Shown here: positions 1 through 64,000 of the stretch, piece after piece
Layout of the letters: each line of letters begins with the position of its first letter
Position numbering within the stretch: the stretch's first letter is position 1
Origin: Chromatiaceae bacterium
Lineage (GTDB): Bacteria > Pseudomonadota > Gammaproteobacteria > Chromatiales > Chromatiaceae
NCBI GenBank assembly: GCA_013426805.1
Contig: JACDZG010000017.1
Span: forward strand, 1 to 64,000
Direction: 5' to 3'
DNA: 64,000 bases
Translations under genes and position numbers: made by a program
The notes under the pieces: generated by a model
What the model saw: only the letters and a program-made list of their open reading frames with translations
What the model was told of the DNA's origin: nothing
The model's database searches: none

Positions 1-286
1 ATCCCAACGGTTTCTCTTAATAAACATGTATAAATAATTTATGCCTCGTTACTTACCTCGTTGGCAATAAATTCAATGGACTTGCCGGACGATCAGGTAT
101 AAAGCGTCCGTCTCCATCCTGATCCGCAGTTGTTGTTGATCGTCAAACGGACGACACAACGCACATACATCGAAATAGAGCGTATTCATCTTAGACTTAG
201 GCCTGCCTGTTGGCCTGCGAGCGCGCATCTGCCTTAACGGCGGGCGCCTGGGTCGTCCTCGGCGCCGCGGTGCAGCGCAGGCGCAT
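1..286. other. No gene recognised
   Basis: This stretch is relatively AT-rich at its left end. I see no recognisable coding region, RNA or clear repeat in it on either strand. It could be the far edge of the accessory material next to the light-repair operon. Confidence 0.4.
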
Positions 287-364
287 CTAAACCAGGATGT
301 CCTCCAGCTTCGTGTGGACGTGCCGCAGCATTTCGGTGGTCAGGTCTTGGACGTTGTCGGCCAT
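287..364 (-). pseudogene. Short ORF, possible gene fragment (25 aa)
   Basis: A 25-codon ATG-to-TAG frame reads as a charged amphipathic helix (starts MADNVQDL, ends KLEDILV). It resembles the N-terminal helix of small accessory proteins that accompany PIN-type toxins, but it is too short to assign. It lies downstream of the terminator of the light-repair operon. It is probably a remnant or chance ORF. Confidence 0.2.
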
Positions 365-425
365 GGCTGCTAGCTTCGCAGTTGGAAACCCATCTGTGAT
401 CCTACGTCGTTTTTCCGCTATCCGC

Positions 426-455
426 AAAAACGATCAAGCGGCCCGCAGGCCGCTT
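426..455 (-). terminator. Intrinsic terminator of the light-repair operon
   Basis: An 8-bp perfect GC-rich hairpin has arms AAGCGGCC (436-443) and GGCCGCTT (448-455) with a four-base loop. On the minus strand it is followed after five bases by a run of five T (426-430). It lies about 30 bp past the truncated DCC gene, where minus-strand transcription of the photolyase operon should end. Confidence 0.6.
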
Positions 456-483
456 TCTTGCTCTCGGTCGGCCGTCTGGCGGG

Positions 484-561
484 CTACCTGATCGAGGAGC
501 ACAGCGGGCACCCGCCGTCGTACCGTACCCTAAGCGTGTTGGGCGGTATGAGCGCGCTCAC
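484..561 (-). pseudogene. Truncated DCC-family (DUF393) thiol-disulfide oxidoreductase start
   Basis: A GTG start overlaps the TGA stop of the upstream photolyase-like gene (TGTGA arrangement), so translation would be coupled. Only 25 residues are encoded. They end in RVRYDGGCPLCSSIR, which matches the N-terminal Y-D-G-x-C-P-L-C signature of DCC proteins (usually about 110-150 residues, a thioredoxin-like fold with a CxxC pair). A TAG stop follows directly and no DCC continuation is visible in other frames before the terminator. I infer a gene lost by deletion. DCC genes often travel with photolyase genes, which supports the call. Confidence 0.55.
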
Positions 562-1775
562 AGCAGCGCCTCGGCGCGCTCCAGCCCGCGCGTGGCGCGT
601 GTCCACCATTGCGAGAAGCTCGCGCAGTGCCGCTCCACGGGCGGGAACAAGGTCGGCGCGGAGTCCAGTTGTGCCACGGGCCGGAGCCAACGCGTCACGT
701 GCGGGTCGTCGACGCTGCGCACCCGCGCCGCGCAGGCCAGCGCGCCGGCCAGGCGGGCGGCGTCAACGGTCCAGCGCTCGGGCGCCACCGCGGCCATCGC
801 GGCGTCTACCCAGCGCCAGCGCGCCTCTGGCCAGGGCCAAACCTGGTGATGTTCACGCAGGTACAGGCCGATGACCACGGCGCCGTCGGCCAGGTCGGCC
901 GGCGGCGCACGCAGCGCCCAGGGGTGCACCAGCCAGACCTCCCGGCCGCGCAGCCGGTCGGCGGTGGCGGCGACGGGCGCGTGCAGGCCGAGGTCGGCGG
1001 GCGGTGCGGCCAGCAGCGGCGGCTCGGGCGTGGCGACCCCGTCGACCGCACCGGGTGTCGCCGCCCGCGCATCGCGCGCGATGCGGTCCAGCGCCGCGTA
1101 GGACTGGTCGACCACAGTGCCGGGGCTGTGCCAGTGCGCCGGGGCGTAGCGCGCTACGTTGTCGGCGTTGACCAGGTAAGGCTTGGAACTGCCGGTGCCG
1201 GCCACCCATTGCCAACTGAGATGGTTGCTGCCGAGATCGCCATCGCGCAGGTGCGCCGCCAGCCAGTCGGCGCCGGCGCGCCAGTGCACGTGGCGCAGGT
1301 GCACCACATAGCTCGCCAGCCACATGCGGGCGTGGTTGTGCAGCGTGCCGGTGGCGTAGAGCGTGCGCACGGCTTCGTCGATGACCGGAACGCCGGTGCG
1401 CGCCTGGCGGATATCGGACGGCAGTAGCGGGTCGTAGGCCGCGTCGGGCAGCGGGCCCGGGTGCAGGGAGTGCAGGATGCCGTCGCCCGCGTGCGCCCAG
1501 ACATGGCGGAAGTATTCGCGCCAGCCCAGCTCGAACACCAGTTTGTGCTGCACCGGCAGCGACTCGCGTTGCAGCACGCCGGCCAGCACCTCTGGCAGCG
1601 TGACCAGGCCGTGCGTCAGGTAGGGCGACAGGCCCGTTACCGCGCCGTCGAGGTGGTTGCGCGTGCGCGCGTAGGCGGCGGGTCGCACGCGCGCGATGCG
1701 CGCCAGCGCCGCGTTGCGCGTGGGTGGGAGCGCGTCGGCCCAGGCCATCGGCGCGTCGGCAGGCGCATCGACCAC
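558..1775 (-). CDS. FAD-binding photolyase/cryptochrome-like protein
   Basis: The 405-residue protein resembles the C-terminal FAD-binding domain of DNA photolyases without a usual N-terminal antenna domain. Visible signatures are YARTRNHLDGAVTGLSPYL near the start, ELGWREYFRHVW, LHNHARMWLASYVVH, and GDLGSNHLSWQWVAGT. These line the FAD pocket and the substrate-facing groove in the family. Its role is probably light-driven repair or a flavin-based cryptochrome function in the cytoplasm. The GTG start lies two bases after the stop of the upstream photolyase gene, behind GGTGA; an ATG at 1748 would give a protein nine residues shorter. The last ~170 residues are less conserved. It belongs to the operon DUF2256 - phrB-like - this gene - DCC fragment. 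Confidence 0.8.
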   Translation of the reverse strand: MVDAPADAPMAWADALPPTRNAALARIARVRPAAYARTRNHLDGAVTGLSPYLTHGLVTLPEVLAGVLQRESLPVQHKLVFELGWREYFRHVWAHAGDGILHSLHPGPLPDAAYDPLLPSDIRQARTGVPVIDEAVRTLYATGTLHNHARMWLASYVVHLRHVHWRAGADWLAAHLRDGDLGSNHLSWQWVAGTGSSKPYLVNADNVARYAPAHWHSPGTVVDQSYAALDRIARDARAATPGAVDGVATPEPPLLAAPPADLGLHAPVAATADRLRGREVWLVHPWALRAPPADLADGAVVIGLYLREHHQVWPWPEARWRWVDAAMAAVAPERWTVDAARLAGALACAARVRSVDDPHVTRWLRPVAQLDSAPTLFPPVERHCASFSQWWTRATRGLERAEALL

Positions 1776-1777
1776 GG

Positions 1778-2902
1778 TCAGGTCACCGCGCCGCGGCGGA
1801 TGGCCGCGGCGCGTTCGCGGATTGCCTGCCGCTGCGCGTCGCTCAGCCGGGTCAGGTTCTTTACTTGCAGCGCCATGCGCGGATTGGCGGCCAGCAACGC
1901 CTCGTGGCGCATCAGGAAGTCCCAGTACAAGGTGGTGAACGGACAGGCCGTGTCGCCCGTGCGTTGCGCGGGGTCGTAGCGGCAACCGTGGCAATACGGG
2001 CTCATGCGCTGGATGTATTTGCCGGTGGCCACATAAGGCTTGCTGGCCATCAGGCCGCCGTCGGCGTACTGGCTCATGCCCAGGGTGTTGGGCAGCCAGG
2101 GCTCGCCTGGCCACATCGCGTCCTGGTAGCGGCCGAACAGCGGCAGGCGCTCGGTGATGAAGCGCTGCAAGGCGATGAGCGCCTGCGCGCGCGTCACCGG
2201 CCAGGCGAAGCTGTCCAGTCGGCCGGGGTGGGTAGCGAAGCGCTGCTCGACCAGCGCGATCACGTCGCGCGTGAGCGCGTCGGGCGCGAACACCGCGCGC
2301 GGCGGCACGGGGCCGGGGCCGGCGGCGCCGAAGGCACCGCGATTGTCCGCGTCGAAGTTCCACTGGCCGCCTTCCGGGGCGGCGCCTTGCATCAGGACAT
2401 CGTGGCGCTTGCGCAGCTCGCGGTAAAAATATTCCATGCGCAGCGCCTTGCGGCCCCGCGCGTGCGCCGCGAACTCACGCACGCTGCAGTAGAAGTGGCG
2501 GTCCTCGCGAATGTCCAGCGGCAGGCCCTGGGTCTGCGCCACATCTTTGATGGCTTGGAGCACCCGCCAGTCACCGGGCACCGTTATCACGAGGCCCGTG
2601 GGGCGCAGGCGTTCGAGGTCGGCGTGCAACTGCGCCGACAGGCTGCTGTGGTTGGCGGGGTCGTCCAGTCGGGTGTAGTGCAGGGGCCGACCGCCGGCGC
2701 GCAACGCTTGCGCGAAGTGGCGCATCGCGGCCAGAAACAGCACCGTACGGGGCTTGCTCGACCAGACATGGGTCGATTCCTCGGCCACCTCGGCCATCCA
2801 TACCGCGTCTTGGGCGGCGTCGAAACCGTCGAACGCGGCGGCATTGAGGTCGAGCTGGTCGCCCAGCACGAGCACCAGATGGCGCAGTTCAGCCACGGGC
2901 AT
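1778..2902 (-). CDS. phrB: FeS-type photolyase/cryptochrome (PhrB, DPRP family) with internal deletion
   Basis: The N-terminus (LRHLVLVLGDQL) and C-terminus (GKYIQRMSPYCHGCRYDP, TLYWDFLMRHE) are typical of the prokaryotic (6-4) photolyase/FeS-BCP family, which repairs UV lesions using FAD and a 4Fe-4S cluster. The protein is 374 residues, against about 500 for the family. Around residue 268 the sequence jumps from RYQDAMWPGEP directly to WLPNTLGMSQYADGG. The roughly 120 residues normally between these motifs, which include much of the FAD-binding helical region, are missing without loss of frame. Three cluster cysteines remain (C304, C307, C320); the fourth family ligand lies in the missing part. 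The protein is probably inactive or altered. Its start overlaps the upstream DUF2256 gene by 14 bp. Confidence 0.85.
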   Translation of the reverse strand: MPVAELRHLVLVLGDQLDLNAAAFDGFDAAQDAVWMAEVAEESTHVWSSKPRTVLFLAAMRHFAQALRAGGRPLHYTRLDDPANHSSLSAQLHADLERLRPTGLVITVPGDWRVLQAIKDVAQTQGLPLDIREDRHFYCSVREFAAHARGRKALRMEYFYRELRKRHDVLMQGAAPEGGQWNFDADNRGAFGAAGPGPVPPRAVFAPDALTRDVIALVEQRFATHPGRLDSFAWPVTRAQALIALQRFITERLPLFGRYQDAMWPGEPWLPNTLGMSQYADGGLMASKPYVATGKYIQRMSPYCHGCRYDPAQRTGDTACPFTTLYWDFLMRHEALLAANPRMALQVKNLTRLSDAQRQAIRERAAAIRRGAVT

Positions 2903-3056
2903 CCTTGGCGCGCCGACAAGCGGCGGAGCAGAACTTCACCTCATCCCAGGTGCGGGTCCAGCGGCGGCGCCAGGTCATCGGCCGACCGCAGGCCGCGCAG
3001 GGCTTGCTCGGTAGGGCGGACTTGTTGCCGCGGAATGCAGGGGTGGGTGGTGTCAT
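2889..3056 (-). CDS. DUF2256 domain protein
   Basis: This 55-residue protein contains the DUF2256 pattern: KPCAACGRPMTWRRRW, then W-x-x-V-x-F-C-S-x-x-C-R. The four cysteines suggest a small zinc ribbon. Function is unknown. DUF2256 genes are regularly placed next to FeS-type photolyases, as here, where its 3' end overlaps the photolyase start by 14 bp. The chosen ATG leaves out a 20-codon upstream extension with no family similarity. It is the first gene of the operon. Confidence 0.75.
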   Translation of the reverse strand: MTPPTPAFRGNKSALPSKPCAACGRPMTWRRRWTRTWDEVKFCSAACRRAKDARG

Positions 3057-3119
3057 AAGGCCAAACGTCCGCGTCCTCCTAAGCCGCTCAAAGACAGGGG
3101 GGTAGCCCACGCACACGGG

Positions 3120-3260
3120 TCAGAAAGTCCGCATCTTCGCCTTCAAATCTGTACGCGAATATACGGACAAGGCGCGCCGTAGGACCCCGCGCAGGCTGTT
3201 TCCGTCGCGTCCCCCTCAGCCAACAATCGGACTCTCGCCGGGGGTCCGCTGGCGTCGGAA
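3120..3260 (-). repeat. Degenerate copy of the sequence at about 7.80-7.87 kb
   Basis: The stretch around 3151-3195 (GTACGCGAATATACGGACAA on plus, then GGCGCGCCGTAGGA) closely matches 7812-7855. In the minus reading both encode a similar tail (RRALSVYSRTD here, RHALYVDSRTA there). I interpret it as the decayed 3' end of a paralogue of the small gene at 7801-8028. No intact frame remains. Confidence 0.5.
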
Positions 3261-3300
3261 GCGCTCACGAATCTGGGTCCTGGGTGATCGCGACTCGGCC

Positions 3301-3583
3301 TTGTGCCGTGCCGCCCACGAGCTATATTTTCGGCGGTTCGGGTAGGTGCACTTACTGGCGATGACCGAGGTAATACCTCAGGGTCGCGTTCCGAACCTCA
3401 GGGCGATCTCCTCGGCAGACGCGCCCTGTTCGTAGATGCCGATGACGCTTTCCAAGGTGACCCGGGTCTGCCCAACGCGGATCAGTCCGCGCGCGTCTGG
3501 TCACGCAAGCACCGGGCCCGCCAGGACCGCTGGCCAAAGCCCTCGCGAAGGAAGGCGTCGTGGGGGGTTCGCGATGTCATCCA
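3301..3583 (-). pseudogene. Rpn-like nuclease start joined to DUF433 antitoxin remnant
   Basis: Starting at the GTG at 3583 the frame reads DDIANP. After a one-base slip in a six-C run it continues HDAFLREGFGQR, the N-terminal signature of Rpn/YhgA-like PD-(D/E)xK nucleases (MxDIxNPHDxFFR). Further on, another frame reads RVTLESVIGIYEQGASAEEIALRFGT, the core of DUF433 antitoxin-like proteins, followed by a shifted LRYYLGHR. At least two frameshifts and stops interrupt the region. The last ~60 bp match the fragment near 8.15 kb. It is therefore decayed accessory DNA with no functional product. Confidence 0.55.
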
Positions 3584-3620
3584 CGGCCCCGAACCCTAGC
3601 GGCTGCGGGGGCAGGGCAAG

Positions 3621-4079
3621 CTAGGCCGCCGCCCTCCTTGTCTTATGCTCAACCGCCCACCCCAGGCAGGCAAGCCACACCGTCTTGGGGATTGGCCTGG
3701 AGCCCGCCAGGTAGTAGTTCAGCATTCGCCGCGAGATACCGATGGCATCCGCCGCGCGCTCCTGGGTGAGTCCATGCTCGGCCATCCAGTTCGCCAGGCG
3801 CTCGTGGCCAATCCCACCGGCCTGCTCGATGGCGAGGTTGCGGAGGTTGTCGGCGGCCATCTCCAGGTCATCTTCGATCCAGACCACGTATCCGCCCAGC
3901 GAGTCCAGGCGTGCTGTGGCGAAGAGCGCGGGATCGGCGAGCACGGCCAGCGCGCGATGCGTGCGGATGGTTGGGGCCAGATCGACGGATAACGTGGACC
4001 CGTCGGCAAAGGTCAGGCGCAGGTCGAACGGCGGCGAGACCTCCAGGGCGGTTAGGGTATGCTGCGGGTCGTGGATCAT
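3621..4079 (-). CDS. DUF2442 protein with C-terminal helix-turn-helix (antitoxin-like)
   Basis: This 152-residue protein has two parts. Residues ~5-85 form a DUF2442 domain (VSPPFDLRLTFADGSTLSVDL, then LGGYVVWIEDDLEMAADNL). Residues ~100-140 form an XRE-like helix-turn-helix (GLTQERAADAIGISRRMLNY). DUF2442 proteins pair with DUF4160 proteins in small toxin-antitoxin-like operons, and the helix-turn-helix suggests this one binds DNA and represses its own operon. Its ATG overlaps the upstream DUF4160 stop by four bases (ATGA). A palindrome in front of the operon (4317-4335) is a good candidate binding site. The antitoxin role is inferred from domain pairing. Confidence 0.75.
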   Translation of the reverse strand: MIHDPQHTLTALEVSPPFDLRLTFADGSTLSVDLAPTIRTHRALAVLADPALFATARLDSLGGYVVWIEDDLEMAADNLRNLAIEQAGGIGHERLANWMAEHGLTQERAADAIGISRRMLNYYLAGSRPIPKTVWLACLGWAVEHKTRRAAA

Positions 4080-4306
4080 GGGTTGCAGTCCTCGAAGATC
4101 TGACGGGCGCGGTCACGGTTTGCGGCGATCCACGCGAGGGCCTCCGCGATCTCGGCGGTGCGCACCGTGCGGCTGACCGTCTCCAGGGTGTCCAGGTAAA
4201 CCAAGGCGTCGCGCCGGTCCGTCAGGACCACATGCACGTGCGCGGGCCGGTGATCGGGCACGTTCACGCGGATGGTCATGCTGGGCAGGCGATGGATCGT
4301 TGGCAT
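4076..4306 (-). CDS. DUF4160 domain protein (putative toxin of the pair)
   Basis: This 76-residue protein begins MPTIHRLPSMTIRV and has the DUF4160 core with RPAHVHV (usually PPHVHV), a short strand pattern and a C-terminal helix (AEIAEALAWIAANRDRARQI). DUF4160 proteins are paired with DUF2442 proteins in putative toxin-antitoxin operons; their biochemical activity is not established. The gene is first in a two-gene operon and overlaps the DUF2442-HTH gene by four bases. The ATG was chosen by family alignment; an upstream in-frame extension would cross the palindromic operator. Confidence 0.75.
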   Translation of the reverse strand: MPTIHRLPSMTIRVNVPDHRPAHVHVVLTDRRDALVYLDTLETVSRTVRTAEIAEALAWIAANRDRARQIFEDCNP

Positions 4307-4316
4307 GGGACGAGTA

Positions 4317-4335
4317 TTGTGCATTCGTTGCACAA
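4317..4335. promoter_or_regulatory. Palindromic operator before the DUF4160/DUF2442 operon
   Basis: A perfect inverted repeat with 7-bp arms TTGTGCA and TGCACAA and a five-base spacer starts 11 bp upstream of the DUF4160 ATG. Its position over the expected promoter fits autorepression by the helix-turn-helix protein encoded second in the operon. Sequence symmetry is seen; the function is inferred. Confidence 0.5.
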
Positions 4336-4374
4336 AGTCGAGGGAACGGCACGCCGCCGACATCCGCACCGACC

Positions 4375-4619
4375 CTAGCCCCCCATCCCCCGCTCCACCG
4401 CCCACCGAACCACATCGACCACCGAATGGTGCCCCAGCTTGTGCATCAGCCGGTTGCGGTAGGTATCCATGGTCCGCGGGCGGATGGCGAGGACCCGTCC
4501 GATTTCCTTGCGGACCGTCCAGCCGCGTCGAACTCGAACTCGGCAAGTTGGCCGGCAAAGGCCTCGACCATCAGGCGCCGGACGCTGTCCCGGTCCGGCG
4601 GGCTTACCAAGTCCACCAT
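4375..4619 (-). pseudogene. LuxR-type helix-turn-helix fragment
   Basis: The last 49 codons (4375-4524) read as the C-terminal DNA-binding domain of NarL/LuxR response regulators: RKEIGRVLAIRPRTMDTYRN then RLMHKLGHHSVVDVVRWA, matching the usual NKEIAxxLxISxRTVETYRxRLMxKL pattern. Upstream the match continues only after a frame change (a frame beginning MVDLVSPPDRDSV at 4619), and no receiver domain is present. It is a broken remnant of a response regulator. Confidence 0.6.
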
Positions 4620-4933
4620 CAACGCTTTCGGCGACCCGAGTTGCACCGCGCTCCCACAGCAAGGGAGCACGGGGCCTCGGCGAGAAATTCAGCGGCCTCG
4701 CTGGACGGGAGCTTGGCCAGGATGCGGGCGACGCGTGCTTCTTCGGCCGCGTCGAGCAGGCCTTCCGCCACCGCGTTGTCCAGCCTGCGCAGCACCGCCA
4801 GTGCCTCGGCATCGCCGAGCAAGCCGAGCAGTCGGCGGGCGCGCGTGGGCTTGAGCCGCAGAATCAGCGCCACGGCCTCGTCGGTTCCGAGATCCGCGAC
4901 GGCCGTGGCGACGGCTTTGCCGCCGTTGCTCAT
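4619..4933 (-). CDS. Hypothetical helical protein (104 aa)
   Basis: An ATG frame of 104 residues is rich in Ala and Leu and forms short paired helices (AVATAVADLG, ALILRLKPTRARRLLGLLG, LAVLRRLDNAVAEGLLDA, ARILAKLPSSEAAEFLAEA). The pattern loosely resembles the helical N-terminal domain of MgtE or FliG-like repeats, but I do not assign it. The last ~20 residues look like read-through into unrelated sequence. Its upstream region is a near copy of the region upstream of the small gene at 7801-8028, so the two share a promoter/leader type. Confidence 0.4.
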   Translation of the reverse strand: MSNGGKAVATAVADLGTDEAVALILRLKPTRARRLLGLLGDAEALAVLRRLDNAVAEGLLDAAEEARVARILAKLPSSEAAEFLAEAPCSLAVGARCNSGRRKR

Positions 4934-5022
4934 CACGGTCGATCGCCTCCCGGCGGGTCCCCACGCGAGGTGACGTGACAAAGCCCGCTGGCGAGCTCGA
5001 TGCGCAGGGGTCTTGTCATGGC
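4934..5022 (-). repeat. Leader repeat, copy 1 (second copy at 8029-8102)
   Basis: About 80 bp directly upstream of the ATG at 4933 match the region upstream of the GTG at 8028. The best block is AAGCCCGCTGGCGAGCTC, present in both. In the second copy the minus strand has a clear TATAAT box (8065-8070); here it has drifted. This looks like a duplicated promoter/leader. Confidence 0.5.
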
Positions 5023-5134
5023 CGGAAGCTTCGCTTGGGGATGTTGGAGCGCAAGACCTGACCCCGCTGCCTTCCCCGCTGGAGAACGCGCCATTGCCAA
5101 GCCGCTCCGGTCCCTTATTCTTCCGGTCGATACC

Positions 5135-7528
5135 TCAACGCAGTACCTCGTCGGCCGGAAGAATAGTCGTCATGAACGTATATGTGTTGCGGGCGACATA
5201 GCGTGGGTCGGTCTTGATCAGCGCCATGAATTCACGGTGCCCGTCCTTCGTGCGTCCGACCAAGCAGCCCGCGCTTGCGCCACCGATGCTACTCTTGTCG
5301 CGATCGTACCCCCAGTGCTGATTGATATAGTGCTGACCAGCATCGACCTTGTCGCCGGTCCGTTTGAAGTCCTTGTTCAGATCGCGATGGACAGGCAGCG
5401 GATTCACCTGCCGCAGCGCCTCATGGTCGTTGCGGTGGAGGCCCACGCGCCAAGCTTTGTATTGGCCAAACTTGATCCGTGCGGCACCCTTTGGATTTAT
5501 CGGGTTCATTGTGTGATTGCGTCCAGGCTCTGTCGTCGCTTCCCAGGTCTTAAGCTGCCCCTTGCCGTCCTTATCCAGCCAGAAGACGCAGCGAAGATCG
5601 TTGAACATGTCTGGCTTGTCGGGATTCAGCGTGCCGTCACTATCGACCCCCTCAAGATAAAGAATACTCTTGGTCTCCGGAACGCGGCAATACCAATACG
5701 AATTTTCCTGCAGGTACTGAATGACCTTGTCGAACCAGTCTCCGGATGCAATCCAATCCGGCAGCTCTTCCAAGGGCGCCATAAGGCTGTTCGCAACGGT
5801 TTCGGTAAACTCCGTGTCGATTGGGATATTGCAGACCGAGCAATGTCGTCTTAGGGCCCAGTCGGAGACACTCCCGAACTGCCCGTCGGCGGGCGGGTCG
5901 AGATAGCCTTGAAACACCAGGGCCTGCTGAATTTCCTTGGTGAGCGCCGCGCGGTTGCGCAGTTCACTCAGGGGTATGCTTCCAGACCAAGCCTGCAGTA
6001 GCGGGCTGGACAGCGCTTCTCGGGCATCGCGTCTTTCAGGCGAACCGGCAGCATCGGCAGCATCGGCAGCATCGGCAGCATCGGCAGCACCGGGGCCGAG
6101 CGCTGCGGCGAAGCTCGGGACATTGCCGCTATCGGACCAATTCTGCTCGGCGCTAAGGCGCATGGCATCGCCGAACCATTCAGTAAACGTCGAGACGTGC
6201 CGACCGGTGTTTGCGGGATAGCAGACCAGCCGCCATTTGTTGGCATTCGCCGCTTCCTTGCGAATCGACCCCGCATTGTAGGCGGCAGCGACGAGCGGCG
6301 GGTCGAATGAGGTCTCGTTACGTTGGCTTGCAATGTAAGCCGTACCGGCCTCGATCGACAGGTTTGGGTCTACTAGATCGTCCCACTTAATCGAGTCACG
6401 GCCGAGTGTCCAGCGCGCGGTACTGACGAGGGTTTGCATCAGACCGACGCTTTCGTCATTCAGCTTTTTCTCAGATCGTCGGGCATTGCGATCACCGCCT
6501 GATTCGGTGGCAATGGTCGCGACGATAAGCTCAACGGGAACACCGTAACTGCGCGCCCAGTCCTGACAGTGCTTGCCGTAACGATCCCAAATGCTCTTGA
6601 TCGTCTTCGGCTCGCCATGGGTTTTTTCGGCGGGAGCACCTTCGATGGAGATGCCATCGTCGATCAGTGCCCAAGAGACACTGTCCGGGAACTTCTTGTG
6701 CGGCGCGGTCAGCGCAGGCAGAATGTCCGCGATCGAGAACCCCGCCGCTTTGGCGGCGGCCCTGTCGACACTCGCCGGTAACGGCCCCTTAGACCGAGGC
6801 TCCGGCTGACCTTGCTGCTGCGCCTCCAGCGGTGCTATAACCTGTTGCTGCCGACGCACTTCGGCCTCGGCAGTCACCTTCGCCAATTGTCCACCAAGCT
6901 CCCGAAAGTTCGAATTGAGAGCATCGGTCTTGTCTTTCGAGCCCTGGCTGCTGCCCCAGTAGAAGGACACGACGTTGCTGGCGACCCCATTGATAAAGCC
7001 TACTGCTGTGCCGATTAATCCGAAGACTGCGATGAGCAATTCAGAATTGGCTTTGGCCAACACCGTATCAGGCACGAAAGTGACAAAGAGCAGTCCGATC
7101 GTCAACGCCAGAAGACCAGCCATGGCGATCCGGACTATTCGCATACCCTCATGGAAAGTCTCCTTTGCTATTCCGGTTTGGACCTGCATTTCGCTAGCGC
7201 GCTTGCGATCCTCAAGCTCGATTTCCTGGAAACGCAGGCCGGACTCGATCTCATAGCGCTGCAGCGCCACCTCGGCCTGGCGCAGGGCGAGGGCGAAGTC
7301 AGGATCTTCGGCGTTCTTCTCGATGACCTTCTCGATCTGTGCCGGGTCAGGCGTAGACTTTCCGGCTGTGTCCGGTCCAGAGTGATTGTCGCCTGGCAGG
7401 TAGGCGTTGAGCGCTGCGGATGCCACGCCACTGGCAATGACATTGAAGGGTGGGGGAAGCGCTAGCGCGGCCAATAGCGTGGGAGCGGAATTGCGTAGCA
7501 AGGTCGTCGCAAGCGTGCCAAGTTTCAT
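5135..7528 (-). CDS. Holin-like / lytic transglycosylase / SxGC-domain fusion protein
   Basis: This 797-residue protein joins parts usually encoded by separate lysis genes. Residues ~60-125 are a charged coiled coil. Two or three hydrophobic segments follow (about 129-152 and 162-190), in the pattern of 3-TM holins of gene-transfer-agent/phage type. Residues ~310-460 are an SLT lytic transglycosylase (catalytic E342 in ATIATESGGDRNARR, then SVGLMQT and AAAYNAGS). Residues ~527-562 resemble a peptidoglycan-binding repeat (IQQALVFQGYLDPPADGQFG). The C-terminal ~180 residues end in HYINQHWGY and GGASAGCLVGR, an SxGC motif like L,D-transpeptidase or related wall-active domains. A (DAA)n linker lies at 482-494. 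No phage structural genes are nearby. It probably acts on the cell wall from the inner membrane; its role in lysis, secretion or competition is open. Confidence 0.75.
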   Translation of the reverse strand: MKLGTLATTLLRNSAPTLLAALALPPPFNVIASGVASAALNAYLPGDNHSGPDTAGKSTPDPAQIEKVIEKNAEDPDFALALRQAEVALQRYEIESGLRFQEIELEDRKRASEMQVQTGIAKETFHEGMRIVRIAMAGLLALTIGLLFVTFVPDTVLAKANSELLIAVFGLIGTAVGFINGVASNVVSFYWGSSQGSKDKTDALNSNFRELGGQLAKVTAEAEVRRQQQVIAPLEAQQQGQPEPRSKGPLPASVDRAAAKAAGFSIADILPALTAPHKKFPDSVSWALIDDGISIEGAPAEKTHGEPKTIKSIWDRYGKHCQDWARSYGVPVELIVATIATESGGDRNARRSEKKLNDESVGLMQTLVSTARWTLGRDSIKWDDLVDPNLSIEAGTAYIASQRNETSFDPPLVAAAYNAGSIRKEAANANKWRLVCYPANTGRHVSTFTEWFGDAMRLSAEQNWSDSGNVPSFAAALGPGAADAADAADAADAAGSPERRDAREALSSPLLQAWSGSIPLSELRNRAALTKEIQQALVFQGYLDPPADGQFGSVSDWALRRHCSVCNIPIDTEFTETVANSLMAPLEELPDWIASGDWFDKVIQYLQENSYWYCRVPETKSILYLEGVDSDGTLNPDKPDMFNDLRCVFWLDKDGKGQLKTWEATTEPGRNHTMNPINPKGAARIKFGQYKAWRVGLHRNDHEALRQVNPLPVHRDLNKDFKRTGDKVDAGQHYINQHWGYDRDKSSIGGASAGCLVGRTKDGHREFMALIKTDPRYVARNTYTFMTTILPADEVLR

Positions 7529-7800
7529 GACTACCTCTCTGGATTTGGTATTCTTGGAAATCGAAACGCGCTAAGTCCAAATGGTGCCATCATCAGTAAC
7601 CCATCGTTTTAAGTAGCTTCCTCGAACGCAACGATTGTTGTTGGCATAATAGTATGAGATGCTGGTATTGAGATGACGCCGCAAATAACAAGGGCGCCGA
7701 GGTCAGGTCTTGCAACCCAACACCCCTCAGCCTCAATTTCTCCAATCGCTCGCAGCCAAAGTTAACCCACGAATAAGGGCCAAAAAGTCCGTTAATTCGC

Positions 7801-8028
7801 CTACAGCGCTGTACGCGAATCTACGTACAAGGCGTGCCGCAGGAGGTCCCCGTCGACATTCCCGTCAGCCGGCAGGCGGAGCATCGCCTGATCGTCGAGG
7901 GGCGCGGTCAGCCCGACTTCCGTGAGCCTCCCGCTCTCGTCCATGGGCGCATGGAATAGCACGCGATCTGGACCACCAACTCGCTCCACTCGGCAGCGCA
8001 AGCCAATCCGCGCGATCTTGCTGGTCAC
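7801..8028 (-). CDS. Hypothetical small protein (75 aa)
   Basis: From a GTG at 8028 a 75-residue frame reads TSKIARIGLRCRVERVGG and DGDLLRHALYVDSRTAL. I do not recognise a family. The upstream leader repeat carries a TATAAT box (8065-8070) about 35 bp before the start, with a weak TTGCAT (8090-8095) at a long 19-bp spacing. A decayed copy of its 3' end lies at 3120-3260. It may be a real accessory gene or itself a remnant. Confidence 0.3.
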   Translation of the reverse strand: MTSKIARIGLRCRVERVGGPDRVLFHAPMDESGRLTEVGLTAPLDDQAMLRLPADGNVDGDLLRHALYVDSRTAL

Positions 8029-8102
8029 GGTAGATCGGCTCGCGGCGGTCCCGCGCGAGTTGACATTATAAAGCCCGCTGGCGAGCTCAATGCAACGGGC
8101 TC
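8029..8102 (-). repeat. Leader repeat, copy 2 (first copy at 4934-5022)
   Basis: This stretch matches 4934-5022 over most of its length, including AAGCCCGCTGGCGAGCTC. It contains the TATAAT box read on the minus strand. It is probably the promoter/leader of the small gene at 7801-8028. Confidence 0.5.
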
Positions 8103-8220
8103 TGGCCCGCCGTGCCGCCAACGAGCGGTGCTTCCGGCGGTTCAGGCAGGTTTGCACTTGCGGGCGATGGCAAAGGGTTTCGCGAAAGACGGCGTCTTGG
8201 GGGTTGGTGATGTCGACCAT
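8103..8220 (-). pseudogene. Rpn-like nuclease N-terminal remnant
   Basis: From the ATG at 8220 the frame reads MVDITNPQDAVFRETLCHRP, the start signature of Rpn/YhgA-like recombination-promoting nucleases (normally about 300 residues). Family similarity stops after ~22 residues and the frame runs on into the leader repeat and the next small gene. The following ~60 bp also match the pseudogene at 3301-3583, so both loci derive from one mobile or duplicated ancestor. Confidence 0.5.
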
Positions 8221-8253
8221 GGCTCCGAACCCTAGCGCCTGCGGGGTCACACG

Positions 8254-8691
8254 CTACAAGCGCAGCAGCCACAGTTCGACCGCGGTCGCGATCTGGTGAT
8301 AGACCGCCTCGCAGGCCTCCCGGCCCTGCCGGTAGGGATCGGGAATCTCGATGCCGCCCCAATGGCCCAGCAGATAGACCTTGCCCGCGCTCGCCGGGGC
8401 CAACTCCAGCAAGTGGCGGCGATGGACGCGCTCCATGACCAATACCAGATCGGCCCACCGCATCAGATCGGGGTCGATCGGTCGAGAGCGATGCGCGCTC
8501 AGGTCCAGACCGTGCCCGGCCGCCACGAGTCGTATCGTCTCATCCGCTGGCTCATCCAAGGCGGCGACCAGGCCGGCGGAACGCACCTTGACCGCCTTGC
8601 CTGACCGCGCCAAGCGATCACGCATCATCACCTCGGCCAACGGGCTGCGGCAGAGGTTTCCAGCACAGATGATCAGCAGGTGGTCGAACAT
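8254..8691 (-). CDS. Low-molecular-weight protein-tyrosine phosphatase
   Basis: This 145-residue cytoplasmic enzyme removes phosphate from tyrosine residues. The P-loop is C9-x5-R15 in IICAGNLCRSPLAE, and the general-acid Asp is in the IPDPYRQG loop near the C-terminus. Length is normal for the Wzb/Etp class, which dephosphorylates BY-kinases controlling exopolysaccharide export. No kinase or polysaccharide export gene is in the window, but the next gene upstream is a giant TPR protein of the kind found with exopolysaccharide/exosortase loci, which supports that context. Downstream lies the decayed Rpn region. Confidence 0.9.
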   Translation of the reverse strand: MFDHLLIICAGNLCRSPLAEVMMRDRLARSGKAVKVRSAGLVAALDEPADETIRLVAAGHGLDLSAHRSRPIDPDLMRWADLVLVMERVHRRHLLELAPASAGKVYLLGHWGGIEIPDPYRQGREACEAVYHQIATAVELWLLRL

Positions 8692-8839
8692 AGCAGGCGA
8701 TCAGATCAGTCGCGGTCGGACAATACGCAACACAATACCCCAGGAGCGCACGAGGTGAAACCAAGGCTGGGGTACGGCAAGGAGAAAGCCCACACTGGCA
8801 GGGTCCCGCGGCGACGATGGCAGTCTTGAGCCGATCGAT

Positions 8840-11725
8840 TCACTCGACCACCGGATCGCGTCCAGCGTCCCGCGCGCCGGACCCCTGTCCAAGGCGCCCC
8901 TGGACCTCCCGGCGCAGCTTGTCCGCCGCTTCCTGCTCCGGGAAGTCGCCGTCCTTGCGCAACAACTGCGTGAGCTCGCGTAACGCGTCTTCGTCACGTC
9001 CCAGGCGCACCAGGGCGTAGGCGATGTGGTAGCTGATCCCAGGCTCGGCAGCAGCGCGGGACTGGGCGTCGCGCAGATAGTTCAAGCCTTCGGCGAACTG
9101 GCCGGCGCGTACCAGCACCCAACCCAGCGTGTCGGTGATCTCAGGGACTGGCGACAGTGCCTGGGCCTTGCGCGCAAGTTCGATCCCCTGCGCATCACCT
9201 TCCTGAGCATAGATCAAGGCCAAGTTATTCAACAAAACGGCGTTATCGGGCGTGCGCAAGAGCGCACGTTGATAGATGGCCTTGGCCTCGGCAACTCGCC
9301 CCTCGCGGAACAGACCCTCGGCCAAGGCTTGTCTGGCGACCCCATCGTCCGGATGTTTTTCTACCCACCGCCGGAGAAAGTCGGTCGCCGGCCCGACGCC
9401 CTGAGCGACCCGCAGGGTCTCGTAGGTCCGGACCGCCAGAATGGGCGACTCGCGCAGTTTCAGTGCCCGCTTGAAGTGTTCGAGCGCTCGCGCATCGTCG
9501 CCGCGCGCGCGTGCAATGGTTCCCAGCAGATGGTCCCCGTAAGGCTCCTGCGGAAAGTCCGTGCGCAAGGTGGTGGCCAGGGTCTCAGCCTGGGTAAGCT
9601 TACCGACCTCGGCGTACATTTCGCCTAACTTGATTCGGGTCGGAAGGTACCGCGGCTGTCCCTCGACCGCTTTTTCGAGGGACCAGATCGCACCATTGCG
9701 GTCACCCGCCTGCCGTTGCAGGAGCGCCAGTTCCAGCAAACCGGCCGCATTGTAACCAGCCAGACTGGAACCCCGTTGCAGCACCACCTGTGCGGTTGCA
9801 CGGTGGCCATTGGCGAGATAAGCCCGGCTCAACGCGACCAACAGATCGAGATCTTCCGGGTCCGCCGCGCGCACTTCAGCCGATTGGACCACTGTCAGCG
9901 CCGCTTCGGGCTGCCGCATCTTCAACAACAAATCGGTCAGGTAGACGGCCACCGGAACCGCGGTCGGGTCCGCGATGACCGCCCGCTCCGCCAATTGCCG
10001 CGCCTGCTCGCGCAGCCCCAGTTGTTCGACCGTCCGCGCCAACAGCAACAGCGCGGAGAGCTGATCCGGGTTGCGAGCCAGCACCCACTGCAAACGGTCG
10101 CGCGCCGCAAGCGGCCGGTTCTCGCGCAGGTCCAACTCCGCAAGATTGAGTTGCGCCGGAACAAAACGCCAGTCCAGGACCACGGCGAGATCAAAGGCCC
10201 AGCGGGCGGCCGCCCGGTTGCCGGCCGCCAACTGGGCGACACCATAGAGGTTCAGATAGGTGATGTTCTGCGGATAGCCTTCCAGCAGTGCGGCGGCAAC
10301 CTTGACGGCCTCCTCGAAACGCCGTTCCTTCAGGTTGGCGACGACCAAGGTCGCGCCCGCCTCCGCATACTGAGGATCGGCCCCGGCGACCGCGCCCAGT
10401 TCCTCGATCGCCTGCGCCTTGCGGCCGAGCCCGAATTGATTGACCGCACGTTGAGTGCGCAGCACCAGATTATCGTCCCCCGCCTCCAGCGCCTGCTGCA
10501 GAAAAAGCGCGGCCTTGACGTGCTGGCCGTCACGCATGAAGGCTTCACCCAACAGTGATAACACCTGCTGATCACCTGGCGCCAGACTCAGTGCCGGTTC
10601 GAGCAGCCTGATGGCCCGCTCATTCTGCTGCCGGTCGAGCGCGATGCGGGCCAAGAGGATCCGCGGACCGACCGTATCGGGGAATTGATCGAGAAATGGC
10701 GCGAGGTAACTGGTTGCCTGGCTCCACTGCTTCAGGCTGTAGCTCACCATACCCGCCAGCAAGAGGGTCGGCGGATGCGCGTCGATCAGTTCACGCGGCA
10801 ACTGGGAGATCAGCGACTCGGTCTGACGCAGGGCGATCTGGGCCAAATCGAATTCTTGCCGACGCGCATGGACAACCGCCTTCAAATAGAAGGAGCGCGG
10901 ATCTCGGGGATAAAGCGTCAGTGATTCTTCCGCGGCAGCCAGTGCCTCATCAAATCGCTCCAGTTCGAGCAAGGCACTGATCCGGGCAATCTGCGCCGGC
11001 AAATAAGCCGGCAGGACTGCGACCGCCCGCTCGAAATCCCGCAGTGCGCCCGACACATCGCTGCGGCCGCGCAGCAGCATCCCCCGCAGCAACCAGGCTC
11101 GCGGATTGTCCGGAGCCAGCGCGACGGCACGACGCGCGTCGCCTGACGCCTCGTTGAGATCGCCTTGCAACATCAGGACATGGATCCGACCCAACATGGC
11201 GCCGACATTCGCGGGATCGCGTTCGCCGGCTTGGTCGAACGCCCGTTGGGCCTCATACAACTGACCGAGTTGCACGTGGGCCTCGCCGCGCAAGGCCAAT
11301 AACTCGGCGTCCTCGTCGGCCAGGGTCCCCAGCGGAAACAACTCGCGGAGCAGCTTGTCGGCACTGCCCTGCAGCAGATAGGAACGGGCGAGCGGGATCA
11401 ACGTCAATGACTGATGAGCCCCGAGCCCATCCGCGATCAGGAGTTCCTTCTCGGCCTTTTCGCCTTGGCCGAGTTGAAGGTAGACGCGAGCGAGCAGCAG
11501 GTGACCAGCGAGGGAAAAGGGGTCTTGCCGCAAGGCGCTGTTGAGGGTGAGGTAGGCGGCAGACGTCTGCCCCGCACTCACCTCGGTCAGCGCCTGTTCG
11601 TACCAGACGGCCGCACTCCCTCGCGCCTGAGTCGGCGACTCAAGGACCGGGTCGGCACCCCAGACCGCAGAGGCAGCCAAGGCGAGACCTGGCAGCAGGG
11701 GTGCGCGACTGGGTGCCGAACGCAT
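8840..11725 (-). CDS. Giant TPR-repeat periplasmic protein (PrsT-like)
   Basis: This 961-residue protein has an N-terminal signal peptide (GLALAASAVWGA) followed almost entirely by tetratricopeptide repeats, visible as recurring A-x-x-x-Y/L-x-x-A-L...P units (for example AKAIYQRALLRTPDNAVLLN, DDALRELTQLL). The size and repeat layout resemble the PEP-CTERM/XrtA-system TPR protein PrsT; PrsT is a lipoprotein, whereas no lipobox cysteine is evident here. It is likely a scaffold in the periplasm for envelope or exopolysaccharide assembly. It starts 18 bp after bamC, so dapA-bamC-this gene probably form one operon, with the phosphatase 148 bp further on. Confidence 0.75.
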   Translation of the reverse strand: MRSAPSRAPLLPGLALAASAVWGADPVLESPTQARGSAAVWYEQALTEVSAGQTSAAYLTLNSALRQDPFSLAGHLLLARVYLQLGQGEKAEKELLIADGLGAHQSLTLIPLARSYLLQGSADKLLRELFPLGTLADEDAELLALRGEAHVQLGQLYEAQRAFDQAGERDPANVGAMLGRIHVLMLQGDLNEASGDARRAVALAPDNPRAWLLRGMLLRGRSDVSGALRDFERAVAVLPAYLPAQIARISALLELERFDEALAAAEESLTLYPRDPRSFYLKAVVHARRQEFDLAQIALRQTESLISQLPRELIDAHPPTLLLAGMVSYSLKQWSQATSYLAPFLDQFPDTVGPRILLARIALDRQQNERAIRLLEPALSLAPGDQQVLSLLGEAFMRDGQHVKAALFLQQALEAGDDNLVLRTQRAVNQFGLGRKAQAIEELGAVAGADPQYAEAGATLVVANLKERRFEEAVKVAAALLEGYPQNITYLNLYGVAQLAAGNRAAARWAFDLAVVLDWRFVPAQLNLAELDLRENRPLAARDRLQWVLARNPDQLSALLLLARTVEQLGLREQARQLAERAVIADPTAVPVAVYLTDLLLKMRQPEAALTVVQSAEVRAADPEDLDLLVALSRAYLANGHRATAQVVLQRGSSLAGYNAAGLLELALLQRQAGDRNGAIWSLEKAVEGQPRYLPTRIKLGEMYAEVGKLTQAETLATTLRTDFPQEPYGDHLLGTIARARGDDARALEHFKRALKLRESPILAVRTYETLRVAQGVGPATDFLRRWVEKHPDDGVARQALAEGLFREGRVAEAKAIYQRALLRTPDNAVLLNNLALIYAQEGDAQGIELARKAQALSPVPEITDTLGWVLVRAGQFAEGLNYLRDAQSRAAAEPGISYHIAYALVRLGRDEDALRELTQLLRKDGDFPEQEAADKLRREVQGRLGQGSGARDAGRDPVVE

Positions 11726-11743
11726 GCAATCACCTCTGGGCGT

Positions 11744-12916
11744 CTAGCCCTTCATCTGCTCCTGCAATAGCGTGAGGATACGTTGCGCACCAGTGGAACT
11801 ATCCCGGTTGCCTTTCGCATCGAGTACGCTGACGCGCGTTTCGGTGTCATTACCCTCGACCTTGATTTGATACTGCTTCACCCGGTCGATCCCGTCCCTG
11901 CGCCAGAAGGCCAGCCGGTCGACGAGGCTCCGCTTCCCGGCCCCCGCGCCATCGGCATCTTGATACCGGACGAAATAGATACCGCGACTCAAGTCACGAT
12001 CCTCGACCGCGAAGCCGGCGCGGTCGAGCGCCGAGCCGGTCATCCGCCAACCACGGCGAAATTCTTCTGCAATCAGCAACGCAGGCCCGGCACCTTCGCT
12101 GACCAGGCGCACCGCGGAGCCCCCCCGCGGGGTGGCCGGCGACGCAACGGCAGCAGCAGCCTGCTTTTCCGGGGCACCCAGGAACAACATCAGACGGCGC
12201 AGCATCTCGGCTTCCCGCTCCGGGTCGCTCTTACCAGGCTGCCAGACCGTCCGCTTACTGTCGCCCAGGGTGCCGGTTTCGAGCTTCTCCTCCATCCCGC
12301 GGTGAGTGAGATAAACCTCCGTGACACCCGCTGTCGGCCCGTTGTCGATCCGCACGCTATATTGATCCCGGCTCGAGGTGGCGTAGAGTCCGTCGGCCAC
12401 CTTGCGGATCATCCGGGTCAGAAAGCCCTGAGGCACTTCGGCGCGGTTCTCGATCCAATCCGTTCTCATCACCCCGACCGTGGGGTTCTGATCGACCAGC
12501 AGGATGCCCTGCTCGCGCCAGAATGCGATCACCCGTGGCCAGACCTGCGTCGGGGTCGCCTGCACCTCAAGCCAACGGGAATCGCCGCTACGGCGCAACT
12601 GGACGTTCTCGACGGCGGGCAGCACGGCGCCCGCCGCGGCATCGCGCTGCCGTTGCGCCCGCCCACCCGCGTACTCCGAGTAGGTGGCACCGCCGTCGAT
12701 GGGCGGCACGTCCATCGCGTCATCGAACTTCCCGCTTCTCAGATCCGGGGGCAACTCAAGGTTTTCCTCGGCCTGCCGGCTTTTTTTGTAGGCCAGGCTC
12801 TGGTCGGGCAACATTTCCTGAATGGATGCCGAGCCGCATGCGGTCAATCCACAGACAACCAGCAATGCCGACGGCAACAGGACGGCAGCACCGCCCAGTA
12901 CACGGGAAGGTCTCAA
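11744..12916 (-). CDS. bamC: Outer membrane protein assembly factor BamC
   Basis: BamC (NlpB) is a lipoprotein of the BAM complex that folds outer membrane beta-barrels. The 390-residue product has a signal peptide with lipobox LTAC, an unstructured N-terminal arm (LPDQSLAYKKSRQAEENLEL) of the kind that contacts BamD, and two helix-grip domains. The start is set to a TTG (12914-12916) because it lies 8-9 bases after GAGAGG and gives a compact signal peptide; there is no suitable ATG between the dapA stop and the lipobox. It follows dapA by 59 bp, the classical dapA-bamC order. Confidence 0.88.
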   Translation of the reverse strand: MRPSRVLGGAAVLLPSALLVVCGLTACGSASIQEMLPDQSLAYKKSRQAEENLELPPDLRSGKFDDAMDVPPIDGGATYSEYAGGRAQRQRDAAAGAVLPAVENVQLRRSGDSRWLEVQATPTQVWPRVIAFWREQGILLVDQNPTVGVMRTDWIENRAEVPQGFLTRMIRKVADGLYATSSRDQYSVRIDNGPTAGVTEVYLTHRGMEEKLETGTLGDSKRTVWQPGKSDPEREAEMLRRLMLFLGAPEKQAAAAVASPATPRGGSAVRLVSEGAGPALLIAEEFRRGWRMTGSALDRAGFAVEDRDLSRGIYFVRYQDADGAGAGKRSLVDRLAFWRRDGIDRVKQYQIKVEGNDTETRVSVLDAKGNRDSSTGAQRILTLLQEQMKG

Positions 12917-12975
12917 GGTCCGGGACCTCTCAAAAGGGACGCGCCGTGGCCCGCATCGGGGCGCTGGACCAACCG

Positions 12976-13851
<876 letters not shown>

Positions 13852-13948
13852 ACTGGGGAGCTCCCACTCTGTAGAAACCATGCCACATGGTAGCCTGTGC
13901 CAAGGTATCTGAACAGCCGGACAGTGGTGGATTCCGGAAATAGTCGCC

Positions 13949-15391
13949 CTAAGCGAAGGCACCTTGACACAAACTCAGCAAGGCCGCCGGAAACAGACCC
14001 AGGAACAGGATGGTGAGCCCGTTGACCGACATCACCGCGCGTACGCCGCCGGAGGTGAGGATGGGCGCGTCGGTCGCGGGCCGGTCGAAATAGATGAGCT
14101 TCACCACCCGCAGATAGTAGAAGGCGCCGATGATGGAAAAGAACACGGCAACCAGGGCCAGCCACACCATATCGACCCGCACCACCGCCTCCAACACCAG
14201 CAGCTTGGCCATGAAGCCGACCGTCGGCGGGACCCCGGCCGCCGAGAACATCATGATCGCCATCATGGCCGCATACCAGGAGTCGCGGTCATTGAGCCCG
14301 CGCAGGTCCTCCAGAAGTTCAACGTCGAAGCCTTTCCGGCTCAGGATGACCATGATGCCGAACGCGCCCGCTGTCGTCAGAGCGTAGACGATCGCGTAGA
14401 ACATCGCCGCGGCATAACCCTGCGACGAGCCGGCCAGGAGCCCAAGGAAAATGAAGCCGACATGGGAGATGGCCGAGTAAGCCATCATCCGCTTGATGTT
14501 GGTCTGGGCAATGGCGACCAGGTTGCCCAGACCCATGGACAGCACGGCCAGAATCGCCAACATCCCTTGCCAGTCCGCCTGCAGGCCACCCATGGCATCG
14601 ACCAAGAGCCGCACGGCGAGGGCGAAGGCCGCGATCTTGGGGGCGGAACTCAAGAATAATGCGACCGGGGTCGGTGCACCCTCATAGACGTCCGGCACCC
14701 ACATGTGGAAGGGCACCGCGCCGAATTTGAAACCGATGCCGATCACCAGGAAAGCGATACCAAAGATCAGGACCTTGTCTTTCGTCCCTTGCTCGGCGAT
14801 CACCTGCGCCACGGCGCCAAACTCGATTGAGCCGGTCGCTCCGTAGATCATGGATACGCCGTAGAGCAGCATCCCCGAACCCAAGGCACCGAGGACAAAA
14901 TACTTCATCGCCGCCTCCGACCCGGTCGGCGAGTCACGATCAAAGGCCACCAGCGAATAGAAACAGAGTGCAAGGAGTTCCAGACCGAGGTAGAGCGTCA
15001 AAAAGCTGTTGGCGTCGATCATCACCAGCATACCGAGAACGGCAAAGAGCCCCAGCGCATAATACTCACCACCAAGGAGGCCGCGATCCTTGAGCCAAGG
15101 CTGAGAGTAGACAAAGGCAAAGATCGAGATGACCAGCACCGCCCCCTTGAGCAGGTCGCTCATCGCATCGCGCACCACATTCCCATCGAAGAACAACTCC
15201 TGCGCACCACCGCCGACCGCACCGGTGAACCCGATCGCGACGAGTAAACCGATGATTGCCAGGTTATGGTTGAAACCCTTGTGCTCATCCTTGAGGTACA
15301 GGTCCACCATCAGCACAAGGCTCGCGGTGATCGCGACCACGATCTCCGGCAGGATGGGCAACAGGTTCGCAGCATCGAATGGCATGGGCAT
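13949..15391 (-). CDS. nuoN: NADH-quinone oxidoreductase subunit N
   Basis: NuoN is one of three antiporter-like proton-pumping subunits of complex I in the inner membrane. The 480-residue protein has about 14 hydrophobic segments and family motifs such as [35 protein letters not shown] and the lysine-containing [19 protein letters not shown]. Length is as expected. It is the last gene of the nuo operon, 104 bp after nuoM. Confidence 0.96.
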
Positions 15392-15495
15392 ATTCCGTGA
15401 ACTGGCGCCGGGTCAGACCAAGACCTGACCGGCGCGGCGATGTCGGGTGAGATCAGGTTGTGGGCACCTTGGGCGATTGACAGCAACCGCCTTTG

Positions 15496-17073
15496 CTAAG
15501 GCGCCAGGAACGCTACCGGCGCCGGCTGTGCCAACAGGCAATCGGCGGCCTGCACGGCGGGCAATTTGCAGACGCTGACCTGGGCGACCAGGTGCTCGAC
15601 GCTCTTATGCATGACATCGACGAGGGGCGCGGGCCACAGGCCGAACAAGAGCACTACCGCGGCCAGGGCGCCAAGATTAAAGCGTTCGCGCCCATTCAGA
15701 TCGGCAAGCGCGGCGACCTTCTCGTTCTTGACCTCGCCGTAGACCACTCGCTTGATCATCCACAAGGTGAACGCGGCGGCCAGGACCAGCGTCGTGGCGG
15801 CCAGGAAAGCGAACCAGAAATCGGCACGGAAGGCCGCGAGGATCACCATGAACTCACCGACAAAGCCCGACGTCCCCGGCAGGCCCGCATTCGACATGGC
15901 GAAAAAGACCATGAAGCCGCCGAACCAGGGCATGGTATTGATGACACCGCCGTAATCGGCGATCTGACGGGAATGCATCCGGTCGTAAAGCACGCCGACG
16001 CACAGGAACAAGGCGGCCGAAATAAAACCGTGAGAGATCATCTGGACCATGCCGCCCTCGATGCCCATCACGGCCCCGGTACTCTCCCCGGAATGCCGCA
16101 GAAGCGCGAACAGGATGAAGAACCCCAGGGTGACGAAACCCATATGGGCGATCGACGAATAGGCGATCAGCTTCTTCATGTCTTGCTGCACCAAGGCGAC
16201 GAACCCGATGTACACCACCGCGATCAACGACAAGGCGATGATAAGCCAGTCGAGTGATGCACTGGCATCCGGGGTGATCGGCAGACTGAAGCGCAGGAAG
16301 CCGTAGCCACCGATCTTCAGCATGATGGCGGCGAGGATCACTGAACCGCCGGTCGGGGCCTCGACATGCGCATCGGGCAGCCAGGTATGCACCGGGAACA
16401 TCGGCACCTTGACCGCGAAGGCGAGCAGGAAGGCGATGAAGATCAGGACCTGGGCGCTCATCCCCAGTTCCAATTCATGGAAATCGAGAATGCTGAAACT
16501 GTTGGCCTGGAAATACATGTAGATCAGCGCAACCAACATGAAGACCGAGCCGAAGAACGTATAGAGGAAGAACTTGATGGTGGCGTAGACCCGATTCGGT
16601 CCACCCCAGACCCCGATGATGATGAACATCGGAATCAGCATCGCCTCCCAAAAGACGTAAAACAGGATCGCATCCAGGGCGGAGAAGACGCCGACCATCA
16701 ATCCTTCCATGATCATGAAAGCCGCCATGTACTGGGACGGCCGATAGGCGATGACGTCCCAGCCCGCCACCACGACGAAGATGGTGATAAAGGTCGTCAG
16801 GACGATCAGGGGCATCGAGATACCGTCGACACCCAGGAAGTACCAGACATTGAAGGTCGGTATCCAGGCGCCGCGTTCGACGAACTGCATGTCCGCCGTG
16901 GTGCTGTCGAATCCGATCCACAGACCCAGACTGACCAGAAAGGTCAGCACGGCAGTGCCCAAAGCAAGCCACTTCGACAGGTTGGTATCACGATCGCCGC
17001 TCGCGAGCACGACCGTGCCGCCAAGAATTGGCAGCCAGATGACCAGCGTTAACAGGGGGAAAACCGATTCCAT
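15496..17073 (-). CDS. nuoM: NADH-quinone oxidoreductase subunit M
   Basis: NuoM is an antiporter-like membrane subunit of complex I. The 525-residue protein shows VPMFPVHTWLPDAHVEAPTG and QDMKKLIAYSSIAHMGFV, with the conserved lysines of the proton channel, and about 14 transmembrane helices. It lies 24 bp after nuoL. Nothing unusual is seen. Confidence 0.96.
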   Translation of the reverse strand: MESVFPLLTLVIWLPILGGTVVLASGDRDTNLSKWLALGTAVLTFLVSLGLWIGFDSTTADMQFVERGAWIPTFNVWYFLGVDGISMPLIVLTTFITIFVVVAGWDVIAYRPSQYMAAFMIMEGLMVGVFSALDAILFYVFWEAMLIPMFIIIGVWGGPNRVYATIKFFLYTFFGSVFMLVALIYMYFQANSFSILDFHELELGMSAQVLIFIAFLLAFAVKVPMFPVHTWLPDAHVEAPTGGSVILAAIMLKIGGYGFLRFSLPITPDASASLDWLIIALSLIAVVYIGFVALVQQDMKKLIAYSSIAHMGFVTLGFFILFALLRHSGESTGAVMGIEGGMVQMISHGFISAALFLCVGVLYDRMHSRQIADYGGVINTMPWFGGFMVFFAMSNAGLPGTSGFVGEFMVILAAFRADFWFAFLAATTLVLAAAFTLWMIKRVVYGEVKNEKVAALADLNGRERFNLGALAAVVLLFGLWPAPLVDVMHKSVEHLVAQVSVCKLPAVQAADCLLAQPAPVAFLAP

Positions 17074-17097
17074 CGTCTTTTAGTCTCCTGAGTCTGA

Positions 17098-19104
17098 TCA
17101 GAGGCCGACGAAGATCGTCAACAGGGCAACGAGCCCGACGATCATGGCGATGGCGTAGTGATAGAGGTACCCGGTCTGCAGGTGGCGCACGACCCCAGCC
17201 AGGCGTCCGACCGAATGAGCCGATCCATTGACCAGGGCGCCGTCGATGAACATCCGGTCGCCGCCATTCCAGAGGGCGTTACCGAGCGATTGACCACCGC
17301 CGCCGAAAACCCGCTGATTGAAATCGTCAAACCCATACTTGTCCAAGAGGATGCGGGTAACGGGGCCGCCCGCCGCCTGAATCTGCTCGTCCAGTTGCGG
17401 ATTCCTGGCGAACATGAGCCACCAGATGAACGCGGCGCCGAACAGACCACCCATCGCCAGGTAGAAGGGAAGACCGGTCATGCCGTGCTGGATGAACGCC
17501 CACTGGCCATGCCAGTGATCGGCCAGCTGATGCAGGGTGTCGTGCGCGTGATGCACCACGATCGGATGCCAGTCGCCTGACGTGAGCCAGTCGTTCACCA
17601 ACAGCGGCTCGATCGTGAACCAACCGATCATCACTGACGGGATGGCCAGCATAATCAGGGGCAACGTCACCACCCAGGGCGTCTCATGGAGGTGATGCCG
17701 GGTGTGGGCATCCATGCGCTCCTTGCCATGGAACACCAGAAAATACATCCGGAAGCTATAGAGCGCCGTGATCAGGACCCCGAAGGTCAACAGGACACTC
17801 GCGTACCCTGAGCCGAAAATCGTCGCCCCGTTCACGGCCTCGATGATCGCATCTTTCGAGAAGAAACCCGAGAACCCGGGAAAGCCGATCAGGGCCAGCG
17901 AGCCAATGAGCGCGGTCAGCCAGGTGATGGGCATGTACTTGCGCAGCCCGCCCATCTCCCGGATGTCCTGATTGTGATGCATGGCGATGATCACCGAACC
18001 GGCGGCGAGGAACAGGAGCGCCTTGAAGAAGGCGTGAGTCATCAGATGAAAAATACCGGCGGCATAGGCCGATGCACCCAAGGCCGTGACCATGTAGCCC
18101 AACTGAGAGAGTGTCGAGTAGGCCACGACGCGCTTGATATCACTTTGCACGAGACCGATCAGCCCCATGAAAAAAGCGGTGGTCGCGCCCACGATCATCA
18201 CGAATGAGAGCGCGGTCTCCGAGAGTTCGTAAAGCGGCGACATGCGCGCGACCATGAAGACACCGGCGGTGACCATGGTCGCCGCATGGATCAGGGCGGA
18301 GATCGGGGTTGGACCCTCCATCGAATCCGGGAGCCAGACGTGCAGTGGCACCTGCGCGGACTTGCCCATGGCACCGACGAACAAGAGGATACAGATCAAC
18401 GACATCAGTGACACGCCGCCGAACAGATTCACCTGCAGATCGGCCTTAGCGGGGGCTGCCGCGAAGACCTCCGCGTAGTCCATGGACTGGAAGTACATGG
18501 CGATCGCGGCGATGCCGAGGATGAATCCGAAGTCGCCCACCCGATTGACCAGGAACGCCTTGAGGTTGGCGAAAATCGCTGACTCCCGTACCGACCAGAA
18601 GCCGATCAGCAGGTAAGACACCAGCCCAACCGCTTCCCAGCCGAAGAACAACTGCATGAAGTTGTTGGACATGACCAACATCAGCATCGCGAAGGTGAAC
18701 AATGCGATATAGGAAAAAAAACGCTGATAGCTGTTCGTGCCGGCCTTTGAGCCATGGGGCCAGTTGTGTTCGTCATCGGCCATGTACCCGATGGTGTAGA
18801 TGTGCACCATCAGCGACACGAAGGTCACCGTCGCCATCATCAGGGCGGTGAGCTTATCGACCAGAAAGCCGACCTCGAAGCGGATGCCGTCCGAGACCAT
18901 CCAAGTGTAGACCGCATCATTGAAGACGGGCAGGTCGTTCCAGATGAACTGGGCAAGCACATAGAATGACAAGGCGGTGGATAGGCCCACGCCCAGGATC
19001 GTCACGCTATGGGCCCCGCGCCGGCCGATCCGCCCGCCGAAGAAGCCGGCGACGAGGGCGCCGATCAAGGGCGCGAGCACGATGGTCAGGTAGACTTTTT
19101 CCAT
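17098..19104 (-). CDS. nuoL: NADH-quinone oxidoreductase subunit L
   Basis: NuoL is the distal antiporter-like subunit, with a long lateral helix that runs along the membrane arm. The 668-residue protein contains MGKSAQVPLHVWLPDSMEGP and QSDIKRVVAYSTLSQLGYM. The extended C-terminal part (after ~500) covers the lateral helix and final transmembrane segment. It is separated from nuoK by 95 bp in which I see no gene. Confidence 0.96.
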   Translation of the reverse strand: MEKVYLTIVLAPLIGALVAGFFGGRIGRRGAHSVTILGVGLSTALSFYVLAQFIWNDLPVFNDAVYTWMVSDGIRFEVGFLVDKLTALMMATVTFVSLMVHIYTIGYMADDEHNWPHGSKAGTNSYQRFFSYIALFTFAMLMLVMSNNFMQLFFGWEAVGLVSYLLIGFWSVRESAIFANLKAFLVNRVGDFGFILGIAAIAMYFQSMDYAEVFAAAPAKADLQVNLFGGVSLMSLICILLFVGAMGKSAQVPLHVWLPDSMEGPTPISALIHAATMVTAGVFMVARMSPLYELSETALSFVMIVGATTAFFMGLIGLVQSDIKRVVAYSTLSQLGYMVTALGASAYAAGIFHLMTHAFFKALLFLAAGSVIIAMHHNQDIREMGGLRKYMPITWLTALIGSLALIGFPGFSGFFSKDAIIEAVNGATIFGSGYASVLLTFGVLITALYSFRMYFLVFHGKERMDAHTRHHLHETPWVVTLPLIMLAIPSVMIGWFTIEPLLVNDWLTSGDWHPIVVHHAHDTLHQLADHWHGQWAFIQHGMTGLPFYLAMGGLFGAAFIWWLMFARNPQLDEQIQAAGGPVTRILLDKYGFDDFNQRVFGGGGQSLGNALWNGGDRMFIDGALVNGSAHSVGRLAGVVRHLQTGYLYHYAIAMIVGLVALLTIFVGL

Positions 19105-19199
19105 CTCTTCGTTGGCTCTTTCGCTAGGGTTTTCGCACTACGCCGACACGGCCTGGTGCGGGTGGAAAAACGTGACAGGATCGGCCGGAGTGCTCACAG

Positions 19200-19505
19200 T
19201 CACCCCTTCAGACGGTCGAGATCCTGAACATTGATGGTCCGCCGGTTGCGGAACAGCACCACCAGAATCGCCAACCCGATCGCCGCCTCGGCGGCGGCTA
19301 CGGTCAGGATAAAGAACACGAAGACCTGCCCGGTCATGTCCTGAAGAAAATGCGAGAAGGCGATGAAATTGGTATTCACCGCGAGCAACATCAGCTCGAT
19401 ACACATGAGCAGGATGATCACGTTCTTGCGGTTCAGAAATATCCCGGCAACCGCGAGGCAGAACAGGACAGCGCTGAGAATGAGATAGTCGGAGAGTGCG
19501 ATCAT
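19200..19505 (-). CDS. nuoK: NADH-quinone oxidoreductase subunit K
   Basis: NuoK is a 101-residue subunit with three transmembrane helices that carries essential glutamates for proton transfer. These are visible in [12 protein letters not shown] and [13 protein letters not shown]. The size is exactly that of the family. It follows nuoJ by five bases. Confidence 0.96.
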
Positions 19506-19510
19506 GGCGG

Positions 19511-20131
19511 CTACTCCTGGGTTTCGGCTTCGACCACGGCCGGCATCTTCAAGATCCGGATGCGGTCCGGCCCCTTGCGCACCTCTACCTGGCGGACGGG
19601 GTCGATGAACTTGGTGTCGGTCCGGTAACGTAGGGTGAGCCGAATCGCCGCCACGATCGCCACCAGCAGGATCACCGCCGCCAGTTCGAACGGATAGACA
19701 TAAACGGTGTAGAGCATCATCCCCAAGTCACGCGTGTTGTTGACATCGACCCCGGCGGCGGAAGGTGCGGGGAAGGCATCCAGACCAAAATTTCCGGGGC
19801 CCACGATCAGCACGATCTCCACCAGCATGACCGTGGCCACCAAGGCTCCGACCGGCAGATATTTGATGAAACCCGCCCGCAGTGTCGCGATATCAATGTC
19901 TAGCATCATGACGACAAACAGGAACAGCACCATCACCGCACCGACGTACACGAGCACCAGGACAATTCCCAGGAACTCGGCCTCCAGCAGGAGCCACAGC
20001 GCTGCGCTGCTGACAAAGGCGACCACCATCCACAGCACGGCATGGACCGGATTGCGCCGCGTGACGACCATCGCCGCGGCCCCCACGGTGAGGGCCGCGA
20101 AGCAGTAGAAAAGAAATTTCTCAAAGCCCAT
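19511..20131 (-). CDS. nuoJ: NADH-quinone oxidoreductase subunit J
   Basis: NuoJ is a membrane subunit of complex I next to NuoK. The 206-residue protein has five hydrophobic helices (for example [20 protein letters not shown] and [13 protein letters not shown]), with the conserved tyrosine/glycine helix, and a charged C-terminal tail. It lies 83 bp after nuoI and five bases before nuoK. Confidence 0.95.
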
Positions 20132-20214
20132 GGGTACATCCGAAAGCTAGTGTTCAGTCACAAGGAAGATCGGGTTCGTGCGCCTAACTGTCGCTGGTCG
20201 ACCCGCTATCCCGG

Positions 20215-20706
20215 CTACCGATACGGTGCATCCGCGGCCCGTGCCGCGGCAATCTGCGCCTCGTACTGGTCGCCGACGGCGAGCAGTTTCTCCTTGGTCA
20301 TAATGTTCTCGCCGCGCTGCTCGAAGTGATACTCGTAAATCCCGGTCTCGACGATCGAGTCCACGGGACAGGACTCTTCGCAGAAGCCGCAGTAGATGCA
20401 CTTGAACAGATCGATGTCGTAGCGCGTGGTGCGTCGCGATCCATCGGCGCGCGGCTCGGCCTCGATCGTGATCGCCAGGGCCGGGCAAGTCGCCTCGCAC
20501 AGCTTACAGGCGATGCAGCGCTCTTCACCGTTCGGGTAGCGGCGCAGTGCATGCAGCCCCCGGAACCGCGGTGAAATCGGCGCCCGCTCCTCCGGATACT
20601 GAACGGTGAACTTACGCTTGAAAAGATAAGCCCCGGTCAACTGCATTCCTTTGAACAGCTCAAACAGGAGCAGGCTCTGCACATAGGTACGCGCGGTCTT
20701 CAGCAT
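20215..20706 (-). CDS. nuoI: NADH-quinone oxidoreductase subunit I
   Basis: NuoI carries two 4Fe-4S clusters (N6a/N6b) that pass electrons towards quinone. Both ferredoxin motifs are complete: [12 protein letters not shown] and [12 protein letters not shown]. The 163-residue length is normal. It lies 19 bp after nuoH. Confidence 0.97.
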
Positions 20707-20725
20707 CGGTCATTCCCCCGCGACA

Positions 20726-21760
20726 TCAAGCGGACCACCAAGGCGGCATCTTCGCGACCACGCCCACGGCGACCACGAGAATCCAGACGATCGTAATCGG
20801 GATGAAGACCTTCCACCCCAAACGCATGATCTGATCGTAGCGGTAGCGCGGAAAGGTCGCGCGCAGCCACAGGAACAGGAACATGAAGAAGAATGTCTTG
20901 AGCAACAGCCAGTGGAAGCCGTCATCCAGCAGGAAGACACCGGATACCCAGGCCTGCGGTAAAGGCGAGAGCCAGCCACCCATGAACAGGATCGCCGTCA
21001 ACGCGGAGATCAGGATCATGTTGGCATACTCGGCCAGGAAGAACACCGCGAAGGCCATACCCGAGTATTCCACATGGAACCCGGCAACGATCTCCGACTC
21101 ACCCTCGGCCACGTCGAACGGGGCACGATTCGTCTCGGCCACCCCCGAGATCACGTAGACGCCGAACAGGGGCAGCAGCGGCAGCCAGAACCAGGTGAAG
21201 ACATTCCCGCTTTGCGCGGCGACGATCTCGCCCAGATTGAGGCTCCCCGCGGCCACCAGCACGCCCACCAGCGCGAAGCCCATGGCGATTTCATAAGCGA
21301 CGATCTGGGCCGCCGAGCGCATGGCACCGAGCAGGGCATATTTCGAATTGGAGGCCCAGCCGGCGATGATGATCCCGTAGACCCCCAGGGACGTCAGGGC
21401 AAGAATATAGAGCAAACCGGCATGGATGTCGGCAAGGACCACGCCGGCATCGAATGGAAACACGGCCCAGGCCGCCAATGCGGGCGTCAGTGAAAGCAGT
21501 GGGGCAATGAGAAAGAGCGTCTTGTCGGCCTTCGCCGGCAGCACGATCTCCTTCACCATCAGCTTCAGCGCGTCCGCGATGGGCTGCAGTAGTCCGCGCC
21601 ACCCCACCCGGTTCGGCCCGATGCGCACTTGCATATAGCCGATCACCTTGCGCTCGGCCAGGGTGTAGTAGGCCACCAGGCCCAGCAGCGGGAGCACGAT
21701 GGCGATGATCTTCAGCAAGATCTGAATCACCAGCGGCAGCGAATTCCAAAGCTCGATCAT
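20726..21760 (-). CDS. nuoH: NADH-quinone oxidoreductase subunit H
   Basis: NuoH forms most of the quinone-binding chamber at the junction of the two arms of complex I. The 344-residue protein has eight or nine transmembrane helices and the motifs [38 protein letters not shown] and [16 protein letters not shown]. It lies 13 bp after nuoG. Confidence 0.97.
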
Positions 21761-21773
21761 TGGCTCCGACTCC

Positions 21774-24149
21774 TCAGGCCTTGGTCATGCTGACGGGGGC
21801 GAGCTGATCGCCCAGCGACTCACTGCCCGCGACCCCGGCCGGGATTCGCGCGCAGCCCAGGGGAATCCGATCATCGAGCACAACCGGGGCGCGTACCCCG
21901 ACCTCGCCTTGTCGAACCTCCACGTGATCCTCGCTCGTCAGGCCCAGGGCGGACGCCTGCTCCGGGTGCAGCGAGACACTGAAGGCGCCCATGGCGGGGG
22001 TGCGCTGGAGCGCGGGTGACCGGCGGACCAAGCCATCGAGTGCATAGATCGGTACATTGCCGATGCGCATCAGTCCCGCCCCGACCCCGACCGGCGACAC
22101 CCCACTGAGATCACCCGCCGGAGTATTGTCGGGCTGGACACCCTCACAGCAGGCCGCCAATTCGGCGCGGACAGCCGCCGTATCGCTGTACTCGAAACCA
22201 GGAAGCGCCAGCAGGTTCCCCAGGACGCGCAGCACCTTCCAACCGGGCCGGGCCTCTCCCGGCGGTGCGACCGCGCCCTGGAAACTCTGCCAGACGCCGT
22301 CGGCGTTGACATAGGTGCCGGAGGTCTCGGTAAAGGCGCCGATGGGCAGCATCACCTGCGCGACCGCTTCCAGCGCGGGCGAGCGGAAGGCGCTGGCCGC
22401 GATCACGCAGTCCGCCTGGCCGAGCGCCGCCATGGCCTGGGCCGGATTGCCCAGATCCAGGTCCGGCTCCAGCCCCCAGAGGACCAGGGTCGAACAGGGC
22501 GCGGCCAGCATCTCAGCGACCGGAAGACCAACCTGACCGGCCGGTCGGGCGCCCGGCCCCACCTGCGGCAAGGCTCCGGCCAGCGCGGCGCCGACGCTGT
22601 TGGCCGCGGTCGGCAGATAGCCCACCTGGCAACCGCTCGCCGCGCCAATGGCATACGCCAGCGCCTTCAGCACCGTGAAGTCCGGGTGGGCGGCGGCCAG
22701 CGCACCCAGCAGGACAAGACCCTTGCCGTTGGCGCCGGCGGCCTTGAGTGACGCGGCAACCGCCTGCTGCGTCGGTGTCGGGGCGACGCGGGCGAATCGA
22801 TCGCGTAGCGGCCCGGTCACCCTGGCGTCCAGCGCGCCGGCGATGCCGATCAAGGCGTCGACCATCCCATCGGGATGGACGACCAATTGGGTGGCGGGGT
22901 GGGTCAGGTCGAGTCGATAGGGGTTGACCAGGGCCAACTGACCGCCAGCCAGGACCGCCTTGCGCAGGCGGTGCGCAAGCATCGGCTGCTCCGGGCGGAT
23001 ATCGCTGCCGATCAGCAGGACGCCCTCGCGCGACTGCAGTTCCTCGATTCGCACCCCGAGCCAGGGCAGCAGCGGATCCGCGCGATCGCCGCGGAAGTCA
23101 CGCTGACGCAGACGGTGATCGATATTCGGACAGCCCAGCGCGCGCGCGAGCGCCTGCGCCAGATACATCTCTTCCAAGGTCGCATTGGGCGCAATCAGCC
23201 AGCCGGTTCGAGCGGCGTCGGCGGCCTTGAGCCGCTCGGCTATCAGCGTCAGCGCCTCGGTCCATTCAACCGCGACCCAGGCGCCGTCACGCCGTACCAG
23301 CGGGTGCGTCAGCCGGTCCGCCGCGTGCAGTCCCGCATAGCTGAACCGGTCGCGGTCCGAAATCCAGGTCTCGTTGACCGCCTCGTTGTCCCTCGGGTGG
23401 ACGCGCATGACCTGACCGCGGCGAATATGGAGCTGCACATTCGACCCGACCCCGTCGTGCGGGGCGATGCTGTCCGCTTCGGTCAGTTCCCAGGCACGCG
23501 CGGTGAAGCGGTAGGGTTTGGAGGTCAGCGCACCCACCGGACACAGGTCGATAATATTGCCCGATAACTCGTGGGCAATGGTGTGGGCGACATAGGTCCC
23601 GATGCGCATGTGTTCACCGCGCCCGGTCGCTCCCAGTTCACGCACCCCGGCAATCTCGGCCCCGAAGCGCACGCAGCGGGTGCAGTGAATACACCGGGTC
23701 ATCTCGGTGGCGATCAGGGGACCGAAATCCTCGTCCATGACGACGCGCTTACCCTCGCTGTAGCGCGACAGGTCGTCCCCGTAGCCCATGGCGACGTCCT
23801 GCAACTCACACTCGCCGCCCTGATCGCAGATCGGACAGTCCAGCGGGTGGTTGATCAGCAGGAACTCCATGGTCCCCTGTTGGGCCTCGATGGCCTTGGG
23901 GGAACGGGTCTGCACCTTCATGCCGGGGCCAACGGGAGTGGCGCAGGCCGGCACCGGCTTGGGGAACGGACGCCCGCCCTGCTCCGCTTCCACCAGACAC
24001 ATCCGGCAGTTGGCAGCGATGGAGAGCTTCTTGTGATAGCAGAAACGCGGGATCGCGATACCCTCACGGTCCGCGACCGCGATGATCATCTCGCCCGGCG
24101 CCGCCTCGCAGGCGCGACCGTCGATCTCGATGGTAAGCTTATCCGTCAT
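21774..24149 (-). CDS. nuoG: NADH-quinone oxidoreductase subunit G
   Basis: NuoG is the large FeS subunit of the NADH module. The N-terminal ~220 residues bind clusters N1b, N5 and N4, seen as CRMCLVE, the H-x3-C-x2-C motif in [19 protein letters not shown], and [11 protein letters not shown]. The rest is a molybdopterin-oxidoreductase-like domain without cofactor function. Length is 791 residues. A 191-bp gap separates it from nuoF, which is long for this operon. Confidence 0.96.
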
Positions 24150-24340
24150 TCCGGTCTCTCAGTCGGCGCCGCACGCCGGGTCACGCGAACCCGCGCCCCA
24201 ATGCGGCACAACTCCGAAGGGTATGGGGTGTTCCGCAACCGTGCCGGACCACCCCGCGTTTCTTCACCACTCGCCGGCGCACTGCCCGCCAGCCTCAGGA
24301 CCCGGCCAGGAACCGGGATTGCTACCGCGATGCGGAACGA

Positions 24341-25624
24341 TCAGGCCGCCTGACTGACTCCGTGCTCGATCAGGTGCGCGAACTCGGCCCGATAATGCTT
24401 GAGGAAACTCTGCACCGGCATCGCCGCGGCGTCTCCCAATGCACAGATGGTGCGCCCGCCGATACGGCCGGCGACACTCTCGAGCAGGTCCAAGTCCGGT
24501 GCGCGACCCTGACCGGCGGCAATGCGCCCTACCACCCGCGCCAGCCAGCCCGTACCCTCCCGACAGGGGGTACACTGACCACAGGACTCGTGCATGTAAA
24601 AGTTGGACAGGTTTGCCAGGACCTTCACCATGCAGGTGCCCTCGGCGATCACGATCACCGCCCCCGAGCCCAGCATTGAACCCGCCTTGGCGACGCTGTC
24701 GTAGTCCATATCGGTCTGCATCATGATCTCACCCGGCACCACCGGCACCGAGGAGCCGCCCGGGATCACCGCCTTGAGCCCTTTCCCGTCCTTGACCCCG
24801 CCGGCCATCGCCAGCAGGTCCCGGAACGGTGTGCCGAGCGGCACCTCGACATTGCACGGGTTGTTCACATGCCCGGTGATGGAGAAGAGCTTGAGCCCGC
24901 CATTGTTGGGCCGTCCCTGCTCCAGGAACCATTTGCCGCCCTTCTCCAGGATCACCGGCACCGAGGCCAGTGATTCGGTATTGTTGATCGTCGTCGGACA
25001 GCCGTAGAGACCGGCCTGGGCCGGGAATGGCGGCTTATAGCGCGGCTGCCCTTTCTTGCCTTCGAGCGATTCCAGCAGCGCCGTCTCCTCGCCGCAGATG
25101 TAAGCTCCCGCGCCAAGATGGGTGTACAGATCGAAGTCCACCCCGGAGCCCAGGATATCGCGACCGATCAACCCGGCGGCATAGGCCTCCTGCAGTGCGC
25201 CCTCGAAGCGCTCGATGGGTTCGTAGAACTCACCGCGGATATAGTTGTAGCCGACCGTTGCGCCGATGCAATAGCCGGCGATCGCCATTCCTTCGATCAA
25301 CTGGTGGGGGTTGTAACGCAGGATGTCCCGGTCTTTGCAGGTGCCGGGTTCGCCCTCGTCGGAATTACAGACGATGTATTTCTGACCCGGCGCGCTGCGC
25401 GGCATGAAACTCCATTTCAGCCCGGTCGGGAAGCCGGCGCCGCCGCGACCGCGCAGGTTCGACAGCTTGAGTTCCTCGATCAGGGTCGCCGGGTCCAGCT
25501 TCTCACGCAGGATGCGCTCCCATTGCACATAGCCGCCCAGACTGCGATAGGCCCCCAGGGTAAAGCGGTCAGCCGCAGGCAGATGCATCGTACGGAAGCA
25601 AACTGTATTCTGTTGTGCCGCCAT
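24341..25624 (-). CDS. nuoF: NADH-quinone oxidoreductase subunit F
   Basis: NuoF oxidises NADH using FMN and passes electrons through cluster N3. Motifs seen are the NADH/FMN loop [27 protein letters not shown], and the cluster motif [12 protein letters not shown]. The 427-residue length is typical. It starts five bases after the nuoE stop. Confidence 0.97.
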
Positions 25625-25629
25625 GATGG

Positions 25630-26157
25630 TTACTCGAGCCCCTCGATCAACAGGTCCAAGGCAGCCGGCGTCAGGCGCTCATGGTGGGTCTTGCCGATCA
25701 GCACCGCCGGTGCGTCCCGGCAGGCTCCCAGGCACTCCGCTTCCTTGAACGTGAAACGGCCGTCAGCGGTGGTTTGGCCCGGCTTGACCTGATACTTGTG
25801 CTCGATGTGATGAATCAATTCCTCGGAGCCGTTGAGCATGCAGGAAACGCTGTTGCAGACACAGACTTTGTGCTTCGCGGTCGGCGTCTGATCATACATG
25901 CTATAGAAGGTCGCGACCTCATAGACGGCGACCTCCGGCATATCCAGGTAAACGGCCACAGCGTCCATCAGTTCGCGCGTCAACCAACCGTCATTCGCCT
26001 CCTGGACGAGCGTCAGGGCCGGCATCACAGCGGATTGTTTCCACTCCGGCGGGTATTTGGCGATATGGGTGTCGATCGCGGCACGGATCTCGGCCGTGAA
26101 CAGGGTCGACTTGTCCCGATCGTGAATCACACCTAAGGGGGCATTGCGGAAACTCAT
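25630..26157 (-). CDS. nuoE: NADH-quinone oxidoreductase subunit E
   Basis: NuoE is the thioredoxin-like 2Fe-2S subunit (N1a) of the NADH module. The 175-residue protein has the cluster cysteines in [13 protein letters not shown] and [11 protein letters not shown]. Its ATG overlaps the nuoD stop by one base (TGATG). Confidence 0.96.
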
Positions 26158-27416
26158 CAGCGGTCGATCTCCCCGAACACGATATCCAGCGACCCGATCA
26201 GGGCCACCACGTCCGCCAGCATATGGCCCCTGGCCATCTCGTCCATCGCGGCCAAATGGGGGAAGCCGGGGGCCCGAACCTTGAGACGATAGGGCTTGTT
26301 GGCACCGTCGGAGATGATGTAGCAGCCAAATTCACCCTTCGGCGCTTCCACCGCGGCATACACCTCGCCGGGCGGGGTGCAGTAGCCCTCGGTAAACAAT
26401 TTGAAGTGGTGGATCAGGGCTTCCATGTCTTCTTTCATGGCCTCACGGCTCGGCGGCATGATCTTATGATCATCCACCGCGACCGGCCCAGGGTGGGTGC
26501 GCAACCAATCCACGCATTGACGGACGATGCGGTTGGATTGGCGCATCTCCTCGACGCGGACCAGGTAGCGGTCATAGCTGTCGCCATTGACCCCGACCGG
26601 GATATCGAAATCCATCAGCGCATAGGCGGCATAGGGCTGCTTCTTGCGCAGATCCCACTCCACGCCGGAACCGCGCAACATCGGGCCGGTGAAGCCCAGT
26701 TGCAGCGCCCGCTCCGGAGCAACCACGCCGATCCCGACCGTGCGCTGCTTCCAGATACGATTGTCGGTGAGCAGGGTCTCGTATTCGTCCACACAGGCCG
26801 GGAAGCGGTTGGTGAAGTCCTCGATGAAGTCCAGCAGCGAACCATGGCGCGCGTCGTTGCGCTGGGCCTGATGCTTGCCGCTGTGCCACTTGGTGCCGCC
26901 CGCCTGGTATTGCGGCATCAGCCCCGGCAGGTCCCGATAGACCCCGCCGGGGCGGTAGTAGGTGGCATGCATGCGCGCCCCGGAGACCGCCTCGTAGCAG
27001 TCCATCAGGTCTTCACGCTCGCGGAAGCAGTACAGAAAGACGGACATGGCGCCGATGTCAAGACCATGGGCACCGAGCCACATCAAATGGTTCAGGATGC
27101 GGGTGATCTCATCGTACATGGTGCGGATGTACTGGGCGCGCTCCGGAACCTCGACACCGAGCAGTTTCTCGATGGCCCGCACGTACCCATGTTCATTACA
27201 CATCATGGACACATAGTCCAGACGATCCATGTAGCCGATGCTTTGGTTATAGGGTTTGGTCTCGGCCAGCTTTTCAGTTCCCCGGTGCAGCAGGCCGACG
27301 TGGGGGTCGGCGCGCTCGATCACCTCACCGTCCAATTCGAGCACCAGCCGCAGCACACCATGAGCCGCCGGGTGCTGCGGACCGAAGTTCAGCGTGTAAT
27401 TGCGTATTTCAGGCAT
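26157..27416 (-). CDS. nuoD: NADH-quinone oxidoreductase subunit D
   Basis: NuoD is the 49-kDa-type subunit that, with NuoB, forms the quinone reduction site. The protein has 419 residues from the ATG at 27416 ([20 protein letters not shown]); an upstream extension to 27464 lies inside nuoC and is not used. Family motifs include [14 protein letters not shown] and the C-terminal [11 protein letters not shown]. nuoC and nuoD are separate genes here, not fused as in Escherichia coli. Confidence 0.97.
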
Positions 27417-28122
27417 TGCCCACCCCCGGCGCCGGCGTGTGCGCGGCGTAACGGCTATCCTCACGAATCACTTTGGGCACCAGCACACGCGGTTCGATCT
27501 GCACCGGCTCGTAGACCACGCGGCCCTGGACCGGGTCATAGCGCATCTCCACCTGACCGGAAATGGGAAAGTCCTTGCGGAAGGGATGTCCGATGAAGCC
27601 GTAGTCAGTGAGAATCCGGCGCAGATCCGGATGGCCGCGAAAGAGGATACCAAAGAGATCGAACGCCTCGCGCTCGAACCAGTTCGCCGACGCCCACACC
27701 GGCAGGACGGAATCCACCACGGGCGCGCTGCCGCCCGCGTAGACCCGCAGCCGCAGCCGCCGGTTATGCACCAGGGACAGCAGGTGGTAGACCACCGCGA
27801 AGCGTTGCGGGTCGTCGACCGCCAGATCGAGATCGCGATCGACCCCGCGCCCGAAGCCCGTGCTCGACGCCTCCACGGTCTCCCACTCGGCCTGACCGTA
27901 GGCCGCATAGTCGACCCCGCAGACATCGATCAACTGCTCGAACCGGAAGTCCGCGTGATCATGCAGGATCCGGCAGACCGGAAGCAAGTGTCCGACCGGG
28001 ACGACCAAAGTCACCTCGCCATGCGCGATCAGGGTCTCGCACGCATGGTCGGCCAAGTGCTCGGCCAGAGCCGTCGCCAAGGCGCCGCATCTGCCGTTAC
28101 GGATCGATGTATCTGTTGCCAT
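27409..28122 (-). CDS. nuoC: NADH-quinone oxidoreductase subunit C
   Basis: NuoC is the 30-kDa-type peripheral subunit that packs against NuoD. The protein has 237 residues from the ATG at 28122 and contains [20 protein letters not shown] and [18 protein letters not shown], the family signature. It overlaps nuoD by eight bases. Confidence 0.96.
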
Positions 28123-28147
28123 GGGTCCTCGGTACGAGCGGACGGGC

Positions 28148-28624
28148 TCAGCGGGCGATGGTACTGGTACGGCGTATCTTGTTCTGGAGTTGGAGGATGC
28201 CGTACAACAGGGCCTCGGCGGTCGGCGGACAACCGGGAACGTAGACATCCACCGGCACGATGCGGTCGCAACCCCGCACCACCGCGTACGAGTAATGATA
28301 ATACCCACCGCCATTGGCACAGGAACCCATGGAAATCACCCACCGCGGCTCCGCCATTTGGTCATAGACCTTGCGCAAGGCCGGGGCCATCTTGTTGACC
28401 AGGGTGCCGGCGACGATCATCACGTCGGATTGGCGCGGACTTGGCCGGAAGACGATGCCGAAGCGGTCCAGATCGTAGCGCGACGCGCCGGCGTGCATCA
28501 TCTCGACCGCACAGCAGGCCAGCCCGAAGGTCATCGGCCACATCGAGCCGGTGCGCGCCCAGTTGATCAGTTGGTCGGCCGTCGTGGTGACGAAGCCTTT
28601 TTCGAGAACGCCCTCTATTCCCAT
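28148..28624 (-). CDS. nuoB: NADH-quinone oxidoreductase subunit B
   Basis: NuoB carries the terminal cluster N2 that reduces quinone. The 158-residue protein has the tandem cysteines in [11 protein letters not shown], then [12 protein letters not shown] and [13 protein letters not shown]. The start at 28624 matches the family and overlaps nuoA by ten bases. Confidence 0.97.
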
Positions 28625-28977
28625 TCCAGCGCCCCCCTTTTCCACTCGTAGACGAAGCCAACGACCAGAATCGCCAGGAAGATGACCATCTCCCACAATC
28701 CGTAGACCCCAAGATCGCCCAGCACGATCGCCCAGGGGAAAAGGAACGCGATCTCCAGGTCGAACAGAATAAAGAGGATGGCGACCAGGTAGTAGCGCAC
28801 GTCGAATTTCATGCGCGCGCTTTCAAAAGCCGCGAAGCCGCACTCGTAGGGCGAGTCCTTCTCGGCGTATGGGCGACGCGGACCGAGCACGACGCCAGCC
28901 AGCATCGCCCCGGCACCCACGAGCGCGGCGACGATGATGAAGATCAGGATGGGAAGATAGTTATCGAGCACTGTCAC
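28615..28977 (-). CDS. nuoA: NADH-quinone oxidoreductase subunit A
   Basis: NuoA is a membrane subunit with three helices, next to the quinone chamber. The 120-residue protein contains [20 protein letters not shown] and [19 protein letters not shown], both family signatures. It is the first gene of the 14-gene nuo operon, about 40 bp after the predicted transcription start. Confidence 0.97.
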
Positions 28978-29025
28978 TCCGCACCGTGGTTGTTATGTTT
29001 TCGGGGTTCACGGTTCTGTCTGGCG

Positions 29026-29055
29026 AGTCTAATGTGCGATTGCGCACTAAGTCAA
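29026..29055 (-). promoter_or_regulatory. Predicted nuo operon promoter with internal palindrome
   Basis: On the minus strand a -35 box TTGACT (29050-29055) and a -10 box TAGACT (29026-29031) are 18 bp apart. The spacer holds an inverted repeat GTGCG-ATTG-CGCAC (29034-29047), in a position where a bound regulator would block RNA polymerase. It lies just downstream of the terminator of the tpiA-secG-tRNA unit, so nuo probably has its own control. Confidence 0.55.
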
Positions 29056-29103
29056 CAGTAACTGCACGGGATACGAATTGCCATTCAACTGATTAGAAAA
29101 CCG

Positions 29104-29139
29104 AAAAAAAACGGCAGGCCACTCGCGTGACATGCCGTT
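29104..29139 (-). terminator. Intrinsic terminator after tRNA-Leu
   Basis: Arms AACGGCA (29110-29116) and TGCCGTT (29133-29139) enclose a second short stem, and on the minus strand a run of eight T follows. It ends transcription of tpiA-secG-tRNA-Leu before the nuo promoter. Confidence 0.8.
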
Positions 29140-29146
29140 AGGTTGA

Positions 29147-29231
29147 TGGTGCCGACGGCCAGACTCGAACTGGCACGGCTTACGCCACTACCCCCTCAAG
29201 ATAGCGTGTCTACCAATTTCACCACGTCGGC
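29147..29231 (-). tRNA. tRNA-Leu (anticodon GAG)
   Basis: The 85-nt gene folds as a class II tRNA: acceptor GCCGACG paired with CGTCGGC, D-arm with TTGGTAGACA, anticodon stem CTATC/GGTAG around the loop TTGAGGG, a long variable arm, T-arm GTTCGAGTC, and an encoded CCA end. The anticodon GAG is at 29195-29197. The order tpiA-secG-tRNA-Leu-nuo is common in gammaproteobacteria. Confidence 0.95.
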
Positions 29232-29260
29232 TAAAAACTGTTCCCCTCAGGTCTGTCATA

Positions 29261-29866
29261 TCACTTTGTCGGAGGCGCATCCGGGTCACCGACCGGGACC
29301 GCGGGCGCCGCGTCCGGAGTCGCTTCCACTTTCGGCGCCGGCACCATCGGCACGTCCCCCGACGGCCGTGCCTCGATCGGCAAGGGCGACTGTGCAGGCG
29401 GCGCGACCGCCTCCGGCACCTTGATCAGAGGAACATCGGCGACCGGCACCGCTGTTACCGGTGCAATGCTACCCGGAATTGCCGGGACATCGGAACCATC
29501 CGATGCCGGAGCGACGCCGGGGACGACCGGAACCTCCGACGGCTTGGGCGTTGGCTTTTCGACCGGAATCGGGACAGGCGCCTCAGCAGAGACCACAGTC
29601 CCATCGACCGACTCCATCAACCCTGCCGGCTTCCCGCCCTTAGCCGCATAATACGCCAATGCCATGCTGGTTAGGAAGAAGAGAGCCGCAATAATCGCCG
29701 TCGCACGCGACAGGAACGAACCCGAGCCGCGCGCGCCGAAGACAGTCGCCGAGGCCCCGGCCCCGAAGGCCGCGCCGGCATCGGCGCCGCGCCCGTGCTG
29801 AATCAGTACCAGACCGATCAGGCCGAGCGACAGAAACACTTGAACGACGGTCAGGATGGTCTGCAT
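29261..29866 (-). CDS. secG: Preprotein translocase subunit SecG with long Pro-rich tail
   Basis: SecG is an inner membrane subunit that assists SecYEG protein export. The first ~90 residues are typical: helix MQTILTVVQVFLSLGLIGLV, the loop IQHGRGADAGAAFGAG and GARGSGSFLSRATAIIAALF. The product is 201 residues, well above the usual 75-130. The extra ~110 residues are a low-complexity Pro/Ala/Val tail (VPVPxVP-like), predicted cytoplasmic or periplasmic depending on topology. The ATG at 29866 matches the family start. It lies between tpiA and tRNA-Leu. Confidence 0.93.
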   Translation of the reverse strand: MQTILTVVQVFLSLGLIGLVLIQHGRGADAGAAFGAGASATVFGARGSGSFLSRATAIIAALFFLTSMALAYYAAKGGKPAGLMESVDGTVVSAEAPVPIPVEKPTPKPSEVPVVPGVAPASDGSDVPAIPGSIAPVTAVPVADVPLIKVPEAVAPPAQSPLPIEARPSGDVPMVPAPKVEATPDAAPAVPVGDPDAPPTK

Positions 29867-29943
29867 AACATCGGGGCTCGGAAATAATCCTGTTGGCAAC
29901 GATCTGACCGGCGTCGCAAAACGACCGGTCAGAGCGCCGCGTG

Positions 29944-30708
29944 CTACTGCGCCGCGGTATCGCCCGCCGCGGCGATCGCCAGGAAATCCGCGGCGACCAG
30001 CGCGGCGCCGCCGATCAGACCACCGTCGATATCCGGCTGGGACAGCAACTCCAGGGCATTGCTGGCCTTCATGCTGCCGCCGTAAAGAATGCGCGTCTTG
30101 GCCGCGATCGGCGCGCTATGACCGGCCAGCCGGTTGCGGATGAAGGCGTGGACCTCCTGAGCCTGGGTGGGCGTTGCCGTCTTCCCGGTGCCGATCGCCC
30201 ACACGGGCTCGTAAGCCACTTCGAGGACGTCGAAGGCGCCGATGCCGCTGATCTGGATGATCGCGTCGATCTGGCCGCCAACCACCTTTTCCATGTCGCC
30301 GCGCTCACGCTCTTCCAAGGTCTCGCCCACACACAGGATCGCCGTCAGGCCCGCCGCGTGCGCCGCGGCCAGTTTCTTGGCGATCAGCGCATCGTCCTCG
30401 CCGTACATCGCCCGCCGCTCGGAGTGGCCGACGATGACATATTTGCAGCCGAACTCGGCCAGCATAGCGCCGGCGACCTCGCCGGTGAAGGCCCCGCTCG
30501 CCTCGGTACTGAGGTTCTGCGCACCCAGACGAACGCTGCTGCCGGCCAGCGCCTGTGCGGCCATCTGCAGGAATGGATAGGGCGGACAAACCGCCACTTC
30601 GCTACGCTGAATGGCACCCACGCCAGCGACGACATCGGCCAACAGCCGCTCGACGCTGGCCTTGGTCCCGTTCATCTTCCAGTTACCGGCAATCAGTGGC
30701 TGGCGCAT
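29944..30708 (-). CDS. tpiA: Triosephosphate isomerase
   Basis: TpiA interconverts dihydroxyacetone phosphate and glyceraldehyde 3-phosphate in glycolysis/gluconeogenesis. The sequence has the substrate lysine in AGNWKMNG, the catalytic His in VIVGHSERR, the catalytic Glu in AYEPVWAIGTG, and the phosphate loop GGAALV. There are two adjacent ATGs (30711 and 30708); the second is seven bases from GGAG and gives 254 residues. It is divergent from smpB. Confidence 0.96.
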   Translation of the reverse strand: MRQPLIAGNWKMNGTKASVERLLADVVAGVGAIQRSEVAVCPPYPFLQMAAQALAGSSVRLGAQNLSTEASGAFTGEVAGAMLAEFGCKYVIVGHSERRAMYGEDDALIAKKLAAAHAAGLTAILCVGETLEERERGDMEKVVGGQIDAIIQISGIGAFDVLEVAYEPVWAIGTGKTATPTQAQEVHAFIRNRLAGHSAPIAAKTRILYGGSMKASNALELLSQPDIDGGLIGGAALVAADFLAIAAAGDTAAQ

Positions 30709-30735
30709 CATGAATCTCCCAAAAATAGAGCCCGG

Positions 30736-30764
30736 CAATCTATCCGGATTAGACGTGGAAATCA
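30736..30764 (-). promoter_or_regulatory. Predicted tpiA promoter
   Basis: On the minus strand TTGATT (30759-30764) and TAGATT (30736-30741) are 17 bp apart, 28 bp upstream of the tpiA start. It would drive tpiA-secG-tRNA-Leu. The call rests on sequence similarity to sigma-70 boxes only. Confidence 0.45.
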
Positions 30765-30791
30765 ACCGAAACCTTGCCGTAAACTGCGCGC

Positions 30792-31268
30792 ATGAGCAAG
30801 GGCAAAAAAAAAACCGACGGCAGCTCCACCATCGCACTCAATCGGAAGGCGGGGCATGACTATCACATCGAGCAGCGCATCGAGGCCGGTCTGGCCCTCG
30901 AAGGCTGGGAGGTCAAGAGCCTGCGCGCGGGGCGCCTGCAAATCAAGGAGGCCTACGTCAAAATCCTCCACGCCGAGGCCTTTTTGATCGGCTCCCACAT
31001 CTCGCCGCTGCCGACCGCGTCCACCCACATCAGCCCCGACCCGACCCGCACCCGCAAACTGCTGCTCAAGCGCTCCGAACTCAACCGCCTGATCGGTCAG
31101 ACCGAGCGCGCCGGCTACACCCTGGTGCCGACCGCCATGTACTGGAAGCGCGGCCGGGCTAAGCTGGAGATCGGACTCGCCAAAGGCAAGAAGCTGCACG
31201 ACAAACGCGCCAGCGAGAAGGACAAGGACTGGCAGCGCGAGAAGGAGCGGCTGTTCAAGTCCGGCTGA
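30792..31268 (+). CDS. smpB: SsrA-binding protein SmpB
   Basis: SmpB binds tmRNA and brings it to stalled ribosomes for trans-translation. The 158-residue protein has [40 protein letters not shown] and the basic C-terminal tail [20 protein letters not shown] that acts as an mRNA mimic in the ribosome. Length is normal. It is divergent from tpiA, and its RNA partner ssrA follows 133 bp downstream on the same strand. Confidence 0.97.
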
Positions 31269-31357
31269 GGCCGGTTGCCGACGAGGATAGACCAGGCGGG
31301 ACCTGGGTGAAACCCCTACCAAACAGTCCGGTGCGCGAAAAAGTCACGCCGACGGAC

Positions 31358-31386
31358 TTGCCGAAGCGCCCCCGAGCCCCTATAGT
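31358..31386 (+). promoter_or_regulatory. Predicted ssrA promoter
   Basis: TTGCCG (31358-31363) and TATAGT (31381-31386) are 17 bp apart, 16 bp before the mature 5' end of tmRNA. This distance fits a short 5' leader removed by RNase P. Confidence 0.55.
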
Positions 31387-31401
31387 CGGAGGTAACACTT
31401 A

Positions 31402-31757
31402 GGGGGCGACTTGGTTTCGACGTGGGTCGCGAAACTCGAGGTGCATGCCGAGGTGCGGGTACCTCGTAAAACCGTCCGCAAATTCTAGTTGCCAACGACG
31501 ACAACTACGCTCTCGCTGCTTAATCCCAGCGGGCCTCTGGCCAGTACTTGCCTGTGGGTGCTGGGTTCCAGGGGTAACAACACATAGGATCGCGGCGACG
31601 GGAGTCCGGACCTGAGCTGCTAAAACCTAACGGAATCGCCGACCGTGCGTCCTGCCTTTCGGGCGCGGGAAGGTTAAAAATAATAGAAAGGATAAGCATG
31701 TAGTATCCAACGGCAGAGGGCTTGCGGACGCGGGTTCGATTCCCGCCGCCTCCACCA
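31402..31757 (+). ncRNA. ssrA: Transfer-messenger RNA (tmRNA)
   Basis: The 356-nt RNA rescues stalled ribosomes and tags the nascent peptide. The 5' end GGGGGCGACTTGGTTTCGAC pairs with the 3' end CGGACGCGGGTTCGATTCCC plus GCCGCCTCCACCA to form the tRNA-Ala-like domain. The tag frame is 31491-31523 and encodes ANDDNYALAA followed by TAA, the type seen in gammaproteobacteria. The 3' end of ssrA is a frequent target of integrases, and the region downstream is an accessory island, but I see no second copy of the 3' end in the window. Confidence 0.97.
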
Positions 31758-31764
31758 AGCACAG

Positions 31765-31795
31765 AACCCCAACCGGTCTCGGTTGGGGTTTTTTT
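31765..31795 (+). terminator. Intrinsic terminator of ssrA
   Basis: A perfect 10-bp hairpin (AACCCCAACC, 31765-31774, with GGTTGGGGTT, 31781-31790) is followed by a T run to 31795. It lies eight bases after the tmRNA CCA end. Confidence 0.9.
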
Positions 31796-32352
31796 ATGCC
31801 TGCTGCTGCGCAAATGTACGCAATGTCTGGGGTTCCCGCGGCCCGCGGACGACTTCAGACTGTGCAGTCCGCCGCCTGCCGCCACACCCAGAACCCACTA
31901 CGTCTCTCCCCCCAGTCAACCGTCTCTCCGACCGCGCGGCCCCGATCGTCGCTCCGGCCATTTTACCGCCGATTTCACTGAATGTCCGTCCCAGTCAAAT
32001 AGTGTTTGTGTCCATCGCAAACTTGCTTGCCCGACATCCTTGCTGCAACTAGAATCAGGCTTGTACGTACTTCCGACAAAGCCAGACTGCTAACAAGAGC
32101 GCTTCTCACGTAAGCTTATGTTTATGAAAGAAATCGTGCCCCGGATGATCGATCGAGTAGTCGACTTTATGTCACAGACGCTAATTTCTATAGTTGTTTA
32201 CCACTTCTTAACGAATTGATTTAAAATGGTTTTCCTTTGAGACGCCACGTAAATAACTGATTATTTCAATTAGCTATGCCTATCGTGACAAGAAAGCAGA
32301 GCCAGAGTCACCTCCATATCCAGCATTGCCATTTTTCTTACAAGACGGCCTA
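31796..32352. other. Island boundary without a clear gene
   Basis: GC content falls visibly after about 32.0 kb (AT-rich runs at 32160-32290). The only notable frame is a 33-codon ORF at 32118-32219 on plus with one hydrophobic stretch (LISIVVYHFL), which is too short to call. No integrase, repeat of the ssrA end, or RNA is seen. It probably contains the promoter of the nuclease/phosphoribosyltransferase cassette. Confidence 0.4.
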
Positions 32353-33267
32353 ATGCCCGACGAGGATGGCGTGATTTCCGCTATCAAAGCATGTCTTGGT
32401 GACAAGGCTGCGACCTACGCTGCGAACAAGCATCGCGGTGGTACCAACGGCGCCAAAGGAACTCGCTATGAAGACTTCTTCTTAGCAGTAAGGGTTGCTG
32501 AAGCAGCTGTCGGCGTTGTTGATAATCCCCGTGCGGAGTGGCCGCACATAAGGGGTCAGTGCTACGGGTTCGTAGACGACGCCCGCGTGGCAACCTCAAC
32601 CCACACAGAGTATTACCAACTCAAGAATAAGGAAACGGTGAACTGGACCACCGGCGCGCACTCCATCGCGGCCGACTTTGAGTTTCAATACAAGCTGGCA
32701 ACCTACCTGAAGGAACCCACGCCAACAACAGGCTTGGTTGTTTCCATCAAGGCGCAACATCAATCCCTACTAGGCAGCGTGCCGGCCAGTATCGCACCGC
32801 ATTCGTCTGTTTACTACTTTCCTTGGCTATCGACACCGAACCGACTCGTGCTTGAAAGCCCGGATTTACAAGAATGCCTCAAGAAGCTTGCGAAAGTTGA
32901 AGAACCTACTCTCGACGTGCTAAGCGGCGTATTTGGACTATTATTAATTGCATGCATAGAATATCCGGACGGAGCAAGTGTCGAAGAGATTGTGGCGCGC
33001 GCATGTCGATTGATTCCGGGCCAACTGAGACGTTTGCCGGCGACTGAAGACCGGGAGCAGCAATTGACACAGCCGTTCAGACTGGTCCTGTCCCAAATTC
33101 GAGGTTTGTCGTACGGTGTCAAGAGAGGATATTTTCACTGGGCTGCTTTTGGCACTTCCGGAGTTTTCGGTTGGGACTGCACCAGTAAGGAATTCACGGA
33201 ATTTCAGGAACTCATCATCAAGAATGCGCCAAAGACATTTGAAGAATTTGAGCAGCTTCTACCATGA
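32353..33267 (+). CDS. Predicted PD-(D/E)xK-like nuclease, first gene of an uncharacterised cassette
   Basis: This 304-residue protein is not a family I can name with certainty. The N-terminal half has a nuclease-like layout: GTNGAKGTRYEDFFLAVRVA (helix with a conserved acidic residue), then GFVDDARVATS and EYYQLKNKETV, reading as D...(E/Q)xK of the DUF4297/Cap4-type dsDNA nuclease fold. The second half (about 170-304) is helical with a Trp/Phe-rich tail (KRGYFHWAAFGTSGVFGWD) and may be a sensor or partner interface. An in-frame TTG at 32326 would add nine residues. It overlaps the next gene by four bases (ATGA), so the two proteins are probably made together. Base composition is lower in GC than the flanking core genes. 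The nuclease call is inference from motif pattern. Confidence 0.6.
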   Translation: MPDEDGVISAIKACLGDKAATYAANKHRGGTNGAKGTRYEDFFLAVRVAEAAVGVVDNPRAEWPHIRGQCYGFVDDARVATSTHTEYYQLKNKETVNWTTGAHSIAADFEFQYKLATYLKEPTPTTGLVVSIKAQHQSLLGSVPASIAPHSSVYYFPWLSTPNRLVLESPDLQECLKKLAKVEEPTLDVLSGVFGLLLIACIEYPDGASVEEIVARACRLIPGQLRRLPATEDREQQLTQPFRLVLSQIRGLSYGVKRGYFHWAAFGTSGVFGWDCTSKEFTEFQELIIKNAPKTFEEFEQLLP

Positions 33268-33974
33268 GAACTTTCACGCCCTTCGCCGAGAAAGACCCTT
33301 TGGCCCGTCGGCTGGTGGAAGGTCTGCCGGGCCTTAAAGGCGATGTTGCGGGTTACCGAGAACAGATGCGCGCACTTGGTGTGCATTTAGCGAGCGGCAT
33401 CGTTCGAGAGCTAGGCTCTCAGAAAATTACGGATATCTGCGTCATCTGCACTGTCGAAGATGCCGACTTCCTAGCTCGCGGACTTATTGAAGAGTTGGAG
33501 AAGAGCGGACTAGGATCCAAGATTCATATGATCTGTATGTGGAACCAGCGCATCAAGAAGGACGGCATATCAATCTCCCCAGTGTTGAAAACATATGAGG
33601 AAGACTTCGATCGCAATGAGTGTATTTTTATCATTGTCAAATCGATTATTTCTGGGGCCTGTGTAGTTAGGACAAATCTTACCCGTGCCATCTCGGCTGC
33701 AAATCCTCAACGAGTATTTGTCGCTTCTCCGGTTATGTTGAAGGGAGCGGAAATGAGGCTATCATCCGAATTCCCTGATGAAATCTCCAAGAAATTCGAG
33801 TTCGTCCATTTCGCTACTGACACCGACAAGAGCCCTGACGGCCAGGAGGTAATTCCTGGTATCGGTGGTTCCGTTTACGAACTCTTAGGCTTGGGTGACA
33901 GCACATTAAAAAATAGGTACATGCCTGAAATAGTCAGAGAGCGGCGCAGGAAAGCGTTCCCAGGCATTTCTTGA
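33264..33974 (+). CDS. Uracil phosphoribosyltransferase-like protein, second gene of the cassette
   Basis: This 236-residue protein has the order of motifs of a phosphoribosyltransferase fold. There is a hood region (KDPLARRLVEGLPG), a central ISGACVVRTNLTRAISAANP in the place of the PRPP loop, VFVASPVML, FVHFATDTDKSPDG, and VIPGIGGSVYELLG, which parallels the YIVPGLGDAGDR end of uracil phosphoribosyltransferases. The acidic PRPP-binding signature of true enzymes (DD/ED followed by TG) is not clear, so catalysis is uncertain. PRTase-fold proteins have been predicted as effectors or sensors in prokaryotic conflict systems. Being coupled to a nuclease-like gene inside a defence island supports such a role. 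It is convergent with the next gene, eight bases away. Confidence 0.6.
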   Translation: MRTFTPFAEKDPLARRLVEGLPGLKGDVAGYREQMRALGVHLASGIVRELGSQKITDICVICTVEDADFLARGLIEELEKSGLGSKIHMICMWNQRIKKDGISISPVLKTYEEDFDRNECIFIIVKSIISGACVVRTNLTRAISAANPQRVFVASPVMLKGAEMRLSSEFPDEISKKFEFVHFATDTDKSPDGQEVIPGIGGSVYELLGLGDSTLKNRYMPEIVRERRRKAFPGIS

Positions 33975-33982
33975 TTTGGTTC

Positions 33983-34876
33983 TTAGACGGAAACTGGGGC
34001 GGACTGATCCCCCGATAAATGCAACTCATACTGCTCATTGATACGGTACAGTATCCGCCGTCCTCCTCCGCGTGTCACCTCCTCGGTCACGTCGAATAGC
34101 TCGGCCGCCAGCAGTACACCTTTGAGGGTCGCGTGACCGAAGCGCTTGTGAAGGTCGTCGAGCTCCGATGGGGCATGTCGCTTGATCAAATCGCCGGCTG
34201 TCGAGAGCGGCGTCCAACCGTCCGCTCTCGGCGTCTGACGTGCGATATCTCCCAACATGATGATCAGCCGACTGCCTCTTAGAAAGGCCAACTCGAACTG
34301 TCGGTGACCCTCGGAAGATGAAAAGAAATCGGCAAACTGCTTATTCCCAATCTCCATCGCTCGCACCCATCCCTGAAGACGTTCGAGCATGCGCCAAGTC
34401 TCGTCCCGCTGCGCATCCAGGTACGCGAGTGCGGCCTCGGTGTCACCTGCGACGGCCGAATGCCATCGGGGCAAAAAGTGGTGGATCAGGTCATTGCGTG
34501 CATCGACCAATGCCCGCAGCTCTTTGTCATATCGATCGACGGATTCAGCGTCGGTTTCGATGGAGAACCTGAATCTTATCCAAGGCTCGTCGATCACGTC
34601 GGGAGGCTCGTCTTCGGCAGGAGTCCTCAGAAGGTTATCAACCAACTTGCCTGCCAGACCACCCATTGTCTTGTTGTGCACGGCATCGGCCTGTCTTTCC
34701 ACGCGTGCCACCAACTGGCTTGCCAGCCCGCTGAATGCCGCGTTCGCGCTCAGGTACTTGAGCAGGTACTCGACCCGCTGAAAGTTTACGACGTTACGGC
34801 CGATACACCGAAGCACGTCGTCGGTCTCCAGCGTCCTGACATGCACGCGTGGCGGCGTCTCTTCGGTCATGGTCAT
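33983..34876 (-). CDS. HEPN-like and OST-HTH/LOTUS domain protein
   Basis: This 297-residue protein appears to have two parts. Residues ~20-200 are helical, starting CIGRNVVNFQRVEYLLKYLS, with an R127-x4-H132 motif (VDARNDLIHHFLP), the arrangement of HEPN ribonuclease active sites. Residues ~230-290 resemble an OST-HTH/LOTUS domain (WTPLSTAGDLIKRHAP, FGHATLKGVLLAAELFDVTE), which binds RNA in other proteins. A role in RNA binding or cleavage during defence is inferred. The ATG at 34876 is followed by a second in-frame ATG two codons later. It is a single gene, convergent with the phosphoribosyltransferase-like gene. Confidence 0.55.
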   Translation of the reverse strand: MTMTEETPPRVHVRTLETDDVLRCIGRNVVNFQRVEYLLKYLSANAAFSGLASQLVARVERQADAVHNKTMGGLAGKLVDNLLRTPAEDEPPDVIDEPWIRFRFSIETDAESVDRYDKELRALVDARNDLIHHFLPRWHSAVAGDTEAALAYLDAQRDETWRMLERLQGWVRAMEIGNKQFADFFSSSEGHRQFELAFLRGSRLIIMLGDIARQTPRADGWTPLSTAGDLIKRHAPSELDDLHKRFGHATLKGVLLAAELFDVTEEVTRGGGRRILYRINEQYELHLSGDQSAPVSV

Positions 34877-34944
34877 GGTCTCCCCGGCCTACCCCACGGC
34901 CCTATCCACAAGGCGCCATTTCATTTTCACGCTCCGCTTGACGC

Positions 34945-35496
34945 CTATGACAGCATGGGCTGCAGCCGGGTCTCAAGAAAAAGCTGATCGGCCTCGTCCA
35001 CCGCAGTCAATGCGTTCTCCAATAAGATATGGGGCTTCAATCCAGCAAGGATTTTAGCGCACTCTGTCGAGGATGCCTCGGGGTGTTGGCGCCTCACATA
35101 AACAGCAGTCGCCAGTCGCTCTAAAGCATTGACTCCGCAACTACCTAGACGTTCCGCGATGAAATCTACGGCAGCACCATAGCTCGCGAGCGTCTTGGGA
35201 AAACGATTCGCCAACGCCTGTGCCCCAACGGTCGGCGCCAGACGCGGGCCGTAGGGGATGGCCTGGGGCTGGAGTGTAAGGAGATCGTCCGCTTGCAAGG
35301 ATGTCAGCTCGTCACGAAGATCGAACGAAAACGGACCGTGCTTATAGAGGACGAAGCGGAAGTTAAGCGGTACAGAGCAAAGCTCCTGCAACAGATAAAT
35401 AGATTTCTGGACGTGAGTCTCGCCGCACCAACTTCCATGGTTGCGCAGCGCGATCAGTAGTCGCGTCAGTAGGGCAGCCTTCGCCATACGATTCAC
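34945..35496 (-). CDS. YwgA-like small protein
   Basis: This 183-residue protein has LLIALRNHGSWCGETHVQKS, IYLLQELCSVPLNFRFVLY and KHGPFSFDLRDELTSL, resembling Bacillus YwgA and more distantly the SocA/Panacea antitoxin fold. Biochemical function is unknown. Its start overlaps the stop of the HD-domain gene by four bases. The same pairing is seen for Bacillus ywgA with the HD-domain gene ywfO, which strengthens the call. I infer that it regulates or partners the HD enzyme. Confidence 0.55.
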   Translation of the reverse strand: MNRMAKAALLTRLLIALRNHGSWCGETHVQKSIYLLQELCSVPLNFRFVLYKHGPFSFDLRDELTSLQADDLLTLQPQAIPYGPRLAPTVGAQALANRFPKTLASYGAAVDFIAERLGSCGVNALERLATAVYVRRQHPEASSTECAKILAGLKPHILLENALTAVDEADQLFLETRLQPMLS

Positions 35497-36821
35497 TCTA
35501 AATCCTCCTCTGAGGAGGGGCGTAGTAAGTCACCCCGATGTTTGTTAAGCCATTTTTCTGACACTGCCCGAATATGCGGCGACGCATAGATCGTGTCGAC
35601 GGATACAAGAGGCAGATTCTGCAATACCGCCGATAAGGCCAATGAAGAGGAAACTTGGCCATTGTGAAGCAGTACCGGAAAATTTGGTGCTCCGGCTTTC
35701 TGCGGGTAGCGGTCGCGGCGGAAACAGGTCGGCTCGAATTGACCCTGCAGAGCGCGCAATAACTCGCCTCCAGCTTCCGGATTAATTGCCGTATCGGCAG
35801 GATTGCGAAAATAGATCGGCCGAAAATGCCCGCGACACAAAATATTGTGTGCGGATGCGTGGCCCGGCGCTGACGCCTTCCGCTCGGCATCTCGCATGGC
35901 CGCCAACACTTCGACATCCGTCAACCCCAGATGTCCATCGACCTCGAAAGGGTAACCCGCGGGCGCCAACCATTCGCTTAGGAAATCTCGGAGATGGATA
36001 TCGTAAATCCGCCGTATCGCATGAAAGTAGACTTGGGAATACATGAAATAACGCGCCAGCAGCAGCGCCTCAGCGGACTGAAGCCCACCAACCTCCACTC
36101 CTAAGGCGAGAGCCTCGTTTTCCTCATCGTCTTCGCCGCCAGATGGTGGCGCAGTCAAGATACGCAGAGTATCAACCAAGCGGAAGTGATCAAACCGCCC
36201 GTACGCTACGCCGGTGTGCAAGGAGTCCCGCAACAGATAATCCATGCGGTCGACGCCGAAGGCGTCACCCACAATAATTTCCGACAGAATCGTTTCCAAG
36301 ACGCTGAAGGTTTCATCACGCATTTCTTTTGGCCCTAGAGCCAACTTCGCGATCCGCTTCGGTTGGATATTCATATCCTCCCAAAGAGGCGCCATTTCAT
36401 GGCTATTGACCAACAGGGCAGTCAGATCCTCGTGCGTCTTTCCGGGTGGTAGAAGCTCCTTTTCTGCCGCGTGCGAAAACGGAAGGTGGCCGATATCGTG
36501 ACACAACGCGGCCATTCGCACCACTTGGCGCCAATACCCCCGTTTGTCAGAGGAGAGTTCAGGCACGAGATCACGCACCTTGTCAGTCAGATTCCCGGGG
36601 TGGGAGATCACATCGAAGACCCGGCCGGCAAGCTCCATGACTCCTAAAGAGTGCTCGAATCGACGATGCGTCGCGCCCGGGTAGACCAAATAGGTGAGAG
36701 CCAATTGGTGGATATGCCGGAGCCGCTGAAAGGGACGCGAATCTAGAATCCTGCGTTCGTCGGTAGTCAGCCGGACGAAAGCATGGATAGGGTCACGCAG
36801 CTCGTGGATGTGCTTGATCAT
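35493..36821 (-). CDS. HD-domain phosphohydrolase (SAMHD1/dGTPase-like)
   Basis: The protein has 442 residues from the ATG at 36821 (MIKHIHELRDPIHAFVRL). It carries the metal-binding HD signature in stages: FQRLRHIHQLALTYLVYPG, RRFEHSLGVMELA, and MAALCHDIGHLPFSHAAE, then VGDAFGVDRMDYLLRD. This is the YwfO/SAMHD1-like class that hydrolyses nucleotides, often dNTPs. dNTP depletion is one known anti-phage strategy, so its place in this island may be meaningful. The in-frame extension to 36929 has no family match. The gene overlaps the YwgA-like gene and probably forms an operon with it. Confidence 0.8.
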   Translation of the reverse strand: MIKHIHELRDPIHAFVRLTTDERRILDSRPFQRLRHIHQLALTYLVYPGATHRRFEHSLGVMELAGRVFDVISHPGNLTDKVRDLVPELSSDKRGYWRQVVRMAALCHDIGHLPFSHAAEKELLPPGKTHEDLTALLVNSHEMAPLWEDMNIQPKRIAKLALGPKEMRDETFSVLETILSEIIVGDAFGVDRMDYLLRDSLHTGVAYGRFDHFRLVDTLRILTAPPSGGEDDEENEALALGVEVGGLQSAEALLLARYFMYSQVYFHAIRRIYDIHLRDFLSEWLAPAGYPFEVDGHLGLTDVEVLAAMRDAERKASAPGHASAHNILCRGHFRPIYFRNPADTAINPEAGGELLRALQGQFEPTCFRRDRYPQKAGAPNFPVLLHNGQVSSSLALSAVLQNLPLVSVDTIYASPHIRAVSEKWLNKHRGDLLRPSSEEDLE

Positions 36822-37308
36822 GACGCGCGACGGACCCCAGACGCCGGTTCTAGAAACATCCCAGGGAAAACAGATATTTTCGGTTCTTAAGCCGCTCAGA
36901 GCGACCGTGCTTGCTCGCCAAAGGCGCAAGCGATCCTGATACCAACGAGTAAGATGCTGAATCAGAAACTAAAGTTGAGAAACCGCGTGATCGTCGGTTG
37001 CGCAATCAATAGGTTGCGAGAATCGATCAGGCGCAGACATGGATTTTTCAGTCTCTCAGGCAGGAATATAGTCGCTCTGGGTGTCAAGATCAATTGACAA
37101 AGACTATCGTCAACAGAAGTTGACGTCGCTCGCTCGATCGGGGGCCTGCGTTCCCGAGTGCCTGAATCCCACCCGGTCGCCAACTAAGGACCCTAGCTGC
37201 CTGTCGGGTATTCTTGGCGCGAGCTGGCTGGAATCGCGTTAGACTGCCCTTGCGACTCCTGACACCCCCCGACCAAGAGCATGTTTCGCTCGACCGACGG
37301 CGACCCCC
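36822..37308. other. Intergenic region between HD gene and helicase remnant
   Basis: About 490 bp with no supported gene on either strand; the possible frames are short and lack family features. It separates two divergent defence units and should hold their promoters. A breakpoint is likely near its right end, where the N-terminus of the helicase begins and soon diverges. Confidence 0.4.
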
Positions 37309-40300
37309 ATGGCGCTGCCCTCGCTGCGGGAGTTGCTGCCCAAGGGATATCCGGCACGCTCTATTGTAGAGGTGGTTGAGGGTCCCGAACTGAGCGGCAA
37401 GGCGGAGGCTGACAGCGGTTGCAGCAAGACATATCATCCGACGCTGTTGTTGTCGCCTATACTGGAATTACGCCAGTTCCTGACCCGCGATCTGGTCAAT
37501 GTCCAATAGAACTCGCACCACGCAACCTGAAGAACCACTCCAAGGGCAAGGTGCTGGGACGTACGATCCACCGCAACGCGGCCATTGAGGTTTCCGACAG
37601 CGCTCGATCGAGTGGACCGAGATGCCGGAAATCGTGCCTTTCGCGTTCGCCGACACCTCAAGGATGAGTCGATGCTGCCGCGCCAGCCCCTGCGCTACGT
37701 CCTTGCCGACGATCCGGGCGCGGGCAAGACCATCATGGCGGGACTCTTCATCCGCGAACTGCTGATGCGGGCCGATGCCAAACGGGTGCTGATCGTCGCG
37801 CCCGGCAGCCTGGTTGAGCAGTGGCAGGACGAGCTACTCGAGAAGTTCGGCCTGTCCTTCACCCTATTCTCGCGCGAGCAGGTCGAGCAATCGGGCAGCG
37901 GCAATCCCTTCGATGACATCGACCTGCTGGTCGCTCGCGTCGACCAACTCGCCCGTGCCGAGGACCTACAGGAAAAGCTCAAGCTGTCGTTCTGGGACCT
38001 GATCGTCGTTGACGAGGCGCACAAACTGTCGGCCAGCTACTTCGGCAACAAGATCAACAAGACCAAGCGCTTCCAGCTTGGCGAGTTAGAGGACGGCGCA
38101 CGCAAAGGCACCGTCGGCTTCGCGCTGACCGCGCTGCAGCGCCGGCTGGCGTCCAGCCCCGAAGCCATCTACCAGTCGCTCAAGCGCCGCCGCAACAAGC
38201 TCAAGCGCCGGGTCGAGGAAGAGAAACTGCGCAGCCGCGGCGCAGACCATCCAAGAACTCGAGGCCGAGATCATCATCTTGGAGGGTCTGGAGGAGCAGG
38301 CCCACGTGATCGTGCACTCCGGCCAGGACCGCAAGTGGGACGAACTCTCCCGGCTGCTGCAAGACACGCCGCAGATGCACGACGGCCATGGCCACCAGCG
38401 CAAGCTCATCCTCTTCACCGAACACCGCGACACCCTGAACTACCTGGCGGTGAAGATCCGCGGCCTGCTCGGCAACGACGAGGCCGTGGTGATGATCCAC
38501 GGCGGTGTCAAACGCGAAGTGCGGCGCCAGGTACAGGAACTGTTTCGCAACGACCCGACGGCGCGCGTGCTCCTCGCCACCGACGCGGCCGGCGAAGGCG
38601 TGAACCTGCAAAACGCCAACCTGATGGTCAACTACGACCTCCCCTGGAACCCGAACCGGCTGGAGCAGCGCTTTGGCCGCATCCACCGCATCGGCCAAAC
38701 GGAGGTCTGCCACCGCTGGAACATGGTGGCCGCCGAGACCCGCGAGGGCGATGTCTTGCAGCGTCTGTTCGAGAAGCTGGAGGTCGAGCGTAAGGCGCTC
38801 GGTGGGCGCGTGTTCGACATCCTGGGCGAGGTCTTCGAGGACCGCAGCCTCAAAGATCTACTGATCGAGGCCATCCGCTACGGTTCCGGCCCGCAAGTCC
38901 GCGCCCGGCTGCTACGCAAGATCGAGGGCGCACTGGACACCGCGCACCTGGAATCCATCATTGCGCGCAACGCCCTGTGCGAAGAGGTGATGGACGAGCA
39001 GCGCCTGTTCGCGGTCAAGGCGGAGATGGAAAAGGCCGAGGCCCGCAAGCTGCAACCGTTCTTCATCCGCGCCTTCTTCACCCAGGCCTTCCAACAACTC
39101 GGCGGCGCGCTTCGCCCACGCGAGCCGGGGCGCTACGAGATCACCAATGTCCCGGCCATCATCCGCGAGCGTGATCGCCAGCGCTCCGGCCGCGACCGCC
39201 GCAACGCCAACCCGGTGCTCCGTCGCTACGAGCGCGTCTGCTTCGAGAAACAGCAGGTGCGCCTCACCGACCGCGTGGGCACAACACCTATGGCGAGTCT
39301 GCTCCACCCCGGTCACCCGCTCATGCAATCCGTGACCGACCTGATGCTGGAGGCGCACCGCAACACCCTCAAGCAAGGCGCCGTACTCGTCGACGTAAGC
39401 GACCTGGGTGTCGCGCCGAAGGTACTGTTCATCATCGACCACAAGGTCTTGGAAGGCGCGGACCCGACGCGCGTGGTCTCGCGGCGCTTGCTGTTCGTGG
39501 AGATCGACCCCCAGGGCCGCGCGAACAACGCGGGTTGGGCACCGCATCTGGATCTGGAGCCCGCCTGACCTGGCCCTGATCGCCGACCTACTCGCCGCAC
39601 CCTGGATCGCCAAAGACCTGGAGCAGGCCGCGCTAGGCCATGCATCGACCGAGATCGTTGCAGCGCACTTCGACGAGGTCCGGGCGCGTCGCGAGAAGAC
39701 GGTGGACAAGACCCTGGCCGCGGTTCACGAGCGTCTGGTCAGGGAAATCAACTACTAGTCCGACCGCTACATCAAGCTGCAAGACGACATCGCGGCGGGC
39801 AAGGATATGCGCCTTTCCCTTACGAACGTCCGGCGCACCATCGACGACCTGACCGCGCGCCACGTCGTCTCCGCCACGCCGGTGATCCTCGGCGGCGCCC
39901 TGGTCATCCCCTGTGGTGCGTTGATGCAGCGCAAGGGCCAACCGGGCTGGACGGCGGATGCCGAATCCAAAGCCCGCGTGGAGCGCATCGCCATGCAAGC
40001 CGTGATGCACGCCGAGCGTGCACTGGGGCACGAGGTCATCGACGTGTCGGCGCAGAAATGCGGATGGGACCTGACCCGCCTGCCGCCGGCCCGCGACGGC
40101 AAACTTCCACCCGCGCGCCATCTCGAAGTGAAGGGCCGCGCCAAGGGGCAGACCACCATCACGGTCACCCGCAACGAAATCCTCTATGGCCTCAACCAGC
40201 AGGACAAGTTCATCCTGGCTATCGTACTGGTGGAGGGCGAACTGCACGAGGGACCCTTCTACGTGCGCTGCCCATTCACCCAGGAACCCGACTGGGCCGT

Positions 40301-40358
40301 GACCAGTATCAACCTTGATCTCGACCAGTTGCTGGCCCGCGCCACCGCACCGGCGTAA
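37309..40358 (+). pseudogene. Broken SNF2/DEAD-type helicase (DISARM DrmD-like, with DUF3883)
   Basis: The family protein is about 950-1150 residues. Here the start MALPSLRELLPKGYP (37309) fits, but the following ~100 residues are replaced. The ATPase core resumes at 37671 ([20 protein letters not shown], Walker [17 protein letters not shown] box). At about 38088 it jumps from [10 protein letters not shown] to [14 protein letters not shown], losing roughly 130 residues. A frameshift follows near 38226-38280, then the second helicase lobe ([37 protein letters not shown]). Further lesions are a frameshift near 39566 and an in-frame TAG at 39756 where the family usually has Trp after REINY. The DUF3883 end ([10 protein letters not shown]) closes at 40358. 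No full-length product is possible. Confidence 0.85.
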
Positions 40359-40392
40359 GATCATGTGATCCTTACCGTAAGGAAGTAATGCG

Positions 40393-40623
40393 ATGACCGC
40401 AATTGCCAAGATCACCGCCAAGGGCCAGACCACCATCCCCGCCGACATCCGCGCGGCGCTGCATGTCGGACCGGGCGACCTGCTGGCTTGGGACCTGCTG
40501 GACGATGGTGTCGCGCGGGTACGCCGCGTCAACCCGCTGGGTCTCGAATACCTCAAGGCCGTCGAGGCCACGCTCACCGAATGGGCCTCGCCCGCCGACG
40601 AGGAGGCCTACCGTGACCTTTGA
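40393..40623 (+). CDS. AbrB/MazE-type antitoxin
   Basis: This 76-residue protein begins IAKITAKGQTTIPADIRAAL, the swapped-hairpin AbrB/SpoVT DNA-binding domain. The C-terminal half (ATLTEWASPADEEAYRDL) should bind the toxin. Its stop lies inside the start of the following MazF-like gene, so the two are translated together. It is expected to neutralise the toxin and repress the operon. It is intact, unlike the genes around it. Confidence 0.85.
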   Translation: MTAIAKITAKGQTTIPADIRAALHVGPGDLLAWDLLDDGVARVRRVNPLGLEYLKAVEATLTEWASPADEEAYRDL

Positions 40624-40957
40624 TCGCGGGCAGGTGGTGCGCGTGCCCTTCCCCTTCACCGACCGCACCGCCGGCAAGAACCGGCCCGCGCTGGTGCTCT
40701 CCGCGGCGGCCACGTTCAACACGCCATCCGGTCACGCCGTGCTGGCCATGATCACCTCGGCTAAGAACGCGCCCTGGCCGCTGGACTGCCCAGTCACGGA
40801 CCTGACGAGCGCGGGCCTTCCAGCCCCTTCGGTCGTGCGCTGCAAGCTCTTTACGCTCGACGCGCGACTCATCGGCAGCGTGCTCGGGCGGCTGGCCGAT
40901 GCCGACGCTGAGCGGGTGAGTCAGACACTTGCCCGCCTATTGGGTGATGCCGCATGA
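40613..40957 (+). CDS. MazF/PemK-type mRNA interferase toxin
   Basis: From a GTG at 40613 the 114-residue product reads TFDRGQVVRVPFPFTDRTAG and KNRPALVLS, the start of MazF/PemK endoribonucleases, then AMITSAKN and a terminal helix. These toxins cut mRNA when not bound by antitoxin. The start overlaps the antitoxin stop by 11 bases. The pair sits between two copies of helicase 3'-end sequence, so it has been carried into the cluster. Confidence 0.85.
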   Translation: MTFDRGQVVRVPFPFTDRTAGKNRPALVLSAAATFNTPSGHAVLAMITSAKNAPWPLDCPVTDLTSAGLPAPSVVRCKLFTLDARLIGSVLGRLADADAERVSQTLARLLGDAA

Positions 40958-40989
40958 CCGCGGCCGCGCTCAGTGGGATTTAGGCTGTT

Positions 40990-41058
40990 GCGGTGACTAG
41001 CATCAATCTGGACTTGAGCGAATTGCTTAAGCGGGCGGAGGCGCCATGCCCCACTTGA
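40990..41058 (+). pseudogene. Second helicase 3'-end remnant
   Basis: This stretch encodes [21 protein letters not shown] and a stop, nearly the same as [19 protein letters not shown] at the end of the upstream helicase pseudogene (40358), but with many base differences. It overlaps the start of the next ATPase gene. It is the tail of a second, diverged helicase gene, the rest of which is gone. Confidence 0.7.
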
Positions 41059-42432
41059 ACCTCCGCAGCTTAACGCTGCGCGACTACCGTTGTTTTGAAG
41101 CCATCGAGATCGGCTTCCACCCCAAGCTCACTGTCTTGGTAGCGGTGAACGGGGGGGGGTAAAACCGCCATCCTCGACGCCATTGCGGTGGCCTTCGGAC
41201 CCTATATCGGCGCCTTTGACGAGGCCGTTGGGAAGCATTTCGAGCCCAGCGACATTCGTCAGTATCGGGTACGCGAAACGGTCAGCACCGAAATGGAATA
41301 CGCACCGAAGGGCGTGCATCTGGATGCCACCGGATGTGTCCCCGGGAGCGACCCGGACGAAGAGATATTCGGATGTCACCCAGCGTTCTGGACCCGAGCG
41401 CTCTCTAGCCCCACCAAGGCGAAGACCACGATCAAGTACGCCAAGGTACTCATCCACTACGGAAAGTGCATGCAAGAAGCCGTGCGCACGCCAGGTCAGG
41501 ATGTGCTCCTGCCCCTAGTCGCCTACTACGGCACCGGCCGGTTGTGGCAACAGAAGAAGCTCACAGACGGCAAACGTATTCAGCGGACTTCGCGAACGGT
41601 CGGCTACACCGACTGCCTCGATCCCGCCTCCAGTTACAAGTCCTTCGTCGAATGGTTTCGTTACTGGAGCTTCAACGCCAAAGATGCGCGAATCACCGCT
41701 CAGGAGACAGGTCAACCGTCGGCCGACGCCGAATTCGATGGCTACCTCCGGTCGGTCAGCACCGCCGTCAACACCTGCCTCCAGCCCACCGGCTGGGGAT
41801 CTATTGATTACTCCTTCTCACGCGACACGCCGGTCGCCCACCACAAGGATTTTGGCGAGCTTACCGTGGAGTTGCTCAGCGACGGCATCCGCAACATGAT
41901 CGGCATGGTGGCGGACATCGCCTTCCGTGCCACCAAGCTCAACGGCCACCTCGGCGCCCAAGCGGCAATCCAGACCCCGGGCATCGTGTTGATCGACGAG
42001 GTCGACATGCACCTGCACCCCGAGTGGCAGCAGGTCGTGCTTCTAAGCTTGATCGAAGCCTTTCCGCTGATTCAGTTTATCGTCACGACGCATAGCCCGC
42101 AGGTCCTGACCACCGTCGCGCGTGAGCACATTCGCGTAATCCGGCCCACCGAGGCGGGTTTCGAGGCCAGCGTGCCCGAGTTCAGCCCGCTGGCCCACGA
42201 ATCAGGCGACGCGCTCGCCAAGATCATGGGCACCCATCGGGAACCCGAACTCCCGTTGCAGGAGAGCATTCGCCGCTTTGAACAGTTGGTTCGTGCGGGG
42301 CAAGAAGAAACCGACGACGCCGTCAAACTGCGGCGGATCATGGACGAAGCCGGCTACCAGATTCACGACAGCGATCTCGCGACCTGGCGCTTTCTCGCCA
42401 ACCGGCGCAAGCAGGAGCACGACAGGGATTGA
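41046..42432 (+). pseudogene. Septu-like AAA ATPase (PtuA-type) frameshifted by a nine-G tract
   Basis: The frame from ATG 41046 (MPHLNLRSLTLRDYRCFEAI) reaches VAVNGGG and stops at TAA. At 41151-41159 there is a run of nine G. With eight G the frame would read NGGGKTAILDAIAVAFG and continue to 42432, giving 461 residues. The rest is an SMC/RecF-like ATPase with VLIDEVDMHLHPEWQQ (Walker B) and FIVTTHSPQVLTT (H-loop). This type pairs with an HNH nuclease in Septu and retron-linked systems, and an HNH gene follows. As it stands the protein is not made, unless slippage in the G tract restores the frame. Confidence 0.75.
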
Positions 42433-42434
42433 TC

Positions 42435-42935
42435 ATGGTTGAACTAAAGCATGGCGAGCCGCCCTTCGCGCTTAGCAATTACTGCCAGGCTCACCCGAAC
42501 CCCACTGCCGCGGATTTCGATAGCATCGACTTCCGCCCCGTCAAGGCCGCAGTGAAGTTGGCACTGCATCGGGACCAGGGCGGCCTGTGCGTTTACTGCG
42601 AACAGCACTTGAAGGCGGATGAAGGCCAGGTAGATCACATCAAGCCCAAAGGCGGTCCGCAAGCGCATCCCCATCTGTGCTTCAGCTACAACAACTATGC
42701 CCACAGCTGTATCAATCCGAAAACCTGCGGTCAGAAAAAGAAGAACGGCCTGTTGCCCATTGAGCCTGTGCCAGGCTGCAACGCCGAATGGACCCCAAGA
42801 AGCTCATTGAGGTGGCGCTGCCGCTGGATGCCATCAATGCCGCCGCGGCGCGCGAGAAGTCCATCCGCCACGAGCACCCGAGCACCCTGCATCTGTGGTG
42901 GGCGCGGCGGCCGCTGGCGGCGGCGCGGGCGGTGA
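42435..42935 (+). pseudogene. Truncated HNH nuclease (PtuB/TIGR02646-like)
   Basis: The first ~118 residues match the HNH proteins that partner these ATPases: GGLCVYCEQHLKADEGQVDH and IKPK, then [26 protein letters not shown]. The family continues for another ~80-100 residues, but at 42788 the sequence becomes the start of the methyltransferase gene in another frame, and the remaining ~48 codons are shadow sequence. The HNH motif itself is present; the C-terminal part is lost. It begins three bases after the ATPase stop. Confidence 0.75.
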
Positions 42936-45700
42936 TCTTTGCGCAGATGGTCAACGACCCCGGTTATCAGCAGGGGGGCGGGTTCAAGTACGGCGTCAAC
43001 AAGGAGCGTGCCGCGATCGAACGCGAGCGGCTGTTCAAGATCATCGAGGACCTGGTGAAGTGGGAGAACACCAACAACGAGGAGGTGCTGGAACGTGCCC
43101 GCGCCGAGATCCGCAAGTCCTGGCGCGAGACCTGCGAGTTGAACAAGGGCCACCCGCGGGCCGCCGAGCTTTTTGACCCGGAACGGCTTCCGGCCTTCCA
43201 TGACCCGTTCGCGGGCGGGGGTGCGCTGCCGCTGGAGGCGCAGCGGCTGGGGTTGGAGAGCTATGCCAGCGACCTCAATCCGGTGGCGGTGACGATCAAT
43301 AAGGCGATGATTGAGATCCCTCCCCGATTTGCCGGACGGGCGCCGGTTCATCCCCCAAGGTCTTCCGCCGGCAAATCGGGGACTGGTCAGGGCGAATTGT
43401 TTGAACGCGAATGGAAGGGGGCTGAGGGGCTCGCTGAGGATGTCCGTTATTATGGGCAGTGGATGCGGGATGAGGCGGAGAAGCGGATTTTGTATCTGTG
43501 TCATAAGATCGAGATAACGGAAGAGATGGCGGTTGAGCGGCCTGATCTGAAGCCGTTGGTCGGGAAGAAGCTCACCGTCATTGCGTGGCTGTGGGCGCGT
43601 ACCGTCAAGAGCCAAAATCCGGCATTTAGTCATGCGGAGGTGCCTTTAGCTTCTACCTTCGTCTTATCCAGCAAGGCAGGCAAAGAGACGTATGTTGAGC
43701 CGGTAGTCGATGGTGATTCCTATCATTTTAAAGTGCGGGTCGGAGCGCTCAACGAGGCCGCAAGGACTGGCACCAAGGCGGCAGGTCGGGGGGCCAACTT
43801 TGCGTGTGTGCTGTCACAGACACCGATTGGCGGCGCTTACATAAATACCGAAGGACAGGCGGGACGTATGGGTACTCGCCTAATGGCGATCGTGGCTGAG
43901 GGGGTGCGCGGAAGCATTTACCTAGAACCAACCGACGAGCATGAAACCTCGGCATCTAAGGCCCAGCCCGATTGGAAGCCAGAGATTGCATTTTTTCAGC
44001 AAGCACTAGGGTTTCGCGTTGGAAATTACGGAATGACGCAATGGAGTGACCTGTTTACCTCTCGCCAATTAGTGGCGCTAACCACTTTTTCTGCTTTGGT
44101 ACAGGAAGCCACCGAATGCTGTCGACTGGATGCGTTGACCACAGGGATCGCCGACGAGCGTGAGGGCCTGGATGCTGGCGGCGGCGGTGTCAGCGCTACT
44201 GCCTATGCACAAGCAGTCGGTGTGTATCTGGCTTTTGCACTGGATAAAATGGCGGACTTAGGAAATAGCCTGTGCCGTTGGGAGCCGATTGCCCAGTGCC
44301 CACGCCAGTTATTCGGCCGACAGGCAATACCGATGATTTGGGACTTTGCTGAAGGCAACGTCCTCGGAGACAGTTCTGGAGGCTGGAGCGTCTTTGTGGA
44401 TGGGCTATGTAAAGCCTTTGTGAAAGCTTTTGATTCGGTTCAAGAGTGGTTTAGGGAATTCGCTTCACAAGCAGATGCTCAAAAACAAGAGATCAGTTGT
44501 GGCAAAGTGATTTCAACCGATCCTCCTTACTACGACAACATCGGTTACGCTGATTTATCCGATTTCTTCTACATATGGCTGCGCAAGAGCTTGAAGCCCG
44601 TTTTCCCGAGCCTCTACGCGACCTTAGCCGTACCCAAAGCGGAGGAACTGGTTGCCACTCCGTACCGCCACGGCGGCAAGGCACAGGCGGAGGCATTTTT
44701 CCTCGACGGCATGACCCGGGCTATGCATAACCTGGCCGAACAAGCGCATCCAGCATTTCCAGTCACCATTTGCTACGCCTTCAAGCAATCCGAGACATCA
44801 GCGGATACGGGTACTTACAGCACGGGATGGGAGACATTTCTTGCATCAGTGCTGAAAGCCGGGTTCTCAGTATTGGGCACTTGGCCAATGCGTACAGAAA
44901 ATGACAGCCGATTACGCGGACAGGTGTCGAATGCGCTAGCCTCAAGCATCGTCCTAGTATGCCGAAAACGCGGGGCCGACGCCCTCACCGTCAGCCGCCG
45001 TGAATTCCTACGCGAACTCAACGCCGCGCTGCCGAACGCACTGGATGAAATGACCCGCGGCGGCGTCAACTCGCCGGTTGCGCCGGTCGATCTGAGCCAG
45101 GCCATCATCGGCCCCGGCATGGCGATCTTCAGCCAATACGCGGGGGTCTTGGAAGCCGACGGCACCCCGATGAGCGTACGCACGGCCCTGCAACTGATCA
45201 ACCGCTTTTTCGCCGAGGACGACTTCGATCACGATACCCAGTTTTGCCTGCACTGGTTTGAGCAACAAGGCTGGGCCGAGGGCAAGTACGGCGAGGCGGA
45301 TGTGCTGACCCGCGCCAAGGGGACCAGCGTCGGGGGGCTGGCCGAGGCCGGCGTGGTCGTGAGCGGCGGGGGCAGCGTGCGCCTGCTGCGTTGGGCCGAG
45401 TACCCCCGCGACTGGTCGCCGGCGGACGATCATCGAACGCCGGTCTGGGAAGCCCTGCATCATCTCATCCGCGCGCTGAACCATGACGGGGAGTCTGCGG
45501 CCGGTGCCCTGATCGCGCGCATGCCTACCCATGCCGAACCCATCCGCGCACTGGCCTACCGCCTCTACACCCTCTGCGAACGCAAGGGTTGGGCCGAAGA
45601 TGCCCGCGCCTATAACGAGCTCGTCACCGCCTGGGGCGTCATCGAGCAGGCCGCGAGCGAGGCCGGGCTGCGCGGTTCTCAGGCGCAATTGGATCTTTGA
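42788..45700 (+). CDS. DUF1156 DNA adenine methyltransferase (COG1743)
   Basis: This 970-residue protein is the intact core gene of the cluster. The N-terminal DUF1156 domain reads [20 protein letters not shown] and [20 protein letters not shown]. Motif I-like [17 protein letters not shown] binds S-adenosylmethionine, and [19 protein letters not shown] is the catalytic DPPY motif of N6-adenine methyltransferases. In related clusters such enzymes mark host DNA so that the helicase/ATPase machinery spares it. Here the partner helicase and DUF499 genes are broken, so it may now act as an orphan methyltransferase. Its start lies inside the truncated HNH gene. Confidence 0.88.
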
Positions 45701-45711
45701 GGAGTTCATCC

Positions 45712-46836
45712 ATGCTGAAGTCACTGCACATCAAGCAGTTCACCGTCTTTCAGGATGCCCTGTTCGAGTTTTCGCCGGGTTTGAACGTCATCGTGGGTGA
45801 CAACGGTACAGGCAAAACGCACGTACTGAAACTCGGCTATTTGTTTTCCCGCGCCTGGTCAGACTTGATGGCCAGGGTTTCGAGGGTGAATACACAACGG
45901 GCAGAGTCTTATCTGGATGAGCGTCTGCTGGGACTCTTCAGGGTGTCTGACCTGGGCATGCTGGTGCGTCAACGGTACAAGGGCAGCGCAAGGTTGGTAG
46001 CGGCGGTCAGCGGACATATTCCGACTGTTCAGATTCGCATGCCCAATGAACCACCTTTCAAATCGCCTGGACTACCGGAGGACATGCCTTGGGATATCGA
46101 GATTCGGCGAGCCAAGGATGCGTCAGGGACACTCAACGCAAAGGTCGTGCCGGATGCGGCTGCAACGAATGCCTTCTTGCCCCAGCAGGTGTTTGTACCA
46201 AGCAAAGAAATGGTATCCCTGTTCAAAGGCTTGATCGGACTGTTCGAGAAATACCGGGAATTCCCGCTGGACGTAACCTACCGTGACCTTGCCGTTGCCA
46301 TGTCCACACTGAAGCCGCGCGAGGTCTCGTCGATCTTTCCTGATGTGCTACAGCGCATTCAGAGGCTGTTAGGTGGGGATCTGAAACTCGATAGCGGCGA
46401 TTTGGTATTTGAACGTTCGGATGGCTCTCGCCTGGAGTCTCAGTTACTGGCCGAGGGGCATCGCAAGCTGGCGATGTTGATCTATCTGCTGCGTTACGGC
46501 GTAATCGAGCGCGGCTCAACCGTGTTCTGGGATGAGCCGGAGGCCAACCTAAATCCGGCGGCGATCAAACTTCTCGCCGATGCGCTCTTCGTACTGACAG
46601 GCTTAGGTGTTCAGGTCATTCTAGCCACCCATAGTCTTTTTTTGCTGCGCGAATTTGAAATCTTAAAGATGAACAACGGGCAAGTCAGCCACCCCGGAGT
46701 GCGGTATTTCGGTTTGGGTTTGCAACGCACTCAGGCTGTTGTCAGTCAAGGCGAGGACATCGCATCCATTGACCCGTTGGTGTTGCTGGATGAAAATCTG
46801 CTCCAAAGTGATCGCTACCTAGAGGCCGGAGAATGA
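45712..46836 (+). CDS. AAA ATPase (OLD/RecF-like), first of an ATPase-nuclease pair
   Basis: The protein has 374 residues from the ATG at 45712 (MLKSLHIKQFTVFQDALFEF). Walker A is VGDNGTGKTHVLK, Walker B is TVFWDEPEANLNP, and the H-loop is VILATHSLFLL, the layout of SMC/OLD-like ATPases used as sensors in many defence systems. No Toprim domain is present; the nuclease part is probably the next gene, which it overlaps by four bases. The first 11 bp after the methyltransferase stop contain GAGGAG-like bases before the start. Confidence 0.75.
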   Translation: MLKSLHIKQFTVFQDALFEFSPGLNVIVGDNGTGKTHVLKLGYLFSRAWSDLMARVSRVNTQRAESYLDERLLGLFRVSDLGMLVRQRYKGSARLVAAVSGHIPTVQIRMPNEPPFKSPGLPEDMPWDIEIRRAKDASGTLNAKVVPDAAATNAFLPQQVFVPSKEMVSLFKGLIGLFEKYREFPLDVTYRDLAVAMSTLKPREVSSIFPDVLQRIQRLLGGDLKLDSGDLVFERSDGSRLESQLLAEGHRKLAMLIYLLRYGVIERGSTVFWDEPEANLNPAAIKLLADALFVLTGLGVQVILATHSLFLLREFEILKMNNGQVSHPGVRYFGLGLQRTQAVVSQGEDIASIDPLVLLDENLLQSDRYLEAGE

Positions 46837-47333
46837 ATCAGGCCGCAGTGATCGATGGTATGCGGCTTGAGATGCCTGACGGCTGGTGGGTGTGGAAGTA
46901 TGACGATTCGGCATTTCATCGCAACCAGTTTCAAAATTTCGCTGGTGGTTCAAAGGCGGTAGACGCGGTGGCACTTGCTGCCGATGACACCCTGTGGCGG
47001 ATTGAAATAAATGACTATCGGCGACATCGGCGCAGCAAGCCGGCCAGCGTTTTTGACGAAGTGGCAGCGAAGGTCAGAGCCACCTTGGCAGGTTTGGCGA
47101 CAGCACGCACGCGGGCCAATGATCAGGATGAAAAGAACATGGCGGCTGCGGCTATGCGCTGTCGGCGTATTCGTGTTGCCCTGCAATTGGCCCAACCAGT
47201 CAAGCCTTCGCGACTGTTCCCACAAGTGGTCGATCCCGTCAACGCACAAATCCAGTTGCAGCGCGCGGTCAAAGCGATTGACCCGTATGCCCTGTGCGCG
47301 ACCGGTGCAATCGATGGTCATCACCTACCTTGA
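46833..47333 (+). CDS. Small PD-(D/E)xK-like protein, partner of the ATPase
   Basis: This 166-residue protein has KAVDAVALAADDTLWRIEIN then DYRRHRRSKPASVFDEVAAK. The D44...E58-x-N60 pattern matches a PD-(D/E)xK nuclease core (normally D...ExK followed by DYR), with Asn in the place of the usual Lys. The helix after it (EVAAKVRATLAGLATART) fits the same fold. It could be a nuclease with a migrated lysine or an inactive relative. It overlaps the ATPase gene by four bases (ATGA), so the two probably act as one unit. Confidence 0.5.
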   Translation: MNQAAVIDGMRLEMPDGWWVWKYDDSAFHRNQFQNFAGGSKAVDAVALAADDTLWRIEINDYRRHRRSKPASVFDEVAAKVRATLAGLATARTRANDQDEKNMAAAAMRCRRIRVALQLAQPVKPSRLFPQVVDPVNAQIQLQRAVKAIDPYALCATGAIDGHHLP

Positions 47334-47365
47334 AGGTCAGTCACAATGCCAGGAGGCGCAAGCAC

Positions 47366-47467
47366 ATGAGTATCAGCATACAGGACACACTGACGCGCGG
47401 ATGGCGCCGACCGTGTCGGCACGATTGGTTCGCAAGTCTCAGCCAGAACCGAAAGGGTGACAAATGA
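47366..47467 (+). CDS. Possible 33-aa ORF before the DUF499 gene
   Basis: An ATG frame of 33 codons (starting [15 protein letters not shown]) ends in a TGA that overlaps the ATG pair of the DUF499 gene. The overlap and an AGGAGG stretch about 10 bases before the start are suggestive, but there is no family similarity. Confidence 0.2.
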
Positions 47468-49482
47468 TGAGCCTGAAACCCTGGCGCGAGATCGCCGTCC
47501 CCCACGAGGACGTCCTCAAAGGGACCTTCCAACAAGCGGAGTTCGCCGCCGATCTCTCGCGCGTGCACGCCGGTACGGCGACGGCCGAGTACCAGGATCC
47601 GGCGCTGTTCTTTCAGCGCACCTTCATCACTGAAGGGATGCGGCTGCTGCTCGACTCGGTGATCAAGCGGCTGGCAGGCCACGGCGGTGATCCGGTCATC
47701 CAACTGCAAACGGCCTTCGGCGGGGGCAAGACGCACACCATGCTGGCGAGGCGCCGGCGAGCGATCTGCCGGGCATCCCGGACATTCTCAACGCTGCGGG
47801 AGTGACCGAGTTGCCGCGAGCGCGCATTGCGGTCCTGGACGGCATCAAGTCGTCTCCCAACCAACCGGCCATGCGCGATGGGCAGGCGGTCCGCACACTC
47901 TGGGGCGATCTGGCGTGGCAACTGGGCGGCGCGGAAGGCTACGCCCTGGAGGCGGACGCGGACGCCTCCGGCACCTCGCCGGGCAAGGCGGTCCTGGAGA
48001 CCTTGCTCGCCCGGTACGCCCCCTGCGTGATTCTGATCGACGAGTTGGTGGCTTATGTGCGCCAGTTCGATGAAAGCAAGGCGCTGACCGGCGGGACTTT
48101 CGACTCGAACCTGTCGTTCGTGCAGGCGCTGACCGAAGCGCTGAAGGCGGTGCCCACCGCCGTGTTGCTGGCCTCCTTGCCCGAGCCGGATAAGGAGGCC
48201 GGCAGCCAGCGCGGCGTGAGGGCACTGGCCACGCTGGCGCACGCCTTCGGGCGGGTGCAGGCCCTGTGGAAGCCCGTCGCCGCGGAAGAGGCCTTTGAGA
48301 TCGTGCGCCGTCGGCTGTTCGCCAAGATCGACGACACGCCGGCTGCCGCGGGTGTGTGTCGCGCCTTTGCGGATTTCTACATCGCCAACCGCGATGACTT
48401 TCCGCAGGAGACACAGGAGAGCCGCTACGGTGAGCGGTTACTGCGCGCCTACCCGATCCACCCCGAGGTATTTGCCCGCCTCTACGACGACTGGTCCACC
48501 CTCGACGACTTCCAGCGGACCCGCGGCGTGTTGAAGTTGATGGCCAAGGTCATCCATCGGCTGTGGCAGGACGGTAACAACGATGCGCTGATCATGCCGG
48601 GCAGCTTGCCGCTGTACGACGCCGACACGCGCAACGAGGTCATCTACTACGTGCCGCCGGGATGGGACCCGGTGATCGAGCGCGACGTGGATGGCGAGCG
48701 CGCCGAGACGACCGAGATCGAAAACCGCGATACGCGCTTGGGCAGCGTGCAGGCGTGCCGCCGGACCGCCCGTGCCGTCTTGTTGGGCAGCGCACCCACC
48801 ACCGCGAACCAACTGGTGCGGGGCCTGGAGCTTGAGCGGGTGGTGCTGGGCGTGGCCCAGCCCGGTCAGCAACTCAGTCTGTTCAAGGACGCACTGAGGG
48901 GTGTTCCAACACACGCTGTCCGCCGGCGCCGAAAGCCGAGACTTCTTCGGCTTCGCGCAAGGCTTGGATGAGCACCGCTATGTCGGGTTCAGCTACGGCG
49001 AACGGGCACCGCTGATCATGGATGCGTCGCTGCTGCTGATCGAGCCTATCGCGGCGGCGGTCTACCTGAAAGCCCAGCGCGCCGCCGAAGCGGCCGCGCG
49101 AGCCAAGCCCACTGACTCCGGCACCGGGTCCCGAGTTGGGTCCGGTTCCGGGGGCGGCACCAGGGTAACAGGCGCTGGACAGGCATCCAGCGTTGGAGAG
49201 ACCGGGAAAGAATCTTATTCGACCAGCGGCAGCCCAACGGCGAAGCCTGCCAGGAAGCAGTTCTACGGGAGCATCGAGCTCGACCCGATCCTGGCCAAGA
49301 AGCAGTTCGCCGACCTGGTGGACGAGGTGATTGCACAGTTCACCATGCGCACCGGCGTGAAGGTACGGATCGCCGTCGAGATTCAGGCGGAGTCTGCCGG
49401 TGGGTTCGACGACGGCCTGCGGCGCACGGTGAAGGAAAACTGCAACGTATTGAAGTTCAAGAACTCCGAATTTGAAGAGTGA
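47464..49482 (+). pseudogene. Broken DUF499 ATPase (COG1483)
   Basis: The start [20 protein letters not shown] and the Walker [11 protein letters not shown] are typical of DUF499 ATPases (about 1000-1100 residues). Near 47748 a few codons are missing and the frame shifts; the next frame (from about 47755) carries [15 protein letters not shown] and [20 protein letters not shown] up to [18 protein letters not shown]. At about 48900 a second, larger deletion joins to the C-terminal domain in the first frame ([20 protein letters not shown] to ENCNVLKFKNSEFEE, ending 49482). Two frame changes mean no complete protein. In related systems this ATPase works with the DUF1156 methyltransferase and a helicase. 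Confidence 0.85.
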
Positions 49483-49493
49483 GGCAAATCGCC

Positions 49494-49598
49494 ATGGCTT
49501 ATCGAAACCCAACCGACGTCTGCTTTGACGGCGACAGCGATATGCACGATGTGCAATGTGCGCCAGGAAACAGCATAAAGGAATCAACTTCAATCTAG
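49494..49598 (+). pseudogene. Possible start of a TIR-like gene (34 aa remnant)
   Basis: A frame of 34 codons begins MAYRNPTDVCFDGDSDMHDV 11 bp after the DUF499 stop. The opening resembles MAYRNxTYVxFDGDND, a start I associate with TIR-like (MTH538/ThsB-type) proteins, and then loses similarity and stops. The match is short, so the call is tentative. Confidence 0.3.
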
Positions 49599-49651
49599 CT
49601 CTTTGGAAACAACAAAGCCACATTCAATCCTGCAACCGAAGGTGAATCAGC

Positions 49652-50218
49652 ATGAATAACCGTCTCCCCCTTGGTCTCATCGCCGGCGCGGCCTTGGCCT
49701 GCACGACGCCGGGCGCGTATGCGGCCAACCCCTTCGACGAGACGCTGAGCCTGCTCGGCATCTCCTTTCAGGTCACCAGCGCCAATGCGGCCCAAGGCAA
49801 TTCGGTTGAAGTCCAACCGGCGGGCCTTGAGATCGACAACACCAAGCTCGTCTGGCCGGTGACGGGGACTGTCGAGCGCGCCGAGGTGGCCGATCTCAAT
49901 GTCGATGGCTCGCCCGAGGTCTATGTCTATGTCCGGGAGCCGGGGGCGAATGCGCGCATGTCGCTGGTGGCGTACAGCGCCAACAAGAAGAAGTCGATGA
50001 GCATGATCTTTCTGCCGCCGCTCGGCGAGGTCCCCGGCGCCGAGCAGGGCTACTGCGGCCATGACGACATGGCCACCGTCGAAGGCGTGTTCGCCTACCG
50101 GTTTCCACTCTGCGGCGAGGATGGCGAGCGGACCGGCAAGATGCGCCAGCTTCAGTACAAGCTCACACCCGGCGAGGCCGGCTGGACCCTCAAGCTCGAC
50201 CAGATGATCGAGTTTTGA
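49652..50218 (+). CDS. pliI: PliI-type lysozyme inhibitor (periplasmic)
   Basis: This 188-residue protein has a signal peptide (LGLIAGAALACTTPGAYA). The mature domain matches the PliI family, which binds and blocks invertebrate-type (I-type) lysozyme: NSVEVQPAGLEIDN, VERAEVADLNVDGSPEVYVY, SLVAYSANKKKSMS and YCGHDDMATVEG. It probably protects the wall in the periplasm. It stands alone between the defence island and maeB. Confidence 0.8.
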   Translation: MNNRLPLGLIAGAALACTTPGAYAANPFDETLSLLGISFQVTSANAAQGNSVEVQPAGLEIDNTKLVWPVTGTVERAEVADLNVDGSPEVYVYVREPGANARMSLVAYSANKKKSMSMIFLPPLGEVPGAEQGYCGHDDMATVEGVFAYRFPLCGEDGERTGKMRQLQYKLTPGEAGWTLKLDQMIEF

Positions 50219-50453
50219 AAAGTGCCGGTAGGCTGTCGGACTAGTCGAACGCCGGCTTCGGTTATACTCCAGCCCTTGATGCTGCTGCACGCCTCCAAGA
50301 TCCGCTGCTGAAACAAGGGCTGCCCTGACCGTCGGGCGGCCACTGGCGTGCAGCGCGGTTGGCTGCCGGCTGCCATCCCGCCACCCAATCAACGGGCCCT
50401 GGAGTCACCCCCGAGGCCCGTTTCCTTTTATCCGCCAACAGACCCGGTTTCTT
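50219..50453 (+). promoter_or_regulatory. maeB leader with promoter-like box and terminator-like hairpin
   Basis: A TATACT box lies at 50263-50268 without a good -35. The ~180-nt leader that follows has several GC-rich inverted segments and ends in a hairpin of ACGGGCC (50393-50399) with GGCCCGT (50416-50422) followed by TTCCTTTT, about 24 bp before the maeB ATG. This arrangement fits attenuation of maeB; it could also be a terminator for transcripts from upstream. Confidence 0.4.
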
Positions 50454-52772
50454 ATGCCACAGAATCTGTCGATTGCCGAGCAGGCGCTGCGCGATGCCGC
50501 GCTTGAGTACCATCGTTGCCCGAGCCGGGGCAAGATCTCAGTCACACCGACGAAGCCGCTGTCGAACCAGCATGACCTGTCGCTTGCCTACTCGCCCGGC
50601 GTGGCCTACCCCTGCCTCGACATCCAGGCCAACCCGGCACTCGCGGCGGAATACACATCACGCGGGAACCTGGTCGGCGTGGTGACCAACGGCACCGCGG
50701 TGCTGGGTTTGGGCGACATCGGGCCGCTGGCCGGCAAACCCGTGATGGAAGGCAAGGGCTGTCTCTTCAAGAAATTCGCGGGCATCGATGTCTTCGATAT
50801 CGAACTGGCCGAGCGCGACCCGGACAAGCTGGTGGACATTATCGCCGCGCTGGAGCCGACCCTGGGCGGCATCAACCTGGAGGACATCAAGGCGCCGGAA
50901 TGCTTCTACATCGAGCGCGAGCTCAGCAAACGCGTCAATATCCCGGTCTTCCATGACGATCAGCACGGCACGGCCATTATCTCGAGCGCCGCCTTGCTCA
51001 ATGGCCTGGAACTGGTCGGCAAGGATATCGGTCGCGTGAAACTGGCGGTGTCCGGTGCCGGCGCGGCAGCCATCGCCTGTGTGGACGTCATGGTTGGTCT
51101 GGGCGTGAAGCGCGAGCACGTTTTCATGGCCGATTCCAAGGGCGTGATCTACGCAGGCCGACCCGGCGGCTTCGATGAATCCAAGGCCCGCTATGCGCAA
51201 ACCACCGAGGCCCGCACACTGGCGGATGTCGTCAAGGACGCGGACGTTTTTCTCGGCTGCTCCGCGCCCGGCGTGCTGACCGTGGAAATGGTGAAAACCA
51301 TGGCCGCACGGCCCATCATCCTGGCCCTGGCCAACCCCGAGCCGGAAATCCGCCCTGAATTGGCGAAGGCCGCCCGCCCCGACTGTATCATCGCGACCGG
51401 CCGCTCGGACTATCCGAATCAGGTCAACAACGTCCTGTGCTTCCCCTATATCTTTCGCGGTGCACTCGACTGCGGCGCCACCCGGATCACGCCGGAGATG
51501 AAACTCGCCTGTGTCCGCCAGATCGCCGATCTGGCCAAGAGCGAGACCAGCGATGAGGTGGCTGCCGCCTACGCCGGGCAAGACTTGACCTTCGGACCCG
51601 AGTACCTCATCCCCAAGCCGTTCGACTCGCGCCTGATCCTGCGGATCGCACCCGCCGTGGCCCAGGCCGCCGCCGACTCGGGCGTCGCCACCCGCCCGAT
51701 TGTCGACATGGATGCCTACAAGGAGAACCTGTCGCGCTTCATTCACCAGACCGGGATGCTCATGCGCCCGGTGTTCAATGCCGCCAAGGCCCTGCCTGAC
51801 GGTTGCAAACGCGTCGCCTACTCCGACGGCGAGGACGAACGGGCGCTGCGTGCCGCCCAGATGGCGATCGACGAACAGGTCGCCAGGCCCATCCTGATCG
51901 GACGTCCGGCCGTCATCGACGCGCGCATCGCCAAGGCCGGCCTGCGCATGCGCCTCGGGGTCGACGTGGAGAACATCAATCCCGAGGATGACCCACGCTT
52001 TCGTCAGTACTGGGAGCATTACCACCAGCGGATGCGCCGCAATGGCGCCACACCGGCCGAGGCCAAGGCGGCGGTGCGCCGCTCCAACACCCGCATCGGC
52101 GCGCTGATGGTCGCCTTGGGCGACGCCGACGCCATGCTCTGCGGCCTGGTGGGCGCCTACGAGGCGCACCTCGAATGCATCCAGAGCATCCTTGGTCTGC
52201 GGGTCGGCACCAGCAATTACGCCGCGCTCAATGCCCTGATGACCGATCGCGGACCGCTCTTCATTACCGACACCTATGTCAACGAGGACCCCAGCGCGCA
52301 CCAGTTGGCCGAGATCGCCTGGATGGCCGTACAGGAGGTGCGGCGTTTTGGCCTGCCGCCCAAGGTCGCCTTTCTGTCGCACTCCAGTTTCGGCTCGTCC
52401 AAGCGCGCGTCGGCCCAGAAGATGCGTCTGGCGCGCGACCTGTTCGCCGCTGAGCATCCCGACGTCAACTGTGACGGCGAACTGCACGGCGACGCCGCGC
52501 TGGATGAGGACATCCGCGGCCACTATCTGGCCGACTCCACCCTCAAGGGCTCGGCGAACCTGCTGATCTGCCCCAACCTGGATTCGGCCAACATCCTCTA
52601 TAACGTGCTCAAGACCACCACCGGCCACGGGGTGACGGTGGGTCCGGTGTTGATGGGCGCGGCGGCTACGGCTTACATCCTCACCCCCGCGACCACGGTG
52701 CGCCGGATGCTGAATATGACGGCCCTGGCCGTGGCGAGTGCGGCGGCCACGCGTCAGGATGTCGTCGTTTAG
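50454..52772 (+). CDS. maeB: NADP-dependent malic enzyme with phosphotransacetylase-like domain
   Basis: MaeB converts malate to pyruvate and CO2 with NADPH formation. The 772-residue protein has an N-terminal malic enzyme part (residues 1 to ~430; [45 protein letters not shown], and the nucleotide loop [11 protein letters not shown]). The C-terminal part is phosphotransacetylase-like ([37 protein letters not shown]), which regulates oligomer and acetyl-CoA response in the family and is not catalytic. Length is standard for MaeB. Confidence 0.96.
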
Positions 52773-52828
52773 GTGATTTTCGGGAAATGACCTACCGCAG
52801 TGTAGGGGTGACTTTAGTCGCCCCTACA
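52772..52828. repeat. 3'-end palindromic element, copy 1
   Basis: Directly after the maeB stop comes GTGATTTTCGGGAAATGACC, then the palindrome TGTAGGGGTGACTTTAGTCG plus CCCCTACA (52801-52828). The same two-part unit, with small differences, lies inverted at 56527-56580 at the 3' end of trhP. It could act as a transcription terminator or REP-like element. Confidence 0.65.
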
Positions 52829-53043
52829 GTCTTTCAGGCATGCGCCGTCGGGATGTTCATTCCTCGGAATCGCCTTACGTGCAGTCCGGATGAAGATGCA
52901 CGCGCACAACAGACCGGAGGTCGAGGCTTCAGCCGGACGCTGCGGCGCCGCCCGCTAAAGCGTCCGCCTCCGGTCGCGTCGTCCCGGCCACCGAAGATTG
53001 AGCCCGCGTGGTACCGACTCGGCGTGAGGCGTGTGTTAGGTTT

Positions 53044-53439
53044 CTATTGACACCGCCCGTTACTTATATACTCCTGAAAACCCTCACGAGCCTCATCGAT
53101 GAGAAGTCGAAGCTGATCTTCCGGGACACGACTGACGCTAATACCGCAACGTCCTGCTTCTATACTTAGATTGTTGGCTATCTGCCGTCCTGAGATAATA
53201 AGCTCCCTTGCGTATTGCTTTTTATGACCATATCCTTTTTTCAATAGACGCTTGGCTTCTGTTTCAGATAATTCTTTCGATTCTGAAGGTACAAAACCTG
53301 TATCAAGAATAAAGCAACTTGCCGCATCCATCAATGCGAAAACATTGAAATCACCATCGCGATCAGTGATAACCGGAGCGTCATTTAACTTGAAAATAAT
53401 CCATGTTTCATTTACTTGAAACTGGTTCGGGTGAAGCAT
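53044..53439 (-). CDS. Conserved hypothetical protein (131 aa)
   Basis: From the ATG at 53439 the protein reads HPNQFQVNETWIIFKLNDAP, then DRDGDFNVFALMDAASCFIL and ARELIISGRQ, with a C-terminal Arg/Glu-rich helix. It looks like a folded soluble domain of a conserved but unnamed family; I do not assign a function. A frame extension to 53520 lacks similar character. Its lower GC and repeat-rich surroundings suggest acquired DNA. It stands alone. Confidence 0.55.
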   Translation of the reverse strand: MLHPNQFQVNETWIIFKLNDAPVITDRDGDFNVFALMDAASCFILDTGFVPSESKELSETEAKRLLKKGYGHKKQYARELIISGRQIANNLSIEAGRCGISVSRVPEDQLRLLIDEAREGFQEYISNGRCQ

Positions 53440-53530
53440 GGTATGCACCTCTTCCGGAAACCTGACGGCTAAGCGTTTATTGGACTCATCCGATCCCGGC
53501 ACGGTACCCGCTGCGGGCACGGCCAGACTT

Positions 53531-53610
53531 AGAAAGTGTCCATTTTCTACTTCCCGATTGTTAGCCGACGTTAGCGTTCAAAGCGGGAAGTAGTTAATGG
53601 ACAGTTACTT
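53531..53610. repeat. 80-bp imperfect inverted repeat (IS-end or MITE-like)
   Basis: The left arm (53531-53556, containing TGTCCATTTTCTACTTCCCG) pairs with the right arm (53584-53610, CGGGAAGTAGTTAATGGACA), leaving a 27-bp centre. The arms look like two facing transposon ends without a transposase. It lies just upstream of the hypothetical gene at 53044-53439. Confidence 0.55.
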
Positions 53611-53852
53611 AGAGAGAGAATTGTATCCCCGAGCCCGGGGTCGCCGGCCGGTGCCGGACGGCACCTCAGCAGGTGGGCGACGGTCGGAGCGACACAAAGC
53701 GGGCATCCGAGGGTCCGCGGGGCTGAAAAAAAGCGTTTGCGGGTCGATTATTGTAGACCATTTTTCCGAAGTGCGGCGCAAGCGCCGGCCGCGCGTGGGG
53801 CCTTTGTCTTAGTTCCGGCCGGTTTTCGCCGTGGCTGAGGGGCGGAAACTGT

Positions 53853-54064
53853 ATCCACAGATGTCACAGATGAGCACAGATGAGGCCTTGATCATAAACC
53901 CGGCCACCGCACGATCTGCACGGTCGCCGGTCCGCACAGCGGACCCTACAGATCACGGTGTTACCGTAGGGTCCGCTGTGCGGACCATCCACGGCCGGCC
54001 GGAACGATGATCAATGGCTACAGATGATTTCATTCATCTGTGGAAATCTGTAACATCTGTGGAT
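53853..54064. repeat. MITE-like element with ~19-bp terminal inverted repeats
   Basis: The left end ATCCACAGATGTCACAGAT (53853-53871) matches the reverse complement of the right end (54046-54064) with one mismatch. The 212-bp interior contains a perfect 20-bp hairpin (53930-53985). No coding frame is present. No clear target-site duplication is seen. Confidence 0.6.
53930..53985. repeat. Perfect 20-bp inverted repeat inside the MITE-like element
   Basis: GTCCGCACAGCGGACCCTAC (53930-53949) is the exact reverse complement of 53966-53985, with a 16-bp loop. Such a strong hairpin would fold in DNA or RNA and could stop transcription in both directions. Confidence 0.8.
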
Positions 54065-54376
54065 AAATTCCGATGATCGGTTTGGCTGGAACGACGATCA
54101 TCGCCTATTAAGCGTACTCAGCAACAGAGACTGGACGCTCAATTGCGAACGCTTTTCTATGGAACTTGATTCGCTCTATTTTGTGACAACGTATCGGTTC
54201 AGTCGAACACAATTCCTAAACTGCATCAGGACTGCTTCAAACCAATCTCTTACCGTGTGATTGCGTGGGTTAGCAGCCTCCGCCGTAGAAACGCTGGTTG
54301 CCCGGCGTCCCGGCTCAATCCCGGACATGCGTTTTCCTGCATCCGGTTCTTCGGTTGCACTTGCCCATCAAGCCTC

Positions 54377-54505
54377 AAGCGGCGCGCGCCCCTGATGACC
54401 TTGCGAGTTCACACGACACCTGTCGCGCGCATACCTTTTCAGGTGTTAGGCTAGTTTCATCTTGCCTTACTCGAAATGCTACAATGCGAGACGTGACCCC
54501 CATCC
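54377..54505. repeat. Direct repeat flanking the HicB-like gene, copy 1
   Basis: The stretch from AAGCGGCGCGCG through CTGATGACCTTGCGAGTT to AATGCTACAATGCGAGAC is repeated at 54807-54910 in the same orientation with substitutions and a small length difference. The two copies enclose the HicB-like gene. Confidence 0.65.
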
Positions 54506-54528
54506 GTGGAAGCAGGTCGTGCGAGAGA

Positions 54529-54771
54529 CTACGCAGCTTTCCCCAGTAATCGTGAAGCAAAATTACTGCCTGCGGTTAGCGGAGGCAGGGACTTGCCGTC
54601 ATCTTGCATCATTTGAATCCATTCATCTACGATTCGGCATAATTCAATATAGACTTCCACTTCATCCGCGCCATGGCAGCAGGGGCCGATAACTCTTGGG
54701 CATTGGCCAATAAAGCACTGATCCTCGTCCGACCACTCGACGATTTTCAGATATTTAACGCTTTTTTTCAT
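54529..54771 (-). CDS. HicB-like antitoxin family protein
   Basis: This 80-residue protein starts MKKSVKYLKIVEWSDEDQCF, the N-terminal partial RNase H-like fold of HicB antitoxins, followed by IGQCPRVIGPCCHGADEVEV and a helix ending with a proline-rich tail (DGKSLPPLTAGS). No C-terminal DNA-binding domain is visible and no HicA toxin gene lies next to it, so it is an orphan. It is enclosed by direct repeats. Confidence 0.75.
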   Translation of the reverse strand: MKKSVKYLKIVEWSDEDQCFIGQCPRVIGPCCHGADEVEVYIELCRIVDEWIQMMQDDGKSLPPLTAGSNFASRLLGKAA

Positions 54772-54806
54772 CTCTTTGACTCCTCGATGACGACCGGTTC
54801 CTCCTA

Positions 54807-54910
54807 AAGCGGCGCGCGTCTCTGATGACCTTGCAAGTTAACACGACGCCTGTGGGCATTTCCATCCTGCCTTCCTCAGGAATGCTACAATGCGAGACCT
54901 GACCCCATCC
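54807..54910. repeat. Direct repeat flanking the HicB-like gene, copy 2
   Basis: This is the second copy of the repeat at 54377-54505 (AAGCGGCGCGCG, CTGATGACCTTGCAAGTT, AATGCTACAATGCGAGAC). It lies immediately upstream of the HicB-like gene and next to the low-GC DUF4145 pseudogene. Confidence 0.65.
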
Positions 54911-54915
54911 ACCTT

Positions 54916-55457
54916 CTACGCTTTCTCTCTTTTTGTTTTCAATTTACCTGATTTCAAAGGCAAATCATAAATATCTGCTAATATGTGTTCAATTATTTCA
55001 AATGCTGTTTCTAAATCATTTTTTAAAGGAACTTCAAGTTCATGTATTGCCTTATTTCCTAGAAATCGCAACTCATGAAGGGCTTGCATTTGTGATTTCG
55101 TAATTATTTCTTGCTCTCTTAATCCATTAATTTTTCCGTCTAGTTTAAATGATTCTTTATACTTTGATCAATACAAATTCCATCAAGAATAGATCTAATG
55201 CCAACTGAGCAAAGTATATATTGATGATGATTAAATGACGCAACTGCCTCTTCATATACATTTTTTAGATTATATGGAAGATGTTCAAAGTTTCTTAATA
55301 TATGATTGTAACGTGTAGACTCTGGATATAATTTTTCATATGTACCATTTGACCGACTTCCATCTGGATAATACTCTTCATATTCTGAAAAATAACCATC
55401 AAGTCTAAAAAATATGTATTGCATCCAACACATTTAATTATTTGATAATGGCCCGGC
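54916..55457 (-). pseudogene. Broken DUF4145 gene in a low-GC patch
   Basis: Three frame segments together read like the C-terminal two thirds of a DUF4145 protein. The first is YQIIKCVGCNTYF (a CxxC element), the second RLDGYFSEYEEYYPDG to NVYEEAVASFNHHQYILCSV and GIRSILDGICIDQ, the third ESFKLDGKINGLREQEIITK to LHELRFLGNKAIHELEVPL. One frame change is at a six-T run near 55405; the next is near 55140, just before a TAG. The N-terminus ends abruptly at about 55457. The DNA is strikingly AT-rich compared with both sides. DUF4145 is a HEPN-related domain often found with restriction or defence genes. Confidence 0.65.
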
Positions 55458-55733
55458 AGGTGGAGGCCCTCAAGCGGAAGGACACGGTCGGGTACGCAAA
55501 GAAGAACGCCGGCAAGCGTTTGGCGACGATCACCAAATTGGCGTTCGACGTCATTCCGCAAGATGCTGGAAAGCGGCCATCCGCCGGACGACTGGGACCG
55601 GTTGCTGGCCGAGGCTCGGGCCGAGGGTCAGCGCTTGCAGCAGCTTGCTGCCGGCAACGCGCCGCAATACTTGGCTGGGCGCTGGTCGCAAGACGGATCA
55701 TCGATAGCGTCGGGCCAATCACCGCGCGGGTGA
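55448..55733 (+). pseudogene. Frameshifted gene remnant of unknown family
   Basis: A frame from the ATG at 55448 reads VEALKRKDTVGYAKKNAGKR. After a frame change near 55560 it continues MLESGHPPDDWDRLLAEARA and RLQQLAAGNAPQYLAGRWSQ to a TGA at 55731-55733. Both parts look like genuine coding sequence, but the family is not recognised. High GC separates it sharply from the AT-rich DUF4145 remnant on its left. Confidence 0.4.
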
Positions 55734-55788
55734 CCTGTGCCACCGACCTATCGCGTTGAAACTCTTCGCCAACGACGGAGCCCACGCC

Positions 55789-56349
55789 ATGCGCCCGCCC
55801 GCACTGAAGCAAGACCGCTTCACCTACGGCGACTACCGCCGCTGGCCGGACGATGAACGCTGGGAGCTGATCGACGGCAGGGCCTACGACATGTGCCCTG
55901 CCCCGAGCCGGGGTCACCAGGCGATGGTGGTCGAGTTGGTCAGACAGATCGGCAACTTCCTGCTCGACAACCCCTGCGAGATCTATGTCGCACCCTTTGA
56001 CGTGCGCTTGCCGAAGGCCAACGAAGCGGACGACCAGGTGGACACCATGGTCCAGCCCGACATCGCCGTGATCTGCGACCCCGGGAAACTCGACGAGGCC
56101 GGCTGCCGCGGTGCGCCCGACTGGGTGGTCGAGGTCCTGTCCCGCCGCACCGCCGCCAAGGACCAGGGCGAGAAGCGCGACGCCTACGAACGGGCCGGCG
56201 TCCGGGAATACTGGCTGGTCCACCCCACCGACCGCACCCTGATGATCTACCGCCTCGCGGACGGTGCCTACGACCGCCCCGAGGTCAGGCCGCTCGTCGG
56301 CGAGACGGCGGTCGGGACCATCGCCGGGCTCACCGTCATCTGGCCCTGA
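55789..56349 (+). CDS. Uma2 family endonuclease-like protein (DUF820)
   Basis: This 186-residue protein has the Uma2/DUF820 layout of the PD-(D/E)xK superfamily: FTYGDYRRWPDDERWELIDG, then GHQAMVVELVRQIGNFLL, the catalytic-type VQPDIAVICDP and PDWVVEVLSRRTAAKDQGEK, and YWLVHPTDRTLMIYRL. Its biological role is unknown; genes of this type are numerous in some cyanobacteria and purple bacteria. The start at 55789 fits the family; the longer frame from 55756 does not. Confidence 0.85.
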   Translation: MRPPALKQDRFTYGDYRRWPDDERWELIDGRAYDMCPAPSRGHQAMVVELVRQIGNFLLDNPCEIYVAPFDVRLPKANEADDQVDTMVQPDIAVICDPGKLDEAGCRGAPDWVVEVLSRRTAAKDQGEKRDAYERAGVREYWLVHPTDRTLMIYRLADGAYDRPEVRPLVGETAVGTIAGLTVIWP

Positions 56350-56484
56350 ATTGGTGCAGAACCTGTTCGATTACCTGGAAGGACCGTCATCCTTGGACGC
56401 GTTCCTGGATGACTTCCCCTCAGTCAGTCGCGAGGCGGCAGTGGCCGTACTGGAAGCGGCGCGCGAGCGGCTGAAACCTCGACC
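56350..56484 (+). pseudogene. DUF433 antitoxin 3' fragment
   Basis: In the frame overlapping the Uma2 stop the sequence reads VQNLFDYLEGPSSLDAFLDD then FPSVSREAAVAVLEAARERL, the second half of DUF433 proteins (usually about 75-80 residues). The first half is missing, so this is a remnant. A decayed DUF433 core also occurs at 3301-3583. Confidence 0.6.
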
Positions 56485-56526
56485 TCCTGTCTGTTGTGCG
56501 GGTGCAGCAAGATCCGCAGGGGGATT

Positions 56527-56580
56527 TAGGGGCGACTAAAGTCGCCCCTACACGTCGGTACATCGTTTCCCGGAAATCAC
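56527..56580. repeat. 3'-end palindromic element, copy 2
   Basis: TTAGGGGCGACTAAAGTCGC and CCCTA form a palindrome (56527-56550), followed by the GTTTCCCGGAAATCAC part that also occurs after maeB. On the minus strand the GTGATTTCC part overlaps the trhP stop codon, so the element sits at the gene's 3' end in the same relative orientation as copy 1 after maeB. Confidence 0.65.
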
Positions 56581-57959
56581 GTTATCTTTTCGTCCTTTTC
56601 CAGATAACGCGTCAGCAGCCCCATACCGCCATCGCCGCCGACCCGCGGAATGCACACCCGCCACCCGGCCCCAGGCGCGACGGTCAGGGGCTCACCCTCC
56701 AGGGTCTGCATCTGTTCGAGGCGGAAACGCCGGTTCCCCGCCGGGGTGAGCAGATGCAGGTCATCGCCCACGGCGAAGCGGTTCTTGACCTCAATCGCCA
56801 GCCAATCCGGGCGCGTCGCCGTGTCCGGCGCCATGACCTCACCGACAAAGATCTCCCGATCGGTCCGGGAAACACCATCGGCATAGTTCTGGATCTCGGC
56901 CGCGGCATGGCGGCGGTAAAAGCCTTCCGTGTAGCCGCGGTTAGCCAGGCCCTCCAGTTCGGCGAGCAGTTCCGGGCGGAAACCGCGTCCGTCGCAGGCG
57001 TCGTCGATCGCCGCCCGATAGACCTGGGCGGTCCGCGCGGCGTAATAGTGTGACTTGGTGCGGCCCTCGATCTTCAGGCAGTCGATGCCCATGGCCACCA
57101 GCCGATCGACATGGGCTACCGCCCGCAGGTCGCGGGCGTTCAGGATGTAGGTGCCGTGCTCGTCCTCGAAGATCGGCATGGTGTCACCGGGCCGCTTGCC
57201 CTCGGTGAGCAGATAGACGGCATCCGCCCGCGGGTGCCGCGCCTGACCGCCGCCGCACTGCCCCGCCTGATCCGCCGGGACATCGGCCAATGCATCGTCC
57301 ACCGCGGCCGACGCACCCAACTGGTATTCCCAGCGGCAGGCGTTGGTACAAGATCCCTGATTGGCGTCACGGTGGTTGAAATACCCCGAGAGCAGGCAGC
57401 GCCCGGAGTACGCGATGCACAGCGCGCCATGCACGAAGACTTCCAACTCGGTGGTGGGGCAGGCGGCGCGGATCTCGGCGATCTCATCCAGGGACAGCTC
57501 GCGGGACAGGATCACACGGGTGACGCCCTGGGCGGCCCAGAAGCGCACGGCGGCGGCATTGACGGTATTGGCCTGCACCGACAAATGGATGGGCATGTCC
57601 GGCCAGCGCTCACGCACCAATAGGATCAGCCCCGGATCGGCCATGATCAGGGCGTCCGGACCCAGGGCCAGGATCGGCTCCATATCGGCGATGAAGGTGC
57701 GGACCTTGGCGCTGTGCGGCATCAGATTGGCGGCCAGGTAAAAGCGCCGGCCCAGGGCATGCGCCTCCTGGATACCCACGCCGATGGCCGCGGCGTCAAA
57801 GTCGTTGTTGCGCACCCGCAAACTGTAACGCGGCAGACCCGCGTAAACCGCGTCCGCCCCAAAGGCGAAGGCGTAGCGCAGATGGCGCAGGCTGCCGGCG
57901 GGCGAGAGGAGTTCCGGCCCGCGGCGCCCACCGTCAGCCGATCGCGGCGCGGGCGTCAT
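56577..57959 (-). CDS. trhP: tRNA 5-hydroxyuridine formation protein (peptidase U32 family, YegQ/TrhP)
   Basis: This 460-residue cytoplasmic protein belongs to the U32 family; YegQ/TrhP makes 5-hydroxyuridine at the wobble position of tRNAs using prephenate. Motifs seen are ELLSPAGSLRHLRYAFAFGA, DALIMADPGLI, IHLSVQANTVN and ELEVFVHGALCIAYSGRCLL with SGYFNHRDANQGSC, the U32 signature with cluster cysteines. The insertion around residues 218-245 (PADQAGQCGGGQARHPRADA) is somewhat unusual. It stands alone on the minus strand. Confidence 0.88.
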   Translation of the reverse strand: MTPAPRSADGGRRGPELLSPAGSLRHLRYAFAFGADAVYAGLPRYSLRVRNNDFDAAAIGVGIQEAHALGRRFYLAANLMPHSAKVRTFIADMEPILALGPDALIMADPGLILLVRERWPDMPIHLSVQANTVNAAAVRFWAAQGVTRVILSRELSLDEIAEIRAACPTTELEVFVHGALCIAYSGRCLLSGYFNHRDANQGSCTNACRWEYQLGASAAVDDALADVPADQAGQCGGGQARHPRADAVYLLTEGKRPGDTMPIFEDEHGTYILNARDLRAVAHVDRLVAMGIDCLKIEGRTKSHYYAARTAQVYRAAIDDACDGRGFRPELLAELEGLANRGYTEGFYRRHAAAEIQNYADGVSRTDREIFVGEVMAPDTATRPDWLAIEVKNRFAVGDDLHLLTPAGNRRFRLEQMQTLEGEPLTVAPGAGWRVCIPRVGGDGGMGLLTRYLEKDEKIT

Positions 57960-58036
57960 TCGGCCGGACCAGGATCGCTCGCCGTCGACGCAGCCCTGTG
58001 TCTAGGTGCATTCATGAGCGCAGCCCGGCCCCCTGC

Positions 58037-59206
58037 TCAGTGCAACTCGGCATCGAAGGTCAGCGTCTCATCGGCGCCGATGAGCGGCTTGCGCAAGACC
58101 TCGACCTGGACCCGCTGACCCGGCAGGGCGTCGAGCAGGGCGATGCGGATATCGGCATAGCTGCTGATCGGCTGCTCGCCGACCCGCACGATGCGGTCGC
58201 CCTCTTTGACGCCGGCCGCCTTGGCCCCGCTGTCCTCGGAAAATCCCTGGATTTCCAGGCCCTGGTCACCGACCTCGGGGTTCAACATCACCCCGAGCAT
58301 CCCCGACGGCGGCAGCTCGACCGGTCGCGGAAACAGCAGATAGTCCGCCGCGGCCGGGTCGAGTTCACGCTGGTTGGCGTTCAGCAGGCTGACGGCGGAC
58401 ACCGGCTGCCGCCGCAACAGCCGTTTGGGAATCCCCTGACCGTACTCCAGATGCCCGGCGCCGGCCAACACCACCAGGGTCTGCTGCGGGTGCTCCTGGA
58501 GATAACGGGCGGCGCGCTCGGCCATGCCCTCGTCCCACAGGAGCTGTACCTCGATGAACCGCTCGAACGATTTCTTGTCCGGCATCGGATGCTGGTCGAA
58601 CACCGCTTTCACCCGCGTCTGGTAGGCGGTATCCGACCGGTCGATCTCGGCGGGGACGCGCGCCCGCTCCTGGGGGTCGAGGCCGTCGATGCCGACCTCG
58701 CCGACGCGTTTGGTCAACGCGGAGTCGAGATTCAAGGCGATCACCGGAATCCGGTGTTCCCGCGCGAACCGCAGGATCGGCCGATAGAGACGGTAGTCAT
58801 AGCGCCAGCGGTCGAAATACTCGGTCTGGCGCAGGAAGGCGGCCTCATCGATCGCCCCGTTGATGTAGGCGTCGACGACCGACTGGTACGGCTGCTGAAA
58901 GAACTCCATGCCGATCGCGACCTCCTTGCCGCGCGCTTTCAGACCCTGGATCACCTTGAGTTGGTTGAGATGATCCTCGTAGCGGTCGTGGCTTTCACCG
59001 ACGAACACCACACGCCGGTCGGCGATGGCATCGAGCAGCTGCTCCAGGTTGGTGAGCGTGCGCGGATCGAGCACCCGGGTCGGCGTGTCGACTGGAACCG
59101 CGGCGCCCGCCGCCGCCGCTGCGGGTGCGTCCGCCGCCGAAACTGCGACATGAGTGCCAAGCACGAGCGCCAGAGTCAAGGGAAGAATCGATCGACAAGC
59201 GGCCAC
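58037..59206 (-). CDS. ChaN/Tiki-like protein with PDZ domain
   Basis: From the GTG at 59206 the product has 389 residues with a signal peptide (SILPLTLALVLGTHVAVSA). The ChaN domain (RRVVFVGESHDRYEDHLNQL, VAIGMEFFQQPYQSV, LNLDSALTKRVGEVGI, LVVLAGAGHLEYGQGIP) belongs to the TIKI/ChaN superfamily, some members of which bind haem. The C-terminal ~90 residues form a PDZ-like domain (GMLGVMLN, AAGVKEGDRIVRVGEQPISS). The GTG lies six bases after GAGG; an ATG at 59266 is possible. It is divergent from the M1 peptidase gene. An envelope role is likely. Confidence 0.8.
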   Translation of the reverse strand: MAACRSILPLTLALVLGTHVAVSAADAPAAAAAGAAVPVDTPTRVLDPRTLTNLEQLLDAIADRRVVFVGESHDRYEDHLNQLKVIQGLKARGKEVAIGMEFFQQPYQSVVDAYINGAIDEAAFLRQTEYFDRWRYDYRLYRPILRFAREHRIPVIALNLDSALTKRVGEVGIDGLDPQERARVPAEIDRSDTAYQTRVKAVFDQHPMPDKKSFERFIEVQLLWDEGMAERAARYLQEHPQQTLVVLAGAGHLEYGQGIPKRLLRRQPVSAVSLLNANQRELDPAAADYLLFPRPVELPPSGMLGVMLNPEVGDQGLEIQGFSEDSGAKAAGVKEGDRIVRVGEQPISSYADIRIALLDALPGQRVQVEVLRKPLIGADETLTFDAELH

Positions 59207-59335
59207 GGCAATCCTCGCTGGTATTGGCCCAAGCCGGGCCGCGTTATCATAAGCCAATTCGGTCATGGCGCCAGAGGATGGACCAAGGCCGCCGACCGCC
59301 GCCAACCCGCCACCTGCACGAGCCCCCAGACCCCG

Positions 59336-61471
59336 ATGCGCAAACTTCTCCGCCTCACCCTGCTGCCGATCGTGCTCAGCAGCCTCCTGCTGCCACTGTG
59401 CGTGCTGGCCGACCTGCCGGTCGTCGGTCATGAGATCGCGGCGGTCGTCGACCCGGCGTCCGGCCAACTGACCGTCACCGATCGACTCACCCTCCCGCCC
59501 GGCCGCGACACCGTCGACCTGGTGCTGCACACCGGCCTGTCGCCGCGCGTCGCGCCGGACCAAGGGACGTTGGAAGTCCTGGGGCAGGATGCGCATCTGG
59601 AGGCTCTGCGGCTGCGCCTGGCCCCCGCGGCCGGCGGCAGCGCGACCCTCACTTACGGCGGCACCATCCGCCATGCGCTGACGACCGTCAGCGAAGGCAT
59701 GGGCCGCGAGCAGCAGACGACCGTCGGCACCATCGGGCCGGACGGGGTCTTTCTCGACGGCGGCAGCGGCTGGTACCCACGGATGCCGGGCACACTGCAA
59801 CGTTTCACGCTGCGGGTCAGCCTGCCCGCGGGCTGGCAGGCCGTCTCTCAAGGCGCCGGACCGGGCACCGAGCGTGATATGGGCTCCGCCTGGGCCGAAA
59901 CCCAACCCCAGGACGATATCTATCTGATCGCCGCCCCCTTCACACTCTATCGCGACCAAGGTGCCGCACCGCAGCAGGAAGCCGAAGCCCAGGTCTGGCT
60001 GCGCACGCCCGACGCGCCACTGGCCGCCGGCTACCTCGCCGCCACGCGGGAGTATCTGGATCTCTACAGCCGGCTCATCGGCCCCTACCCCTACGCCAAG
60101 TTCGCCCTGGTCGAGAACTTCTGGGAGACCGGCTACGGCATGCCCTCCTTTACCCTGCTCGGCCCGCAGGTTATCCGGCTGCCGTTCATCATCACCTCCT
60201 CTTATCCCCATGAGGTGCTGCACAATTGGTGGGGCAACGGCGTCTATGTCAACTACCAGGGCGGCAACTGGAGCGAAGGGCTCACCGCCTATCTGGCGGA
60301 TCACCTGATGAAGGAACGCGAGGGTCAGGGTGCCGCCTATCGCCGCGACAGCCTCGCCGCCTTCGCCGACTCTGTGCGTACCGGAGCCGACTTCCCGCTC
60401 ATTGCGTTCCGCGGACGCCATGGCGCGGCCAGTCAGGCGATCGGCTACGGTAAAGCCGCCATGGTCTTTCATAATCTGCGCATCCAGTTGGGCGACGCGG
60501 TCTTCGTCCAGGGGCTGCAACGCTTCTACACCGATAACCGCTTTCGCGTCGCCGGCTATCCGCAACTGCGCAGCGCCTTCGAGACGGTGTCCGGCCACGA
60601 TCTCAGCACCTATTTTACCGCCTGGACCACCCGCACCGGAGCGCCGCGCCTGGCCTTGTCCGCGGTCCGGTCCGAGCCGCTGGGGAACGGCTACCGGGTC
60701 AGCGGCCGGGTCGCGCAGACGCAGCGGCAGGCCCCCTACCCCTTCGCGGTTCCGGTGGTGGTTCACTTGACCGATGGAACACCGCGGCAAACCCTGGTCA
60801 CGCTCACTGGGCGCGACGCCGACTTCACCATCGAACTGCCCGCCGCCCCGCTCCGCGTCGCCCTGGACCCGGAATTCGACAGCTTCAGGACCCTGGAGGC
60901 GGGAGAGTCAGCGGTCTCCCTGGGCGGGCTGTTCGGCGCCGCGCAGGGTCTGATCCTGCTCCCCGGTGCCGCACCGCCCGACCTGCTTGAGGCCTATCGC
61001 GCCCTGGCCGCCGAGTGGCAGCGCGGTCACGCGGGCTGGGAAATCGCCCTGGACAGCGATCACCCGGCGCTCCCGACCGACCAGCCGGCGTGGCTGCTGG
61101 GCTGGGAGAACCGTCATCTCGGCGCCTTCGCCGCGGGCAGTCAGGGCTTCAGCCTGGACCCGGCAGCGCGGGCCCTGAACATCGCCGGGGCGGCCGTGGA
61201 CACCGCCGACGCCAGCCTGGCACTCACGCGCCAACGCGGCGATCAGGCGCTCGGCTGGGTCGCGACAACCGACGCCGCGGCGGTGCCCGGACTGACCCGC
61301 AAGCTCCCCCATTACGGCAAGTACGGCTATCTGGTCTTCACCGGGACGGCGCCCGACAACCGACAGAAGGGCCAATGGCCGCCCGGCGATTCCCCCCTGG
61401 CCCACTGGTTCGGCGAGGCGCGCCCCGAACTCACACCCGTGCCGCGATCAAGCCTGGCGGAGCCCCGTTAG
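59336..61471 (+). CDS. M1 family metallo-aminopeptidase, secreted
   Basis: The protein has 711 residues from the ATG at 59336, with a signal peptide (LLRLTLLPIVLSSLLLPLC). The zinc site is H292-E-x-x-H296 in SYPHEVLHNWWGN with the third ligand E314 in NWSEGLTAY, exactly 18 residues later, as in M1 peptidases. After ~500 come beta-rich and C-terminal domains of unknown role. The substrate is not evident. A long upstream in-frame extension lies antisense to the ChaN-like gene and is not used. Confidence 0.85.
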   Translation: MRKLLRLTLLPIVLSSLLLPLCVLADLPVVGHEIAAVVDPASGQLTVTDRLTLPPGRDTVDLVLHTGLSPRVAPDQGTLEVLGQDAHLEALRLRLAPAAGGSATLTYGGTIRHALTTVSEGMGREQQTTVGTIGPDGVFLDGGSGWYPRMPGTLQRFTLRVSLPAGWQAVSQGAGPGTERDMGSAWAETQPQDDIYLIAAPFTLYRDQGAAPQQEAEAQVWLRTPDAPLAAGYLAATREYLDLYSRLIGPYPYAKFALVENFWETGYGMPSFTLLGPQVIRLPFIITSSYPHEVLHNWWGNGVYVNYQGGNWSEGLTAYLADHLMKEREGQGAAYRRDSLAAFADSVRTGADFPLIAFRGRHGAASQAIGYGKAAMVFHNLRIQLGDAVFVQGLQRFYTDNRFRVAGYPQLRSAFETVSGHDLSTYFTAWTTRTGAPRLALSAVRSEPLGNGYRVSGRVAQTQRQAPYPFAVPVVVHLTDGTPRQTLVTLTGRDADFTIELPAAPLRVALDPEFDSFRTLEAGESAVSLGGLFGAAQGLILLPGAAPPDLLEAYRALAAEWQRGHAGWEIALDSDHPALPTDQPAWLLGWENRHLGAFAAGSQGFSLDPAARALNIAGAAVDTADASLALTRQRGDQALGWVATTDAAAVPGLTRKLPHYGKYGYLVFTGTAPDNRQKGQWPPGDSPLAHWFGEARPELTPVPRSSLAEPR

Positions 61472-61785
61472 CAGCCGATCCGGCGGCGTGCGGCTCTGCC
61501 GGTTGGCGGAAGGTCCGCGGAGATCCGCCGGCCGGGGGCTCAACCGAGCAGTGACGGTTGGCACCGGTATTCCTACTAAAACACTCTGTAATGACCATGT
61601 ACTGAACAGAGTATTACTTGAGCTTTTCTTGGTCCGCACCCATCCTTGGTTCCGTAGGCATGAGGGGCAAAGGGAAAACAGGTCGATATCTGTCGAGCGG
61701 CAAGTCAGCCGCTCAGTCAGACACCTGAAATGAACAGGCTTTGCCCATGTTAAGAAGCAAACACCAACCAACCGAGGATAGCGCA
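61472..61785. other. Intergenic region before the small membrane protein
   Basis: About 310 bp without a supported gene. The middle part (61570-61700) is less GC-rich and should hold the promoter of the following small gene, but I could not fix its boxes. Confidence 0.35.
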
Positions 61786-61962
61786 ATGAGCAACGAGACA
61801 CTCCGTTCCAAGGATCGTCAGGCCTTCTGGTTCATCGTCGCCATCAGCCTGGCACCGCTGATTCCCTACGCCTTGCGCGGCCCGAGCGAGCAAGCGGCGG
61901 TCGGCACGGACCTGATGGGCGCGGCGCAGCCGGCCGTCATCGCCCCGGCAATGGCATCTTGA
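61786..61962 (+). CDS. Small single-pass membrane protein (58 aa)
   Basis: An ATG six bases after GAGGA starts a 58-codon frame with a charged N-terminus (SNETLRSKDRQ), one hydrophobic helix (AFWFIVAISLAPLIPYAL) and a short polar-to-hydrophobic tail. It has a good ribosome binding site and ends before a strong terminator, so a real small protein is plausible. No family is recognised. Confidence 0.5.
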   Translation: MSNETLRSKDRQAFWFIVAISLAPLIPYALRGPSEQAAVGTDLMGAAQPAVIAPAMAS

Positions 61963-62051
61963 AGTCAAGCACTCGCGACCGACCGGCCTGATGGGGCGGT
62001 CGGCTCGCGGGCAGTCCCAGCCTGAAACAAGCGATCAGATAGAGAGAAACA

Positions 62052-62078
62052 AAAACAGGGCCATAGGCCCTGTTTTTT
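62052..62078. terminator. Bidirectional terminator
   Basis: AAACAGGGCC (62052-62061) and GGCCCTGTTT (62065-62074) form a perfect 10-bp hairpin with a three-base loop. T runs follow on both strands, so it can end both the small membrane gene on plus and dnaJ on minus. Confidence 0.85.
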
Positions 62079-62108
62079 TAGCAAATCGCATACCGCACTG
62101 GGCGCGGT

Positions 62109-63239
62109 TTAAAAACCCATGCGCTCGAAAAAGCTCTTGACCCCATCGAGCCAGGTCGACTCTTGCGGGCTGTGACGCGACCCGCCTTCCTGCATGCTCG
62201 TATCGAACTCGCGTAACAACTCTTTCTGGCGTTCGGTGAGATTGACCGGAGTCTCGACCAGCACCCGACAGATCAGATCGCCGACCACGCTGTCGCGCAC
62301 CGGCTTCACGCCCTTGCCGCGCACCCGGAACATCTGACCGGTCTGGGTGCCGGCGGGGATCTTGAGGCTGACCTTCCCGTCCAGGGTCGGGACCTCCATC
62401 TCACCCCCCAGGGCCGCCACCACGAAACCGATCGGCACCTCGCAATAGAGATGGCTATCCTCACGGGTGAAGATGGGATGCTCCTGCACCTGCACCTGGA
62501 CATAGAGATCGCCCGCGGACCCCCCATGCTCGCCGCGCTCACCCTCCCCGGCCAGCCGGATGCGATCACCCGTATCCACACCGGGCGGCACCTTGACCGA
62601 GAGCGTCTTGTCTTCCTGCAACCGGCCGCGCCCACGACAGTGAGGGCAGGCCTCCTCAATGATCTGACCTTTGCCCCGACACTGGGGGCAAGCCTGCTGG
62701 ATCGAGAAAAATCCCTGCTGCATCCGCACCTGGCCGGCGCCGCTGCAGGTCGGGCAGGTCTTGGGCTTGGTCCCCGGTTTGGCCCCGGAGCCGCCGCAGA
62801 ACTGGCATTCGACCAGCGTGGGAATGCGGATCTTGACGTCTTTGCCCGCGACCGCCTCCTCCAGTGTCAGGCTGAGGTCATAGCGCAAATCGGCCCCGCG
62901 ACCGGTGCGCCGACCGCCGCGCCCGCCGAAAATATCGCCGAAGACATCGCCGAAAATGTCCTGGAATGAACCGCCGGCGAAGTCACCAGGGCCGCCGAAC
63001 CCGCCGGCACCGGCCTCGACTCCGGCGTGGCCGAACTGATCATAGGCACTGCGCTTCTTGGCATCCGTCAGCACATCGTACGCCTGCTTGACCTCTTTGA
63101 ACTTGGCCTCGGCACCGGCGTCTCCGGTATTGCGGTCCGGGTGGTATTTCATGGCGAGACGCCGGAAGGCCTTCTTGACGTCGGCCTCGCTGGCGTTGCG
63201 CGCAACCCCCAGGACTTCGTAGTAATCGCGTTTGGGCAT
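62109..63239 (-). CDS. dnaJ: Chaperone protein DnaJ
   Basis: DnaJ stimulates the ATPase of DnaK and delivers unfolded proteins to it. The 376-residue protein has a J domain ([20 protein letters not shown], with HPD in KYHPDRN), a Gly/Phe-rich linker, four CxxCxGxG zinc repeats ([32 protein letters not shown]) and the C-terminal substrate-binding domains. It follows dnaK on the same strand after 179 bp. Confidence 0.97.
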
Positions 63240-63418
63240 TAGCAGCAGTGGTCGGTAGTTAGTGGCTAGTGGTCAGTCGTGAGTGGTGAGTGGCTAGTGG
63301 TCGGTTGTTCATCGAGCGAGGCCTTTCGCCGCGACATGAACAACGCACGGACGATCCGCCCGCGCGCCGCAAATCAGCGATGACGATCCACTATCCACTA
63401 TCCACTATTCACTCATCA
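63240..63418. repeat. dnaK-dnaJ spacer with short tandem-like repeats
   Basis: The spacer contains several copies of TAGTGG/AGTGGTC-like units near 63250-63305 on plus, and CACTATC units (CCACTATCCACTATCCACTA) near 63390-63415. These simple repeats may form structures in the dnaK-dnaJ transcript. No gene is seen. Confidence 0.5.
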
Positions 63419-64000
63419 CTACTTCTTATCGTCCTTGACTTCTTCGAACTCGGCATCGACCACGTCGTCCTTGCCGCCGCCCCCCGCGGTCTTGGCACCG
63501 GCATCCTGGCCCGCCGCATCGGCGCCCGCGGCACCCGCCGCACCCTGCGCGTAGAGCCGCTCCGCCATCTTGGCGGAGGAGTCGCCCAGAGCCTTGGTGA
63601 GCGACTCGATGCGGTCCTTGTCCTCGCCCTTGATGGCCTCTTCCAGATCACGGATGGCGGACTCGATGCCGGACTTCTCGCCCGCTTCCATCTTGTCGCC
63701 TAGTTGCTCCATGGACTTGCGGCAAGAATGAACCATGCTGTCGGCGTGATTACGGGCCGAGACCAGTTCGTGGAAGCGGCGATCGTCTTCCGCATGCGCC
63801 TCCGCGTCCTTGACCATCTTGGCCACTTCCGCGTCGGAGAGTCCGGAGGACGCCTTGACGATGATCGACTGCTGCTTGCCGGTGGCCTTGTCTTTGGCCG
63901 AGACGTTCAGGATACCGTTGGCATCAATGTCGAATTTGACCTCGATCTGCGGCACGCCGCGCGGCGCCAGCGGGATGTCGCTGAGATCGAACCGTCCCAA
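63419..64000 (-). CDS. dnaK: Chaperone protein DnaK, C-terminal part (window edge)
   Basis: The 193 residues present are the end of the Hsp70 chaperone. They cover the substrate-binding beta-domain ([40 protein letters not shown]) and the helical lid, ending in the acidic tail [16 protein letters not shown]. The ATPase domain lies beyond the right edge of the window. dnaJ follows, the usual order. Confidence 0.96.

Follow-up and report, generated by a model that had tools for sequence, protein, structure and literature searches.

The lysis functions of phages are usually split among several genes. Only one natural fusion of a holin with an endolysin was found in a literature search, the Clostridium sporogenes protein WP_163247266.1, in which a TpeE-family holin is followed by a C-terminal enzyme that must therefore cross with the holin (PMC9527704). 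An engineered holin-endolysin fusion is also described in PMC12817945.

A gene of comparable design was examined in a 64,000 nucleotide stretch of the draft genome of a Chromatiaceae bacterium (contig JACDZG010000017.1, positions 1 to 64,000), referred to here as the window. The gene, on a contig of 85,461 bases (C97), is a single open frame running on the minus strand from an ATG at 7528 to a stop at 5135, and the encoded protein of 797 amino acids (aa) consists, in order, of a holin module, an SLT domain, a weak peptidoglycan-binding domain and an L,D-transpeptidase-like C-terminal domain (Table 1). As in the C. sporogenes fusion, a holin is in frame with a C-terminal endolysin in one bacterial protein, here as judged by sequence. 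However, the C. sporogenes protein has a TpeE holin and a Gram-positive host, whereas the present one has a phrog_1544 module, two enzyme domains and a host that is Gram-negative from its gene content and relatives.

A preliminary description had read holin-like helices, an SLT transglycosylase with its catalytic Glu, a peptidoglycan-binding-like stretch and an SxGC domain into one polypeptide, combining lysis functions that are usually separate. Structure prediction and domain searches recovered each of these parts, with a putative holin and endolysin in one frame and the enzyme part C-terminal; the holin part and the transpeptidase-like fold were supported, and the Pfam holin and YkuD profiles gave no match. 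The 797 aa protein had no match in the PADLOC defence library, only below-cut-off matches, to lytic enzymes and none to a transpeptidase, in NCBIfam, and nothing under E 0.1 in a PDB sequence search (best 0.13). No export-marker family was present among its Pfam, PHROGs and NCBIfam matches. The linkers are low-confidence regions of the predicted model, and no conserved caspase-type cleavage site was seen in them when six sequences were inspected by eye.

Table 1. Positions in the window of the fusion gene, its parts and its surroundings
Feature	Coordinates	Strand	Basis or remark
Holin-endolysin fusion gene, 797 aa	5135..7528	-	single ORF; six full-length relatives
Holin module, residues 1-205, ends in FYWGSSQGSKDK	6914..7528	-	phrog_1544
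Predicted transmembrane helix, residues 120-151	7076..7171	-	hydrophobicity and model
Predicted transmembrane helix, residues 162-194	6947..7045	-	hydrophobicity and model
SLT lytic transglycosylase domain, residues 322-430	6239..6565	-	PF01464; MltE-like fold
Codon of Glu342, presumed catalytic acid of SLT	6503..6505	-	invariant 6/6
Asp-Ala-Ala linker between SLT and peptidoglycan-binding domain	6037..6093	-	9-bp tandem repeat
Peptidoglycan-binding domain, residues about 520-583	5780..5971	-	PF01471 sub-threshold here; predicted model
L,D-transpeptidase-like domain, residues 599-797	5138..5734	-	phrog_3000
Presumed catalytic pair His738 ... Ser-Ala-Gly-Cys755	5264..5317	-	invariant 22/22
Variable slot, DPRP photolyase-related gene to LMW phosphatase gene	3057..8251	.	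caspase genes there in congener G142
Left copy of 54-bp direct repeat flanking the gene	4960..5013	+	81% identity to 8050-8103
Right copy of 54-bp direct repeat	8050..8103	+	81% identity to left copy

The holin-like segments comprise two strong predicted helices (about residues 120-151 and 162-194) and a weaker, proline-broken stretch at residues 14-40; they belong to a protein of 797 aa and not to a short membrane protein. Residues 57-205 matched phrog_1544 (1.1e-8 in the whole protein and 3.8e-10 with the module alone), and the Pfam holin families, PF11351 included, had no match in the 797 aa protein. A protein encoded by a viral contig (L157) matched residues 3-205 in a pairwise BLASTP comparison (30%, 7e-13). 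This homologue matched phrog_1544 at 2.7e-25 and no Pfam family, and its gene shares a 4-base overlap with an M15-like gene matching a PHROGs endolysin. A protein of phage DSL-LC04 matched phrog_1544, PF11351 (GTA_holin_3TM, over the cut-off) and phrog_3427 ('holin'), and the gene for it adjoins an M15_3 peptidase gene. On these matches, the first 205 residues appear to be a homologue of the holins of phage and GTA 3TM lysis cassettes (PF11351, phrog_1544, phrog_3427). In those cassettes the holin is normally a separate gene, as in L124 and L157, whereas here it is fused. Short ORFs (236 aa or less) accounted for 38 of the 41 places where the module was found (37 of 385 genomes, from the class of the Alloyangia carrier), and ORFs of 315 and 463 aa were also among the places in that set. 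A wall-enzyme neighbour, recognised by any of eight queries, was found at only one of 19 stand-alone holin loci.

The SLT domain matched PF01464 with 64.5 bits against a cut-off of 21.3, and its model was MltE-like (Z 10.4, rmsd 3.6 over 146 residues), the fold match extending over residues 299-476. Conserved motifs of the SLT family are ATES, GLMQT and AAYNAG, and the motif residues were invariant or nearly so in all six aligned proteins. Glu342, presumably the catalytic acid from what is known of the family, was invariant in the six aligned full-length proteins, the window protein included. The peptidoglycan-binding stretch scored 19 bits with PF01471 (cut-off 23), and the same domain was above the cut-off in all three full-length relatives scanned (23.8, 27 and 28 bits).

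The C-terminal domain matched phrog_3000 at 1.3e-33, a family listed as unknown in PHROGs and with a fold not given by Pfam, and was also matched by phrog_33083, which PHROGs labels endolysin. A YkuD domain (PF03734) was not found in the 797 aa protein in Pfam at E up to 1. The C-terminal model (pLDDT 95.1) aligned with Pgp2 (Z 8.8, rmsd 4.0, 129 aligned), the M. smegmatis Ldt (Z 8.5, rmsd 2.6, 106 aligned) and DpaA (Z 7.7, rmsd 3.5, 128 aligned), where a Z under 8 may reflect a common arrangement. These fold assignments come from realignment of Foldseek candidates, as neither the SLT nor the C-terminal model had a Foldseek match at E up to 0.001. The domain is thus predicted to have an L,D-transpeptidase-like fold, similar to that of the L,D-transpeptidases and LD-carboxypeptidases (Pgp2, Csd6, DpaA and mycobacterial Ldts) and with a comparable His-Cys spacing. 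The YkuD motif is H-X14-17-[S/T]-H-G-C, and the spacing found here, H738-X13-S752-A753-G754-C755, departs from it and lacks the His before Gly. Both His738 and Cys755, the latter in the S752-A-G-C755 stretch, were invariant in 22 of 22 aligned sequences, the window protein included, though the invariance of His738 was partly selected for, one of the two search patterns (INQHWGY) containing that His. A copy on a Tolypothrix plasmid has serine at both positions.

The C-terminal family is wide, occurring in cyanobacteria, crAss-like phages and plasmids. A domain of this type is joined to a phrog_7 endolysin domain in one relative (L029) and to transglycosylase-like domains in four others (L017, L026, L032 and L033). 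Endolysins of phrog_33083 likewise combine a glycan-cutting domain with a phrog_3000-type domain, but no holin part was seen in them and a lysozyme-type domain, as in L029, replaces SLT. Given the evidence for the holin, SLT and C-terminal parts, the protein looks like a holin-endolysin cassette within a single polypeptide, and the chance that it is a lysis cassette acting on the producing cell is put at about even.

The same architecture was found in six other bacteria, with about 47-49% identity, and the fusion is therefore not an assembly artefact; architecture counts cover the best 80 of 179 genome relatives. The full-length protein was found in 0/5 other congeners and 0/145 other members of the family, where absence means no clear full-length match and up to seven first-look candidates were scored in many of the genomes. 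A first viral scan with the 797 aa protein as sole query detected no relative, and a near-mode search of E. coli genomes gave no match. The third-position GC of the gene is 0.67, compared with at least 0.75 in 19 host-like ORFs of the window that were chosen for strong codon-position bias, and the gene thus looks acquired.

The slot occupied by the gene has other contents in congener G142, where it carries a 1091 aa protein (caspase - weak GDSL - 'dom6' - M15_3) and a second caspase. The 'dom6' region, also present in L060, had no Pfam, PHROGs or PDB match and, read from its residues only, may be a muramidase. A distant relative (L053) has a caspase domain, a sub-threshold peptidoglycan-binding domain and a C-terminal-type domain in one protein, and caspase-GDSL and CHAT-NTPase genes are found in its vicinity. 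These caspase and CHAT-NTPase neighbours resemble NTP-dependent conflict systems, for which PMC7159879 describes wall attack by effectors; the terms 'holin' and 'transpeptidase' are absent from its main text. Unlike in those systems, no NTPase core, and no caspase gene or EAD component, was found among the eight ORFs (two of which overlap) flanking the window gene that were scanned with Pfam. A caspase HMM also had no match at any of the seven full-length loci. The genes of these neighbourhoods are ORFs called mechanically, and those of the GC-rich loci L021-L026 were re-called by codon-position GC.

The preliminary description had also reported no phage genes around the locus, and this held, as no phage family was among the Pfam matches of the eight flanking ORFs. 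It had named an intact prophage as counter-evidence; neither of two prophage markers, the portal (PF04860) and the terminase (PF03237, Terminase_6N), had a match in the draft genome. With its combination of parts, this gene outside any visible prophage looks capable of lysing the cell that carries it. A decayed prophage remnant without present function would fit the phage relatives of the holin, SLT and C-terminal domains and the acquired look of the gene, but is disfavoured and improbable, as the fusion is intact in six other bacteria with its presumed catalytic residues conserved, and the flanking ORFs and draft genome lack the phage families and markers sought. Equally improbable is an antibacterial effector delivered into rival cells to attack their wall. 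Genes for Tle1-like phospholipases lie beside relatives of the C-terminal domain in L032 and L034, but the N-terminal part is of phage holin type, and export-marker families and immunity-like flanking genes were not found, although a missing immunity gene is weak evidence because immunity genes are diverse. Pfam names the Tle1-like family after T6SS effectors.

Release of eCIS particles by lysis of the producer cells is somewhat less improbable, and still unlikely. The same genome encodes an eCIS (sheath, Pvc16_N, CIS_tube and eCIS_core, on contig C126), eCIS genes start 1.9 kb downstream of the homologue in Rhizobium cauense, and Pvc16_N was found in three of the six genomes carrying the full-length protein, compared with two of 11 with a relative lacking the holin part. 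However, the eCIS and the gene are on different contigs in their own genome, R. cauense (L021) is the only one of the six carrier genomes with an eCIS near the gene, and three carriers have neither marker. An R. jaguaris plasmid with the same two-gene neighbourhood of the homologue lacks Pvc16_N, a result that applies to that plasmid only. Of the 146 family genomes, 26 contain Pvc16_N, and so do 3/5 other congeners, with the protein in 0/145 and 0/5; eCIS release as the main function was downgraded on these base rates. Non-lytic translocation, in which the holin part would flip its own enzyme once, opening the wall locally for export of another protein or a particle and killing no cell, is slightly more plausible than this and yet doubtful. 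The C. sporogenes fusion is so read in PMC9527704, and the low-confidence linkers of the model could let tethered enzymes reach the wall. Against this, the TpeE and phrog_1544 holins are set apart by family label, none of the eight flanking ORFs was recognised as encoding an exported partner, and the pair of enzyme domains points to something larger than a local opening.

The favoured reading remains a lysis device encoded by one gene and directed at its own cell, which may be a suicide effector. The topology, activity and use inferred for it are as follows. The protein would accumulate in the inner membrane, where its enzymes would initially be cytoplasmic and latent, an orientation weakly suggested by the counts of Lys and Arg, which in all six sequences fall from 2-4 ahead of the hairpin to 0-1 in its loop and return to 2-4 behind it. 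With Asp and Glu included, the net charge in all six is 0 to -3 in the loop and 0 to -2 after the hairpin, which leaves the case for a cytoplasmic side weak. On a trigger, either assembly of the holin parts or depolarisation of the membrane, the membrane would be breached or the C-terminal part would flip across. SLT would then cut glycan strands and the C-terminal domain would cut or edit stem-peptide links, so that the wall gives way. It counts against lysis that enzymes on the cytoplasmic side would still have to cross the membrane and would stay tethered unless cut.

Among the uses put forward in the preliminary description, attack on the own cell is favoured only by the caspase-slot context and by the lack of a recognised immunity gene among the eight flanking ORFs, whereas particle release lost ground to the base rates. 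As the gene is sparse, looks acquired and occupies a slot filled by caspases in a congener, regulated suicide or lysis, in defence or conflict, is the most likely use, and particle release and non-lytic translocation rank behind it. More specifically, it is possible, though tentative, that a mobile one-gene phage lysis cassette has been recruited as an executioner of programmed cell death, interchangeable with the caspase-lipase-wall-peptidase proteins and related at its C-terminus to the caspase fusion; if true, it would be the counterpart, aimed at the wall, of caspase-gasdermin systems. When holin and enzyme are tethered, either a hole has to form or the C-terminal domain has to flip, and since the holin type is a common one related to those of phages and GTAs and the fusion is found in seven bacteria, this question is directly testable. 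Should the suicide use be true, bacteria would have borrowed from phages, as a whole, a cell-death executioner that breaks the wall.

The preliminary description had placed holin-like helices, an SLT transglycosylase, a peptidoglycan (PG)-binding-like stretch and a C-terminal SxGC domain in a single polypeptide, and all four parts were recovered in the 797-aa product as matches to phrog_1544, PF01464, PG_binding_1 (sub-threshold) and phrog_3000, and in full-length relatives. An AlphaFold2 model of the whole protein (36 aligned sequences; mean pLDDT 78.7, pTM 0.45) has short helices at residues 5–39, helices at 62–117 and two long membrane helices (120–151 and 162–194), followed by an SLT domain of mixed confidence and well-predicted PG-binding and C-terminal domains. 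Segments with pLDDT <50 include the linkers 232–263 and 483–495, plus 344–362 and 420–441 within the SLT domain. The SLT model resembles MltE in fold (146 residues aligned, Z 10.4, rmsd 3.6), and Glu342, Ser360, Tyr398 and Asn418 are invariant in six of six full-length proteins aligned.

Positions of the fusion gene, its protein domains and associated features
Feature	Position	Strand	Detail
Fusion ORF	window 5135–7528	minus	797 aa
Holin-module match	residues 57–205		phrog_1544, 1.1e-8 (PHROGs)
SLT	residues 322–430		64.5 bits, cut-off 21.3 (Pfam)
PG_binding_1	residues 530–561		sub-threshold (Pfam)
C-terminal domain	residues 603–793		phrog_3000, 1.3e-33 (PHROGs)
'Endolysin' match	residues 639–780		phrog_33083, 6e-13 (PHROGs)
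Imperfect 54-bp direct repeats	window 4960–5013, 8050–8103		81% identical; one on each side of gene
DUF2442-HTH and DUF4160 genes	window 3621–4366		adjacent
tmRNA	window 31402–31757		tag ANDDNYALAA
G142 slot genes	L144:4593–8741		1091 aa, 280 aa
Verrucomicrobiaceae locus	L053:2845–10621		CHAT-NTPase, caspase-PGBD-Ldt-like and caspase-GDSL genes
Rhizobium upstream gene	L016:8805–11900, L021:4814–7894		1026–1031 aa
Tolypothrix plasmid copy	L020:5797–6612		found by tblastn
Divergent pair (example)	L060:6673–7374, 7932–8840		muramidase-looking; PGBD-plus-Ldt-like
Stand-alone C-terminal domain	L103:7404–8603		viral contig
eCIS cluster	G000:C126:32000–59300		L116, L117

The protein matched its own genome (7.6-Mb draft, 349 contigs) once. 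Among the best 80 of 179 relatives, five genomes encode a full-length relative (Rhizobium cauense, Alloyangia pacifica, two uncultured Rhodobacteraceae and Paracoccus laeviglucosivorans), and full-length relatives share ~47–49% identity. Only the Rhizobium jaguaris plasmid, one of 15 matching plasmid records, spans at least 80% of the protein, a coverage reached by none of 24 matching phage records. Within its own family, 67 of 146 genomes gave matches, which outside its own genome were confined to stretches within residues 254–496, around the SLT domain; none of the 145 other genomes, five congeners among them, gave a clear full-length match. Judged from these comparisons, the fusion is a real architecture. 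Its sparse spread across classes, together with a GC3 of 0.67 (vs at least 0.75 in 19 host-like window ORFs chosen for strong codon-position bias), points to horizontal gain. As one natural holin-endolysin fusion, from Clostridium sporogenes, has already been described, the present protein would be a further variant and not the first of its kind; in PMC9527704 that fusion was taken as support for C-terminal flipping.

With a profile built on the first 481 residues, which span the holin and SLT parts, relatives were detected in two viral contigs among 74 pattern stretches. In one (L157), a 174-aa protein shares 30% identity with residues 3–205 (7e-13, pairwise BLASTP), and its gene overlaps by four bases the end of an M15-like gene of 116 aa (PHROGs endolysin match 5e-10; M15_4 in Pfam under the cut-off). 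A related protein of phage DSL-LC04 is annotated 'holin of 3TMs' (PF11351 GTA_holin_3TM, 30.4 bits, cut-off 24.8; phrog_1544, 7.6e-9), and its gene is followed by one for an M15_3 peptidase. The ending [FY][FY]xGSSxGS is common to the module and its phage and viral relatives; two Vibrio phages with the module have no endolysin annotated adjacent. In the class to which the Alloyangia carrier belongs, a control profile of ten holin-module rows matched 41 places, spread over 37 of 385 genomes. ORFs of at most 236 aa accounted for 38 of these, the longer three being the known Alloyangia fusion (812 aa) and ORFs of 315 and 463 aa. BLAST with eight wall-enzyme queries identified one such neighbour (lysozyme-like, L169) among 19 stand-alone holin loci, and M15-like and wall-hydrolase-like neighbours were read by eye at L161 and L163. 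As two phage or viral relatives lie beside endolysin-type genes and most matched places are short ORFs, the module is, by homology, a holin-type protein that usually stands alone.

The C-terminal domain was modelled alone from 22 sequences (pLDDT 95.1, pTM 0.91). L,D-transpeptidase-fold enzymes headed, and made up nearly all of, the realigned Foldseek candidates: Pgp2 (129 residues, Z 8.8, rmsd 4.0), M. smegmatis Ldt (106, 8.5, 2.6), Csd6 (122, 8.4, 3.8) and DpaA (128, 7.7, 3.5), with 10 of 997 chains at Z 8 or more. Most are titled L,D-transpeptidases, 4xxt being titled otherwise; Pgp2, Csd6, DpaA and 1zat we take to have this fold. As Foldseek alone gave no match at E 0.001 and Pfam no YkuD match in the protein, the modelled domain is called Ldt-like without being assigned to YkuD. 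All 22 aligned sequences keep both His738 and Cys755, one search pattern for relatives including the His. Both positions are serine in a Tolypothrix plasmid copy, a joint loss expected of a pair working together, and as both presumed catalytic residues are changed this copy is likely inactive. By eye, it has a Tat-like signal.

In Devosia (L029) the domain is joined to a phrog_7 endolysin domain (4e-63, GH24-type by reading), in L017, L026, L032 and L033 to transglycosylase-like domains, and here to SLT; at 19 of 98 loci a divergent neighbour encodes dom6, muramidase-like from residues only. Such interchangeable glycan-cutting partners suggest that the domain also cuts the wall rather than making cross-links. 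The divergent pairing recurs at 19 mostly cyanobacterial loci. NAD-synthesis genes lie within 8 kb of the domain in up to 27 of its loci, and in L103 and four similar IMG/VR loci it stands alone directly after a staphylococcal-nuclease-like gene.

The gene sits between DPRP photolyase-related and LMW phosphatase genes. Towards lower coordinates are ORFs of DUF4160, DUF2442-HTH, LuxR and MgtE_N type; the DUF pair could be toxin-antitoxin-like. A query spanning the left 54-bp repeat found two good places, both copies, and a third match of 74% over 65 bases. In the congener G142 both flanks are kept at 91–93% DNA identity and two other genes fill the slot, encoding a 280-aa caspase and a 1091-aa protein that combines caspase (PF00656), GDSL (weak, under its cut-off), an unnamed domain and Peptidase_M15_3, by domain content another all-in-one envelope-attack protein. 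Its nearest relative among the loci compared (L053, 54% over 592 aa) comes after a protein in which a caspase domain is joined to a PGBD (below cut-off) and to the C-terminal domain seen here; a CHAT-NTPase gene lies 1 kb upstream. An HMM of five caspase sequences from L144, L053 and L034, run over the relatives' loci and the window, matched only these three loci and, weakly, L067, so caspase linkage is not general. In the own genome, a single caspase-like match lies away from this locus, on C341. Other neighbours of C-terminal-domain relatives are animal-haem-peroxidase genes (adjacent in L033, ~6.7 kb off in the full-length carrier L022, by annotation in L017), Tle1-like lipase genes (L032, L034) and a DUF4231/SLATT-like gene (Paracoccus L025); all these contexts were chosen by inspection and not through a controlled count.

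Programmed lysis, particle release and attack on the own wall had all been proposed, and this interpretation is supported in part. GTA or prophage release finds no support from two markers, as neither portal nor Terminase_6N was matched in the draft genome, which agrees with the reported lack of phage genes around the locus. Release of another particle and non-lytic translocation are rivals to self-directed lysis. On its contig C126 the genome encodes an eCIS with Pvc16_N, sheath, CIS_tube and eCIS_core proteins. The eCIS genes of R. cauense begin 1.9 kb past the homologue, separated from it by two other ORFs. Pvc16_N occurs in three of six carrier genomes, against two of 11 genomes in which the relative has no holin part, an excess that is suggestive, though the counts are small and uncorrected for kinship. 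The marker is also present in 26 of 146 own-family genomes and in three of the five other congeners, in which the fusion did not show, and is absent from the R. jaguaris plasmid, which has the same neighbour gene as R. cauense (84% identical, 1031 aa). The C126 cluster includes two sheath-like genes, tube genes and, by eye, baseplate-like genes. The Rhizobium neighbour, directly upstream of the lysin in both species, shows by eye membrane segments and a C-terminus resembling solute-binding proteins, although its L016 copy matches nothing in Pfam; it is possibly a sensor.

Positive charge marks the cytoplasmic side of membrane proteins, and six of six full-length proteins compared have two to four Lys/Arg before the hairpin, none or one in the loop and two to four after. 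This hints that both hairpin ends are cytoplasmic, with the enzymes at first on the wrong side of the membrane, as in canonical holin-endolysin lysis. The hint is weak because, once Asp/Glu are included, the net charge behind the hairpin (0 to -2) is no more positive than that of most loops (0 to -3), and a weak N-terminal stretch could form a third pass, placing the enzymes outside. A one-polypeptide lysis cassette is well supported by the domain content; its membrane-held enzymes would cross the membrane by holin action, and, with moderate confidence, the protein would serve self-directed lysis or suicide.
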